Shown here in pieces: positions 1 to 50,922 of a DNA stretch of 50,922 nt. The notes beneath the pieces are model-generated. The model did no database searches, was not told where the DNA came from, and saw only the letters and a program-made list of their open reading frames with translations. Positions within the stretch are counted from its first letter, which is position 1. Each line of letters starts with the position of its first letter. A program made the position numbers and the translations under genes. The stretch is from assembly GCA_016838885.1 (NCBI GenBank), contig JAEKNW010000224.1:1-50922 (forward strand), written 5' to 3'. Origin of the DNA: Candidatus Cloacimonadota bacterium (GTDB taxonomy: Bacteria; Cloacimonadota; Cloacimonadia; Cloacimonadales; JAFGVF01).

Positions 1-378
1 TCATTGCGCAGCAATACCTCAATTTTTCACTTTTCACTTTTCATTTTTCACTCTTCTTTTTGTGCCTTTGTGGTGAAACTCTTCTTTCTTCTTCTTATCG
101 GTGTTCTTCGGTGTTATCGGTGGTTAAAGTTCTTCTCTTTTTTCTTCTCTTAAAAACTCTGTGCAACTCTGTGGTGACCTCTGTGTAACTCTGTGTTAAG
201 GATTTTCTTCTTCGTGTAATTAGTGAAATTAGTGGATAGACTTTCTTCCTTCTTCTTTTTTGTGCCTTTGTGCCTTTGTGGTGAAAAAAAATCAAGATTA
301 AGAAAAAAACACTTGACCACTATTTAACATCTTTTTAAATAGTCTAAGTATTAAATAAGACATTTGAGGACTTTAAAC

Positions 379-1446
379 ATGAATATAAACGGTAATATTT
401 TGGTAACAGGTGGTGCTGGTTTCATTGGTGCAAACTTTATTCACTATCTTTTTGAGCAGACAGATTTTACAGGACTAGTAATCAACGTTGATAAATTAAC
501 TTATGCCGGAAATTTAGAAAATCTCTCAGATATATCCCAAAAATATGACGACAGGTATCGCTTTCACCAAATAGATATCTGCAATTATGAAGCTATGGAT
601 GTAATATTTACCAAATACCAACCTCAAGTTATTGTCCATTTTGCAGCTGAATCCCATGTTGATAGGTCAATTCATGGACCTAAAGAATTCATTGAAACAA
701 ACATTATCGGAACATTTAACTTATTAGAATTAGCCAGAAAGCACTGGCAGGACAGACAAGATGTTCTCTTTCATCATATTTCAACTGATGAAGTTTATGG
801 TTCCTTAGGTGAAACAGGTTATTTTTACGAAGACACACCTTATGATCCTCGTTCTCCTTACTCATCTTCCAAAGCATCTTCCGACCATCTTGTTTCAGCC
901 TACTTCCATACCTATAAATTACCTGTAACTATCTCTAACTGTTCCAACAACTACGGTCCTTACCAATTCCCGGAAAAACTTATCCCCCTCATGATTTCTA
1001 ATATGTTAGAAGATAAGAATCTACCTGTTTATGGAGATGGCAGAAATATCCGAGACTGGCTCTATGTAGAAGACCATTGTTCTGGTATCTGGAAGATTAT
1101 CCAAAATGGAAGAAGGGGCGAAACCTACAATATCGGTGGAGAAAACGAATGGGAAAATATCAAACTTCTCCACGTCCTCTGCGAGCTAGTAGCAAGGAAA
1201 TCAGGTAAGGATCTGAATAAAATCTTAGATTTAATAACCTATGTAAAAGATAGAGCAGGACACGATAGACGCTATGCTATCAACTGCGATAAAATAAAGA
1301 ATGAACTTGGCTGGACTCAATCCGTGGATTTCTCACAAGGCCTGGAAAAGACAGTTGAGTGGTATTTAGCCAATACAGAATGGATTGAGAATATCAAAAC
1401 AGGTGAATACCAGAAGTGGATAGATAAAAATTATTCAAATGAATAA
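379..1446 (+). CDS. rfbB: dTDP-glucose 4,6-dehydratase (SDR family); supplied ORF starts at 364, ATG at 379 is also plausible
   Basis: N-terminal GGAGFIGANF Rossmann motif, HFAAESHVDRSI, STDEVYGSL, YSSSKASSDHLV, SNNYGPYQFPEKLIPLMI: classic RfbB motifs. Confidence 0.95.
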   Translation: MNINGNILVTGGAGFIGANFIHYLFEQTDFTGLVINVDKLTYAGNLENLSDISQKYDDRYRFHQIDICNYEAMDVIFTKYQPQVIVHFAAESHVDRSIHGPKEFIETNIIGTFNLLELARKHWQDRQDVLFHHISTDEVYGSLGETGYFYEDTPYDPRSPYSSSKASSDHLVSAYFHTYKLPVTISNCSNNYGPYQFPEKLIPLMISNMLEDKNLPVYGDGRNIRDWLYVEDHCSGIWKIIQNGRRGETYNIGGENEWENIKLLHVLCELVARKSGKDLNKILDLITYVKDRAGHDRRYAINCDKIKNELGWTQSVDFSQGLEKTVEWYLANTEWIENIKTGEYQKWIDKNYSNE

Positions 1447-1455
1447 TTTTTATCA

Positions 1456-1560
1456 TTTAATAATTTAAGAGTTTAATAATTTAAGAGTTTAATAATTTAA
1501 GAGTTTAATGATTTAAGAGTTTAATGATTTAAGAGTTTAATGATTTAAGAGTTTAAATTG
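1456..1560. repeat. 16-bp tandem array: 3 x TTTAATAATTTAAGAG then 3 x TTTAATGATTTAAGAG plus a partial unit
   Basis: Read directly; units at 1456, 1472, 1488, 1504, 1520, 1536. Confidence 0.9.
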
Positions 1561-1609
1561 CTAAATAATTAAATTATTAAATATTAATAACGAGTGAAAC
1601 GAGGTTTTG

Positions 1610-1975
1610 ATGTATACTTATTCGTTTGAGAAACTTGATTTTTGGACTGACTTAAGATTATTTATTAGTGATATTTATAAAGCTACTAATAAATACCCAA
1701 AATCTGAGAATTACTGTTTAATCGACCAGATTAGAAGAGCAGTAATATCTGTTAGTTCAAATTTAGCTGAAGGTTCATCAAGAACTTCATTTAAAGATCA
1801 AGCTCATTTCTATCAGATAGCATTTTCAAGTCTTATGGAAGTATTAAGCCAGTTGATAGTTTCTCATGACTTAAATTATATAACTGATGATGAATATTTT
1901 AGTTTAAGAAAAAGAATCGATTTTATCGCAAGTAGATTAAGTTTACTCAGAAAAGACAGATTAAACCTGAAATAA
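1610..1975 (+). CDS. four-helix-bundle protein (S23/IVP, 23S rRNA intervening-sequence protein family)
   Basis: FEKLDFWTDLRLFISDIYKATNKYPKSENYCLIDQIRRAVISVSSNLAEGSSR: typical of the S23/IVP family; SD-like GAGG upstream of ATG 1610. Confidence 0.85.
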   Translation: MYTYSFEKLDFWTDLRLFISDIYKATNKYPKSENYCLIDQIRRAVISVSSNLAEGSSRTSFKDQAHFYQIAFSSLMEVLSQLIVSHDLNYITDDEYFSLRKRIDFIASRLSLLRKDRLNLK

Positions 1976-1988
1976 ATAGAGTCTTAAA

Positions 1989-2380
1989 CATTCGCGAAGC
2001 GAATAATTAAATTATTAAACTCTTAAATTATTGAATTGATTTTTTTGTTTATTAAAGTCTTATACATTCGCGAAGCGAATAATTAAATTATTAAACTCTT
2101 AAATTATTAAATTGATATTTACCATCGTGTGGTAAAGAAAAAGTGCTTCAGATTATAGCAATCTGTAAGTCATAGGGCGAAGCTTGCTTATTTTTAACCA
2201 CCAGGTTTAAGGATACAAAGTTACAAAGGTAGAATTAAATACATAGAACACACGTAACTTGGTTTGAACAGATATTAACTGATAAGAGATACTATATTTA
2301 ATATATAAAGTAAAGATTAAATTATTAAACATTTGCGAAGCGAATAATTAAATTATTAAACCTTTAAATCATTAAATTAA
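1989..2380. repeat. three dispersed copies of ACATTCGCGAAGCGAATAATTAAATTATTAAACTCTTAAATTATT (1989, 2064, ~2329)
   Basis: Near-identical copies read directly; each contains the small hairpin ATTCGC-GAA-GCGAAT (ATTTGC in copy 3). Confidence 0.85.
2143..2190 (+). promoter_or_regulatory. JUMPstart/ops-like structured element, copy 1
   Basis: GTGCTTCAGATTATAGCAATCTGTAAGTCATAGGGCGAAGCTTGCTTA; nested complementarity GCTTC/GAAGC and AGATT/AATCT. Confidence 0.5.
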
Positions 2381-2433
2381 TTATTGTGTCCTCTGTGTCT
2401 CAGTGGTGAATAAAAATAATAAAAGGAGAAAGT

Positions 2434-3462
2434 ATGATTAACAAAGTTGAACTAAAAAACTTCGGACCTATCAAGCATTTAGATTGGTATAACATAAGCA
2501 ATCTAAACGTCATTATTGGTAAAAACTCTACTGGCAAAACCTTTCTTCTTAAATCTCTTTACACAGCTATGAAGACTATTGAAGAGTATGGACGTGGTGA
2601 TAATCCTAAATCATTATCTGATATTTTAATAGATAAATTGATATGGACTTTCCAAACAGATACTATTGGTGATTTAGTTAATAAAGAAGAAAATTCTCTT
2701 AACTTCAGCATGGATTTTAATAACAAGCACTGGAATTTTTCTTTTGGTAAAGAAACCTCAAAACTAATTAAATCAATTGAATATCATATAGATAAAAGAG
2801 AAAATGATAATTCAATCTTTCTTCCGGCTAAAGAAATTACTTCTATAGATAAAATTAGTTTTGATAGTCGAGAAAATAAACAGCTTTTCGGCTTTGATAA
2901 CACTTATTACGATCTTGCCAAAGCAATCAGACTTAATACCCAAAAAGGCAGAAACTTCCCTGAATTTGCTAATTGTAGAAAAAATCTAAAAGAGATTATT
3001 GATGGTAAAATTGAATTTGATACTGCAACTGAAAAATGGTATTATAAAAAAGGAAATCAAAAATTTTCAATAGGTATGACTGCTGAAGGGATTAAGAAAA
3101 TAGCAATTATTGATATTTTATTAGGAAACAGATATTTAACTAAAGATTCAATAATTTTTATTGATGAACCTGAATCAGCTCTTCATCCAAAAGCAATCTC
3201 GCAATTCTTAGAATTATTGGCAGAACTAAGTGAGACAGGAATTCAGATTTTTATGGCTACCCATTCCTATTATGTTATTAAAAGACTTTACTTGATATCT
3301 CAGAAGAAAAAAACATCAATCTCAGGAATTTTTTTTGATGATAGCCACGAAAACAATTTCTTAGAGTTTGATTTAATAGATGGAATCCCTGAAAATTCAA
3401 TCATCGAAGAATCAATCAATCTTTATAAAGAAGAGGTTAATCTGGGCTGGGATAATGAGTAA
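2434..3462 (+). CDS. AAA family ATPase (AAA_15/AAA_21, SMC/RloA/OLD-like)
   Basis: Walker A NVIIGKNSTGKTFLLKSLY; Walker B DSIIFIDEPESALHP; ATHS sensor-like motif. Confidence 0.85.
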   Translation: MINKVELKNFGPIKHLDWYNISNLNVIIGKNSTGKTFLLKSLYTAMKTIEEYGRGDNPKSLSDILIDKLIWTFQTDTIGDLVNKEENSLNFSMDFNNKHWNFSFGKETSKLIKSIEYHIDKRENDNSIFLPAKEITSIDKISFDSRENKQLFGFDNTYYDLAKAIRLNTQKGRNFPEFANCRKNLKEIIDGKIEFDTATEKWYYKKGNQKFSIGMTAEGIKKIAIIDILLGNRYLTKDSIIFIDEPESALHPKAISQFLELLAELSETGIQIFMATHSYYVIKRLYLISQKKKTSISGIFFDDSHENNFLEFDLIDGIPENSIIEESINLYKEEVNLGWDNE

Positions 3463-3961
3463 GATTATAACTGAATCAGGTATGAAATTCGGTCCTTTTG
3501 AAGATAAATATCTTTATGAAATAGAAAAGAGTAAAATGGTTCAAACTTTACAGATAAAAATTGTAGAAATTATAATCTATTATAAAAAATCTCTGATATT
3601 TTTGGAAGCTAAAAGTTCTTCACCAGATCCTAATCAAGCTTTTTCGGATAGACAATGTAATTTTGATGAATATATTAAAGATGTTTCCAGAAAATTTATA
3701 AATTCAGTTAATATATTTGTATCAATTTGTATCAAGAGGAATAAAGATAAAATTAGTACAGAATTGGAGAAAATAGATTTCTCAACAACAAATATAAAAT
3801 TATTGTTGGTAATTAAAGATCATAAAATGGAATGGTTATCTCCCATAAATGATGCCTTAAAGTTTAGATTAAATGATTTATGTAAAAGCTTAAATATTAA
3901 TCCTAGCAATATTTTAACAATAAATGATACGATGGCAAAAGAAAAAAAGTTGCTTGTATAA
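3455..3961 (+). CDS. uncharacterised partner protein with possible PD-(D/E)XK-like core; ORF track starts at 3380 but ATG 3455 overlaps the ATPase stop
   Basis: 8-nt overlap with the ATPase gene suggests translational coupling; beta-strand plus LIFLEAKSSS (ExK-like). Confidence 0.6.
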   Translation: MSKIITESGMKFGPFEDKYLYEIEKSKMVQTLQIKIVEIIIYYKKSLIFLEAKSSSPDPNQAFSDRQCNFDEYIKDVSRKFINSVNIFVSICIKRNKDKISTELEKIDFSTTNIKLLLVIKDHKMEWLSPINDALKFRLNDLCKSLNINPSNILTINDTMAKEKKLLV

Positions 3962-4030
3962 CAACAAATAAAAATAAAAATGAATAGTGAAAAATTGTGG
4001 TATTGCTTCGCAATGACAATTTAAATATTA

Positions 4031-4182
4031 AACCACAAAGACACGAAGAACACAAAAAAAAAGAATAGAACACAGATAACTCAGATTGAACAGATAATAA
4101 CAGATAAGAGAGTTTAGATTTTACGAGGAAAATAGAATTAAAAAATAAAAGATTTAATAATTAATTTTGTGGTCTTTGTGGT
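4031..4182. repeat. inverted repeat without ORF: AACCACAAAGACACGAAGAACACAAAA (left, 4031) / TTGTGGTCTTTGTGGT (right, ~4165)
   Basis: Arms read directly. Confidence 0.7.
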
Positions 4183-4216
4183 AAAAAAAATTGTGTTTTA
4201 GTGTTGAAAAGAAACG

Positions 4217-4261
4217 GTGCTTCAGATAAATACTCTGTAAGTCATAGGGCGAAGCTTGCTC
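4217..4261 (+). promoter_or_regulatory. JUMPstart/ops-like structured element, copy 2, 28 nt upstream of the first CitE-like gene
   Basis: GTGCTTCAGATAAATACTCTGTAAGTCATAGGGCGAAGCTTGCTC; same conserved core, different stem-loop. Confidence 0.55.
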
Positions 4262-4288
4262 AAAATTCGAAAATAAAAGAGGATAAAT

Positions 4289-5098
4289 TTGTACAGAACC
4301 TTCCATTTCGTTCCGGCAGATAAAGCAAAATACATTAGTAATATCAATGTTTTAAATGCAGATCATATAATCTTAGATTTAGAAGATAGTGTAGATTTGA
4401 TAAATAAAGATATTGCCCGAGATAAAGTAGATTATTTATTAGGAAATACCAAAGATTTATTTCGAATATGGATTAGGTGTAATAGTATTGATAGTGCTGA
4501 ATTTTCTAAAGATATTAAGTTAATTAGAAAATATCCTCAAGTAGGCTTAGTTCTTCCCAAAGTTGAAACTATTGAAGATGTGAAATCTATCACATCACAG
4601 ATAAATAACAGACTAATAGTTTTAATAGAGAGTTTTCACAGCTTAAATAATATTACTTCTATAGTGGATAATGAGCAAGTTATAGGTCTTGGTTTAGGTT
4701 TAGAAGACATGCTGATAAATATTCCACGTAGTGAGTCTGAATTATCCGGATTAATACAAGGGATTTATCAGAAATTTATTTTATCAGCAAAGATGTTTAA
4801 TAAATTTTGTCTTGCCGGTATAACGAGCAATTATAAAAGCAAAGATCAATTAGTTCATGATTGTAATAAAGCTATTTCTTATGGTTTTGATGGGAAATTT
4901 TCAATCCACCCTAATCAAATAGAGATAATAAATAAGATATTTTCATTAGCCCAAGAAAGAGTCGATTGGGCACTTGAGGTTCAGCAATTAAGCAATTTAG
5001 ACGAGTCTCTTGGTTATCAAATCATTAGTGGTAAGTTAATCACACCACCAAAAATAAAAAAAGCAAAAACTATTCTAAGCATAATGGAGAAATTATGA
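4289..5098 (+). CDS. HpcH/HpaI aldolase/citrate lyase family protein (CitE-like CoA ester lyase), TTG start
   Basis: FVPADKAKYISNINVLNADHIILDLEDSVDLINKDIAR and GLGLGLEDMLINI motifs. Confidence 0.8.
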   Translation: MYRTFHFVPADKAKYISNINVLNADHIILDLEDSVDLINKDIARDKVDYLLGNTKDLFRIWIRCNSIDSAEFSKDIKLIRKYPQVGLVLPKVETIEDVKSITSQINNRLIVLIESFHSLNNITSIVDNEQVIGLGLGLEDMLINIPRSESELSGLIQGIYQKFILSAKMFNKFCLAGITSNYKSKDQLVHDCNKAISYGFDGKFSIHPNQIEIINKIFSLAQERVDWALEVQQLSNLDESLGYQIISGKLITPPKIKKAKTILSIMEKL

Positions 5099-5988
5099 AA
5101 AAGAGTTCAAATTACCTTTTAAGAAGTTTGATGTTTGTCCCTGGGCATAATGACAAATTATTAGCAAGTGCAGTCAAATCAGAGGCTGATGTCTTGTTAC
5201 TTGATTTAGAAGATTCTGTTCTACCTGTAAGCAATAAAGCTGTAGCCAGGATGAAAATTAAGGAATATGTTGAAGGTACTGATTTGAAGAAGAAACTAAT
5301 ATTCCCTCGAGTTAATGACAGGGAGAGTGGTTTTTTACTTAAAGATGTGCATGAATTAACCATTCCCGGAATCACTGGTTTTATGTATCCAAAATCACAA
5401 TCTGCTGAGGATATTTATTTCTTTGATAAACTCTTAGAAACTATCGAATATGAAAAAGGGTACACTATCGGAACATTTAAAATAATTCCTCTTATTGAAA
5501 CTGCAGCAGCTGTTTTGAACGCTCAAGATATCTGTAAGGCTTCTTCTCGAGTTATTGCAATAGCTTTTGGTTGTGAAGATTTTATTACAGATTTACAGGG
5601 GATTCATGATAAAGATGAGACAAGCATCTTTACACCGCGAGCTTTAATTGCTATGGCTGCCAGAGCTACTAATGTTATTCCAATAGATACTGTTCATATC
5701 AACGTTCACGATCTTGCTGATTTGGAGAAAAATTTAATCATTGGTAAGAATCTGGGATTTGAAGGAATGCTGGTCCTCCACCCTAAAGAATTACCCTTAG
5801 TACACCAATATTATACTCCTACCGAGGAAGAAATTGCCAGTGCTAAACTTATGCTGGAGCTATCTGAACAAGCAAAAAAAGATGGGAAAGGGGTTGCTAT
5901 GATGAACGGGAAGTTTATCGGACCTCCTATGGTAGAAACTGCTAAAAAGATACTTACCAGAGCAGAGTTAGTAAAAAATAGAATTTGA
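5095..5988 (+). CDS. HpcH/HpaI aldolase/citrate lyase family protein (CitE-like), second tandem copy
   Basis: LRSLMFVPGHNDKLLASAVKSEADVLLLDLEDSV; IAFGCEDFITDL; LHPKEL; overlaps the previous gene by ATGA. Confidence 0.88.
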   Translation: MKKSSNYLLRSLMFVPGHNDKLLASAVKSEADVLLLDLEDSVLPVSNKAVARMKIKEYVEGTDLKKKLIFPRVNDRESGFLLKDVHELTIPGITGFMYPKSQSAEDIYFFDKLLETIEYEKGYTIGTFKIIPLIETAAAVLNAQDICKASSRVIAIAFGCEDFITDLQGIHDKDETSIFTPRALIAMAARATNVIPIDTVHINVHDLADLEKNLIIGKNLGFEGMLVLHPKELPLVHQYYTPTEEEIASAKLMLELSEQAKKDGKGVAMMNGKFIGPPMVETAKKILTRAELVKNRI

Positions 5989-5995
5989 GACTAGG

Positions 5996-7279
5996 ATGAT
6001 AGTACATAAATTAATACGTTATTATTTCGCATTGAACTATTGGGAAAAAGCATCATTGAAATCAATAAAAAAAATGCAATTAAAGAAATTTAAAGAAATT
6101 TTTGATTATGCTCGAGATAATTCCAAGTTTTATCAAGATTTATATAAAAAAAACGGAATAATGAATTTAGAAATAAAATCTTATAAAGATATTGAAAAAG
6201 TACCAATAGTTACAAAAGCAATGTTAAGAGAATATAAAATTAATGATATTGTAACATGTCGTATTGATAAACAGATTAATATCCATAGTACTTCTGGATC
6301 AACAGGAGAACCTTTTAAAATTGCATATTCAAAGTATGAAGATTATATTTCACATGTTAGGCTTACAAGAGAAATAATGAAATATGGTTATAATCCTTTT
6401 AAAAAGATGGTGCTAATTTCGAGATATGAGCCAGGTCATAAATTTGAAATAGAAGAAGATATGGGGATTATTAAGAAGCTTCAAAAATCTTATAACCTTT
6501 TTCCGAGAGTAGTAATTTCTATGTTTGAACCTTTAGGGGATATTATTAAACAACTTAAAATAATAAAACCATTTGTAGTCTGGTCAACACCATCATTTAT
6601 TTCTCTTTTAGCGAATAAGCTTGAAGAAACAAAAGAAAAACTAAATATCCCACTTCTATTTTTAATGGCTGAAACAATATCGCCCCTACAGATACTAATG
6701 TTTAAAAAATATCTTTGTAAGGATATAATCGATGCTTATGGGTGCATGGAGTCCCCATCAATGGGATATAGCATTAATAGTATTGATTATAAGAGTATTT
6801 TACCTAATACTACTTTGACAGAGGTAATTAATTATAGGAGTTATAATGGAAATCAAGTAGGGGATATAATTATAACAAATTTGCAAAATAAAACAATGCC
6901 TTTCATTAGATATGATTTAGGGGATTATGTTGGTGTTTTAAATGAGGATAGTTTTCCAATAAAAAAAATAGGGAGAGTACAAGGAAGGCTTGATGATATA
7001 TTAATAATGGAAGATGGATCAACATTATCATTTCATCAAACTTACCACTTATTTAATGATTTTCATGACGTCGAACAGTATAAGTTTATCCAACTTAAAG
7101 ATAAAAGTATTATTTTACAATTAAAAATTAAATTCGGAAAAAATAAAAAAGATGTAAGTAAAAAAGCAACTGATATTTGGAGTAAATATTTTCCGAAAAC
7201 GAAGATCAAGGTTGAGTTTGTAGATAATTTTAAAATCAAAAAAAAAACTGGAAAATTTAAAGTGATAGAAAAAATTTAA
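5996..7279 (+). CDS. PaaK/CapK-like phenylacetate-CoA ligase family (adenylate-forming) protein
   Basis: STSGSTGEPFKI P-loop-like motif, DAYGCMESPS, MPFIRYDLGD, GRVQGRLDD. Confidence 0.82.
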   Translation: MIVHKLIRYYFALNYWEKASLKSIKKMQLKKFKEIFDYARDNSKFYQDLYKKNGIMNLEIKSYKDIEKVPIVTKAMLREYKINDIVTCRIDKQINIHSTSGSTGEPFKIAYSKYEDYISHVRLTREIMKYGYNPFKKMVLISRYEPGHKFEIEEDMGIIKKLQKSYNLFPRVVISMFEPLGDIIKQLKIIKPFVVWSTPSFISLLANKLEETKEKLNIPLLFLMAETISPLQILMFKKYLCKDIIDAYGCMESPSMGYSINSIDYKSILPNTTLTEVINYRSYNGNQVGDIIITNLQNKTMPFIRYDLGDYVGVLNEDSFPIKKIGRVQGRLDDILIMEDGSTLSFHQTYHLFNDFHDVEQYKFIQLKDKSIILQLKIKFGKNKKDVSKKATDIWSKYFPKTKIKVEFVDNFKIKKKTGKFKVIEKI

Positions 7280-7284
7280 AAACT

Positions 7285-8565
7285 ATGCTAAAATTAAAAT
7301 TACTAAAATACTTTTTTGAACTGAAAAAAGTAGAAAAATATAACGAAGAAAAGATTAAGGAAATCCAGTTAGAAAAATTTAGAAACATCTTCGAATATGC
7401 AAAAAGGAATTCTAACTTTTATGAAAAGTTATATAAAGTGCATGGTGTTTATGATTTAGGTATAAAAGATTTTTCTGATATAGAAAAAATTCCTCTTATT
7501 TATAAAAAAGATTTGAGGAATGCGGGTTTGGATTTAATAGCTACCAATTTAAATGGCAGGAATATTCACACAACTAGTGGTTCAACAGGTGTACCTGTAA
7601 AAATTGCTTTTTCACCTTATGAAGATTTTACAGCTCATATTCGGGTTTTACACATCTTGTTAAAAGCTGGTTATAAGATAACAGATAAGATATACATGGT
7701 AACTCGATATGAGCAGGATGATAGGTTCGATATAGAGAATAAACTATCTTTACTCCAAGTATTTCAATCAAAACTAAAATTATTTCAAAGAAAGATAATA
7801 TCAATTTATACAGAACCAAAAATTATTGTTGATACTTTAATTAAGGAGAAACCTAAAGTATTGTGGTCAACCCCTTCAATAATGCAGATAATCGTCAATG
7901 AGTTAAAAAAAAGGCAAATATCTTTAAGAATACCACTTCTCTTATACACCTCAGAGACTGTTTTTTCAGATCAAGAAAAAGATTTTAGGGAGTTTTTAGG
8001 TGATAAAATTGTCAATATTTACGGGTGTATGGAATCTCCAACTCTATGCTATGATATAAATTTATCTGGAAGAATGACAACTTTCCCCAATTCAAATCTA
8101 TTTGAGTTTAAAAAACTTGAAAACAATAAACTAGAAAGCTATGACTCTCCGATAATAACAAATCTAATAAACTATAGTTTTCCTGTAATCAGATATGAAG
8201 TTGGTGATGTGGTTGATAATAGTTTTAGAGATGTGAGCCGTAAATCTTTTAATATTGGAAAAGTATATGGACGTCAAGATGACATAATTAGAATTGCTGG
8301 GGATAGATATTTAGCTCATCATCATGCTCATGAGATGTTTATGACAATTGATGGATGTGAACAATGGAAAATAATTCAAAAAAATAGTGATATAACGCTC
8401 TATTTATATACCAATGATCTTGAAAGCTTTTCTAAGTCAAAAGAGAGAGCACAACATGTTTGGAACAAAAGATATCCAGATGTTAAAATTAATATTGAAC
8501 GAATGGATTTTATTGAGATTAATGAAAAATCAGGTAAATTTAAAAATATTGAGGTAATTAAATGA
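7285..8565 (+). CDS. PaaK/CapK-like adenylate-forming protein, second tandem copy
   Basis: TTSGSTGVPVKI, NIYGCMESPT, FPVIRYEVGD, GRQDDIIR. Confidence 0.82.
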   Translation: MLKLKLLKYFFELKKVEKYNEEKIKEIQLEKFRNIFEYAKRNSNFYEKLYKVHGVYDLGIKDFSDIEKIPLIYKKDLRNAGLDLIATNLNGRNIHTTSGSTGVPVKIAFSPYEDFTAHIRVLHILLKAGYKITDKIYMVTRYEQDDRFDIENKLSLLQVFQSKLKLFQRKIISIYTEPKIIVDTLIKEKPKVLWSTPSIMQIIVNELKKRQISLRIPLLLYTSETVFSDQEKDFREFLGDKIVNIYGCMESPTLCYDINLSGRMTTFPNSNLFEFKKLENNKLESYDSPIITNLINYSFPVIRYEVGDVVDNSFRDVSRKSFNIGKVYGRQDDIIRIAGDRYLAHHHAHEMFMTIDGCEQWKIIQKNSDITLYLYTNDLESFSKSKERAQHVWNKRYPDVKINIERMDFIEINEKSGKFKNIEVIK

Positions 8566-9659
8566 TTTTAACTCTTGTCGGAGATATTTCACTTAGTGAA
8601 ATAGATGTAAATGCTTATAAAATAGATGACATGATAATTGAATATTTATTACAATCCGATTTTACTATTGGTAATTTAGAGAGTCCAATAACTAACTGTG
8701 AGAAGAAAAGGGATTTTTTACCACTTAATTTGAAATCTGCTCAAGACTCAATTTCCTTGCTAAAACATTTTTCTTATCTAAATTTATGTAATAATCATAT
8801 ATTTGATTTTGGTGATAAAGGGTATTTGGATACTATAAAATTTTTAGAAGATAATAGAATATATTATTCAGGCGTTATAAAAAGGAAAACACAGCAAAAT
8901 GATTTACCTTTTAAAATTAATATTAATTCTCAAGAAAAAGTATGCATCATTTCCGCAACAAGATGGGGAAATCTTAAAAATACCGAATATGGAACAATTG
9001 CTTTTAAACAAATTGAGAGATTTATAAAAAGAATTATTAAAGAAGATTATTTCTTGATTTATTATCCTCATTGGGGTTATGAATATATAACTATTCCACC
9101 ACCAGATGTAAGAAAACATGCTCACAAAATGATTGACTTAGGGGTTGATTTAATTGTAGGAACCCACCCTCATATAGTGCAAGGATATGAAATGTATAAA
9201 AACAAATATATCTTCTATAGTTTAGGGAATTTTATATTTAACACAAAATTTAATCAAACAGCTTATAATCAACATTTAGTAAATAAATCTTTAGTATTGA
9301 AATTGTCTATTAAAAATAAAATAGTTGAAAAATTTCATTTCCAACCCTTTGAATTTAGTGAAAAGGGAATGTTGGTGAATTCAGATGTTATTAATGAAAA
9401 ATACCTAATTGAAATATCCAAGATATTTAATGAATCTAACTTTGTATATAAAATAGAGTATTATAAGCAAACGGTGCATTTAGCTAAGCAAAGTGCAAAG
9501 ATTAGGAATAAATTAATGAATCAATCTAAGAAAGATAAAAAGTTCAAATCTTTATTATACAACTATCTAAATGCTACCCCTCAGGATATCAAAAATAGAA
9601 TATTCGCATTGTTAATTAATAAATGTTCAGCAATCCTGCATAGAAGCAAAGAGAAGTAA
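8562..9659 (+). CDS. CapA family (PGA_cap) metallophosphatase-like protein
   Basis: TLVGDISLSE, IGNLESPITN, LCNNHIFDFGDKGYLDT, YYPHWGYEY, GTHPHIVQGYEMYKNKYIFYSLGNFIF. Confidence 0.88.
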   Translation: MILTLVGDISLSEIDVNAYKIDDMIIEYLLQSDFTIGNLESPITNCEKKRDFLPLNLKSAQDSISLLKHFSYLNLCNNHIFDFGDKGYLDTIKFLEDNRIYYSGVIKRKTQQNDLPFKININSQEKVCIISATRWGNLKNTEYGTIAFKQIERFIKRIIKEDYFLIYYPHWGYEYITIPPPDVRKHAHKMIDLGVDLIVGTHPHIVQGYEMYKNKYIFYSLGNFIFNTKFNQTAYNQHLVNKSLVLKLSIKNKIVEKFHFQPFEFSEKGMLVNSDVINEKYLIEISKIFNESNFVYKIEYYKQTVHLAKQSAKIRNKLMNQSKKDKKFKSLLYNYLNATPQDIKNRIFALLINKCSAILHRSKEK

Positions 9660-10645
9660 TGAAGTATAAAAAAACAATTCAATTAAGTATAACCCTTCTT
9701 ATGTTCTATTTTATTTATAGAACATTTGGTGTTTCTATCCAGAGTATTATTGAAGAAGTGAAAAATATTAGTGATCCTAAATGGTTATTATTCACTATTT
9801 TTATTCCATCATTAATAATTCCAGCCATTTCGATTAATAGATGGGGGTTTTTCTTACGATCAATAGGGATCTATGAAAAACCGTTAACACTTGTTAAAAT
9901 TAATTTCTTATCGATTTTTTATGGTTTAGTATTACCTTCATCAACCGGGTTTGATGCAGTTAGAATGTATTTAATTGAAAAAAGAAATCCTGATAAACGT
10001 GGCAAAGCAGGAAGTACAATTATTATAGAGCGTTATTTTGGTTTTGTTATTCTAAGCCTGATAGGTATCTGGGGAATAGTCTCAATAAGAGATTTATTAA
10101 CTCAGCAACAATTTTTTTACATGTTTTTAGCAATGTTACTCATTTTAATAATATTGATCTTTCTCGGATTCGTTATTAGTAATCAATATATATTTAATCT
10201 AACTAATAATCTTCTATCTAAATCAAAATATCTAAACAGAATTTTTTCTTACCTGATTTCACTACACGATGCTCTTAGGACATTTCCTGTAAAGAAAGTT
10301 CTTTTGAGCTCAATTGTTCTGATAACTATGTTTCAATTAGTTACCATCCTGAATGTCTTTTTTATTTTCAAATCTTTTAATATTGATATACCTCTCATTA
10401 ATCATTTAGCAATGATTCCAATCATAAACATTATTTCAATAATTCCCCTTTCAATATCTGGATTTGGTATTAGGGAAGGAGCTTTTACTTATTTCTACTC
10501 TTTAGTAGGTATTGATCCTACGGTAGCTTTAATAATATCTTTGATGAATTATATAATTCTTATGGGAATACCTGCACTTATAGGGGGTGGAATAAACGTG
10601 TATGACTTAATTTTCAAGAGGAAAAATGAGAAAAAACAATCATAG
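9659..10645 (+). CDS. lysylphosphatidylglycerol synthase TM-region (UPF0104/YbhN-like) integral membrane protein
   Basis: Multiple TM segments; LPSSTGFDAVRMYLIEKRNP, SIIPLSISGFGIREGAFTYFY. Confidence 0.85.
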   Translation: MKYKKTIQLSITLLMFYFIYRTFGVSIQSIIEEVKNISDPKWLLFTIFIPSLIIPAISINRWGFFLRSIGIYEKPLTLVKINFLSIFYGLVLPSSTGFDAVRMYLIEKRNPDKRGKAGSTIIIERYFGFVILSLIGIWGIVSIRDLLTQQQFFYMFLAMLLILIILIFLGFVISNQYIFNLTNNLLSKSKYLNRIFSYLISLHDALRTFPVKKVLLSSIVLITMFQLVTILNVFFIFKSFNIDIPLINHLAMIPIINIISIIPLSISGFGIREGAFTYFYSLVGIDPTVALIISLMNYIILMGIPALIGGGINVYDLIFKRKNEKKQS

Positions 10646-11576
10646 TCTCTCAGTTGTAATTCCTGTTTATAATGATGAACAGGTTTTGTCAGAATTAATC
10701 AAGAGGCTAGTACCTGTATGTATAAAACTCTATAACGATGATTATGAAATAATCTTTATAGATGATGGTAGCAGAGATAAGTCTTATGACATTTTAGTAG
10801 GTCTTTTTCAGCAATATAAAGAAATTAAGGTATTGAAACAGGCAAAAAATTTTGGTCAAGCAAATGCAATTTTGGCAGGATTGAAATTTGCTAGAGGAAA
10901 ATATGTAGTTATAATGGATTCCGACCTGCAGGATAAACCTGAAGATATTCCTATTCTTATAAAAGAAATGGAAACAAGTGCTAGTGCAATGGCTATTGCA
11001 CTTTGGGAAAGTAGACGAGACACTCCAATAAAAAGATTAACTTCTTGGATGTTCTATACTTTTTCTCAGAATGTAACTAATATTAAATATGAGAAAGGTC
11101 TTGGAGTCTTTAGGGTTATTGAGAGAGATAAAATAATAAACTTGTTGGATGTACCTGAAATCACAGGAACAATTCTTAGTTTGATATATTGGTCAGGGAT
11201 TAGTTACGTTGCAGTGCCTTTAAAACGAGATAAACGTCATGCAGGTGCTTCAGGGTATAGTTTAAAAAAGATGTTATCTTTGACCGCAGACAGAATATTT
11301 TCATATTCATTATTTCCGATGAAAATAATGACAAATAGTGGTCTTCTCATTGGGCTAGGAAGCTTTGGAGTGGGAATATTCACATTAGTAAGAAAATTAA
11401 TTGGAGCAAGTGTTCTTCCTGGTTGGACATCCATAATCATTATCGTTTCATTTCTTTTTGGATTAAATTTTATATTTCTAGGATTGTTAGGAGAATATAT
11501 TGGAAGAATTTATTTGGAAACTAAAAAGAGACCAAAATATGTAACAGAAATTGTTTTAGATAGAGATGAGAGGTGA
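10626..11576 (+). CDS. family 2 glycosyltransferase (ArnC/DPM1-like) with C-terminal TM helices
   Basis: SVVIPVYNDEQVL, EIIFIDDGSRDKSYDIL, VIMDSDLQDKPEDI; two C-terminal TM segments. Confidence 0.9.
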   Translation: MRKNNHSLSVVIPVYNDEQVLSELIKRLVPVCIKLYNDDYEIIFIDDGSRDKSYDILVGLFQQYKEIKVLKQAKNFGQANAILAGLKFARGKYVVIMDSDLQDKPEDIPILIKEMETSASAMAIALWESRRDTPIKRLTSWMFYTFSQNVTNIKYEKGLGVFRVIERDKIINLLDVPEITGTILSLIYWSGISYVAVPLKRDKRHAGASGYSLKKMLSLTADRIFSYSLFPMKIMTNSGLLIGLGSFGVGIFTLVRKLIGASVLPGWTSIIIIVSFLFGLNFIFLGLLGEYIGRIYLETKKRPKYVTEIVLDRDER

Positions 11577-12235
11577 TTATGGAAAAAATTATTATTTTAG
11601 GTGGAATCGGTAATGGTACTGTCATAGCTCAAGCTATTGTGGATGCGAACAATAGAGGGAGTAATGAATACGAGATAGTTGGATATTTGAATGATAGAGA
11701 AGAAGTGGGAAGCTCAATAGAAGGTTTTCCTGTTTTAGGGAAAATAAAAGAGGCTTCAAATTTTGCTAAACAAGGCTATAAATTTATTAACACATTATAT
11801 AGAATAGATGGTCAACAAGAGAGATTAGATTTATTTCAGAGTTTAGAGTTAGTAGATTCTGATTTAGCTATCTTTGTACATCCTACAGCATTTGTTGCTC
11901 CTAATGTTGAGATTGAACCAGGTGCAGTAATTATGCCTTATGTTATGATATCTGCTGGAGCGATGATAGGAAAGGGAACCCTTATAATGGTTGGCGCAAG
12001 TATTGGGCACAATACAAAATTAGGACCATATAATCATATTGCTGCTCAAGCTGTAGTTGGTGCTTATATTGAAACAGGTATTGGGGTTCATATTGGTTTA
12101 AATGCGACTGTTAGAGAAAACTTGGTTATTGGGGACCATGCAACTCTTGGTATGGGAGCGGTCTTAACAAAAAACATAAATCAGAAAGAAATTTGGATTG
12201 GAAATCCGGCAATCTTTTTAAGGAACGTAAAATAA
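11573..12235 (+). CDS. NeuD-like sugar O-/N-acyltransferase (PglD-type, LbetaH hexapeptide)
   Basis: IILGGIGNGTVIAQAIVDANN N-terminal Rossmann-like region; hexapeptide repeats; WIGNPA C-terminus. Confidence 0.8.
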   Translation: MIMEKIIILGGIGNGTVIAQAIVDANNRGSNEYEIVGYLNDREEVGSSIEGFPVLGKIKEASNFAKQGYKFINTLYRIDGQQERLDLFQSLELVDSDLAIFVHPTAFVAPNVEIEPGAVIMPYVMISAGAMIGKGTLIMVGASIGHNTKLGPYNHIAAQAVVGAYIETGIGVHIGLNATVRENLVIGDHATLGMGAVLTKNINQKEIWIGNPAIFLRNVK

Positions 12236-12245
12236 GGATGTAAAT

Positions 12246-13031
12246 ATGTACAGTATTAATGAGACTTATCTTGATAAAGAAAAAGAAAAGCTATTTGAAA
12301 TCAAAACAAATAGTTTAAGAAAAAATTTTGAAAAGAGACGGATCAATGTCCATACGTTTCTTAAAAAAGCTGATATATTTAGATTTATTGAAGAATTTAT
12401 TACAACAAGAGCTGAAATTAAAAATATTGCATTCAGTGATAGTGTAACATTGTATCAGTTAGGAATGTATGATTGGTTTGAATCACAAGCCACTGATAAA
12501 GGGTATGTTATTAATCAACCATTAAAAAGGTCTCGTACAGGACAATTTGCGGTGTTTGGAGAAGAACCCCCCGGAAAAATGAATATCCCATATGATATAT
12601 GGAAGCCTAAAAACGATCGGTGGTATCAAGGTTTAAGAGACTCTCTAACCAGCGATTTGCTAGTAATTGGGGCCAATGCTATCACAATGAATGGTGAGAT
12701 TGTTTCTGTTGATGGAATCGGGAATAGGGTATCTGGTATGATTTTTGGACCAAAGCATGTATTATGTATTGTAGGTAGAAATAAAATAGTTAATGATATT
12801 GACTCAGCTTTAGACAGGATACATAACTATTCAGCACCTCTAAACTATATTAGGCATAATAGTAAACACTCAACAAATTTTGATGAATTACCCTGTTTAC
12901 AAATAGGAAAATGTGTAAAATGCAGTAATTTAGAGAGTGCATGTTTAAATACAGTAATAATTAGGGGGCAGGTAAAACAACATCAAGATAGAATACATCT
13001 TTTAATAATAAATGACGAGTTAGGATTTTAA
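12246..13031 (+). CDS. LUD-domain (DUF162, LutC-like) protein with C-terminal Cys motif
   Basis: DLLVIGANAITMNGEIVSVDGIGNRVSGMIFGPKHVLCIVGRNKIV; CVKCSNLESAC. Confidence 0.8.
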   Translation: MYSINETYLDKEKEKLFEIKTNSLRKNFEKRRINVHTFLKKADIFRFIEEFITTRAEIKNIAFSDSVTLYQLGMYDWFESQATDKGYVINQPLKRSRTGQFAVFGEEPPGKMNIPYDIWKPKNDRWYQGLRDSLTSDLLVIGANAITMNGEIVSVDGIGNRVSGMIFGPKHVLCIVGRNKIVNDIDSALDRIHNYSAPLNYIRHNSKHSTNFDELPCLQIGKCVKCSNLESACLNTVIIRGQVKQHQDRIHLLIINDELGF

Positions 13032-13037
13032 TAGGTT

Positions 13038-14198
13038 ATGAAAATTGTTGTAATTGGAGCAAGTTATTTACAATTACCCTTGGTTAAAAAGTGTAAAGAA
13101 ATGGGATTGGAAACTCATGTTTTTGCATGGGAAGATGGTGCTGTGGCTAGAAGTATTTCTAATTATTTTTACCCAATTTCGATAACAGAGAAAGAGACTA
13201 TTCTTAAAGAGTGTCTTTTAATAAAACCAACGGGTGTTATTTCGATAGCTTCTGATTTAGCTATGAACACAGTAAATTATATCACATCAGAGCTAAACTT
13301 GATTGGAAATAGTATCGAAAGTACTGAGGTTACCACAAATAAGTACAAAATGCGTGAAAAGTTGAGTGAGCATGGAGTATTATGCCCCCAGTTTCTAAAA
13401 TTAGAAACTCTTGATAAGGGTAAAATTGACCTAGTCAAGGATGAATTTAAATGTCCTTACATCGTGAAACCAACAGATAGGTCTGGCAGTAGAGGTGTGA
13501 CTAAGGTAGAAAATATAAATGATTTAGAAAATGCCATAAAAAGAGCAATTGGTTATTCATTAAGAAAAGAGTGTATTGTCGAAGAATTTGTTAGTGGTGA
13601 TGAAATTAGTGTAGAATCTATAAGTTATCAAGGTATTCATTATGTATTAGCTATTACGGATAAAGAAACTACCGGGAGTCCAAACTTTGTCGAAACTGCA
13701 CATCATCAACCATCAATCTATACCACCCGGAAAAAAGAAATTGAAAAATTGGTTATCTCTGCTTTAGATTCTTTAGAAGTAAAAAATGGCGCCTCTCACA
13801 CGGAAATTAAAATTACTAAAACTGGGGAGTTATTTGTTATTGAAATAGGAGCAAGAATGGGAGGAGATTTTATAGGCTCACATCTTGTCAAGCTCTCAAC
13901 AGGGTATGACTTTGTTAAGGGTGTTATTGAAGTCTCCTTAGGTAAATTTACAGAACCCAATCTAAAAAATGATTTTTATTCAGGAGTTTATTTTCTCTAT
14001 TCAAAATCTCAAGGGACTATTCTTACGATTAAAGATAAAACAGGTAATTATCCACAAATAATGGAAAAAGAAATTAACCTAAAAATAGGGGATGAGATAA
14101 AACCGCTTACGGAAAGTGCTGATAGGAAAGGATATTATATTTATCAATCCAAAGAAAAATTTTGCAAATCCAATCTAATTGAATTAAAAATACAATAA
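13038..14198 (+). CDS. ATP-grasp domain carboxylate-amine/thiol ligase-like protein
   Basis: CPYIVKPTDRSGSRGVTKV, CIVEEFVSGDEISVES, SHTEIKITKTGELFVIEIGARMGGDFIG. Confidence 0.88.
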   Translation: MKIVVIGASYLQLPLVKKCKEMGLETHVFAWEDGAVARSISNYFYPISITEKETILKECLLIKPTGVISIASDLAMNTVNYITSELNLIGNSIESTEVTTNKYKMREKLSEHGVLCPQFLKLETLDKGKIDLVKDEFKCPYIVKPTDRSGSRGVTKVENINDLENAIKRAIGYSLRKECIVEEFVSGDEISVESISYQGIHYVLAITDKETTGSPNFVETAHHQPSIYTTRKKEIEKLVISALDSLEVKNGASHTEIKITKTGELFVIEIGARMGGDFIGSHLVKLSTGYDFVKGVIEVSLGKFTEPNLKNDFYSGVYFLYSKSQGTILTIKDKTGNYPQIMEKEINLKIGDEIKPLTESADRKGYYIYQSKEKFCKSNLIELKIQ

Positions 14199-14373
14199 TA
14201 TTCTTTTTTTTCTTGACCAAAAACATCCAAATAACAATTATACATACTTGAGAGAATTAGGTAGGTTCAATTTTGTCCCAAGAATAACTAAGCGAAATTG
14301 TAACTATTTTAATTCCATAAGTTTGTAAATTTCTGTGATACTTGAAATTTTAAAAATATATAGTGTGTAAATA

Positions 14374-14421
14374 GTGCTTCAGATTGCGGGTAATCTGTAA
14401 GTCATAGGGCGAAGCTTGCTT
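14374..14421 (+). promoter_or_regulatory. JUMPstart/ops-like structured element, copy 3
   Basis: GTGCTTCAGATTGCGGGTAATCTGTAAGTCATAGGGCGAAGCTTGCTTA. Confidence 0.5.
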
Positions 14422-14422
14422 A

Positions 14423-15190
14423 TTTTTCACCACAAAGGCACAAAGAACACAAAATAAAACACAAAAAAGTGTTTTGAAATAAAGATTAATCTTATAAATT
14501 TGAAGATTAATTTAAAGCAACAAGAGGTTTTGATGGTTTATGTAGCAATGGAAGAGTTAGATGAATTAAATGCTCTAAGCAAAAGAGTAATAGATTCAAT
14601 CTATCAAGTACATAAAGTACTAGGTCCTGGCTTATTAGAAAAAGCCTACCAGAAATGTCTTAGTGTAGAACTATCAAGCAGAGGAATTAAAAATGATTTA
14701 GAGGTTGAACTTCCTCTTATTTATAAAAATATAGATGTAGAAGTAAATTACAGAATTGATATCTTAGTTGAAGATAAAATCGTATTAGAACTAAAAGCTG
14801 TAGAAAAAGCTTTACCGATTCATGAAGCACAACTTCTAACATATTTAAAACTATCAAACAATAAACTTGGTTTTTTAGTTAACTTTAATGTGAAATATAT
14901 TAAAGAAGGTATAAAAAGAATGATGAATTAGTATATTTTCACCACAAAGACACAAAGAACGCAAAAATAAGAAAAGAATAGAACAATGATAAGCCAGATT
15001 TAACAGATCTGCACAGATAAGAAATAAGCTAAATTTCTTGATTAATTTAATGGTTTTAGTACTTTTGTGGCAAATATAATATTCAATTTCTTTATTAGGA
15101 GAAATATAGGTATTCAAGCAAAGCTCTGAATATTAAATTTTAAGTATAATTTTGTGTTTTTTTTTGTGTTCTTTGTGTCTTTGTGGTAAA
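14423..15190. repeat. CACCACAAAGGCACAAAGAACACAAAA / TTTTGTGTTCTTTGTGTCTTTGTGGT inverted repeats enclosing a GxxExxY gene
   Basis: Left arm ~14427-14468; second left arm 14937-14970; right arm 15151-15190; further right arm ~15297-15340. Confidence 0.75.
14533..14931 (+). CDS. GxxExxY protein (PD-(D/E)XK nuclease-like fold); ORF track starts at 14500
   Basis: VIDSIYQVHKVLGPGLLEKAYQKCLSVEL; RIDILVEDKIVLELKAVEK (D..ELK); QLLTYLKLSNNKLGFLVNFN. Confidence 0.88.
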   Translation: MVYVAMEELDELNALSKRVIDSIYQVHKVLGPGLLEKAYQKCLSVELSSRGIKNDLEVELPLIYKNIDVEVNYRIDILVEDKIVLELKAVEKALPIHEAQLLTYLKLSNNKLGFLVNFNVKYIKEGIKRMMN

Positions 15191-15362
15191 AACTCTTTAT
15201 GTTAAATTCTTTCTTACCTAAGGTAAATTTTTAGGAAGAGATATAAATTATAAATCAGTAACAAAGCTCTGAATATTAATAAATTAAGCATTATTTTTGT
15301 GTCTATTTTAGTGTTCTTTGTGCATTTGTGGTAAAAACTCTTTGTATTGAAAAAGGAGAAAT

Positions 15363-16784
15363 ATGAAAACTGTCGTTATCCAAGGATTAGGATTTGTCGG
15401 CTTAGCCATGGCCACCGTCGTCGCTAACGCTGTTGATGCAAAAGGAAACCCATTATACAATGTTATAGGTGTAGATCTTCCTATGAATCAAGCTAGGATT
15501 GATCAAATTAATTTAGGAAACTTACCTTTCAAAAACGAAGATGAAACTTTCCCGGTTCAGTTGAAGAAAGCAGTTTTAGAATATAAAAACTTATTAGCTT
15601 CTACAGATGAAAATTGGTACAAAAAAGCTGATATCGTTGTTGTTGATATTCAACTTGATATTAAGAAAAGAAGTCTTGGTAATGCTAAAGACTGTTACTT
15701 AGAGAAAGATGCTTTTATTAAAGCAATTCACACTCTAGGTAAACATATCAAGCAAGACTGCTTAGTATTAGTAGAAACTACCGTAGCTCCAGGCTTTAGT
15801 CGTAAGGTTGTCAAACCTGCTTTAGACAAAGAATTTATGGAAAGAGGGATAGATGTTGTAGCTAATCCTCCTCGAATTGCTCACTCTTATGAAAGAGTTA
15901 TGCCTGGAAAAGAATATCTTGCTTCCATTAGATCTTATCCTCGTACATTCTCAGGCTTTGATAAAATTAGCGCAGAGATGGCTCGTGAATTCTTAGAAAA
16001 CGTGCTTGAAGTGGATAAGTTCCCTCTTAGGGAGGAAAAATCAACAGAAACATCAGAACTTGCAAAAGTTATGGAAAACTCCTATCGTGCAGTAAATATA
16101 GCTTTAGTAAACGAATGGACTCTTCTTGCTGAAAAAATGGAAGTTAATATCTTCGATGTTATTGAAGGTATCAAAAAGAGAAAGACTCATAATAACATGC
16201 TTTATCCTGGATTGGGTGTAGGTGGTTACTGTTTAACAAAAGATACGCTTCTTGCTTATTGGTCTGGAATAAATTTCTATGATGAGAATCTTGATTTACC
16301 TATGACTATTAAAGGTATTAATATCAATGATACTATGCCATGGCACACTTATGACTTAATAAAAGAAAAATTTCACGAAGATAAATTTAAAACAATCTTA
16401 CTCGGTGTTTCCTACCGTGAAGATGTAGGTGATACCCGCTATGCTCCAGCAGAAAAACTCTACACAAAATTAGATAACGATGGCTTAGACGTTGTTGTGC
16501 ACGATCCTTACGTTGATGAATGGCCAGAACTTCCAGATGCTAATTTCATCCATCAAATCACAGACCTTAAAGAATATGATTGTGTTGTTCTTGGTGTAAA
16601 ACACAATATCTATCTAAACCTCACAGCAGATCAGCTTATCCAAGCAACAAAACCACAAACCCTTATCGTGGATGCGAATAACATCCTTGATGATGAGAAG
16701 ATTTTGGCTCTGCTAAAGAGTGGAAGAGATGTGGTGGGGGTTGGTAAGGGGCATATAGCTAGGATGAAAAGAGAGCTTGTTTAG
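15363..16784 (+). CDS. nucleotide-sugar dehydrogenase (UDP-glucose/GDP-mannose dehydrogenase family)
   Basis: GLGFVGLAMATVVANAV, VETTVAPGFSRK, ELAKVMENSYRAVNIALVNEW, PGLGVGGYCLTKD (catalytic Cys). Confidence 0.85.
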   Translation: MKTVVIQGLGFVGLAMATVVANAVDAKGNPLYNVIGVDLPMNQARIDQINLGNLPFKNEDETFPVQLKKAVLEYKNLLASTDENWYKKADIVVVDIQLDIKKRSLGNAKDCYLEKDAFIKAIHTLGKHIKQDCLVLVETTVAPGFSRKVVKPALDKEFMERGIDVVANPPRIAHSYERVMPGKEYLASIRSYPRTFSGFDKISAEMAREFLENVLEVDKFPLREEKSTETSELAKVMENSYRAVNIALVNEWTLLAEKMEVNIFDVIEGIKKRKTHNNMLYPGLGVGGYCLTKDTLLAYWSGINFYDENLDLPMTIKGININDTMPWHTYDLIKEKFHEDKFKTILLGVSYREDVGDTRYAPAEKLYTKLDNDGLDVVVHDPYVDEWPELPDANFIHQITDLKEYDCVVLGVKHNIYLNLTADQLIQATKPQTLIVDANNILDDEKILALLKSGRDVVGVGKGHIARMKRELV

Positions 16785-16808
16785 CCACCGAAAAGAAAAG
16801 ATATTTAT

Positions 16809-17251
16809 CCACTAATGAACACAAATAAACACTAATGAATCAAGATGATTTACTTTATAAGAATGAAGTATATAAAATTATAGGTGCTTGTATGGAAGTA
16901 CATAATAATTTAGGTTCAGGATTTTTAGAACCAATATACCAGGAAGCATTAGAAAATGAGTTTAATTGGAGAGGTATAATCTTTGAAAGAGAGAAAGAAC
17001 TAAAAGTTAGATATAAAACAATTATTTTAAATAAAAAATATATTGCTGACTTTGTATGTTATAATAATATAATACTTGAATTAAAGGCTGCTAAAGAATT
17101 TAATGATGCTTATTATGCACAAGTAATTAATTATTTGAAAGCAACTGGGTTTAAGTTAGCACTGCTGGTTAATTTTGGAAAACCTAAATTAGAATATCGA
17201 AGAATCATTTTATAGAATTTCTTATTAGTGCTTATTCGTGTTCATTCGTGG
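16809..17251. repeat. terminal inverted repeats CCACTAATGAACACAAATAAACACTAATGAA / TTATTAGTGCTTATTCGTGTTCATTCGTGG flanking a GxxExxY gene
   Basis: Left 16809-16839, right 17222-17251; reverse complement of right is CCACGAATGAACACGAATAAGCACTAATAA. Confidence 0.85.
16835..17215 (+). CDS. GxxExxY protein
   Basis: [71 protein letters not shown]. Confidence 0.9.
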   Translation: MNQDDLLYKNEVYKIIGACMEVHNNLGSGFLEPIYQEALENEFNWRGIIFEREKELKVRYKTIILNKKYIADFVCYNNIILELKAAKEFNDAYYAQVINYLKATGFKLALLVNFGKPKLEYRRIIL

Positions 17252-17268
17252 ACAACAAAGGAGTTATC

Positions 17269-18720
17269 ATGAAATACTTTCTTATAATAATCTCTGTCTT
17301 GCTATTATTATCCTGCGACAGCTCTACCTCTCCCTCGGATGAATCCTTCACCCTCTCAGGTAAGGTATCTCTCATGGATACAGAAGGCAACCCTGTTACC
17401 TCAGGCTTAGAAGATATCATCGTAATGATCTACAACACAGTAGATATTGACCCTGATCTTCTTCAAGTGAAAGCTGATTACCCCCATATAGGAGCTGAGA
17501 TAAACCAAGAAGTTTTCTTCGATATCAGAGATGCTGAACCCATTAAGACGGTTAACTGCAATTCTGCTGGAGAGTATAGTTTTTCTATTGCTAAAGGTGA
17601 TTATAACCTCTGTTACTATAAAGAAGATTATGGCTATAAGTTAATCCATGAGTTAGAGGTTTCTTCTGATCAATCACTGGCTGAAGCTGTTCTTAACGAA
17701 GTTATTTCTCTTGCGGGATCAATTTCAAATTTTACTTTTGAGAGTGGAAAAGTGTATCATATTACAGATGACTTAGTTGTTCCTGCGAATAGTAATATAA
17801 GCTTTGAGACTGGAGCTTATGTCGATGTGGCCAATAATAAGAAGATATTTATGATGGATAGTTTTAATATCACTGAGATAGGAACTGATAATTATGTTAA
17901 AATTAATTCAATTTATAATATAGCAGGTGAAAAGTATATATTTAGAGGGATAGAATGTGTCAATATTAATTCTCTAAATATAAGTAATGTTTCTGTTAAA
18001 AATAGTTCTTCAGCAATACTACTCCAAAGCAGTGTTATTGATGTAACTATTAATAATTGTGTATTATCCAATAACTCAAACTCGATTAGTTCGAATAGTA
18101 ATAGTACTTTTGTGGTAACTAATTGTTTAATAGTAAATAATTCTGGGATAGGTATTACTTCAAATTCTAATAGTGAGATTAAAAACTCAATATTTTTCTC
18201 GAACGACATTGGTTTTAAAATATCTATGAATGCTACCGAGATTTATAATTGCTATTTATTGAATAACTACATGGGAATTAGAACTGTAGGATACCAAGAA
18301 CAAATTATAAGGAATAATGATTTTGATAAAAATGATTATGGAATTACTGCAAGTGGTTCTTCACCTAATATTGAATATAACAGTTTTCGAAATGACAGTA
18401 CAGATATAGAAGTAAACAGAATGTTTATTAGTACAGGTATCTATAATTTTTCAAACCCAATAATCACAAACAATAACTTTTTTAAAGAAGATAGAACAAT
18501 TATTGATTTGATAGGTAAGCATGTAGAGGGTTTACCAGGGGATGAATTCCACGGTAATGGTGTTTCAAGCAACATCAATGCTACTAACAACTATTGGAAA
18601 AGCACTGTATATACCGAATTGTGCGAATATAATACCAATACTGAAGCTAATCAGGGAATTATTTTTTTACCAAAAAGGAATAATGAACTTTCTAATGCTG
18701 GAATAGTTATAGGAGAATAG
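17269..18720 (+). CDS. lipoprotein with right-handed parallel beta-helix repeats
   Basis: MKYFLIIISVLLLLSCDSS signal/lipobox; repeated NCVLSNNSN / NCLIVNNSG / NSIFFSNDIG / NCYLLNNYMG coils. Confidence 0.8.
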   Translation: MKYFLIIISVLLLLSCDSSTSPSDESFTLSGKVSLMDTEGNPVTSGLEDIIVMIYNTVDIDPDLLQVKADYPHIGAEINQEVFFDIRDAEPIKTVNCNSAGEYSFSIAKGDYNLCYYKEDYGYKLIHELEVSSDQSLAEAVLNEVISLAGSISNFTFESGKVYHITDDLVVPANSNISFETGAYVDVANNKKIFMMDSFNITEIGTDNYVKINSIYNIAGEKYIFRGIECVNINSLNISNVSVKNSSSAILLQSSVIDVTINNCVLSNNSNSISSNSNSTFVVTNCLIVNNSGIGITSNSNSEIKNSIFFSNDIGFKISMNATEIYNCYLLNNYMGIRTVGYQEQIIRNNDFDKNDYGITASGSSPNIEYNSFRNDSTDIEVNRMFISTGIYNFSNPIITNNNFFKEDRTIIDLIGKHVEGLPGDEFHGNGVSSNINATNNYWKSTVYTELCEYNTNTEANQGIIFLPKRNNELSNAGIVIGE

Positions 18721-18723
18721 ATT

Positions 18724-19599
18724 ATGAAAGGAATAATATTAGCAGGAGGAGCTGGTTCTAGGCTCCATCCTTTAACTTTTAGTTTATCAAAGCAACTATT
18801 GCCAATATATAATAAACCAATGATCTATTATCCTATGTCCATTTTAATGTTAGCTGGGATAAAAGAGATTTTAATAATTTCCACACCTCATGATTTACCA
18901 AATTTCCAGAAATTATTTGGTGATGGAAGTCAGTTAGGGTTAAAGTTAGAATATGCCGAGCAAGCTCAACCTAATGGATTAGCAGAGGCTTTTATTATTG
19001 GAGAAGACTTTATTGGTCAAGATAATGTATGCCTGATTTTAGGAGATAATATTTTTTATGGGCAAAACTTACCTACCTTATTAACAAGGGTCTCAGATTT
19101 AACAGATGGTGCTGAGATATTTGGTTACTATGTTCATGACCCAGAAAGATATGGCGTGGCTGAGGTAGATGATAAATGGAATGTGCTTTCCATTGAAGAA
19201 AAACCAGACCAACCAAAATCTAATTATGCTGTTGTCGGTTTGTATTTCTACGATAATCAAGTTATTGATATAGCAAAAAATATAAAACCTTCCCAAAGGG
19301 GTGAATTAGAGATTACCTCAGTTAATGAAGAGTATCTCAAACGAGGTCAACTAAAGCTCCACCCTCTTGGTAGAGGTACTACCTGGTTAGATACAGGTAC
19401 TCACGAATCACTTTTAGAAGCAGGAAAGTTTGTTGAGATTATTGAAAAGCGACAGGGATTGAAAATAGCGTGTTTAGAAGAAATTGCCTATCGTAAGGGG
19501 TATATAGATCATAATCAACTCATAAAATGCAGTAAGGCATTTGGTAAGAGCGAGTATGGGGTTTATTTAAAGAATTTGGCTGAAGAAATAAGGAAATAA
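18724..19599 (+). CDS. rfbA: glucose-1-phosphate thymidylyltransferase
   Basis: [74 protein letters not shown]. Confidence 0.95.
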
Positions 19600-19602
19600 A
19601 CT

Positions 19603-20904
19603 TTGCAAATAGTTGAATGGATTGAATACCAAAGATCGCTAGTTGAGGTAAGAATAGAGCATATCCCCTTTGCAGAGTTATCGAAATGGACATTTTCTCA
19701 ATCAAAAGGAATTATAAAACATGATTCAGGTGGTTTTTTCACTATAGAAGGAATTGAGGTTAAGACATCTTTTGGTGAGAAAAAACGCTGGGATCAACCA
19801 ATAATAAATCAAGCAGAAATTGGTTACTTAGGGTTTATTGTAAGAAAGTTCCAAGATGGTTATAAATTCCTAGTTCAAGCAAAGATTGAACCTGGAAACA
19901 TTAATTATGTTCAGCTCTCTCCAACAATACAGGCAACAAAGAGTAATTTTACCCAAGTCCACGGTGGCAGGAAACCTGATTATTTGGATTATTTTGCTAA
20001 TCCCAATAAAAAAATAGTAGTTGATCAATTACAGTCAGAACAGAGTGAAAGGTTCATCAAAAAAAGAAATAGAAATATTATTATTGAGGTTGAGGATAAG
20101 GTTGAGGATAAGGAGAATTTTATCTGGTTAACCTTAGCGGAAATCAAAGATGCATTGAAATTAGATAATGTTCTTAATATGGATTCTCGTACAGTAATTT
20201 CAAACCTTAATTATTCACTTTTGAACAAATTCTATAATAATGAAATGAATAATGAAAATAATTTTACCAAATCTTTGACATCAATGAATTCTCAACTATA
20301 CACTTTCGCTGAATTAAAATCTTGGTTAACTGAGTTGAAATTTAAATATGATTTAAGCATAAGGTCAAAAAAACTAACAGATCTTAGGGACTGGGAAATT
20401 ACTGATTATGAGATAAGAAGTAAACTTCATAAATTTAAAGTAATTGGGGCTGATATTACTATCTCCAATAGAGAAGTTGCTCATTGGACTCAGCCTTTGA
20501 TGGAGGCTGTAGAGGAAGGTATTTTTGCCTTTATTGTTTCTAATATTAATGGCGTCCTTCATTTTTTAGTACAGGCTAAATTAGAGTCAGGCTGTTTAGA
20601 TAAATTCGAATTAGCTCCAACTATACAATGTTATGAAAGTGAAATAACAACTCCATACTTGGATATATTGAAATCTAATAAGCATAAGATAATCCATGAT
20701 AGTTGGCAGTCTGAAGAAGGTGGCAGGTTTTTTAGAGAACAAAACAGAAATATGATTATAGAAATAAAAGATTATCGAGAGTGCCAACCACTTTCTGAGA
20801 ATTACAGATGGATGACCTTAAATCAACTGTATAGGTTTATGGAATTCAACAATTATGTTAATATTCAAGCAAGAAGCATTTTAGCAACAATAGATTATAG
20901 GTAA
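19603..20904 (+). CDS. NDP-hexose 2,3-dehydratase (EvaA/TylX3-like), TTG start
   Basis: Two internally duplicated halves (HDSGGFFTIEGIEVKT..REKKRWDQPII / FKVIGADITISNREVAHWTQPLM; FLVQAKIEPGNINYVQLSPTIQAT / FLVQAKLESGCLDKFELAPTIQCY). Confidence 0.9.
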   Translation: MQIVEWIEYQRSLVEVRIEHIPFAELSKWTFSQSKGIIKHDSGGFFTIEGIEVKTSFGEKKRWDQPIINQAEIGYLGFIVRKFQDGYKFLVQAKIEPGNINYVQLSPTIQATKSNFTQVHGGRKPDYLDYFANPNKKIVVDQLQSEQSERFIKKRNRNIIIEVEDKVEDKENFIWLTLAEIKDALKLDNVLNMDSRTVISNLNYSLLNKFYNNEMNNENNFTKSLTSMNSQLYTFAELKSWLTELKFKYDLSIRSKKLTDLRDWEITDYEIRSKLHKFKVIGADITISNREVAHWTQPLMEAVEEGIFAFIVSNINGVLHFLVQAKLESGCLDKFELAPTIQCYESEITTPYLDILKSNKHKIIHDSWQSEEGGRFFREQNRNMIIEIKDYRECQPLSENYRWMTLNQLYRFMEFNNYVNIQARSILATIDYR

Positions 20905-20912
20905 TTTAAATA

Positions 20913-21863
20913 ATGAATAGAATAAAAATCGGTGTTTTAGGATGTGCAAGTATAGCAGAAAGAATGATGATTCCAGCTATCATAAGTTCCGATAACTTTG
21001 ATTTGAGATTTGTAGCCAGCAGAAGTAATGATAAGAGTCAAAAATTTGCAAATAAATTTAAATGTGATTATGTTGTGGGTTATGAGAATTTACTGGAGCA
21101 AGATCTTGATGCTATCTATATCCCATTACCCACTGGTATGCATTACCAATGGATAATGAAGAGTTTGGAAGCAGGTAAACATGTTATTGCTGAGAAATCT
21201 CTTGCTACAAATTATCAGGAAGTAAGAGATATAATTGATTTAGCAAGGAAAAAAAATCTCTGTGTCCATGAAAATTTTATGTTTCAATACCATTCTCAGA
21301 TTAAATTTGTGAAAGATAAATTGCCAGAGATTGGTCAAATAAAACTTTTAAGAAGTTCTTTTGGTTTCCCTAAATTTGCAGAACAGTCAAACTTTCGCTA
21401 TAATAAGCTATTAGGTGGAGGAGCCTTATTGGATGCCGGGGCTTATACTATTAAGGCAAGTCAGATTTTTTTAGGATTAGATCAGACTCTTGATTATGCC
21501 TACTTGAACAATGAGGGAAGTGATGTAGATTTTCAAGGAAGCATTGTTCTAAGAAATAAAGACAATATCACAAGTCAATTAGCTTTCGGTTTCGATAATT
21601 TCTATCAAAATAAGATAGAAATCTGGGGAAATTTAGGAAAAATAACAATGAATCGTGCCTTTACAGCCGGACCTGGGGTTAACCCAATAGTTATGATAGA
21701 AAAACAAGGCTCATCGACGGAGTATCAATTATCGGCTGATAACCATTTTATAAAAAGTTTAGAAGTGTTTGCTAAAGCAATTAATTATAGAAACTATAGT
21801 GAACGAGAAAATATATTGAATCAAGCAAGATTAATTAATGAAGTCGTTAATTGGAGAAAATAA
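20913..21863 (+). CDS. Gfo/Idh/MocA family oxidoreductase, probable NDP-hexose 3-ketoreductase
   Basis: IGVLGCASIAERMMIPAI, IYIPLPTGMHYQWIMKSLEAGKHVIAEKSLA; context next to a 2,3-dehydratase. Confidence 0.87.
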   Translation: MNRIKIGVLGCASIAERMMIPAIISSDNFDLRFVASRSNDKSQKFANKFKCDYVVGYENLLEQDLDAIYIPLPTGMHYQWIMKSLEAGKHVIAEKSLATNYQEVRDIIDLARKKNLCVHENFMFQYHSQIKFVKDKLPEIGQIKLLRSSFGFPKFAEQSNFRYNKLLGGGALLDAGAYTIKASQIFLGLDQTLDYAYLNNEGSDVDFQGSIVLRNKDNITSQLAFGFDNFYQNKIEIWGNLGKITMNRAFTAGPGVNPIVMIEKQGSSTEYQLSADNHFIKSLEVFAKAINYRNYSERENILNQARLINEVVNWRK

Positions 21864-23005
21864 TGGTTATACCTTTTAATAAACCATACCTTACAGGAAA
21901 TGAAGAAAAGTATGTTATTGATGCTATAAAAAGCTTAAAACATTGCGGAAATCATCAATACTGCAAAAAAGTAATTGATTTGATGAAAAATAACCATAAT
22001 TTAGGTGAAATATTTCTTGTTCCTTCCGGTACAGCTGCTTTAGAAATGGGAGCACTTTTAGCTGATTTGCAGGTAGGAGATGAAGTAATTCTACCCTCTT
22101 ATACATTTAGCTCAACCGCTAATGCAATTGTGCTTAGAGGAGCAATTCCTGTTTTTTGCGAAGTAGACCCTGAGACGATGAATATTGATGTAACAAAAGT
22201 TGAAGCATTAATTACTGCAAAAACAAAAATGATTGTACCAATTGATTATGCAGGTATTCCCTGTGAAATTGATAAAGTAATGGAGATTGCAAAAAAATAT
22301 AAGTTAATTGTGATGCATGATACTGCACAATCTTACGGAAGTTACTATAAAGGTAAAGCTACTGGAGCCTGGGCAGATCTTGCTACATATAGTTTTCATG
22401 AAACCAAAAACATTACTTGTGGAGAAGGTGGAGCTTTAGTCGTGAATAGACCAGAATGGATTGAAAGAGCTCACTTTTTACAAGAAAAAGGAACTGATCG
22501 AAGGTTGGTTCTTAATGGTGTAAAAAGTAAATATCACTGGGTTGATTATGGTTCAAGTTTTCTTCTTTCAGATATTTTGGCCGCTCACCTTTATGCTCAA
22601 GTAGAGAAAGAAGATGATATTTTTGAAAAAAGAGCACAAGTAACTAAAATGTATTTTGATATTTTTACCAAATACCAAGAACAGGGATTGATTCAAATTC
22701 CTGAAATTACTAAAGATATGAAAATAAATCATCATGCTTTTTGGGTGATTTTTAATACTGTAGCAGAAAAAGAAAAGTTTATAGACTCTCTTAGAGAGCA
22801 AGGTGTTTATGCCTATATAGGTTATATGCCATTGCATTCTGCACCCATGGGAAAAAGTTTTGGTTATGAACCTGAAGATTTACCTATAACTGAAGATGTG
22901 GCATCTAGGCTGGTAAGAATGCCGTTTTGGGGTGGAATATCAAAATCTGAAATAGCACATCTAAAAGATATAATAATTAATACAATGGAAAGGAATATTA
23001 AATAA
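21863..23005 (+). CDS. DegT/DnrJ/EryC1 aminotransferase, WecE/RffA-like (dTDP-4-keto-6-deoxyhexose transaminase); ORF track starts at 21851
   Basis: MVIPFNKPYLTGNEEKYVIDAI, VPSGTAALEMGALL, YSFHETKNITCGEGGALV. Confidence 0.9.
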   Translation: MVIPFNKPYLTGNEEKYVIDAIKSLKHCGNHQYCKKVIDLMKNNHNLGEIFLVPSGTAALEMGALLADLQVGDEVILPSYTFSSTANAIVLRGAIPVFCEVDPETMNIDVTKVEALITAKTKMIVPIDYAGIPCEIDKVMEIAKKYKLIVMHDTAQSYGSYYKGKATGAWADLATYSFHETKNITCGEGGALVVNRPEWIERAHFLQEKGTDRRLVLNGVKSKYHWVDYGSSFLLSDILAAHLYAQVEKEDDIFEKRAQVTKMYFDIFTKYQEQGLIQIPEITKDMKINHHAFWVIFNTVAEKEKFIDSLREQGVYAYIGYMPLHSAPMGKSFGYEPEDLPITEDVASRLVRMPFWGGISKSEIAHLKDIIINTMERNIK

Positions 23006-24717
23006 TGGAAAATTTTCATGGCAAAGAAAAATATCTTGCTTTAATAGCATTAACTATAATTCTTGTTATAAATGTTCCTTATTTAATATTAGGTGATGAT
23101 TTTTACCCTCAATTTGGTTATGATAACCTAGACAGTAATATTATTAATAAAAAAATATTAATTGAGTCTGGGAACATTTTTTCTAGTAGTTCAACAATAA
23201 TAGAAGAGCCTTTATCAGGTATTCCGAGAGTAGCTTTTGGTGCTGAATTCTCATTTCTAAACTTGCTACATTATTTGTTTGATACTCCTATTGCCTATGT
23301 AATGAACATTCTTTTAATTCAATTTATAGGATTTTTAGGTATGATATTATTTTTAAGAGAAAAATATGGCCATAATTCTCTATTCCTAATATATTCAGTA
23401 TCTCTTATATTTTCTCAGCTACCATTTTGGCCAAATGCTGGAATTAGTTTAGCTGGGATTCCATTATTGCTATATTCGTATTTGATTTTTGATAAACGTA
23501 AATTATTAAGTATCGCAATATTGATATTATATGTTGTATATTCAAGTTTTGTACTTACAGGAATTTTCATTATTGGCTTATCTTGGTTGTTTATAATATA
23601 TAAACTATTGGCAAAGCAAAGCTTTAAAAATATCTTGATATACACTATATTGCTTATGCTTCTATACTTTCTACATCAATATAGATTAATTCTTTTTGCT
23701 TTAGATCCATTATACGTTTCACATCGAAGTGAGCTAGTTAAAAAAGTGTTTTCATTTACAAAGTCATTCAATATAGTAACGAAAATATTTTTTGGTGAAT
23801 ATGGTCATAATGTAAAAAAACCCTTATTAATTAGTATGACAACTATAGCGATTTTTATATTTTCACGAATAAGAAGGATTACTATTCATAAAGATATTTA
23901 TGTTTACAGCATATTCATTATCTCAATAGCTTTCATTAGTGTTTTTATTAAAACAGAATTAGGCATATTTCTTACATCTTTTATTAAACCCATAAAAATG
24001 GTTCAATTACAGAGATTTTATTGGTTATTACCACCCTTCTTTTATATGTTATTCTTCCTAGTATTACAAGAAATCTGGAAAACAAAACTTAAGTGGTTAG
24101 TATTGGTTTTATTACTCATTCAATTTTCCCTGGTTTTTCAAAAAAATACTAATTTTAAGCAGTTCCTTAAAACAAGAATTTTAGGTATTGAAACAGATGT
24201 TTTGACATTTAGAGAATTCTATAGTGAAGAACTTTATCACGAAATTAACCAATATATTGGTAAACCTCAAAATACATATCGTGTTGCATCTATCGGACTG
24301 CAACCTGCTTCTGCTTTATATAATGGATTCTATACAATTGATGGTTATTATGGAAACTACCCTGTTGAATATAAACACAAGTTTTTTAAATTAATTGAAC
24401 CTGAACTAATAAAGAACGATAAATTGCTAAACAGATTTCAATCTCAGGGTAGCGTCGTGGTAATAATGTCCAATGAGATAATTAAAAGAAGAGAAGGAAG
24501 AGATTTTGTAATACCATTTGAAACAAAAGATATACCTGATAGGGTAATAAATGATTTACAGTTGAACATAGAAATTTTGCATGAGCTTAATTGTCAGTAT
24601 ATTTTATCCTCTTCAAAAATACTTAATAATGATGAACTTGATCTAAAATACGAGAAATATTTTGAAAGTGATGATTCTCCTTGGGGAATATACTTGTATT
24701 CAGTCTTAGTACACTAA
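23005..24717 (+). CDS. polytopic membrane protein, DUF6044-like
   Basis: Many TM helices; LGDDFYPQFGYDNLDSNIINKKIL; family assignment from memory. Confidence 0.55.
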   Translation: MENFHGKEKYLALIALTIILVINVPYLILGDDFYPQFGYDNLDSNIINKKILIESGNIFSSSSTIIEEPLSGIPRVAFGAEFSFLNLLHYLFDTPIAYVMNILLIQFIGFLGMILFLREKYGHNSLFLIYSVSLIFSQLPFWPNAGISLAGIPLLLYSYLIFDKRKLLSIAILILYVVYSSFVLTGIFIIGLSWLFIIYKLLAKQSFKNILIYTILLMLLYFLHQYRLILFALDPLYVSHRSELVKKVFSFTKSFNIVTKIFFGEYGHNVKKPLLISMTTIAIFIFSRIRRITIHKDIYVYSIFIISIAFISVFIKTELGIFLTSFIKPIKMVQLQRFYWLLPPFFYMLFFLVLQEIWKTKLKWLVLVLLLIQFSLVFQKNTNFKQFLKTRILGIETDVLTFREFYSEELYHEINQYIGKPQNTYRVASIGLQPASALYNGFYTIDGYYGNYPVEYKHKFFKLIEPELIKNDKLLNRFQSQGSVVVIMSNEIIKRREGRDFVIPFETKDIPDRVINDLQLNIEILHELNCQYILSSSKILNNDELDLKYEKYFESDDSPWGIYLYSVLVH

Positions 24718-24762
24718 GCCGTTCTATCGATAATACCAAATTAAAAGCAAGGATTCTCCATA

Positions 24763-26004
24763 TTGTTCACAAAAAAAATATTTCAAAATGTATCACTTTA
24801 TTTTTTTGCATCACTAATCAAAGCAGCGATATCCTTAGCAATAAATCCAATTATTGCTTTAAACATGTCTCATTATGATTATGCTTTAACAGGTTTTTAC
24901 ACATCTTTTAACTCGCTCTTTATGCCTTTTCTGACTTTTATGTTTGGGCAATATTATAGCAGGAATTATTTCAGGTTAAAATCAAGCAAGGATAGGGATA
25001 AATTAGGTGGGAATTTGGTTTCTGCCCAGTTAGTTTTTGGTATGGTTGAATTAGTTATCGTACTGATAGCTTTTTCACTGTATAGTTATTCTAATGATAT
25101 AAAATTTCCCTTGTTACCATACTCAGTAATATCCTTTACAACTATTGTATTTAATTATGTATATACATTTTTCTTACTTAAACTCAAGTTAAGCAGAAAT
25201 GCTAAATCATTTTTCATGTACTCATTATACCATGTTATAATTTTAGTTATCATGAACATAATCTTCGTTGTTCTTCTAAAGACAGGTGGATTAGGAAAAT
25301 TACTAGCACCGTTTGTTACATCATTAATCTTTGCAGTTATTCTTTTCCCCAAAATTAGTAAAGGCATTAACCTCGAAAAAAAAATAACCATAGACGCACT
25401 GAAATTTTGCTGGCCCTTGATTATTGCCGGAGCATTGAGTTACTTTTTTTCAGGGTTTGATAGGTCTTTGTTGGCTAAACTAGATAATGATTATCAATTA
25501 GGGCTATACAATGTGGCAATGACAATCACAGGATTCTTAGTAATAGTTCAAACCTCTATATTGAGCACATTTCAGCCAGATATTTTTAAAGCTGTAGCTG
25601 AGAACAATAAGAAGAAGATAATATTGGTATTAACAGGAATAAATCTGTTAAATACAGTCCCAATATTGATATTCATAATATTAGCACCTTATCTTTTAGA
25701 TATTTTCACAGGTGGGAAATTCACAGAAGCTTACCGATTTGCAAGAATTCTAGCTCTTAAAAATATCACTGCAGGGATGTATTATTCAATTTCTGGATTA
25801 GTTATAGCTTATGGATTCACTAAATGGACACTTGTTTACAAAATTATTGGTTCAATCTTAAGTATTTTTCTGTTTAAGTATTTGGTAAATAGTTACGCAT
25901 TTTACGGTGCAGCCTGGGGGCAAGTGTTTTCTTATTTATCATTAGCTATAATAGCAGCTTCAATTATGATGTTTAACAAAAAAAATCTACACAAAAAGGT
26001 ATAA
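24763..26004 (+). CDS. wzx: oligosaccharide flippase, Wzx-like (PST family), TTG start
   Basis: ~12 TM segments, FFSGFDRSLLAKL, LGLYNVAMTITGF; Wzx-type context. Confidence 0.8.
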   Translation: MFTKKIFQNVSLYFFASLIKAAISLAINPIIALNMSHYDYALTGFYTSFNSLFMPFLTFMFGQYYSRNYFRLKSSKDRDKLGGNLVSAQLVFGMVELVIVLIAFSLYSYSNDIKFPLLPYSVISFTTIVFNYVYTFFLLKLKLSRNAKSFFMYSLYHVIILVIMNIIFVVLLKTGGLGKLLAPFVTSLIFAVILFPKISKGINLEKKITIDALKFCWPLIIAGALSYFFSGFDRSLLAKLDNDYQLGLYNVAMTITGFLVIVQTSILSTFQPDIFKAVAENNKKKIILVLTGINLLNTVPILIFIILAPYLLDIFTGGKFTEAYRFARILALKNITAGMYYSISGLVIAYGFTKWTLVYKIIGSILSIFLFKYLVNSYAFYGAAWGQVFSYLSLAIIAASIMMFNKKNLHKKV

Positions 26005-26005
26005 G

Positions 26006-27100
26006 ATGAAAATTGGAGTTTTGACTTTTCATGGAGCAAAAAATTATGGAGCTATGTTACAGGCATACGCTTTAAGTACTTATATTAGTAATAATATAAA
26101 TTCAGATACTTTGGTGATTGATTTCAGAACAAAAAAAGGCGAAAAAGCTTACAAAATATTTAGAAAGCCAAAGGGATTAAAAGGTTTTCTAAAAGAGATT
26201 AACAAATTTAAATTCTACTTTAATTTAAAAGAAAGACAAAATAGATTTGATGATTTTTTAAAAAATAACTTCATTTTGACAGATAGGTATTTAACATACA
26301 GTGAGTTAGAATCAGATCACAGTGAATTTGATGTTATTATAAGTGGAAGTGATCAGGTGTTTAACCCACACGGAACACAATATGAGACATATCTCTTGAA
26401 ATTTTGCAAGGATGTAGTTAGAAAGGTAGCTTACGCTCCGAGTTTTGGGGTTAAGCAAATACCAAGAACTAAAAACGAGATAATGAAATCTCTTCTAAAC
26501 AAATTTACTTATCTATCTGCAAGAGAAAGAAAGGGGTGTGAAATAATCTACGATTTAACTTCTAGAAAAGTCCCCCAAGTACTCGATCCTGTGTTCCTTC
26601 TTTCTGTAGATGAGTATAAAAAAATTGAGGAACCAGTAAAATTAAAATGGAGTAAATACATTTTATGTTATTCCTTAGTAGGTATTGAAAAGCAATTGGA
26701 TATAGCTATAGAAGTCAAAAAAAGATTAAATATTCCAATTATCTTATTAAAAGATTCAATAAAGATGCGATTTAAAAGAGTTGATAAAATAGTAAGGAAT
26801 GCAGGTCCTTCTGAATTTTTGAATTTGTTTAGAAATGCTGATTTTGTGGTCACAGATTCATTTCACGGGACAGCCTTCTCTATAAATTTTAAGAAGAATT
26901 TTTATTCAACAATAATAATTGAAGAAAAATCAGATAGGATAATTGATTTATTAAATAAAATTGGCCTTTCAAAACAAGTCATCAATTCATCTCAAAATGT
27001 ATCAGACGAAACAATAGAAGTAGATTATACCGAAGCTGATAAGAAACTTGATCAGTGGAGAGTTGAATCCATAAGTTACCTTAAACAAGCCTTGAAATAA
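26006..27100 (+). CDS. polysaccharide pyruvyl transferase family protein
   Basis: MKIGVLTFHGAKNYGAMLQAYAL; VIISGSDQVFNP; FVVTDSFHGTAFSI. Confidence 0.9.
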   Translation: MKIGVLTFHGAKNYGAMLQAYALSTYISNNINSDTLVIDFRTKKGEKAYKIFRKPKGLKGFLKEINKFKFYFNLKERQNRFDDFLKNNFILTDRYLTYSELESDHSEFDVIISGSDQVFNPHGTQYETYLLKFCKDVVRKVAYAPSFGVKQIPRTKNEIMKSLLNKFTYLSARERKGCEIIYDLTSRKVPQVLDPVFLLSVDEYKKIEEPVKLKWSKYILCYSLVGIEKQLDIAIEVKKRLNIPIILLKDSIKMRFKRVDKIVRNAGPSEFLNLFRNADFVVTDSFHGTAFSINFKKNFYSTIIIEEKSDRIIDLLNKIGLSKQVINSSQNVSDETIEVDYTEADKKLDQWRVESISYLKQALK

Positions 27101-27105
27101 AGAAT

Positions 27106-28287
27106 ATGAAAATTTTAGAATTAGATAATAAATGTACTGGTTGTATGGCATGTTTTAATATCTGCCCTGTGAAAGCTATAAGTATGGTTGAAAATGAAGA
27201 AGGTTTTATTTTCCCTAGCATTGATAATAGTATATGTATAAAGTGTTATAAGTGCGAAAACACTTGTCCAGAGATAAACATTGCTAAAAGAACAGATAGA
27301 AATTCAATTAATAAAGTCTTTTATGGTTGGAACAATGACACTTATGTAAGAAAAAAAAGTTCTTCTGGAGGAGTATTTTCGCTACTTGCAGATCAAGTAA
27401 TAAATGTTGGTGGAAAAGTTTATGGGGCGATATATAATCAATCTGAAAATAGGGTATTACATAAATCTTCTGATAATGTAGAGTATGAAAAAATGAGGAA
27501 ATCTAAATATACGCAAAGCTATATAGGCAGTGTATATCGAGATATCAAAGATTCCTTATTAAAAGGAGCAAATGTTTTATTCTCAGGAACCCCATGCCAA
27601 ACAAGTGGCTTGATAAGTTACCTAGGTGATATTAATAAAGATAATTTAATTGTCTGCGATTTTGTTTGCCACGGTGTTCCATCAATGAAAATGCTCAATG
27701 ATAATCTAAACCTCATTAGCAAAAAATTTAATCAAAAGATTATTGATTTTGATTTCAGACCAAAAGTAAAAACATGGGCAGCAGATTTTTTCCAAATTAA
27801 ATATGAGAATAATAAAATTAGGAATATTCCCTGGAGTGAGGATTCTTATTATAGAGGATTTAGCCATAATTTGATATTGAGAAAATCCTGTTATGGATGT
27901 AGATATTCTAGTGAAAAGCATCTTTCAGATATTACTCTAGCTGATTTTTGGGGATACCATAGATATGACAAAGATATTTTCGATAATCAAGGGATTTCTC
28001 TTATCGTGATTAATAGTATAAAGGGGCTTGATTTCATAAACTCAATTCCTGAAGATTTAATTACAAAGCATGAAATTAATAATAAGTTTGCAGATTATAT
28101 ATATGCAAAGCATGATGAAAAGCACTATAATCTAGAAAAAAGAGAACACTTTTTCCGAGATTATGTTAAAGATGGTTACATAAAAGCCATAAAAAAAAAT
28201 AACTTAACAGTCTCATATAAGCTTCTCATAAGAAAAAAAGTAAAAAAAATTTATTATACTACTAAAAAGTTGCTAAACTTGAAATAA
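27106..28287 (+). CDS. FrhB-like coenzyme F420 hydrogenase/dehydrogenase beta-subunit family protein with N-terminal 4Fe-4S ferredoxin domain
   Basis: CTGCMACFNICPVKAI..CIKCYKCENTCPE; SSSGGVFSLLADQVI; LFSGTPCQTSGL; CHGVPS. Confidence 0.9.
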   Translation: MKILELDNKCTGCMACFNICPVKAISMVENEEGFIFPSIDNSICIKCYKCENTCPEINIAKRTDRNSINKVFYGWNNDTYVRKKSSSGGVFSLLADQVINVGGKVYGAIYNQSENRVLHKSSDNVEYEKMRKSKYTQSYIGSVYRDIKDSLLKGANVLFSGTPCQTSGLISYLGDINKDNLIVCDFVCHGVPSMKMLNDNLNLISKKFNQKIIDFDFRPKVKTWAADFFQIKYENNKIRNIPWSEDSYYRGFSHNLILRKSCYGCRYSSEKHLSDITLADFWGYHRYDKDIFDNQGISLIVINSIKGLDFINSIPEDLITKHEINNKFADYIYAKHDEKHYNLEKREHFFRDYVKDGYIKAIKKNNLTVSYKLLIRKKVKKIYYTTKKLLNLK

Positions 28288-28296
28288 GGAGAAAGT

Positions 28297-28992
28297 GTGA
28301 AAGCAGTAATATTAGCAGGTGGATTAGGTACAAGACTTAGGCCATTTACAGAGATAATTCCGAAACCTCTGTTACCAATTGGAGAAAAATCAGTTTTAGA
28401 GATTCAAATAGATGCCTTAAAAAAGCATGGATTTGATGAAATATATTTAGCAACCAATTATAAATCAGATTATATTGAAAATTTTTTTGGAGATGGCTCT
28501 AAATTTGGAGTAAAGCTAACTATTAGTAAGGAAACTAAAAAATTAGGAACTGTTGGGCCTCTTACTCTTTTAAAAGATGAACTAACAGAACCATTTCTTA
28601 TGATGAATGGAGATATTTTAACACAATTGGATTATAAGAAAATGTATGAATATGCCTTGTTAAAAGAGACAACTTTAACAATTGGGATTAAAGAGATGGT
28701 AACACCTTTCCAATTTGGCAATATTTTCTATGAAGGTGATTATGTAACAGGTATTGAAGAAAAACCAAATATCAGAACAAAAATCTTAGCAGGTGTTTAT
28801 ATCTTCAAGCCTGAGATTTTTAACTGGATTCCTGATGATACTTATTTTGGGATGGATACATTAATTGAAGCAATGATTGCCCAAAATGAAAAGATAGCCA
28901 AATATGAAATTACAGAATATTGGCTTGATATTGGGCAAGTAGCAGATTATGAAAAAGCTCAAGAGATTTATAAAGAAAAATTTCAGGAATAG
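28297..28992 (+). CDS. sugar nucleotidyltransferase, GTG start
   Basis: MKAVILAGGLGTRLRPFTEIIPKPLLPIGEKSVLE; FLMMNGDILTQLDY. Confidence 0.88.
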   Translation: MKAVILAGGLGTRLRPFTEIIPKPLLPIGEKSVLEIQIDALKKHGFDEIYLATNYKSDYIENFFGDGSKFGVKLTISKETKKLGTVGPLTLLKDELTEPFLMMNGDILTQLDYKKMYEYALLKETTLTIGIKEMVTPFQFGNIFYEGDYVTGIEEKPNIRTKILAGVYIFKPEIFNWIPDDTYFGMDTLIEAMIAQNEKIAKYEITEYWLDIGQVADYEKAQEIYKEKFQE

Positions 28993-28994
28993 AA

Positions 28995-30095
28995 ATGGAA
29001 AAAGTTAATATTGTAGTTATTGGGGCTGGAGTAGTTGGTTTAGCAATAGCCGAAGAACTTTCTAAAACTATTGAAGATGTTGTTGTTCTAGAAAAAGAAC
29101 GTTCTTTTGGCAGACACACCAGTAGCCGTAATAGTGAAGTTATTCATTCAGGAATATACTATCCTAAGGACTCATTGAAAGCCATAATGTGTGTAGAGGG
29201 AGCTAAATCTCTCTATGAATACGCTGATACCTACTGTATTCCTTATAACAGATGTGGTAAATTGATAGTAGCAAACAATGATGAAGAATATAAAGAATTA
29301 GATAAGCTTCTTGAAATAGGAAAAAACAATGGAGTTGAAGATTTAGAGATTATTAGTCAGGCTGAAATCAAAGAAATCGAACCACTTGTAAAAGCTAGTA
29401 AAGCATTGTATGTCCCCTGTACAGGTATAATAAATACTCACCAATTAATGGAAACAATGGAAGAGAAAATAGAAGAAAATGGTGGCTTTGTAATTTATGA
29501 TTCTGAAGTGTTAGAGATTATTAAAGTTAATGATGGGTATGAGGTAGTTAGTAGTGATGGTGAGACTTATTTAACTAAATACTTGATAAACTCTGCCGGG
29601 TTAGGTTCTGATAAAATTGCAGAAATGGTTGGGATTGATACTAAGAAATATAATCTAAAACTACATCTCTGTAAAGGTGAATATTACAAAGACAACTCCA
29701 TAAAAAATATTAAACATTTAATCTACCCTGTTCCTGATCCTCAGGGGATTTTCTTAGGGATACATCTGACTATCAATTTAAATAGTGAAGTTAGGTTTGG
29801 ACCAAACGCCTATTATCTCCAAGATGTAGATTATAAGACTGATGATAGCTTTAAACCTGAATTTACCCAGGCTATTAAAAGATATATAGATATAGACCCT
29901 GAAAATTTGCATTTTGATGATTGTGGTATCAGGCCTAAACTTCAAGGACCTAACGATGGATTCCGAGATTTTTATATTCAGGAAGAGAGTGAAAAGGGAT
30001 TTCCAAATTTCATAAATCTAATAGGGATTGAATCACCCGGTTTGACTTCGTGTTTGGCGATTGCGAAATATGTGGGGAAGATGTTTAATCGTTGA
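28995..30095 (+). CDS. FAD-dependent oxidoreductase, L-2-hydroxyglutarate oxidase (LhgO)-like
   Basis: IVVIGAGVVGLAIAEELSK; FGRHTSSRNSEVIHSGIYYPKDSLKA; GIRPKLQGP; IGIESPGLTSCLAIA. Confidence 0.85.
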   Translation: MEKVNIVVIGAGVVGLAIAEELSKTIEDVVVLEKERSFGRHTSSRNSEVIHSGIYYPKDSLKAIMCVEGAKSLYEYADTYCIPYNRCGKLIVANNDEEYKELDKLLEIGKNNGVEDLEIISQAEIKEIEPLVKASKALYVPCTGIINTHQLMETMEEKIEENGGFVIYDSEVLEIIKVNDGYEVVSSDGETYLTKYLINSAGLGSDKIAEMVGIDTKKYNLKLHLCKGEYYKDNSIKNIKHLIYPVPDPQGIFLGIHLTINLNSEVRFGPNAYYLQDVDYKTDDSFKPEFTQAIKRYIDIDPENLHFDDCGIRPKLQGPNDGFRDFYIQEESEKGFPNFINLIGIESPGLTSCLAIAKYVGKMFNR

Positions 30096-30244
30096 TTTGT
30101 TTAATTGTTTAATTGAATTAAAAGGCTTTAACACAAAACCACAAAAAATCACGAAAACACGAATAGGGGAAGAGGTTGAACTGTTGATTTGTTGAATTGT
30201 GTAATTTAATTATTAGAAAAAAAAAGATATATTAGGAGTATTAA

Positions 30245-31219
30245 ATGGAAAAAGTATTAGTTACCGGTGCTGCCGGTTATATTGGTTCTGTTCTAGTAAA
30301 CCAATTACTAAGAGATGATAAAAAAGTTATTGCCTTTGATATTTTAAACTTTGGGGGAGAATCGCTCCTTTCTATATATAACCACCCAAATTTTACATTT
30401 GTAAAAGGTGATGTTAGAGTTAAAGAAGATTATCAAGCATTATTAGATCAAGTTGATTCTGTAGTTCATCTTGCTGCTATTGTTGGTGATCCTGCTTGTT
30501 CTAAGCTACCAGAAGTAGCAACAGAGACAAACTGGGAAGCTTCTAAAGAACTTTTTGATTTATGCAAAGAGAAAAAGAATATTAAAAGATTCGTTTTTGC
30601 TTCAACATGTAGTAACTATGGTAAAATGGAAGGAAATGATTTTCTAAATGAAGATTCACCCTTGAATCCTGTATCTCTCTACGCAAAACTTAAAGTTAAA
30701 TTTGAAAAATATCTTTTAGGGAGTGAAGTCAGAGAAGATTTTGCTGCTACAGCCTTAAGGTTTTCTACAGTCTATGGTATATCTCCAAGAATTAGATTTG
30801 ATTTAACAGTTAATGAATTTGTTAGAGAATTATCTTTTGGCAGAGAACTGGTTATTTTTGGAGAGCAATTTTGGAGACCCTATTGTCATGTAGAAGATCT
30901 TGCCAGATCTTGCATCCTCGTACTTAAATCTGATCCCAAATTAGTAAAACAAGAAGTATTTGGGGTTGGTGATTCTAATGAAAACTATCAGAAAAAAATG
31001 TTAGCAGATATTATGCAAGAAGTCATTCCTAATAGCGTTGTAAAATATGTAAAAAGAGATGAAGACCCACGCGATTACAGGGTAGAATTCTCAAAAATAG
31101 CAAATACTTTAGGTTTCAAAATAACAAAACGAGTACCAGATTCAGTTGAGGCAATCCATGAACTGCTTAAGGCAGGGGTGTTGATTGATCCTTGGGATAA
31201 GAAATACCAGAATATTTAA
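30245..31219 (+). CDS. NAD-dependent epimerase/dehydratase (extended SDR)
   Basis: VLVTGAAGYIGSVLVNQLL; FASTCSNYG; SLYAKLKVKFEKYLL. Confidence 0.88.
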   Translation: MEKVLVTGAAGYIGSVLVNQLLRDDKKVIAFDILNFGGESLLSIYNHPNFTFVKGDVRVKEDYQALLDQVDSVVHLAAIVGDPACSKLPEVATETNWEASKELFDLCKEKKNIKRFVFASTCSNYGKMEGNDFLNEDSPLNPVSLYAKLKVKFEKYLLGSEVREDFAATALRFSTVYGISPRIRFDLTVNEFVRELSFGRELVIFGEQFWRPYCHVEDLARSCILVLKSDPKLVKQEVFGVGDSNENYQKKMLADIMQEVIPNSVVKYVKRDEDPRDYRVEFSKIANTLGFKITKRVPDSVEAIHELLKAGVLIDPWDKKYQNI

Positions 31220-31267
31220 GAGTTAAACACGAAATCACTAAATTCTCACAATAACAAAAAAAGGCTC

Positions 31268-31784
31268 AACACAAAATCACTAAATTTACACAAAAGCACT
31301 AACTAACTTAAAATAAGAAGATATGAAATGATTGAAGTTTCTAAAGAAAAGATGGATTACTTAAATGATTTAAGTAAGAAGATAGTTAACTGCATCTATA
31401 ATGTCCATAAAGAACTAGGTCCAGGTCTGTTAGAAAGAGCATATCAAATTAGCTTATGCCGAGAATTGGAGTTGTGCTATCTTCGTTATGAAAGTGAGAT
31501 TATCATCCCTTTGATTTATAAAGGCCAAAATATTGAATCAGGCTATAGATTAGATATTATTGTTGAAGATGAAATTATTATTGAATTAAAAGCAGTTGAT
31601 GAGATTAAACCTGTGTTTGGATCACAGCTCTTAACCTATCTTAGATTAAGTAAGAAGAAGCTTGGTTTATTGGTTAATTTCAATGTAAATAACATTGGAA
31701 CAGGAATAAAAAGAATTATTAATTAATTTTGTATTGGTGTGCATTTTTAGTGCTTTTGTGTTTAAGAATTAGTGTTTTTGTGTT
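31268..31784. repeat. inverted repeat AACACAAAATCACTAAATTTACACAAAAGCACTAA / TTAGTGCTTTTGTGTTTAAGAATTAGTGTTTTTGTGTT flanking a GxxExxY gene
   Basis: Left 31268-31302, right 31747-31784; arms are near reverse complements. Confidence 0.8.
31328..31726 (+). CDS. GxxExxY protein
   Basis: NCIYNVHKELGPGLLERAYQISLCREL; RLDIIVEDEIIIELKAVDE; QLLTYLRLSKKKLGLLVNFN. Confidence 0.9.
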   Translation: MIEVSKEKMDYLNDLSKKIVNCIYNVHKELGPGLLERAYQISLCRELELCYLRYESEIIIPLIYKGQNIESGYRLDIIVEDEIIIELKAVDEIKPVFGSQLLTYLRLSKKKLGLLVNFNVNNIGTGIKRIIN

Positions 31785-31800
31785 AAAAAAAAGGAGAATT

Positions 31801-32997
31801 ATGTTAAAGTTTCAAGAAACAATAGATTTCATTCGTTCTATCTACAATACTCAGGATTTAATCCCTCTTCACGAGCCTCGTTTCTGGGGTAATGAGAAGA
31901 AATACTTGGAAGAGTGTATTGATTCTACCTTTGTCTCTTCTGTAGGGAAATTTGTTGATCAAATTGAAGTAGAGATAGCAAAATATACAGGTGCAAAAAA
32001 AGCTGTTGCTGTTGTGAATGGAACAGCTGCTTTACATATTGCTTTAAAGTTAGTTGGAGTAGAAGCAGGTACTGAAGTGATCACTCAACCGCTTACTTTT
32101 ATTGCAACTGCTAATGCGATTTCATATTGTGGGGCAAAGCCTATTTTCCTAGATGTGGATTTAGATACAATGGGTTTATCACCCATCGCTTTAAAGAGAT
32201 TTTTAGAAGAAGAAACAGTATGGGATAGCTCATCAAATAAACGATTAAACAAATTAACAAATAAACAAATTACTGCTTGTGTTCCAATGCACACCTTTGG
32301 ACATGCTTGCAGAATAGACGAGATAGTAGATATATGTAATGAATATAATATTCCAGTAGTGGAAGATTCTGCAGAATCTATAGGAACTTATTATAAAGAA
32401 AAGCATACCGGTACTTTTGGTAAAGTTGGCATATTGAGCTTTAATGGTAATAAAACTATCACTTCAGGTGGTGGTGGTATGATAATTACAGATGATGAAG
32501 AATTAGCAAAACAAGCTAAACACCTAACAACTACAGCTAAAATACCACACAAATGGGAATATAGACACGATCATATTGGTTATAATTACCGTATGCCTAA
32601 TATTAATGCTGCCCTTGCTTGTGCCCAATTAGAGCAATTAGATAGCTTTATTGAAAAGAAACGAGCTTTAGCAAAAAAATACTCTGATTTCTTCTTAACC
32701 TCAACCTCATCCTCAACCTCAACCTCAATCTCAACCTCAATCTCACCCTCAACCTTATCATTTTTCGTTGAACCAAAAAATTCTATCTCAAACTATTGGC
32801 TCAATGTTGTGATCTTAAAAAATCGAGAAGAGAGAGATTTATTCTTGAAAGAAACTAATGAAAATGGGGTAATGACAAGGCCTATTTGGACTTTGATGAA
32901 CAAATTAGAGATGTTTAGAGATTGCTACACAGATACATTGGAAAATGCTGAGTGGTTAGAAGATAGGGTCGTTAACATTTCAAGTTCAGTAATATGA
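31801..32997 (+). CDS. LegC-family DegT aminotransferase with a low-complexity repeat insert; ORF track starts at 31729 but ATG 31801 follows AAGGAG
   Basis: LIPLHEPRFWGNEKKYLEECIDSTFVSSVGKFVDQIE; LSFNGNKTITSGGGGMI; insert STSSSTSTSISTSISPST. Confidence 0.88.
   Translation: MLKFQETIDFIRSIYNTQDLIPLHEPRFWGNEKKYLEECIDSTFVSSVGKFVDQIEVEIAKYTGAKKAVAVVNGTAALHIALKLVGVEAGTEVITQPLTFIATANAISYCGAKPIFLDVDLDTMGLSPIALKRFLEEETVWDSSSNKRLNKLTNKQITACVPMHTFGHACRIDEIVDICNEYNIPVVEDSAESIGTYYKEKHTGTFGKVGILSFNGNKTITSGGGGMIITDDEELAKQAKHLTTTAKIPHKWEYRHDHIGYNYRMPNINAALACAQLEQLDSFIEKKRALAKKYSDFFLTSTSSSTSTSISTSISPSTLSFFVEPKNSISNYWLNVVILKNREERDLFLKETNENGVMTRPIWTLMNKLEMFRDCYTDTLENAEWLEDRVVNISSSVI
32694..32757. repeat. (AACCTC)n hexamer tract inside the LegC-like aminotransferase gene
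   Basis: ttaacctcaacctcatcctcaacctcaacctcaatctcaacctcaatctcaccctcaacctt. Confidence 0.9.
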
Positions 32998-33184
32998 GGT
33001 TGAGGTAGAGGTAGAGGTTGAGGCTGAGGTTAAGGTTGAGGTAGAGGTTGAGGTAGAGGTAGAGGTTGAGGTAGAGGCTGAGGCTGAGGTTGAGGTAGAG
33101 GCTGAGGTTGAGGTAGAGGTAGAGGTAGAGGTTGAGGTTGAGGTAGAGGCTGAGGTTGAGGTTAAGGTTGAGGTTGAGGAGGTT
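32998..33184. repeat. (GAGGTT/GAGGTA/GAGGCT)n hexamer array, ~31 units
   Basis: Read directly; + strand frame would encode EVEVEA, - strand TSTSTS; complementary to 32694-32757. Confidence 0.95.
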
Positions 33185-33186
33185 GT

Positions 33187-33543
33187 ATGTATAAAAGTTT
33201 TAGAGAGATGCCAGTATGGCAAAAAGCGATGGATTTATCTGTAGCTGTTTTTAATATTACTTTAGGATTACCTAAAGCTGAGGATTATGGTTTAATATCT
33301 CAGATAAGAAGGTCTGCTAATAGTGTATCAGCAAATATAGCAGAGGGATTTGGAAGATACTCCAACAGGGATAAATGTCAGTTTTATGTTATAGCAAGAG
33401 GTTCAGCTTATGAAACTCAAAGTCACTTGATTTATGGTCACAATGTTAAATACTTTGAAACAGCGATAGTAGAAAAATTAATACATGATTATGATAGTTT
33501 GATTTATGATTTGAATAAAATGATGAAAGTGGTTAGAGGTTGA
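33187..33543 (+). CDS. four-helix-bundle protein (S23/IVP family)
   Basis: FREMPVWQKAMDLSVAVFNITLGLPKAEDYGLISQIRRSANSVSANIAEGFGRYSNRDKCQFYVIARGSAYETQSHL. Confidence 0.92.
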   Translation: MYKSFREMPVWQKAMDLSVAVFNITLGLPKAEDYGLISQIRRSANSVSANIAEGFGRYSNRDKCQFYVIARGSAYETQSHLIYGHNVKYFETAIVEKLIHDYDSLIYDLNKMMKVVRG

Positions 33544-33593
33544 GGTTAAGGTTAAGGTTGAGGTTAAGGTTAAGGTTGAGGTTAAGGTTGAGA
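33536..33593. repeat. second (GAGGTT/AAGGTT)n hexamer array downstream of the four-helix-bundle gene
   Basis: gaggttgaggttaaggttaaggttgaggttaaggttaaggttgaggttaaggttgag. Confidence 0.92.
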
Positions 33594-33606
33594 GTGGGAG
33601 AGTAAA

Positions 33607-34158
33607 ATGTTTGAAAAATTTAGGATTTACTTAAGAGCTTTGGAAATAGAAGATTATAAGACTACTTTCGAATGGCGAAAAGATTTAGATATCCAATATG
33701 GTTTTAATGATAAGAGAGTTTTTGTCTCCTCTGAGAATGAAAAAAAATGGATTGAGTCTGTAATAAATGATTTTAGTAAAGTCTCAGTGGGGGTATGTTT
33801 AAAAGAAAACGATACACTAATTGGTCTTAGTTTTTTAAAGGATATTGATTTACATAATCGTAATGCACAAACAGCATCAATGATTGGAGAAAGGACTTAT
33901 TGGGGTAAGGGATTTGCAACTGAGGCAAAACTTCTTATGCTTCATTATGCATTTATTGATCGAGGTTTAGAAAGAATCTGGACTAATATACTTGTTGATA
34001 ACTATGCTTCCATCAAGATGTGTGAGAATTGTGGCTATAAGAAAGAAGGTATATTAAGGAAAGCAAAATACTCCCAAGGAGTTTTGAAAGATGTCTATTA
34101 TTATGCTGTCATAAAAGAAGATTTTCTTAAAATATGGGAAAAGTTTAATGAGTTATAA
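33607..34158 (+). CDS. GNAT family N-acetyltransferase (RimJ/PseH-like)
   Basis: FRIYLRALEIEDYKTTFEWRKD; GERTYWGKGFATEAKLLMLHYAF; NYASIKMCENCGYKKEGILR. Confidence 0.9.
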   Translation: MFEKFRIYLRALEIEDYKTTFEWRKDLDIQYGFNDKRVFVSSENEKKWIESVINDFSKVSVGVCLKENDTLIGLSFLKDIDLHNRNAQTASMIGERTYWGKGFATEAKLLMLHYAFIDRGLERIWTNILVDNYASIKMCENCGYKKEGILRKAKYSQGVLKDVYYYAVIKEDFLKIWEKFNEL

Positions 34159-35212
34159 GTTACTGGGATTAAAAGATAAAGTAGAATGGAATAGTTATTT
34201 AGAACTTCTTCCTGTAGATCAACAGGATGTATATTATGCTCCTGAATATTACCAACTCTATGAAGAAAAAGGCGATGGTAAGGCTAAGTGTTTTCTTTTT
34301 AAAAAAGGAGATAATTTCCTCTTATATCCTTTTCTTATAAATTCAATCAATGATATTGGGTATACTTTAAATGAAGAGTATTATGATATTCAAGGTTGTT
34401 ACGGACTAAATGGTCCAATATCTAATACAAAAGACAAAGCTTTTATAAAAGAATTTAGAGAGATATTTGCTGAACATTGCAGAACTAATAATGTTATTGC
34501 TGAATTTACAAGATTTAATCCCTTATTAGGAAATGAATCTTTATTCAATCCTAACGAAGTGATATATGTCGGAGAAACAGTCAATGTAAAGTTAGATTTA
34601 GATTTTAATGAGGTATGGAGAAAAAGTTTTTCACGAGACATTAGAAGAATCGTCAACAAAGGGAAAGATAGCGGGTATCAAGCTAATCTTAAGCTATTAA
34701 GTGAAGCAAGTGAAGATGAGATAGACGAGTTCAGTAAAATATATTTTTCAACACTTAATCGAAACAATGCAGAAAGATTTTACTATTTTGATAAAGATTA
34801 TATTATAAAAATGAAGAATCTTATGGGCGATAGTGTCTTATTCTGTTCTGTTATTTATCAAGAACAGGTAATAGCAGCTTCCATAAACCCTTTCAAAGGT
34901 ATTAATAGTTATGGTTTTTTAGGAGGGAGTTATAGAGAATTTCAAAAGATTAGTCCCTTTACCTTTATGATGAATGCCGTTATTAGCAAACTACAATGCT
35001 TAGGTATCGAAAATTACTTCTTAGGTGGTGGAGAAGATAGTATATTAAATTATAAAAAGAATTTTAATAAAAATGACCTTAGAAAATATTATATTGGAAA
35101 AGCAATACATCATAAGTTGATTTATAACCAAGTTATTAAACAGTGGGAAGATGAAGGATTTAGCTCCACAGGAAATAATAAATTATTAAGATATAGAGAT
35201 AAAAAAGAATGA
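34148..35212 (+). CDS. FemAB/GNAT-like (Acetyltransf_6) protein
   Basis: DVYYAPEYYQLYEEKG; FSRDIRRIVNKGKDSGYQA; GINSYGFLGGSYREFQKISPFTFMM; LGGGEDSILNYKKNF. Confidence 0.75.
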   Translation: MSYKLLGLKDKVEWNSYLELLPVDQQDVYYAPEYYQLYEEKGDGKAKCFLFKKGDNFLLYPFLINSINDIGYTLNEEYYDIQGCYGLNGPISNTKDKAFIKEFREIFAEHCRTNNVIAEFTRFNPLLGNESLFNPNEVIYVGETVNVKLDLDFNEVWRKSFSRDIRRIVNKGKDSGYQANLKLLSEASEDEIDEFSKIYFSTLNRNNAERFYYFDKDYIIKMKNLMGDSVLFCSVIYQEQVIAASINPFKGINSYGFLGGSYREFQKISPFTFMMNAVISKLQCLGIENYFLGGGEDSILNYKKNFNKNDLRKYYIGKAIHHKLIYNQVIKQWEDEGFSSTGNNKLLRYRDKKE

Positions 35213-36420
35213 AAATAGCAATTTTATGCCATTTTACCAATAAAAATATTCAAGATAAGATCAAGCCGTTATTTCATTCACGAGAATTTGCTCCGTGGAT
35301 CGAAAATTATATCACTGAATTTAAGAAATACCCTCAACATCAATTTTATCTCATCTCGCCTCACCAGTGGTTAACAAAAGATTTTTCTTTCTCTGATGGA
35401 AACATTCACTACTATTTTTATAAATGGGGAATGCCTCTTATTGGAAGAAGATGGCCTTCCTATTTTGATATAGATTATTTAACACACTATAAAAGAAATA
35501 AACAAAAAACTAACAAAATTATAGAGGACATTAAACCTGATGTCATTAACTTGGTAGGTGCTGAAAATCCTTATTATTCATCATCTATAATCCAGTTTAA
35601 AGGAAAGTATCCAATTTTGATAACAATTCAGGGGTTTGTTAGTAGGGCGAGAGTATTATCACAGTTATCAAATTATCAAAAATATCGCTTAGAGTTAGAA
35701 CATAATATCATTAGTTCATTTAAACATTTTAATATCCGAACTGATAATATGTGGGAACAAATCCGACTAATCAACCCCAAAGCTAATGCTCATAGATATA
35801 GCTTTCCAATAGATTTAAGGAAATATGATCTTCCTGAGAAAAGCAAAATATATGATTTTGTATTTTTCGCCAGGGTCTCAAAAGATAAAGGAATCTATGA
35901 TTATCTTGATGCAATTCATGAAGTAAAAAAATCCCTTCCTACTGTAAAAGCCATGGTTATAGGACCGTGTAACGATAAGACACGAGATGTTATAAGAAAG
36001 TACATTAAAGTCCGAGAATTAGAAGAAAATATTTCTTTTGTTGGCTTTGTACCTTCGCAACAAGAGCTTTTTTCAAAGGTAAAAAGTGCAAAAATATCCG
36101 TTCTTCCAACCTATAATGATCTAATTTCAGGAACAATTATTGAAAGTATGTTTCTGAAATTACCTGTTGTAACTTATAGAACAGGTAGTATCCCAGAAGT
36201 AAATAGAGATAGGGAGAATCTAATAATTTGTGGGCAAGGAGATCAAAAGGAACTTCAAGTAGCTATGTTGAAATTACTAAAAGATAAAGAAAAACAAGCA
36301 AAATTAGCGAAAAATGGATATGAATGGGTATCCCAGAGATTTAATAATGAAGAATCAATGAAAGGATATTTTTCAGCTTTGCACGATATTATAAATAATT
36401 TTACAACAATAGAGGAATAA
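35209..36420 (+). CDS. GT4 family glycosyltransferase
   Basis: FARVSKDKGIYDYLDAI; VLPTYNDLISGTIIESMFLKLPVVTYRTGSIPEV. Confidence 0.88.
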   Translation: MKIAILCHFTNKNIQDKIKPLFHSREFAPWIENYITEFKKYPQHQFYLISPHQWLTKDFSFSDGNIHYYFYKWGMPLIGRRWPSYFDIDYLTHYKRNKQKTNKIIEDIKPDVINLVGAENPYYSSSIIQFKGKYPILITIQGFVSRARVLSQLSNYQKYRLELEHNIISSFKHFNIRTDNMWEQIRLINPKANAHRYSFPIDLRKYDLPEKSKIYDFVFFARVSKDKGIYDYLDAIHEVKKSLPTVKAMVIGPCNDKTRDVIRKYIKVRELEENISFVGFVPSQQELFSKVKSAKISVLPTYNDLISGTIIESMFLKLPVVTYRTGSIPEVNRDRENLIICGQGDQKELQVAMLKLLKDKEKQAKLAKNGYEWVSQRFNNEESMKGYFSALHDIINNFTTIEE

Positions 36421-36422
36421 TA

Positions 36423-37346
36423 ATGTTTCCAGAAGCACCTGTGTTATTAGTAACCTTTAATCGTCCTGAAACAACGATTGAGGTTTTTAGGAAAATTAAG
36501 CAAGCTAAAGTTAGAAAGCTGTATTTTTTTAATGATGGTCCACGCCAAGGTAATGAAAAAGATAGTAAAGCAAGAGAAGAAATTAGGACTATAGTAGAGA
36601 TGGTTGACTGGGATTGCGAATTACATACAAATTTTTCTGAAGAAAACTTAGGATGTGGCCCTGGTGTATCATCTGCTATTACCTGGGCTTTTGAAAAAGA
36701 AGATAGATTAATAGTTTTGGAGGATGATTTTGTCCCTGCTATTTCTTTTTTTAACTATTGCCATGAACTGTTAGAGAAGTACAAAGATGATACAAGAGTA
36801 TGGTGGATAACTGGGAATAATTATAGTGAAGAGAAGAAAATATTTGACTATGATTATTTCTTTACAACTTATGGTCACTCGCAAGGATGGGCGACTTGGA
36901 AGAGAAGTTGGGAACATTTTGACCTAAAAATGAGCAAATTTCCAATATTTCGAGATACTTTTAGGAAGTATGACTCATATCATACGAAGAAGGAAGCTAA
37001 TTTCTTTTTTCCTATGAAAGAAAGATTATTCGAAAATGAGTATGCAAAATCCCATCAATGGGCTTCTCAATTCGGCTTTATTATAAGAGCTAATGGTGGT
37101 TTATGTATTACCCCAAGGAAGAACTTAGTAACTAATATCGGTTATATGGGCACTCACTCGGGTGGCGCCAATAGTACACATAATATAGAAGTTGATGAAA
37201 ATTTTATAGTTAAAAAACACCCTGATTTTGTCTTAGTAAACAAAGAATATGATCTCTATCACTTTAAAACGTATTGGAAGAAAATGAAGAAAAATATATT
37301 CCAAAAAGTTGTTAGAAAAATCGGTAAGTGGTATAAACAGATATGA
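36423..37346 (+). CDS. GT-A fold glycosyltransferase-like (HlpA/GNT-I-like)
   Basis: APVLLVTFNRPETTIEVFRKI; KLYFFNDGPR; LIVLEDDFVPAISFF. Confidence 0.8.
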   Translation: MFPEAPVLLVTFNRPETTIEVFRKIKQAKVRKLYFFNDGPRQGNEKDSKAREEIRTIVEMVDWDCELHTNFSEENLGCGPGVSSAITWAFEKEDRLIVLEDDFVPAISFFNYCHELLEKYKDDTRVWWITGNNYSEEKKIFDYDYFFTTYGHSQGWATWKRSWEHFDLKMSKFPIFRDTFRKYDSYHTKKEANFFFPMKERLFENEYAKSHQWASQFGFIIRANGGLCITPRKNLVTNIGYMGTHSGGANSTHNIEVDENFIVKKHPDFVLVNKEYDLYHFKTYWKKMKKNIFQKVVRKIGKWYKQI

Positions 37347-38581
37347 CTAAAGAAAAATTTTTTAGTTTAGTGATTTTTTGGTTTTTTGTACTTGTATATC
37401 TTCCCCTAATAGGTAATAATTTACCCCGTCCCTTTAATAGTGTACAATTAGCAACTTATGTATGGTATTTATCTCTGTTTTTAATGTACGAGTCTTTGTT
37501 TAGAAATAAGTTCTTTTTACAGTACATTATTTTAGTGGCTACCTTTCATATACTAACAACAATTTTTATTAGGCATATCCCCCCAGGTGTTATTGCCCGT
37601 AATACAAAAGAGTTTACATATATGTTTATAGGTATAACTCTATTAGATTACTTTTATCTAAATGAAAAAAGTAAATACTATTTTAGTAAGATAACATATT
37701 GGGCTATAGTTGCTACAATTATAACTAGTTTTGTTACTATTGCTTTAACAATCTATAATCCTACAATTGTTAGAAGTAGTTATAGCAGTGGTGAAGATCT
37801 AGAAGTTTTTAATAGATATGGGGCTGGTGGATATGGATTTGCGGCGCTCTTAATTATGATAATCCCTGCAATTTTTTATCTAATCAGAATTGAATTTATT
37901 CATAAAATTAAGGGAAATATTGTGATAGGATTATTTCTAATTACTTTATTGCAAATGCAGATTTTTGCAAACATTTTGATTGGTTTTGTAGTTACTTTTT
38001 TTTCAATTATTGGGAGAAAAAAAGCTAAGAAATCTTATATGTTAATGTTTTTAATTATAATGATTTTTATCTTCATTCCTCAAGACGTTTATGTCGATTC
38101 TCTAAATTCGATTGCAGATAATATTGATCCAAACTCTTTAATACATAGAAAAATTGTTGATCTCGCAAAATTTATTTCCATAGGAGAAGTAACTGAAGAT
38201 ACAGCTACAGGAATGAAATCTTCAAGATACATCATGCTGTGGGATGTTTTTAGTGATAATCCAATTTTGGGTGGTTTTTCTGTAAAACAAAGACACACTT
38301 GGTCCGCTGGATATCATTTGCAGTGGATGTATAAACTTGCATCCTTTGGCATTTTGGGTTTGTTGATTCATATCATTATTCACACCTCATATCTCAAAAA
38401 TAGCTTAAGACAATTTGATGAGAATTATAGATATTATTTTTTACTTTCTTGGCTTGCTCTGATTGGCTTAGGATTTATGAAAAATCTTGCAGGTAGAGAG
38501 ATGTGGGTTGGATACTTTGTGTTGCTACATGGAGTCTATTATTTACCATTATACAAGAGGAAGGGAAGAATAAATGTTTAA
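37343..38581 (+). CDS. wzy: O-antigen polymerase Wzy-like membrane protein
   Basis: ~10-12 TM segments with a large periplasmic loop before the C-terminal TMs; context next to wzx and GTs. Confidence 0.65.
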   Translation: MTKEKFFSLVIFWFFVLVYLPLIGNNLPRPFNSVQLATYVWYLSLFLMYESLFRNKFFLQYIILVATFHILTTIFIRHIPPGVIARNTKEFTYMFIGITLLDYFYLNEKSKYYFSKITYWAIVATIITSFVTIALTIYNPTIVRSSYSSGEDLEVFNRYGAGGYGFAALLIMIIPAIFYLIRIEFIHKIKGNIVIGLFLITLLQMQIFANILIGFVVTFFSIIGRKKAKKSYMLMFLIIMIFIFIPQDVYVDSLNSIADNIDPNSLIHRKIVDLAKFISIGEVTEDTATGMKSSRYIMLWDVFSDNPILGGFSVKQRHTWSAGYHLQWMYKLASFGILGLLIHIIIHTSYLKNSLRQFDENYRYYFLLSWLALIGLGFMKNLAGREMWVGYFVLLHGVYYLPLYKRKGRINV

Positions 38582-39581
38582 AAATAAAATTTTATTAATT
38601 ACTGGGGGTACAGGTTCTTTTGGAAACGCTGTGCTTAGAAGATTTATTAATTCTGATTTAAAAGAAATCAGAATATTTAGTCGTGATGAGAAGAAACAGG
38701 ATGATCTTAGAAAGAAGGTTAATAATCCTAAAGTGAAATTCTATATAGGAGATGTCAGAGATATAGAATCAGTTAACACTGTAATGAAAGGTGTTGATTA
38801 TGTCTTTCATGCAGCAGCCTTAAAGCAGGTGCCGTCTTGTGAGTTTTTCCCTATAGAAGCAGTGAAAACTAATATATTAGGATCTAACAATGTTATGCAA
38901 TCTGCTATGCTCAATGGTGTGAAGAAACTAATAGTACTTAGTACAGACAAAGCTGTTTATCCCATCAATGCCATGGGTATATCTAAAGCTATGATGGAAT
39001 TAGTTATGGTAGCTAATTCTCGTAATGGTGGAGAAGAGACTACTTTCTGTGGGACTCGTTACGGTAATGTTATGGCTTCCAGAGGTTCTGTTATTCCACT
39101 TTTTGTTGAGCAAATAAAAGCTGGTAAACCTCTTACTATCACAGATCCAAACATGACTCGCTTTATGATGACCTTAGATGATGCTGTTGATTTGGTCATG
39201 TTTGCCTTTGAACATGGGAATCAGGGTGATCGCTTTGTTCAAAAGGCACCAGCTTGTACAATCGAAGTATTAGCAAAAGCACTTAAAGAACTTTATAAAT
39301 CCGAGACTGAAATTAAATATATAGGTACCAGGCACGGGGAAAAACTCTTTGAGTCTTTAGTTAATCGGGAAGAAATGCTGAAAGCAGAAGATTTAGGAAG
39401 GTATTATCGAATTCCAGCTGATACCAGGGATTTGAATTATAATCGCTATTTCTCTGAAGGAGATAGTGGAGTGGATCAGATAGTGGAGTATACTTCGCAT
39501 AATACGCATCGGATGGATGTGGAAGAGACTAAGGAGCTGTTGCTTAAGCTGGAGTTTATCCGAGAGGATCTTGGGATATAA
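38574..39581 (+). CDS. capE: UDP-GlcNAc 4,6-dehydratase/5-epimerase (CapE/FnlA/WbjB-type)
   Basis: ILLITGGTGSFGNAVLRRF; FSRDEKKQDDLRKK; HAAALKQVPSCEFFPIEAVKTNILG. Confidence 0.92.
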   Translation: MFKNKILLITGGTGSFGNAVLRRFINSDLKEIRIFSRDEKKQDDLRKKVNNPKVKFYIGDVRDIESVNTVMKGVDYVFHAAALKQVPSCEFFPIEAVKTNILGSNNVMQSAMLNGVKKLIVLSTDKAVYPINAMGISKAMMELVMVANSRNGGEETTFCGTRYGNVMASRGSVIPLFVEQIKAGKPLTITDPNMTRFMMTLDDAVDLVMFAFEHGNQGDRFVQKAPACTIEVLAKALKELYKSETEIKYIGTRHGEKLFESLVNREEMLKAEDLGRYYRIPADTRDLNYNRYFSEGDSGVDQIVEYTSHNTHRMDVEETKELLLKLEFIREDLGI

Positions 39582-39633
39582 GAGTTTAAGCCACAAATAA
39601 CACGAATAAACACAAATAAGAAAGAAGATTTTT

Positions 39634-39883
39634 AGCCACGGATAACACAGATAAACACGGATAAGAAAAAAGATGAATTGATTAGTACTCTTCGGAACTA
39701 TACTTTAAATGAAATTTAAAGTCGCAACAGTTTATTTTTACTCTTGTTTTCAGTAGCTTAAAAAGAGTTAATTTATTTTAAAATGCATAATAGATAATTC
39801 TCCGAAACACAGTAGAATAAATACGGAGTTAACCATTAATGTTATTATATTTATCCGTGATTATCAGTGTTATCCGTGGCTAA
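39634..39883. repeat. inverted repeat AGCCACGGATAACACAGATAAACACGGATAAG / TTATCCGTGATTATCAGTGTTATCCGTGGCTAA with no ORF inside
   Basis: Left 39634-39665, right 39851-39883; ~185 bp spacer. Confidence 0.85.
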
Positions 39884-39905
39884 TAAAGAAAAGAAAGGAT
39901 TTAAA

Positions 39906-41012
39906 ATGAAGATAGGTATCACCGGCCATGCAGGCTTTATCGGCACTCACCTCTACAACAACTTAGGGTTAGATGAATCATTCGAGAGGATTCCCTTTGC
40001 TGATGAGTATTTTCAGAATGATAAGCTGATGGATGATTTTGTGTTACAGTGCCATGTAATAGTCCATCTGGCTGCCATGAACAGGCATAATGATGCTGAT
40101 GTATTATATAAAACGAATATTGAATTAGTAAAAAAACTTATAAATTCTGTGAAGAGATGTGGGACAAAACCTCATATCATCATGTCTTCTTCTACTCAGG
40201 AAGAGAGAGATAATCTCTATGGCAGATCTAAAAGGGAAGGGCGCAAGAAGTTTGTAGAATTTGCTAAATCAGGAGGATGTTATTTTACCGGATTAGTAAT
40301 ACCTAATGTGTATGGTCCTTTTGGAAATCCTTTTTATAATTCAGTTACTTCTACTTTTTCTTATTTAATAGCAAATGAAAAACCAGTAGAGATCCAGATA
40401 GATGCTGAATTAGAAATGATTTATGTGCAAGACCTTTGCCAAGAGATAATTAAAGCTATTAAAGAAAATAATTATACTGATGAATTAAGATTAGAATACA
40501 CAGGGCAATGTAAAGTCTCTGAGCTAAGAGATAAACTTAAAGCATTTCATAATACCTACTCTCAAGGGATTATCCCAAAATTTAATAACAGATTTGAGCT
40601 TACTCTCTTTAATACCTATCGCTGTTATCTTCCAAAAGACCATTTCCCTGTCTTATACACCAAGCATAGTGATAACCGAGGTTCCTTTGTCGAGATTATT
40701 AAAAGTAATGGAGAAGGGCAATTTTCTTTCTCTACTACGAAAACCGGCATCACCCGAGGTAATCATTACCATACCAGAAAAGTAGAAAGATTTGCTGTTA
40801 TCTCAGGAAAAGCATCTATTAAGCTACGAAAAATAGGGACAGATGAAGTAATAGAATACATAGTGGATGGAACAGAACCAGGATTTGTAGATATGCCTAT
40901 CTGGTATACTCATAATATTACTAATGTGGGGGAAGAGGAGCTTATTACCTTGTTTTGGATTAATGAGTTTTATGATTCCGGGGACCCGGATACATATTAC
41001 GAGGAAGTCTAA
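39906..41012 (+). CDS. capF: CapF/FnlB/WbjC-type reductase with C-terminal cupin
   Basis: KIGITGHAGFIGTHLYNNL; SSSTQEERDNLYGRSKREG; cupin GITRGNHYHTRKVERFAVISGKASIKLR. Confidence 0.92.
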   Translation: MKIGITGHAGFIGTHLYNNLGLDESFERIPFADEYFQNDKLMDDFVLQCHVIVHLAAMNRHNDADVLYKTNIELVKKLINSVKRCGTKPHIIMSSSTQEERDNLYGRSKREGRKKFVEFAKSGGCYFTGLVIPNVYGPFGNPFYNSVTSTFSYLIANEKPVEIQIDAELEMIYVQDLCQEIIKAIKENNYTDELRLEYTGQCKVSELRDKLKAFHNTYSQGIIPKFNNRFELTLFNTYRCYLPKDHFPVLYTKHSDNRGSFVEIIKSNGEGQFSFSTTKTGITRGNHYHTRKVERFAVISGKASIKLRKIGTDEVIEYIVDGTEPGFVDMPIWYTHNITNVGEEELITLFWINEFYDSGDPDTYYEEV

Positions 41013-41033
41013 GATTTATGGGTCCACAGATTA

Positions 41034-41812
41034 CACAGATTTACACTGATTAAGAAGAACTTTATTAAATATATTAATCCTTATCTTTTATAACACATTT
41101 TATTTTGGTTTACGAGATGTATATCTATATAATTGTCTATAAATCTATACCAAAACAATGCTAACCTATTATATTTAAAGACTAATAAGTATTAATGTTT
41201 TTATAAATCAGTGCTAATCTGTGTAATCTGTGGACAAAAAGAGGAAATTATGAGTGGTTATATGTTTGAAGAACAAACCTACAAAATAATAGGGGCGTGT
41301 ATGGAAGTACACAAGCAATTAGGATGTGGGTTCTTGGAAGCTGTTTATCAAGAAGCTTTAGGGATTGAGTTTAATAAGCAAAACATACCCTATCAGAGAG
41401 AAGTTAGTATAAATATTCATTATAAAGATAAATTATTAGATAAAAAATATATAGCAGATTTTATATGTTACGATAATATAATTGTCGAATTAAAGGCATT
41501 AAATAATATTACTAATGATCATCATGCTCAAGTAATAAATTACTTGAAAGCTACTAGTTATCCAGTTGGATTGTTAATTAATTTTGGTGAAAGATCATTA
41601 TATCATAAAAGATTAATATTATATTAGTAATTTCTTATAGTCCACAGATTACACAGATTTACACTGATTTTGAAGAAATAAAAATAAAATAGAAATACAT
41701 AAGATTTGAATTTCCACATAAATTACTCAGTTTTTACATTTTTTTGCGAAGTGATGTATTATTTTTTTAAATATTTTTCTTAATCTGTGTTAATCAGTGT
41801 AATCTGTGGACC
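41034..41812. repeat. two consecutive inverted-repeat pairs of the CCACAGATTACACAGATTTACACTGATT type on either side of a GxxExxY gene
   Basis: Left arms 41034-41061 and 41641-41669; right arms 41206-41235 and 41781-41812. Confidence 0.88.
41250..41627 (+). CDS. GxxExxY protein; ORF track start 41211 lies inside the repeat arm, ATG 41250 follows GAGGAAATT
   Basis: [70 protein letters not shown]. Confidence 0.92.
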
Positions 41813-41831
41813 CAAAAAAGAAGGAAGTTGT

Positions 41832-43040
41832 ATGAAGAAACTCAAGGTTATAACGATTGTCGGTACTCGTCCCGAGATAATCCGTCTATCCGAAGTAATG
41901 AAACTATTAGATAAATATACAGAACACATAACAGTTCATACTGGTCAAAACTACGACTATGAGCTAAATGAGATATTCTATAAAGATTTAGATTTAAGGA
42001 AACCTGATTATTACTTAGGGGTGGATACATCTTCCTTGGGTAAGGTTTTAGGTGAGACCTTGATTAAGGTGGAAGAGGTCTTTCTTAAAGAAAAGCCTGA
42101 TGCTGTTTTGATCTTGGGTGATACTAATGCTTCTATTGCCGGGATTATTGCCAAAAGAATGAAAATTCCAATTTTTCACATGGAAGCAGGAAATAGATCT
42201 TTTGATTTTAATGTTCCGGAAGAGATCAATAGAAGAATTATTGATCATGTAGCTGATTTTAACTTAGTATATACTGAAAATTCACGCAGACATCTCTTAT
42301 CAGAAGGTTTACCTCATAGACATATTTATGTAACCGGTTCTCCAATGTATGAAGTGCTCCATAAGAATATGGATAAAATAAAAACATCTAATATCTTAGA
42401 TGAATTAGGCTTAAAAGAAAAAGAGTATTTTATTGTTTCTACTCATAGAGAAGAGAATGTAGATAATCCCGAAAATCTAAGAGAAATCTTAAATACTTTA
42501 AATCTCATAGCTGAGACTTATAAAGTACCAGTGGTAGTTTCAACTCATCCTCGCACTCGAAAACGCTTAGAAGCATTGAACTCCCTTTTTATTGAGAGGG
42601 GTGGATGCGAAGCAGATGGGGAGAGTAACCCCCTTTCCTTGAGAGGGGTGGATGCAAAGCAGACGGGGAGAGTAACTCTTCACCCATTATTGCAATTTCT
42701 AAAACCCTTCGGTTTCTTCGACTACAACAAACTCCAAATGCATGCTATCTGTGCAATCTCTGACAGTGGGACTATAAGTGAAGAATCTTCTATGCTAAAA
42801 TTCCCTGCTGTAACAATTAGAAACTCTCTGGAAAGACCGGAAGCTATGGATTATGGCTCAATTATCTTGACAGGTTTGAAATCTGATGTAGTTCTTAATT
42901 CTATAAAAATTGCTGTTGAGGAAAATATGAAATTTAAACAATGCCCGGAATATGAAACAGATAATACCTCATATCGGGTTTTGAAAATAATTATGGGATT
43001 GAGTGGATTGAAGAATAGATGGTTGGGGATTAATGATTAA
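41832..43040 (+). CDS. capG: UDP-N-acetylglucosamine 2-epimerase (CapG/FnlC/WbjD-type) with an in-frame repeat insertion
   Basis: KVITIVGTRPEIIRLSEVMKLLD; HTGQNYDYELNEIFY; HMEAGNRSFD; SDSGTISEESSML; insertion at ~42583-42676. Confidence 0.9.
   Translation: MKKLKVITIVGTRPEIIRLSEVMKLLDKYTEHITVHTGQNYDYELNEIFYKDLDLRKPDYYLGVDTSSLGKVLGETLIKVEEVFLKEKPDAVLILGDTNASIAGIIAKRMKIPIFHMEAGNRSFDFNVPEEINRRIIDHVADFNLVYTENSRRHLLSEGLPHRHIYVTGSPMYEVLHKNMDKIKTSNILDELGLKEKEYFIVSTHREENVDNPENLREILNTLNLIAETYKVPVVVSTHPRTRKRLEALNSLFIERGGCEADGESNPLSLRGVDAKQTGRVTLHPLLQFLKPFGFFDYNKLQMHAICAISDSGTISEESSMLKFPAVTIRNSLERPEAMDYGSIILTGLKSDVVLNSIKIAVEENMKFKQCPEYETDNTSYRVLKIIMGLSGLKNRWLGIND
42583..42676. repeat. two tandem 47-bp repeats within capG: CCCTTTNNATTGAGAGGGGTGGATGCRAAGCAGAYGGGGAGAGTAAC
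   Basis: Copy 1 42583-42629, copy 2 42631-42676; period 47 measured at TTGAGAGG (42592 vs 42639). Confidence 0.92.
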
Positions 43041-43064
43041 ATATCTTGTTAAGGATGGTAAGAT

Positions 43065-44264
43065 TTGAGGAAAAAAGTCTATTTTATAACACCTGTCTCA
43101 TTTCCTGTTGGTGGTGCTGCTACAATGAGAAAACTGGCTTTAGCTAAAGGACTTATTCATCATGGTTATGATGTACATATAATTTCTACAATGAATAATG
43201 ACCCAAAAAGTAATAGAGAGTTAAGAAATTTTCAAGGGGTAGATTACCATTGCAGTGCTCCAAAAGATATGTGGGGTGGAAGCAAAATTAAGAAGTTTTA
43301 TCATCTCTATTATGGTTTCTATAGTGCTTTACTTTTTATACTAAAAGATTCGAAAAAAAATAGCGAAACATTAATAACTACAAACGAATATAGATTTACA
43401 AAATGTTTAACAATACGTATCATCGCTAAGATGAGATCAGCTTATTATTATACGGAACTTAACGAAAATCCTATGGTTACTTATAAAAAAAAATCACCAA
43501 TTAGTTCTTTTGTTAGATTTAGCAATATCAAATATTCATTAAAACTATATGATGATGTTTTTGTAATGACAAGTAAGCTGAAAGAATTGTTAGCATCAAA
43601 TTATAATATCAGAAAAAATGTCTATGTTTTGCATAATGCAGTTGATTTCGAAAGATTTGAAGATTTACCGGAGATTAAATATATACCTAATACTATTTTC
43701 TATGCAGGAAGTTTGTCCTTCAAAAAGGATTATCTCGATCTACTGTTAGAGTCTTTTAAAGAACTAATATCTTATATTCCAGATGCTATTCTCAAAATTT
43801 GTTATTTTAGTAGTGATAAATATCTGAACTTGTTTAATAAAAAAGTTAGTGAATTAGAATTGAAAGATAATATTCTTATGTTCCCAGACGTAGCTAATAG
43901 TGATATTCCTTTATTGATGAAAGAATCACAAACCTTGATTATTATTCGAAAACCTAATGAGCAAACATCTTATGGGTTCCCAACAAAACTTGTTGAATAC
44001 TTAGCTTCTGGAAGACCTGTAATTGTTTCTTCGATAAGTGATATACCTGATTTTTTAAAACATAAAGAAAATGCAGTTTTACTTGAAAACAACTCTATTG
44101 ATGAGATTGTCGAAGCAATTAGATTTATTTTTGACAACCCAAAGAAAGCAGATAATATCGGTTCTAGTGGTAAAAGTATTTGTAGAATAAAGTTTAATAA
44201 TATAATAGAAAGTAAAAAAATTATTAAACAATTCGAATATTCTGGTTCCATTAAACACCACTAA
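43065..44264 (+). CDS. GT4-like glycosyltransferase, TTG start
   Basis: GGAATMRKLALAKGLIHHGYDVHIIS; FYAGSLSFKKDYLDLLLESFKEL; YGFPTKLVEYLASGRPVIVSSISD. Confidence 0.85.
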   Translation: MRKKVYFITPVSFPVGGAATMRKLALAKGLIHHGYDVHIISTMNNDPKSNRELRNFQGVDYHCSAPKDMWGGSKIKKFYHLYYGFYSALLFILKDSKKNSETLITTNEYRFTKCLTIRIIAKMRSAYYYTELNENPMVTYKKKSPISSFVRFSNIKYSLKLYDDVFVMTSKLKELLASNYNIRKNVYVLHNAVDFERFEDLPEIKYIPNTIFYAGSLSFKKDYLDLLLESFKELISYIPDAILKICYFSSDKYLNLFNKKVSELELKDNILMFPDVANSDIPLLMKESQTLIIIRKPNEQTSYGFPTKLVEYLASGRPVIVSSISDIPDFLKHKENAVLLENNSIDEIVEAIRFIFDNPKKADNIGSSGKSICRIKFNNIIESKKIIKQFEYSGSIKHH

Positions 44265-44303
44265 CAGAGTGGAAGCTCACTTAGACTAACAGGAGAAAGC
44301 GAT

Positions 44304-45434
44304 ATGTCAATTTTAAAAAATATGGCAACTTATGGTTTTGTGAAAAGAAGAAAGAGTCAACAAAAGAATGGATATACAAATGTACTTAAGAGGATTCTCA
44401 AATCAAAACCTGTCGATAATTCTTTATTTAATAAAGAGATTGAGCAACAATACATAAATAAATGGAAAGCTATAGAAAAAAATCCTTCTTTGGACTATTT
44501 TAAAATATATTCAACATTTAATAATAAAGTTGACTTAAATTATGTACCAGATTACTTATATGAATTTCCAATCAAGAATATCCTTTTAGATCAGAGATAC
44601 TCTCACTACAATAATGATAAAAATCTGTATGAGAAAAGGTTGATAGACTTTTCTCATCTTTTTCCCAAAGTGATATTTCGTAGAATTAGTGGAGTATTTT
44701 ATGATAATAACTACAATTATATAAACAATATTCATAAGTTTATAGAAAGTATTTCTCATCAAATTATTGTCATTAAGGAATCTACAGACTCGGCAGGAGG
44801 TAAAGGGGTAAAGTTTTTCAATAGAGTCGATGCTAATCATTTATATGAGACTAAAGATGGATATACAATTAATCAAGAATTGAGTAATAAGAAAGATATA
44901 GTGGTTCAGGAAAAATTAATTCAATCTTTAGAAATGTCAAAAATAAATAAAAGCTCGATTAATTCTGTCAGAGTTGTTACTTATAGATCTGTGTCCGACA
45001 ACAAGGTTCATGTTATACAAGCATTGTTAAGAAGAGGAGGAGCAGATTCTTTTTTGGATAATTGGCATTCCGGAGGTAGTATTATTGCGATAAAAGGGGA
45101 TGGTCAAATTGCAGATTTTGGGTACAATGAAAATTTTGAACAAGTATATCATGGGGTTAAAAATTTTATAATACCAAAACTTAATGAAATGTATGCACTT
45201 GCTATAGAAATAGCTAAATCAGAGTTTTATCATAGACAAATATCATTTGATTTTTTTTTAGATCTAGAGGATAATGTTAAAATTATTGAGATAAACTATT
45301 CAGTCTCCCCGGTTGTCCAGATAATTTGTGGTCCGGTATTTGCTGAATATACCGATGAAGTTATTGAATATTGCCAAAAAAATATGGGCTATTATAATTT
45401 TAACATCCCAGTTTCATTAAAATATTTTAAGTAG
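44304..45434 (+). CDS. sugar-transfer-associated ATP-grasp protein
   Basis: VIKESTDSAGGKGVKFFNR; SINSVRVVTYRSV; RRGGADSFLDNWHSGGSII; FDFFLDLEDNVKIIEINYSV. Confidence 0.8.
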   Translation: MSILKNMATYGFVKRRKSQQKNGYTNVLKRILKSKPVDNSLFNKEIEQQYINKWKAIEKNPSLDYFKIYSTFNNKVDLNYVPDYLYEFPIKNILLDQRYSHYNNDKNLYEKRLIDFSHLFPKVIFRRISGVFYDNNYNYINNIHKFIESISHQIIVIKESTDSAGGKGVKFFNRVDANHLYETKDGYTINQELSNKKDIVVQEKLIQSLEMSKINKSSINSVRVVTYRSVSDNKVHVIQALLRRGGADSFLDNWHSGGSIIAIKGDGQIADFGYNENFEQVYHGVKNFIIPKLNEMYALAIEIAKSEFYHRQISFDFFLDLEDNVKIIEINYSVSPVVQIICGPVFAEYTDEVIEYCQKNMGYYNFNIPVSLKYFK

Positions 45435-45448
45435 ATAATCGAGGGTTT

Positions 45449-46756
45449 ATGAACAAAACAAAACTAATTGATATCATTTCCGGGAAGAATATTTCAGAAT
45501 ATTATGAGTTGTACAAGAAGACCCAGTGGAATTCAAAAGAAGAGATGGAAGAATTTCAACTAAACAAGTTAAAAAAACTAGTTGAACACTGTTATCAAAA
45601 TGTTCCTTATTACACCGAGATTATGAAGAATAATGATATTAGGCCTTCTGATATTAACAGCATAAAGGACTTAGAAAAATTTCCGATCTTAACCAAGGAG
45701 ATAATTAAAGAAAATTATGAGAAGTTTTATCCTCTTAATCAGGCCAAACTTAAAGGGGTGAAAACTAGTCAGACAGGTGGAACTACAGGAAACATATTAT
45801 ATAAGCGTAATGATGCTCAGACGAGAAGTTCTGTTTGGGGCTCATATAAAAGGTTTTATGATTGGATGGGGATAGGTGAAAAAGATAGAGATTTCTCATA
45901 TTGGGGGGGGCATGTCTTAGGTCATGGACTAAAACAAACACTTGCTGAATTTGTAGCGAGAAAGATAAAAAACTCAATTTTTATAAATGCTTATGATACA
46001 AGACCGGAAACATTTAGTAATATCGTCTCAATTCTCAACAATCAAAATATTCAATTGATCAGGAGTTATCCTCAGGCCCTTTATTCATTAGCATTAAAGC
46101 TAAAACAGAAAAATTACAAATTTTCAATTAAAGCAATTATGACAACATCAGAACCTTTAATGCCCCAACATCGAGAGTTGTTTAAAGAAGTTTTTGGAGC
46201 TGAAAGTTATGACCAATACGGGTGTGGTGAAATTGGTGCCATAGCTTATGAATGTAATCAGCATGATGGTCTTCATATTACCGAAGAGAGAGTTATTGTG
46301 GAAAGCAATGATAAGCATGAGTTATTATTAACAGATTTAGATAATTATACAATGCCCTATATTAGATATTGGAATGCGGATCAGGCAACATTTTCCGAAC
46401 AGGAGTGTTCTTGTGGAAGAAAAAGTAGAGTTATTAAACAAGTATTGGGTAGAACATGTGACTATTTGAATGGTATAAATGGGGAAACTTTGCATTGGGC
46501 TTATTTTTGGCATCTATTATTTGATACTGAGATTGCAACAAAGAGGAATTTTAAGAAGTTTCAAATAGTGCAGAAAGAACCTGATTATTTGCTATTTAGA
46601 ACAGTTGGAGATCCTTTATCTAATGAAGATAAAGTATTACTAACATCTATGGTCAGAGAAAAGATGGGAAATATGAAGATAGAATATATTAACGAAAAAG
46701 ATATCGAAAATACAAAATCTGGAAAGTACCGACCTGTTATTAATGAAACTTTATAA
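45449..46756 (+). CDS. PaaK/CapK-like adenylate-forming protein
   Basis: TSQTGGTTGNILY; DQYGCGEIGAIAYEC; MPYIRYWNADQATF..CSCGR. Confidence 0.85.
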   Translation: MNKTKLIDIISGKNISEYYELYKKTQWNSKEEMEEFQLNKLKKLVEHCYQNVPYYTEIMKNNDIRPSDINSIKDLEKFPILTKEIIKENYEKFYPLNQAKLKGVKTSQTGGTTGNILYKRNDAQTRSSVWGSYKRFYDWMGIGEKDRDFSYWGGHVLGHGLKQTLAEFVARKIKNSIFINAYDTRPETFSNIVSILNNQNIQLIRSYPQALYSLALKLKQKNYKFSIKAIMTTSEPLMPQHRELFKEVFGAESYDQYGCGEIGAIAYECNQHDGLHITEERVIVESNDKHELLLTDLDNYTMPYIRYWNADQATFSEQECSCGRKSRVIKQVLGRTCDYLNGINGETLHWAYFWHLLFDTEIATKRNFKKFQIVQKEPDYLLFRTVGDPLSNEDKVLLTSMVREKMGNMKIEYINEKDIENTKSGKYRPVINETL

Positions 46757-46776
46757 AAACCTAACTTGAGGAAAAA

Positions 46777-48123
46777 ATGAATAGAAGTGATTTAACGTTT
46801 TATTTTTTAGGTAAGAAATATGGATATAATCTAAGAAAGATGGTTGAGTTTGTTAACGAAAATCAATATTGGGATAATAAAGATATTGAAGAGTATCAAA
46901 CTGAAAAAATGATCCAACTTATACATCATGCTTACAATAACACCATATATTATAAAGAGGTTCTTGATAAATTAGCACTAAAACCGAAAGATTTTCAATC
47001 ATTGGCTGACCTAAAAATGTTACCAATTATTGGAAAAGCAGACATCCGAGACAGGTGGAAAGATCTCGTAGCTACTGATTATCAGAAATATAGACCTATG
47101 CATAGAGTTACAAGTGGAACAACTGGTCAAACTTTTCAGTATTATAATGATTCGAAAAGTTGGGCTTTAAACTGGGCTACTAAGATGAGAACTTTTAGCT
47201 GGGGAGGGTACACTTTTGGTAAGGATAAAATAGCAACTCTTAAGGGTGGCTCAATGCTAAGAAAGGCAAAGCAATCCTATAAAAGTAGATTTTGGAAGTA
47301 CCTTAATAATTATTATGATTTACCTGTTATTAATCTAACTAATGAAAGTATGGAAGAATATTATAATGAAATAATATCAAATAAAATCAAATACCTCAGA
47401 GGTTTTCCAACTGCAGTTTATGCATTTGCTAAATATATCTATGAAACTCATGGGACATTACCCTTTAAAGCAACATTCACATCTGCAGAATATTTACAAG
47501 ATTTCCAAAGAGAACAGATCATTAAAACCTTTGGTACTAATCATATTGACGCTTATGGTTGCGGAGATGGAATGGGTGGAGCTAATCAATGTGATAAAAC
47601 TGCAGGCTATCATGTAAATATTGAGACTTCCATCTTAGAGGTGATTAATGAGCAAGGTGGATATTGTGATGCAGGGGAACAAGGTGAGATTGTTCTTACC
47701 TCACTCCACGATTACGCAATGCCTCTAATTAGATATACTCCTGGAGATGTTGCTGTTGTTGGAAAAGGTCATTGTTCTTGTGGAAGAACTTTACCTTTAT
47801 TGAAAAAAATAGTTGGTAGGACATCGGATTTGATCTATCTGCCTAACGGTAGAATTTTAAATGGAATAGCCATACCTTTTGCAGATTGGGTAGATAAGAT
47901 AGATAAATTTCAGATTTGGCACACAGAGATAGATAAGATTGAATTAAAAGTAATACCGAAACCAACCCTTACTCAAAAAGATATCGAATATATGCACGAA
48001 ATTATGGCATATCATCTTGGTGAAGGGATTGGCATCAAAGTAGATATTGTTGATGATATACCATTGTTACCTAACGGAAAATTTAAATATGTAATTTCCA
48101 AGGTAGATAACATTGGAAAATAA
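46777..48123 (+). CDS. PaaK/CapK-like adenylate-forming protein
   Basis: RVTSGTTGQTFQY; DAYGCGDGMGGANQCD; MPLIRYTPGDVAVVGKGHCSCGRTLPLLKKIVGRTSD. Confidence 0.87.
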   Translation: MNRSDLTFYFLGKKYGYNLRKMVEFVNENQYWDNKDIEEYQTEKMIQLIHHAYNNTIYYKEVLDKLALKPKDFQSLADLKMLPIIGKADIRDRWKDLVATDYQKYRPMHRVTSGTTGQTFQYYNDSKSWALNWATKMRTFSWGGYTFGKDKIATLKGGSMLRKAKQSYKSRFWKYLNNYYDLPVINLTNESMEEYYNEIISNKIKYLRGFPTAVYAFAKYIYETHGTLPFKATFTSAEYLQDFQREQIIKTFGTNHIDAYGCGDGMGGANQCDKTAGYHVNIETSILEVINEQGGYCDAGEQGEIVLTSLHDYAMPLIRYTPGDVAVVGKGHCSCGRTLPLLKKIVGRTSDLIYLPNGRILNGIAIPFADWVDKIDKFQIWHTEIDKIELKVIPKPTLTQKDIEYMHEIMAYHLGEGIGIKVDIVDDIPLLPNGKFKYVISKVDNIGK

Positions 48124-49183
48124 TAAAATTAAAATAGTCTGTTCAGCACGAATGGGACATGGAACATTTGAAGCAAAGTTCAAGCCATTAGTGCTATTGT
48201 CCAAAGTTGAGAAAATAGTCGTGGTTAGAAAAGATGCCGGACCACCAATAGATAAACTATCTTATAGGATTCTTCCAAAACTATGTAAGAATCCTGTTTT
48301 AAATTTTATTTTTACTCCCTTTATTTTATTGAAAGAAGTAAGGAAACAAAAGGCTGACTTGATATTAGCCTACCACTTCCAACCTCATTTTTATTTCGCC
48401 TATATTGTCTCATTGTTTACTGGGATTCCATATATTGTGGCTCAAACAGGGACTGATGCTCAGAATAATGCAGATAGACCTATAATCGGTAAGATTTTAA
48501 AGCATATCCTTAAAAAAGCTAAATACTTCAATGTTCCCGGTAAAGATACATACAACTTTTGGATTTCCCGAGGGATTCCTCAAGAAAAACTAAATATATT
48601 GCACAGTACAATCAATGTTAATCTCTTTAAGCCAAATAATGTAACAAAGGAATATGATATAATTTTTGTAGGCAGGTTAGCAGAAGTTAAAAGACTAGAT
48701 AAACTAATAAAAGCTACAAAGGAGATTGTTCAAAAAATCCCAAATGTTAAGATATGTATAGTGGGATCTGGTCCTTTAGAAATAACCTTAAAAACACAAG
48801 TGAAGGAATATAATCTTACCTCTAATTTTGATTTCGTAGGTTTGCAGAGCAATATTTATGAGTGGCTAAACAAAGCTGAAATATTTGTTATGACCTCAGA
48901 TTCTGAAGGGTTGCCTTGTGCAATGATGGAAGCTATGAGTTGTGGTCTGCTTTGTCTTGGTCCCGATGTTAATAACATGGCTGACTTGTTAGTTGAAGGT
49001 GAAACAGGCTATCTCTTTCAAACTAATGATATCGAAGAATTGAGCAATAAGTTGATTTACTTGTTGGAAAATAAACATTGCTTAGATGAAATACGTTCGA
49101 ATGCGAGAAATCTGATTATTAATGAGCACTCTTATGAATATGCAAAAAACTTGTGGTCTAATGCCTTAGATCAGAATGAATAG
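48113..49183 (+). CDS. GT4 family glycosyltransferase, TTG start
   Basis: IIFVGRLAEVKRLDKLIKATKEI; FVMTSDSEGLPCAMMEAMSCGLLCLGPDVNNMADL. Confidence 0.92.
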   Translation: MENNKIKIVCSARMGHGTFEAKFKPLVLLSKVEKIVVVRKDAGPPIDKLSYRILPKLCKNPVLNFIFTPFILLKEVRKQKADLILAYHFQPHFYFAYIVSLFTGIPYIVAQTGTDAQNNADRPIIGKILKHILKKAKYFNVPGKDTYNFWISRGIPQEKLNILHSTINVNLFKPNNVTKEYDIIFVGRLAEVKRLDKLIKATKEIVQKIPNVKICIVGSGPLEITLKTQVKEYNLTSNFDFVGLQSNIYEWLNKAEIFVMTSDSEGLPCAMMEAMSCGLLCLGPDVNNMADLLVEGETGYLFQTNDIEELSNKLIYLLENKHCLDEIRSNARNLIINEHSYEYAKNLWSNALDQNE

Positions 49184-49197
49184 AGGAGGAAGCATAA

Positions 49198-49674
49198 ATG
49201 ACTAAAACTGCATCAAAAAATCCAATAATAGTACGTTTTTTTCAAGTTATCCTGGGGTTATTATCTTATAATGTTTTTCCTTCAAAAGTAAGAATATTTT
49301 TGTTTAGATTGATGGGAGTCAAAATTGGTAAAAATACTTTTATTGGTGTTCATGTTACTATTGATAGTTCATATCCCAAGCATGTTATAATCGGAAACAA
49401 TTGTGGAATAGCTACAGGAACTGTTATTTTAGCTCATAGGCGAGATGTGTCAGAATACTCAATTAATAAAGGGTATAATGATTATCCCTTTAAAGTAATG
49501 GATGTTGTGATTAATGATAATGTGCAAATCGGTACAAATACAACTATTTTACCTGGCATAGTAATTGGGAATGGTTCAATTATCGGAGCTGGTTCAGTTG
49601 TTACAAAAGATGTTCCACCTCATAGCTTAGCAGTTGGTCTCCCTGCAAAGGTAATTAAAACATTCAAGGATTAA
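49198..49674 (+). CDS. LbetaH acyltransferase (maltose O-acetyltransferase-like)
   Basis: Hexapeptide repeats IGKNTFIGVHVTIDSS, VQIGTNTTILPGIVIGNGSIIGAGSVVTKDVPPHSLAVGLPAKVIK. Confidence 0.9.
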   Translation: MTKTASKNPIIVRFFQVILGLLSYNVFPSKVRIFLFRLMGVKIGKNTFIGVHVTIDSSYPKHVIIGNNCGIATGTVILAHRRDVSEYSINKGYNDYPFKVMDVVINDNVQIGTNTTILPGIVIGNGSIIGAGSVVTKDVPPHSLAVGLPAKVIKTFKD

Positions 49675-49678
49675 AGTA

Positions 49679-50719
49679 ATGAAAATTGTTATTGAAATTA
49701 ACCACCCAAAGCACTATTATCAATTCAAATATGTCGCTGATTTACTTAGAACAGACCACGAAGTAATTTTTCTAGCTAGAGATAAAGAGATAGTATTCAA
49801 AATTCTTGAAGAAGAGAAAGTGGAGTATTATAGTTTTGGTAAACATTATAAGAATATAGTGGGAAAATTATTGGGTTCAATTGAAATATTCTATACTTAT
49901 TACAAACTGTTAAAAAAAATTAAACCTGACATTCTAATTAGTAAAGCATCTCCATATTCAACAATGTTAGGGAAGTTAATGAATATTAAATCTGTTATCT
50001 TTCCTGACTCAGAAATTGTTGCATTAACTAATAAAGTAGTCTCAAAGCTTGCCAATCTAATTATAACCCCTAGATCATTTGCTCATTCATTTGGGGAAAA
50101 ACAACACAAAGTTAGTGGTTTTTTTGAGGAAACATATTTGTCTGAGGATGTTTTTACCCCAAACCCAAAAATCAAAAAGATTCTTGCTCCAGAAGATCAG
50201 CTTTATGCTATCTTAAGATTTGTTAGCTGGAATGCTAATCATGATATTGGTAAAAGTGCAGTATCTACTGAGGTTATTGAGAAAATAATATCAAAAATTA
50301 AAGATAGAATGACTATATATATTACAAGTGAAGCAAAACTACCCCCATGTTTAGCAAAATATTCTTTACCTATCCCCAAAAATGAAATTCATTCAGCCCT
50401 GTACTATGCGAGTCTTTATATCGGAGATTCTCAATCCATGGCTACCGAATCAGCTCTTTTAGGTACTCCGGCATTCCGATGTAATAAATTTGTTGGAGAA
50501 CATGATATGAATGCCTTTATTGTATTAGAAAAAGATCTAAATCTTTTATATAATTTTTCTGATTGGGATAAAGCTTTGGAAAAGATAGGTGAAATAGAAG
50601 ATTTTACTGAACTGAAAAATGAGTGGCAAGATAAAGCTAAGGTTTATTATGAGGGTAAAAAAGATATTAACATAGAAATATTTGATATTATTGAAGAAGA
50701 AATAACAAGAAGTTTATAA
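49679..50719 (+). CDS. DUF354 family protein (GT-B-like)
   Basis: [64 protein letters not shown]. Confidence 0.85.
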
Positions 50720-50745
50720 TAGAATTAAATGGTTATGAGGTAACA

Positions 50746-50922
50746 ATGAAATTAACAGTAATAGGAACAGGATATGTCGGATTAGTAACTGGAACATGTT
50801 TCGCCGAGATGGGAAACAGTGTGATTTGTGTTGATAATGATAAAAGCAAGATCGATCTTTTAAACAAGGGTGGAATACCAATCTGGGAACCTGGTTTAGA
50901 AGATATGGTAAAAAACAACTCA
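50746..50922 (+). CDS. UDP-glucose 6-dehydrogenase, truncated by window end
   Basis: [59 protein letters not shown]; no stop before the window edge, so absent from the ORF track. Confidence 0.92.

What the first reader, a model, noticed from the sequence alone, without database searches (positions are those of the whole stretch)
32694..33593. Hexamer repeats invade a LegC-like aminotransferase and flank an S23/IVP gene
Seen: an (AACCTC)n tract encodes STSSSTSTSISTSISPST inside the aminotransferase between FF and LSFFVEPKNSISNYW. After the stop, ~187 bp of the complementary (GAGGTT/A)n array leads into the S23/IVP gene, followed by a second array. The coding insert and downstream array could base-pair around the last ~240 bp of the aminotransferase gene. 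The element has therefore placed one arm inside an essential-looking biosynthetic gene while keeping it in frame.
Basis: partly seen in the sequence, partly recalled or inferred. Interest (0 to 1): 0.6.

Follow-up and report, generated by a model that had tools for sequence, protein, structure and literature searches.

The report
S23 genes boxed by repeat arrays
A short repeat sits in frame in a flexible loop of a sugar aminotransferase, and the same repeat brackets a neighbouring S23 gene; S23 genes in many unrelated bacteria turn out to be framed in this way, which suggests a small mobile element that has not been recognised.

Summary
Confirmed: a LegC-family aminotransferase (31801-32997) carries an in-frame AACCTC hexamer array (32697-32755). 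A GAGGTT array (32995-33179), an S23/IVP gene (33187-33543) and a second array (33531-33589) follow. In a predicted RNA fold the coding insert pairs with the downstream array.

Orthologues show the insert is derived: the loop is 27-28 residues in 79 of 84 sequences and 43 here. The model puts it in a disordered loop after a helix, with active-site residues intact. Frame switching is excluded because the unit is 6 bp.

The larger result is general. S23 genes are usually bracketed by inverted, locus-specific short tandem arrays, mostly of period 7, G-rich before the start and complementary after the stop. This holds for 59 of 89 S23 loci in this order (score 30 or more) against 1 of 150 control genes. 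It recurs in Gammaproteobacteria, Bacteroidota and cyanobacterial plasmids. One junction is empty in most genomes of a family and holds three S23 types with different arms in four. Close S23 relatives at different sites share arm units (7 of 8 pairs at 70% identity or more).

I read the locus as an atypical IVS-like S23 element plus a dispersed copy of its repeat in the neighbouring gene. What moves these elements is unknown. S23 resembles Avd of retroelements.

The parts
31801..32997 (+). LegC-family (DegT/DnrJ/EryC1) aminotransferase gene carrying the insert
   Evidence: TIGR04181 533.8 bits, PF01041; invariant lysine in SFNGNK kept
32697..32755 (+). in-frame AACCTC hexamer array; the loop is about 15-16 residues longer than in orthologues
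   Evidence: TRF; loop 43 aa against 27-28 in 79 of 84 sequences; pLDDT below 50 at residues 303-316
32995..33179 (+). GAGGTT array upstream of S23; supplies the TGA stop of the aminotransferase; GAGGAGG Shine-Dalgarno-like run at its end
   Evidence: TRF, sequence
33187..33543 (+). S23 / 23S rRNA intervening-sequence protein gene (four-helix bundle)
   Evidence: PF05635 E 6.8e-34, TIGR02436, PDB 2gsc
33531..33589 (+). second array (GGTTAAGGTTGAGGTTAA), overlapping the S23 stop codon, same orientation as the first
   Evidence: TRF; direct score 78, inverted 20
33607..34158 (+). GNAT acetyltransferase, right boundary; follows the aminotransferase directly in G028 and closely in G011, which lack S23 here (empty site)
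   Evidence: PF13302; junction comparison
1610..1975 (+). second S23/IVP gene in the window
   Evidence: PF05635 E 6.4e-30
1456..1556 (+). 5' arm of the second S23 gene: TTTAATAATTTAAGAG x6.3
   Evidence: TRF; inverted score 70
1980..2120 (+). 3' arm of the second S23 gene, containing CTCTTAAATTATTAAA (reverse complement of the 5' unit)
   Evidence: TRF, sequence

Best explanation
The locus holds an atypical, IVS-like S23 element that inserted into the aminotransferase-acetyltransferase junction of a polysaccharide operon, plus a copy of its repeat in the neighbouring enzyme. The general element is an S23 gene between two short tandem arrays: a G-rich array before the start and its reverse complement after the stop. 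In RNA the arrays can pair into a stem that encloses the S23 message, like the stem of the 23S rRNA intervening sequence. Arrays and gene move together to new intergenic sites. The arrays' units then change quickly but stay matched on the two sides. Array units also spread as solo copies; a few land in coding sequence and survive where the unit length is a multiple of three and the site is a flexible loop or linker, as in this aminotransferase. Shown: anatomy, statistics, empty and filled sites, co-travel of arms with close S23 relatives, absence of the insert from orthologues. Inferred: that the stem forms in cells, that it is processed (for example by RNase III) or bound by S23, and that S23 takes part in movement, perhaps with a reverse transcriptase acting in trans.
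For: Matched inverted arms at 47% of 89 S23 loci (score 40 or more) against 0.8% of mismatched flank pairs; at score 30 or more 59/89 against GNAT 1/29, aminotransferase 0/99, DUF1015 0/22. 5' arm richer in G than C in 55 of 60. Same in Gammaproteobacteria plus a few Bacteroidota loci, 73% against 2% mismatched, in cyanobacterial and Riemerella plasmids 4/8 and, more weakly, in Bacteroidota and others. Predicted pairing between flanks, median 35 against 20 with shuffled 3' flank; GNAT control 6. Junction M18-DUF1015 empty (mostly 21-69 bp) in most of the family, filled with S23 of three types and different arms in G011, G021, G044 and G039. Arms shared by 7 of 8 pairs of 70% or more identical S23 at different sites. 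AT-GNAT junction without S23 in G028 and G011. Parallel in-frame insert in G011 with the S23 arm unit. Coxiella 23S IVS has an S23 ORF, a 28-bp terminal stem and a heptamer array before S23 (PMC4990558). S23 fold matches Avd and the DGR complex at TM about 0.8.
Against: At this locus the two S23 arrays are direct, not inverted. The hexamer is dispersed in genes without S23. In G073 the unit GGTTGAGAG has 128 matches although no S23 gene was found, so array spread does not need S23 in the same genome. Variant order is not mirrored between arms (1 of 41 loci below 0.05), so arms are not simple copies of each other. Over all pairs arm similarity does not track S23 similarity (permutation 496/2000). 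Array density is only weakly higher in genomes with S23 (2.3 against 0.8 per 100 kb; not significant without G011).
Confidence: 0.6

Rival explanations
1. The arrays are ordinary microsatellites made by replication slippage at independent places; the aminotransferase insert and the S23-flanking arrays share a unit only because this genome favours it.
For: The hexamer occurs at 7 places in this genome and five of them include low-complexity insertions in coding sequence. The unit is nearly confined to this genome among 105.
Against: Two sites 240 bp apart among 7 in 3.3 Mb (about 0.1%). Matched inverted arms at S23 but not at control genes. The same arm units accompany close S23 relatives at different sites.
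Confidence: 0.2
2. The inserts are solo copies of a dispersed repeat family with its own unknown movement, as for STRR or MITE-like repeats; S23 genes are passengers that sit between two copies.
For: GGTTGAGAG has 203 matches in G011, 0-2 in sister genomes of its genus, and 128 in G073 without S23. Solo inverted arrays without S23 occur (G031). GxxExxY genes have similar flanks, 20/29.
Against: Strong and specific link of S23 with matched inverted arms in several phyla; arms travel with S23.
Confidence: 0.3
3. Contingency locus: array length change switches the aminotransferase on and off.
For: Tandem array within a polysaccharide gene.
Against: A 6-bp unit keeps the frame at any copy number. 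No strain-level data.
Confidence: 0.02
4. Assembly artefact joining repeats.
For: Draft genome in 350 contigs; array of 185 bp.
Against: Gene order on both sides is conserved in G028 and G011. The parallel case lies in a one-contig genome, G011. The insert keeps the frame.
Confidence: 0.03

Closest known systems
S23-bearing intervening sequences (IVS) of 23S rRNA, e.g. Coxiella (PMC4990558)
   Same: S23 ORF between complementary ends that form a stem; short tandem repeats just before the S23 start that vary between strains
   Different: Here the element lies between protein genes, not in rRNA; arms are tandem arrays with a unit peculiar to each locus; processing is not known
Short tandemly repeated repetitive (STRR) sequences of cyanobacteria (PMC2670836), GGGAATC of Xanthomonas (PMC4692102), TAACTGA of Beggiatoaceae (PMC4679880)
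   Same: Short units of about 7 bp, dispersed mainly between genes, genome-specific
   Different: The passages read do not tie the repeats to S23 genes; here arrays come as inverted pairs around S23
Rickettsia palindromic elements and other MITEs inserted in frame (from my own knowledge)
   Same: Selfish repeat tolerated inside protein genes at flexible places
   Different: No palindromic core of 100-150 bp; the insert is a plain hexamer array
REPIN-RAYT (from my own knowledge)
   Same: A single gene flanked by inverted short repeats that also occur dispersed in the genome
   Different: S23 is not a transposase (no Y1 domain); units differ by locus
Avd of diversity-generating retroelements
   Same: Same four-helix fold, TM about 0.8
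   Different: No reverse transcriptase, template repeat or variable repeat beside this S23 gene

Membership tests
23S rRNA IVS element with S23p | encodes an S23/IVP protein | tested here: met
   PF05635 and TIGR02436
23S rRNA IVS element with S23p | inserted in a 23S rRNA gene | tested here: not met
   flanked by aminotransferase and acetyltransferase genes
23S rRNA IVS element with S23p | complementary termini forming a stem around the ORF | tested here: inconclusive
   window locus direct 78, inverted 20; the complementary array lies upstream inside the aminotransferase; 59/89 relatives have inverted arms
23S rRNA IVS element with S23p | short tandem repeats before the S23 start | tested here: met
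   array 32995-33179 ends 7 bp before the start
23S rRNA IVS element with S23p | excised from RNA by RNase III | not testable with these tools
   no RNA data
STRR-type dispersed repeat | short unit in tandem, dispersed through one genome | tested here: met
   7 places in G000, almost none in 104 other genomes
STRR-type dispersed repeat | unit of 7 bp, mainly between genes | tested here: not met
   unit 6 bp; 5 of 7 places include coding sequence
Phase-variable simple sequence repeat | unit length not a multiple of three | tested here: not met
   6-bp unit
REPIN-RAYT | Y1 (RAYT) transposase gene | tested here: not met
   the gene between the arrays matches only S23-family models in Pfam and NCBIfam, and S23 or Avd structures best in Foldseek
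Diversity-generating retroelement accessory gene | adjacent reverse transcriptase, template and variable repeats | tested here: not met
   neighbours are aminotransferase and GNAT; a DGR-like locus is elsewhere in the genome (L012)

The most novel reading that the evidence does not exclude
S23/IVP proteins are the RNA-binding partner of a widespread mobile element whose ends are rapidly changing complementary tandem arrays. Like Avd, the S23 pentamer would bind the array hairpin and hand the RNA to a reverse transcriptase acting in trans. This would explain both the rRNA intervening sequences and at least part of the genome-specific short tandem repeats of cyanobacteria, Xanthomonas and Beggiatoaceae.
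Probability: 0.2. Interest if true: 0.85.

Novelty: new variant of a known kind. Interest (0 to 1): 0.62.

Why it matters
S23 proteins have no known role although two structures are solved, and neither the origin of rRNA intervening sequences nor that of short tandem repetitive sequences is settled. If S23 genes as a class carry matched tandem arms and move with them, both questions become testable with one element. The aminotransferase shows the cost and limits of such repeats: two loops of the same enzyme took in-frame repeats in unrelated bacteria.

Tried and rejected
Snap-back or block copying of one arm into the other: rejected, because the order of unit variants is not mirrored. Arm units following S23 phylogeny at all depths: rejected, the permutation test is not significant and the signal is limited to close relatives. 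S23 as a requirement for array spread within a genome: not supported (G073). Each S23 of G011 having its own dispersed family: clear for one of the four tested, weak for another. Frame switching: rejected by unit length. Literature for S23 genes with tandem or inverted repeats outside rRNA: nothing found in the open-access library held; subscription papers could not be searched. The whole genome was not available as a file, so arrays were sampled in stretches.

Full report
WHAT IS THERE. The aminotransferase at 31801-32997 belongs to the LegC family (TIGR04181, 533.8 bits against a cut-off of 420). It contains an in-frame AACCTC array (32697-32755). The gene ends on a TGA that is part of a 185-bp GAGGTT array (32995-33179). 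The S23/IVP gene (33187-33543; PF05635) starts 7 bp after that array and ends inside a third array (33531-33589). All three arrays have a period-6 self-match of 0.85, far above shuffles. The coding insert and the GAGGTT array are predicted to pair in RNA around the last part of the aminotransferase message.

THE INSERT IS DERIVED AND TOLERATED. Among 84 LegC-like sequences the loop is 27-28 residues in 79 and 43 here. A structure model (mean pLDDT 90.6) puts residues 303-316 below 50, after a long helix and before the next strand. Invariant residues including the SFNGNK lysine are kept. The unit is 6 bp, so copy-number change cannot shift the frame. The same two loops of this enzyme took in-frame repeats elsewhere: an AACAAGG and a GAACAAC array in a Flavobacteriales genome (L194), repeats in Bacteroidales (L197, L207), and an inverted CTCTCAACC array in G011.

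THE HEXAMER IS A GENOME-SPECIFIC DISPERSED REPEAT. It occurs at seven places in this genome and hardly at all in 104 other genomes of the order. Besides this locus it lies in frame in dxs (SSSSTSTSTSTSV), dnaX and a biotin-carrier linker, and in a signal peptide, and between genes at two places. So the link with S23 is positional (240 bp; about 0.1% by chance) but not exclusive. G011 shows the same pattern with another unit: GGTTGAGAG flanks its S23 gene, sits inside the orthologous aminotransferase, and is dispersed over the genome (203 matches, against 0-2 in sister genomes of the genus).

S23 GENES ARE GENERALLY BOXED BY MATCHED ARRAYS. I used 89 S23 loci from the order. Local alignment of 350 bp upstream with the reverse complement of 350 bp downstream gives a median of 37 against 18 for mismatched flank pairs; 47% reach 40 against 0.8%. 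At a threshold of 30 the counts are 59/89 for S23, 1/29 for GNAT, 0/99 for aminotransferases and 0/22 for DUF1015 genes. The 5' arm is richer in G than C in 55 of 60. Where a tandem period is clear it is mostly 7. The same anatomy appears in Gammaproteobacteria (73% at 30 or more against 2%; 33 loci, 4 of them Bacteroidota), in cyanobacterial and Riemerella plasmids (4 of 8 at 40 or more) and, more weakly, in Bacteroidota, Parcubacteria and others (4 of 30 at 40 or more). The window's own S23 locus is atypical: its two arrays are direct. The other S23 gene in the window (1610-1975) is typical, with inverted arms.

THE ELEMENTS MOVE. At the M18 peptidase-DUF1015 junction most genomes of the family have 21-69 bp and no S23. 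G011 and G021 have one S23 type (89% identical), G044 and G039 two others (34-49% to the rest), each with different arms. G021 still carries an outer array of the G044 type outside its inner arms. G031 has inverted arms with no S23. S23 genes at different sites share arm units when at least 70% identical (7 of 8 pairs), about half the time at 60-70%, and rarely below. At the window locus the aminotransferase and acetyltransferase genes are 4 bp apart in G028 and close in G011, so the S23 block is best read as an insertion.

HOW IT MAY WORK. The Coxiella 23S intervening sequence has the same layout: an S23 ORF in the loop of a 28-bp terminal stem, with heptamer repeats just before the S23 start that differ in number between strains (PMC4990558). 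I infer that the arrays serve as a stem whose pairing survives slippage in any register. The arms share unit variants but not their order, which fits slippage with selection for pairing better than copying of whole arms. The S23 fold matches Avd and the DGR reverse-transcriptase complex at TM about 0.8 although sequence identity is only 7-10%. That makes RNA binding and help from a reverse transcriptase plausible, but nothing here tests it. A genome with many arrays and no detected S23 (G073) shows that array spread does not need S23 in the same genome.

LIMITS. Gene content and the size of G011 suggest Cloacimonadota, which is my inference. Many are draft metagenome assemblies in which array lengths may be wrong. 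Loci are related, so counts are not independent. The literature library holds open-access papers only.

Noticed in passing
window 1610-1975 with 1456-1556 and 1980-2120: A second S23/IVP gene in the window has typical inverted arms (TTTAATAATTTAAGAG before, CTCTTAAATTATTAAA after).
   Followed up: yes
window 41211-41627 and 31328-31726: GxxExxY (PF13366) genes are also bracketed by short repeats (CACAGATTA-type; CACGAAATCACTAAATT/AATTAGTGTTTTTGTG). In 29 loci 20 have matched inverted flanks, so this family may be a second cargo of the same kind of element.
   Followed up: partly
window about 42580-42690: The UDP-GlcNAc 2-epimerase gene (41787-43040) appears to have an in-frame insert of two tandem copies of a roughly 47-bp repeat (GAGAGGGGTGGATGCGAAGCAGATGGGGAGAGTAAC), with another match on contig C260.
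   Followed up: partly
L012 (G000:C215): A diversity-generating retroelement-like locus: formylglycine-enzyme-like target gene, weak S23-family (Avd-like) gene and reverse transcriptase.
   Followed up: no
L293, L297, L296, L298: The AACCTC hexamer lies in frame in dxs, dnaX, a biotin-carrier linker and a signal peptide of the same genome.
   Followed up: partly
G444: A 1.5 Mb genome with about ten near-identical weak S23-family genes on one strand; possibly rRNA intervening sequences.
   Followed up: no
G073: 128 matches of the GGTTGAGAG unit although no S23 gene was found.
   Followed up: no
L390 (G031): Solo inverted arms (ATGGACAAA-type) at the junction where sister genomes carry S23 genes; the stretch contains two Ns.
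   Followed up: partly
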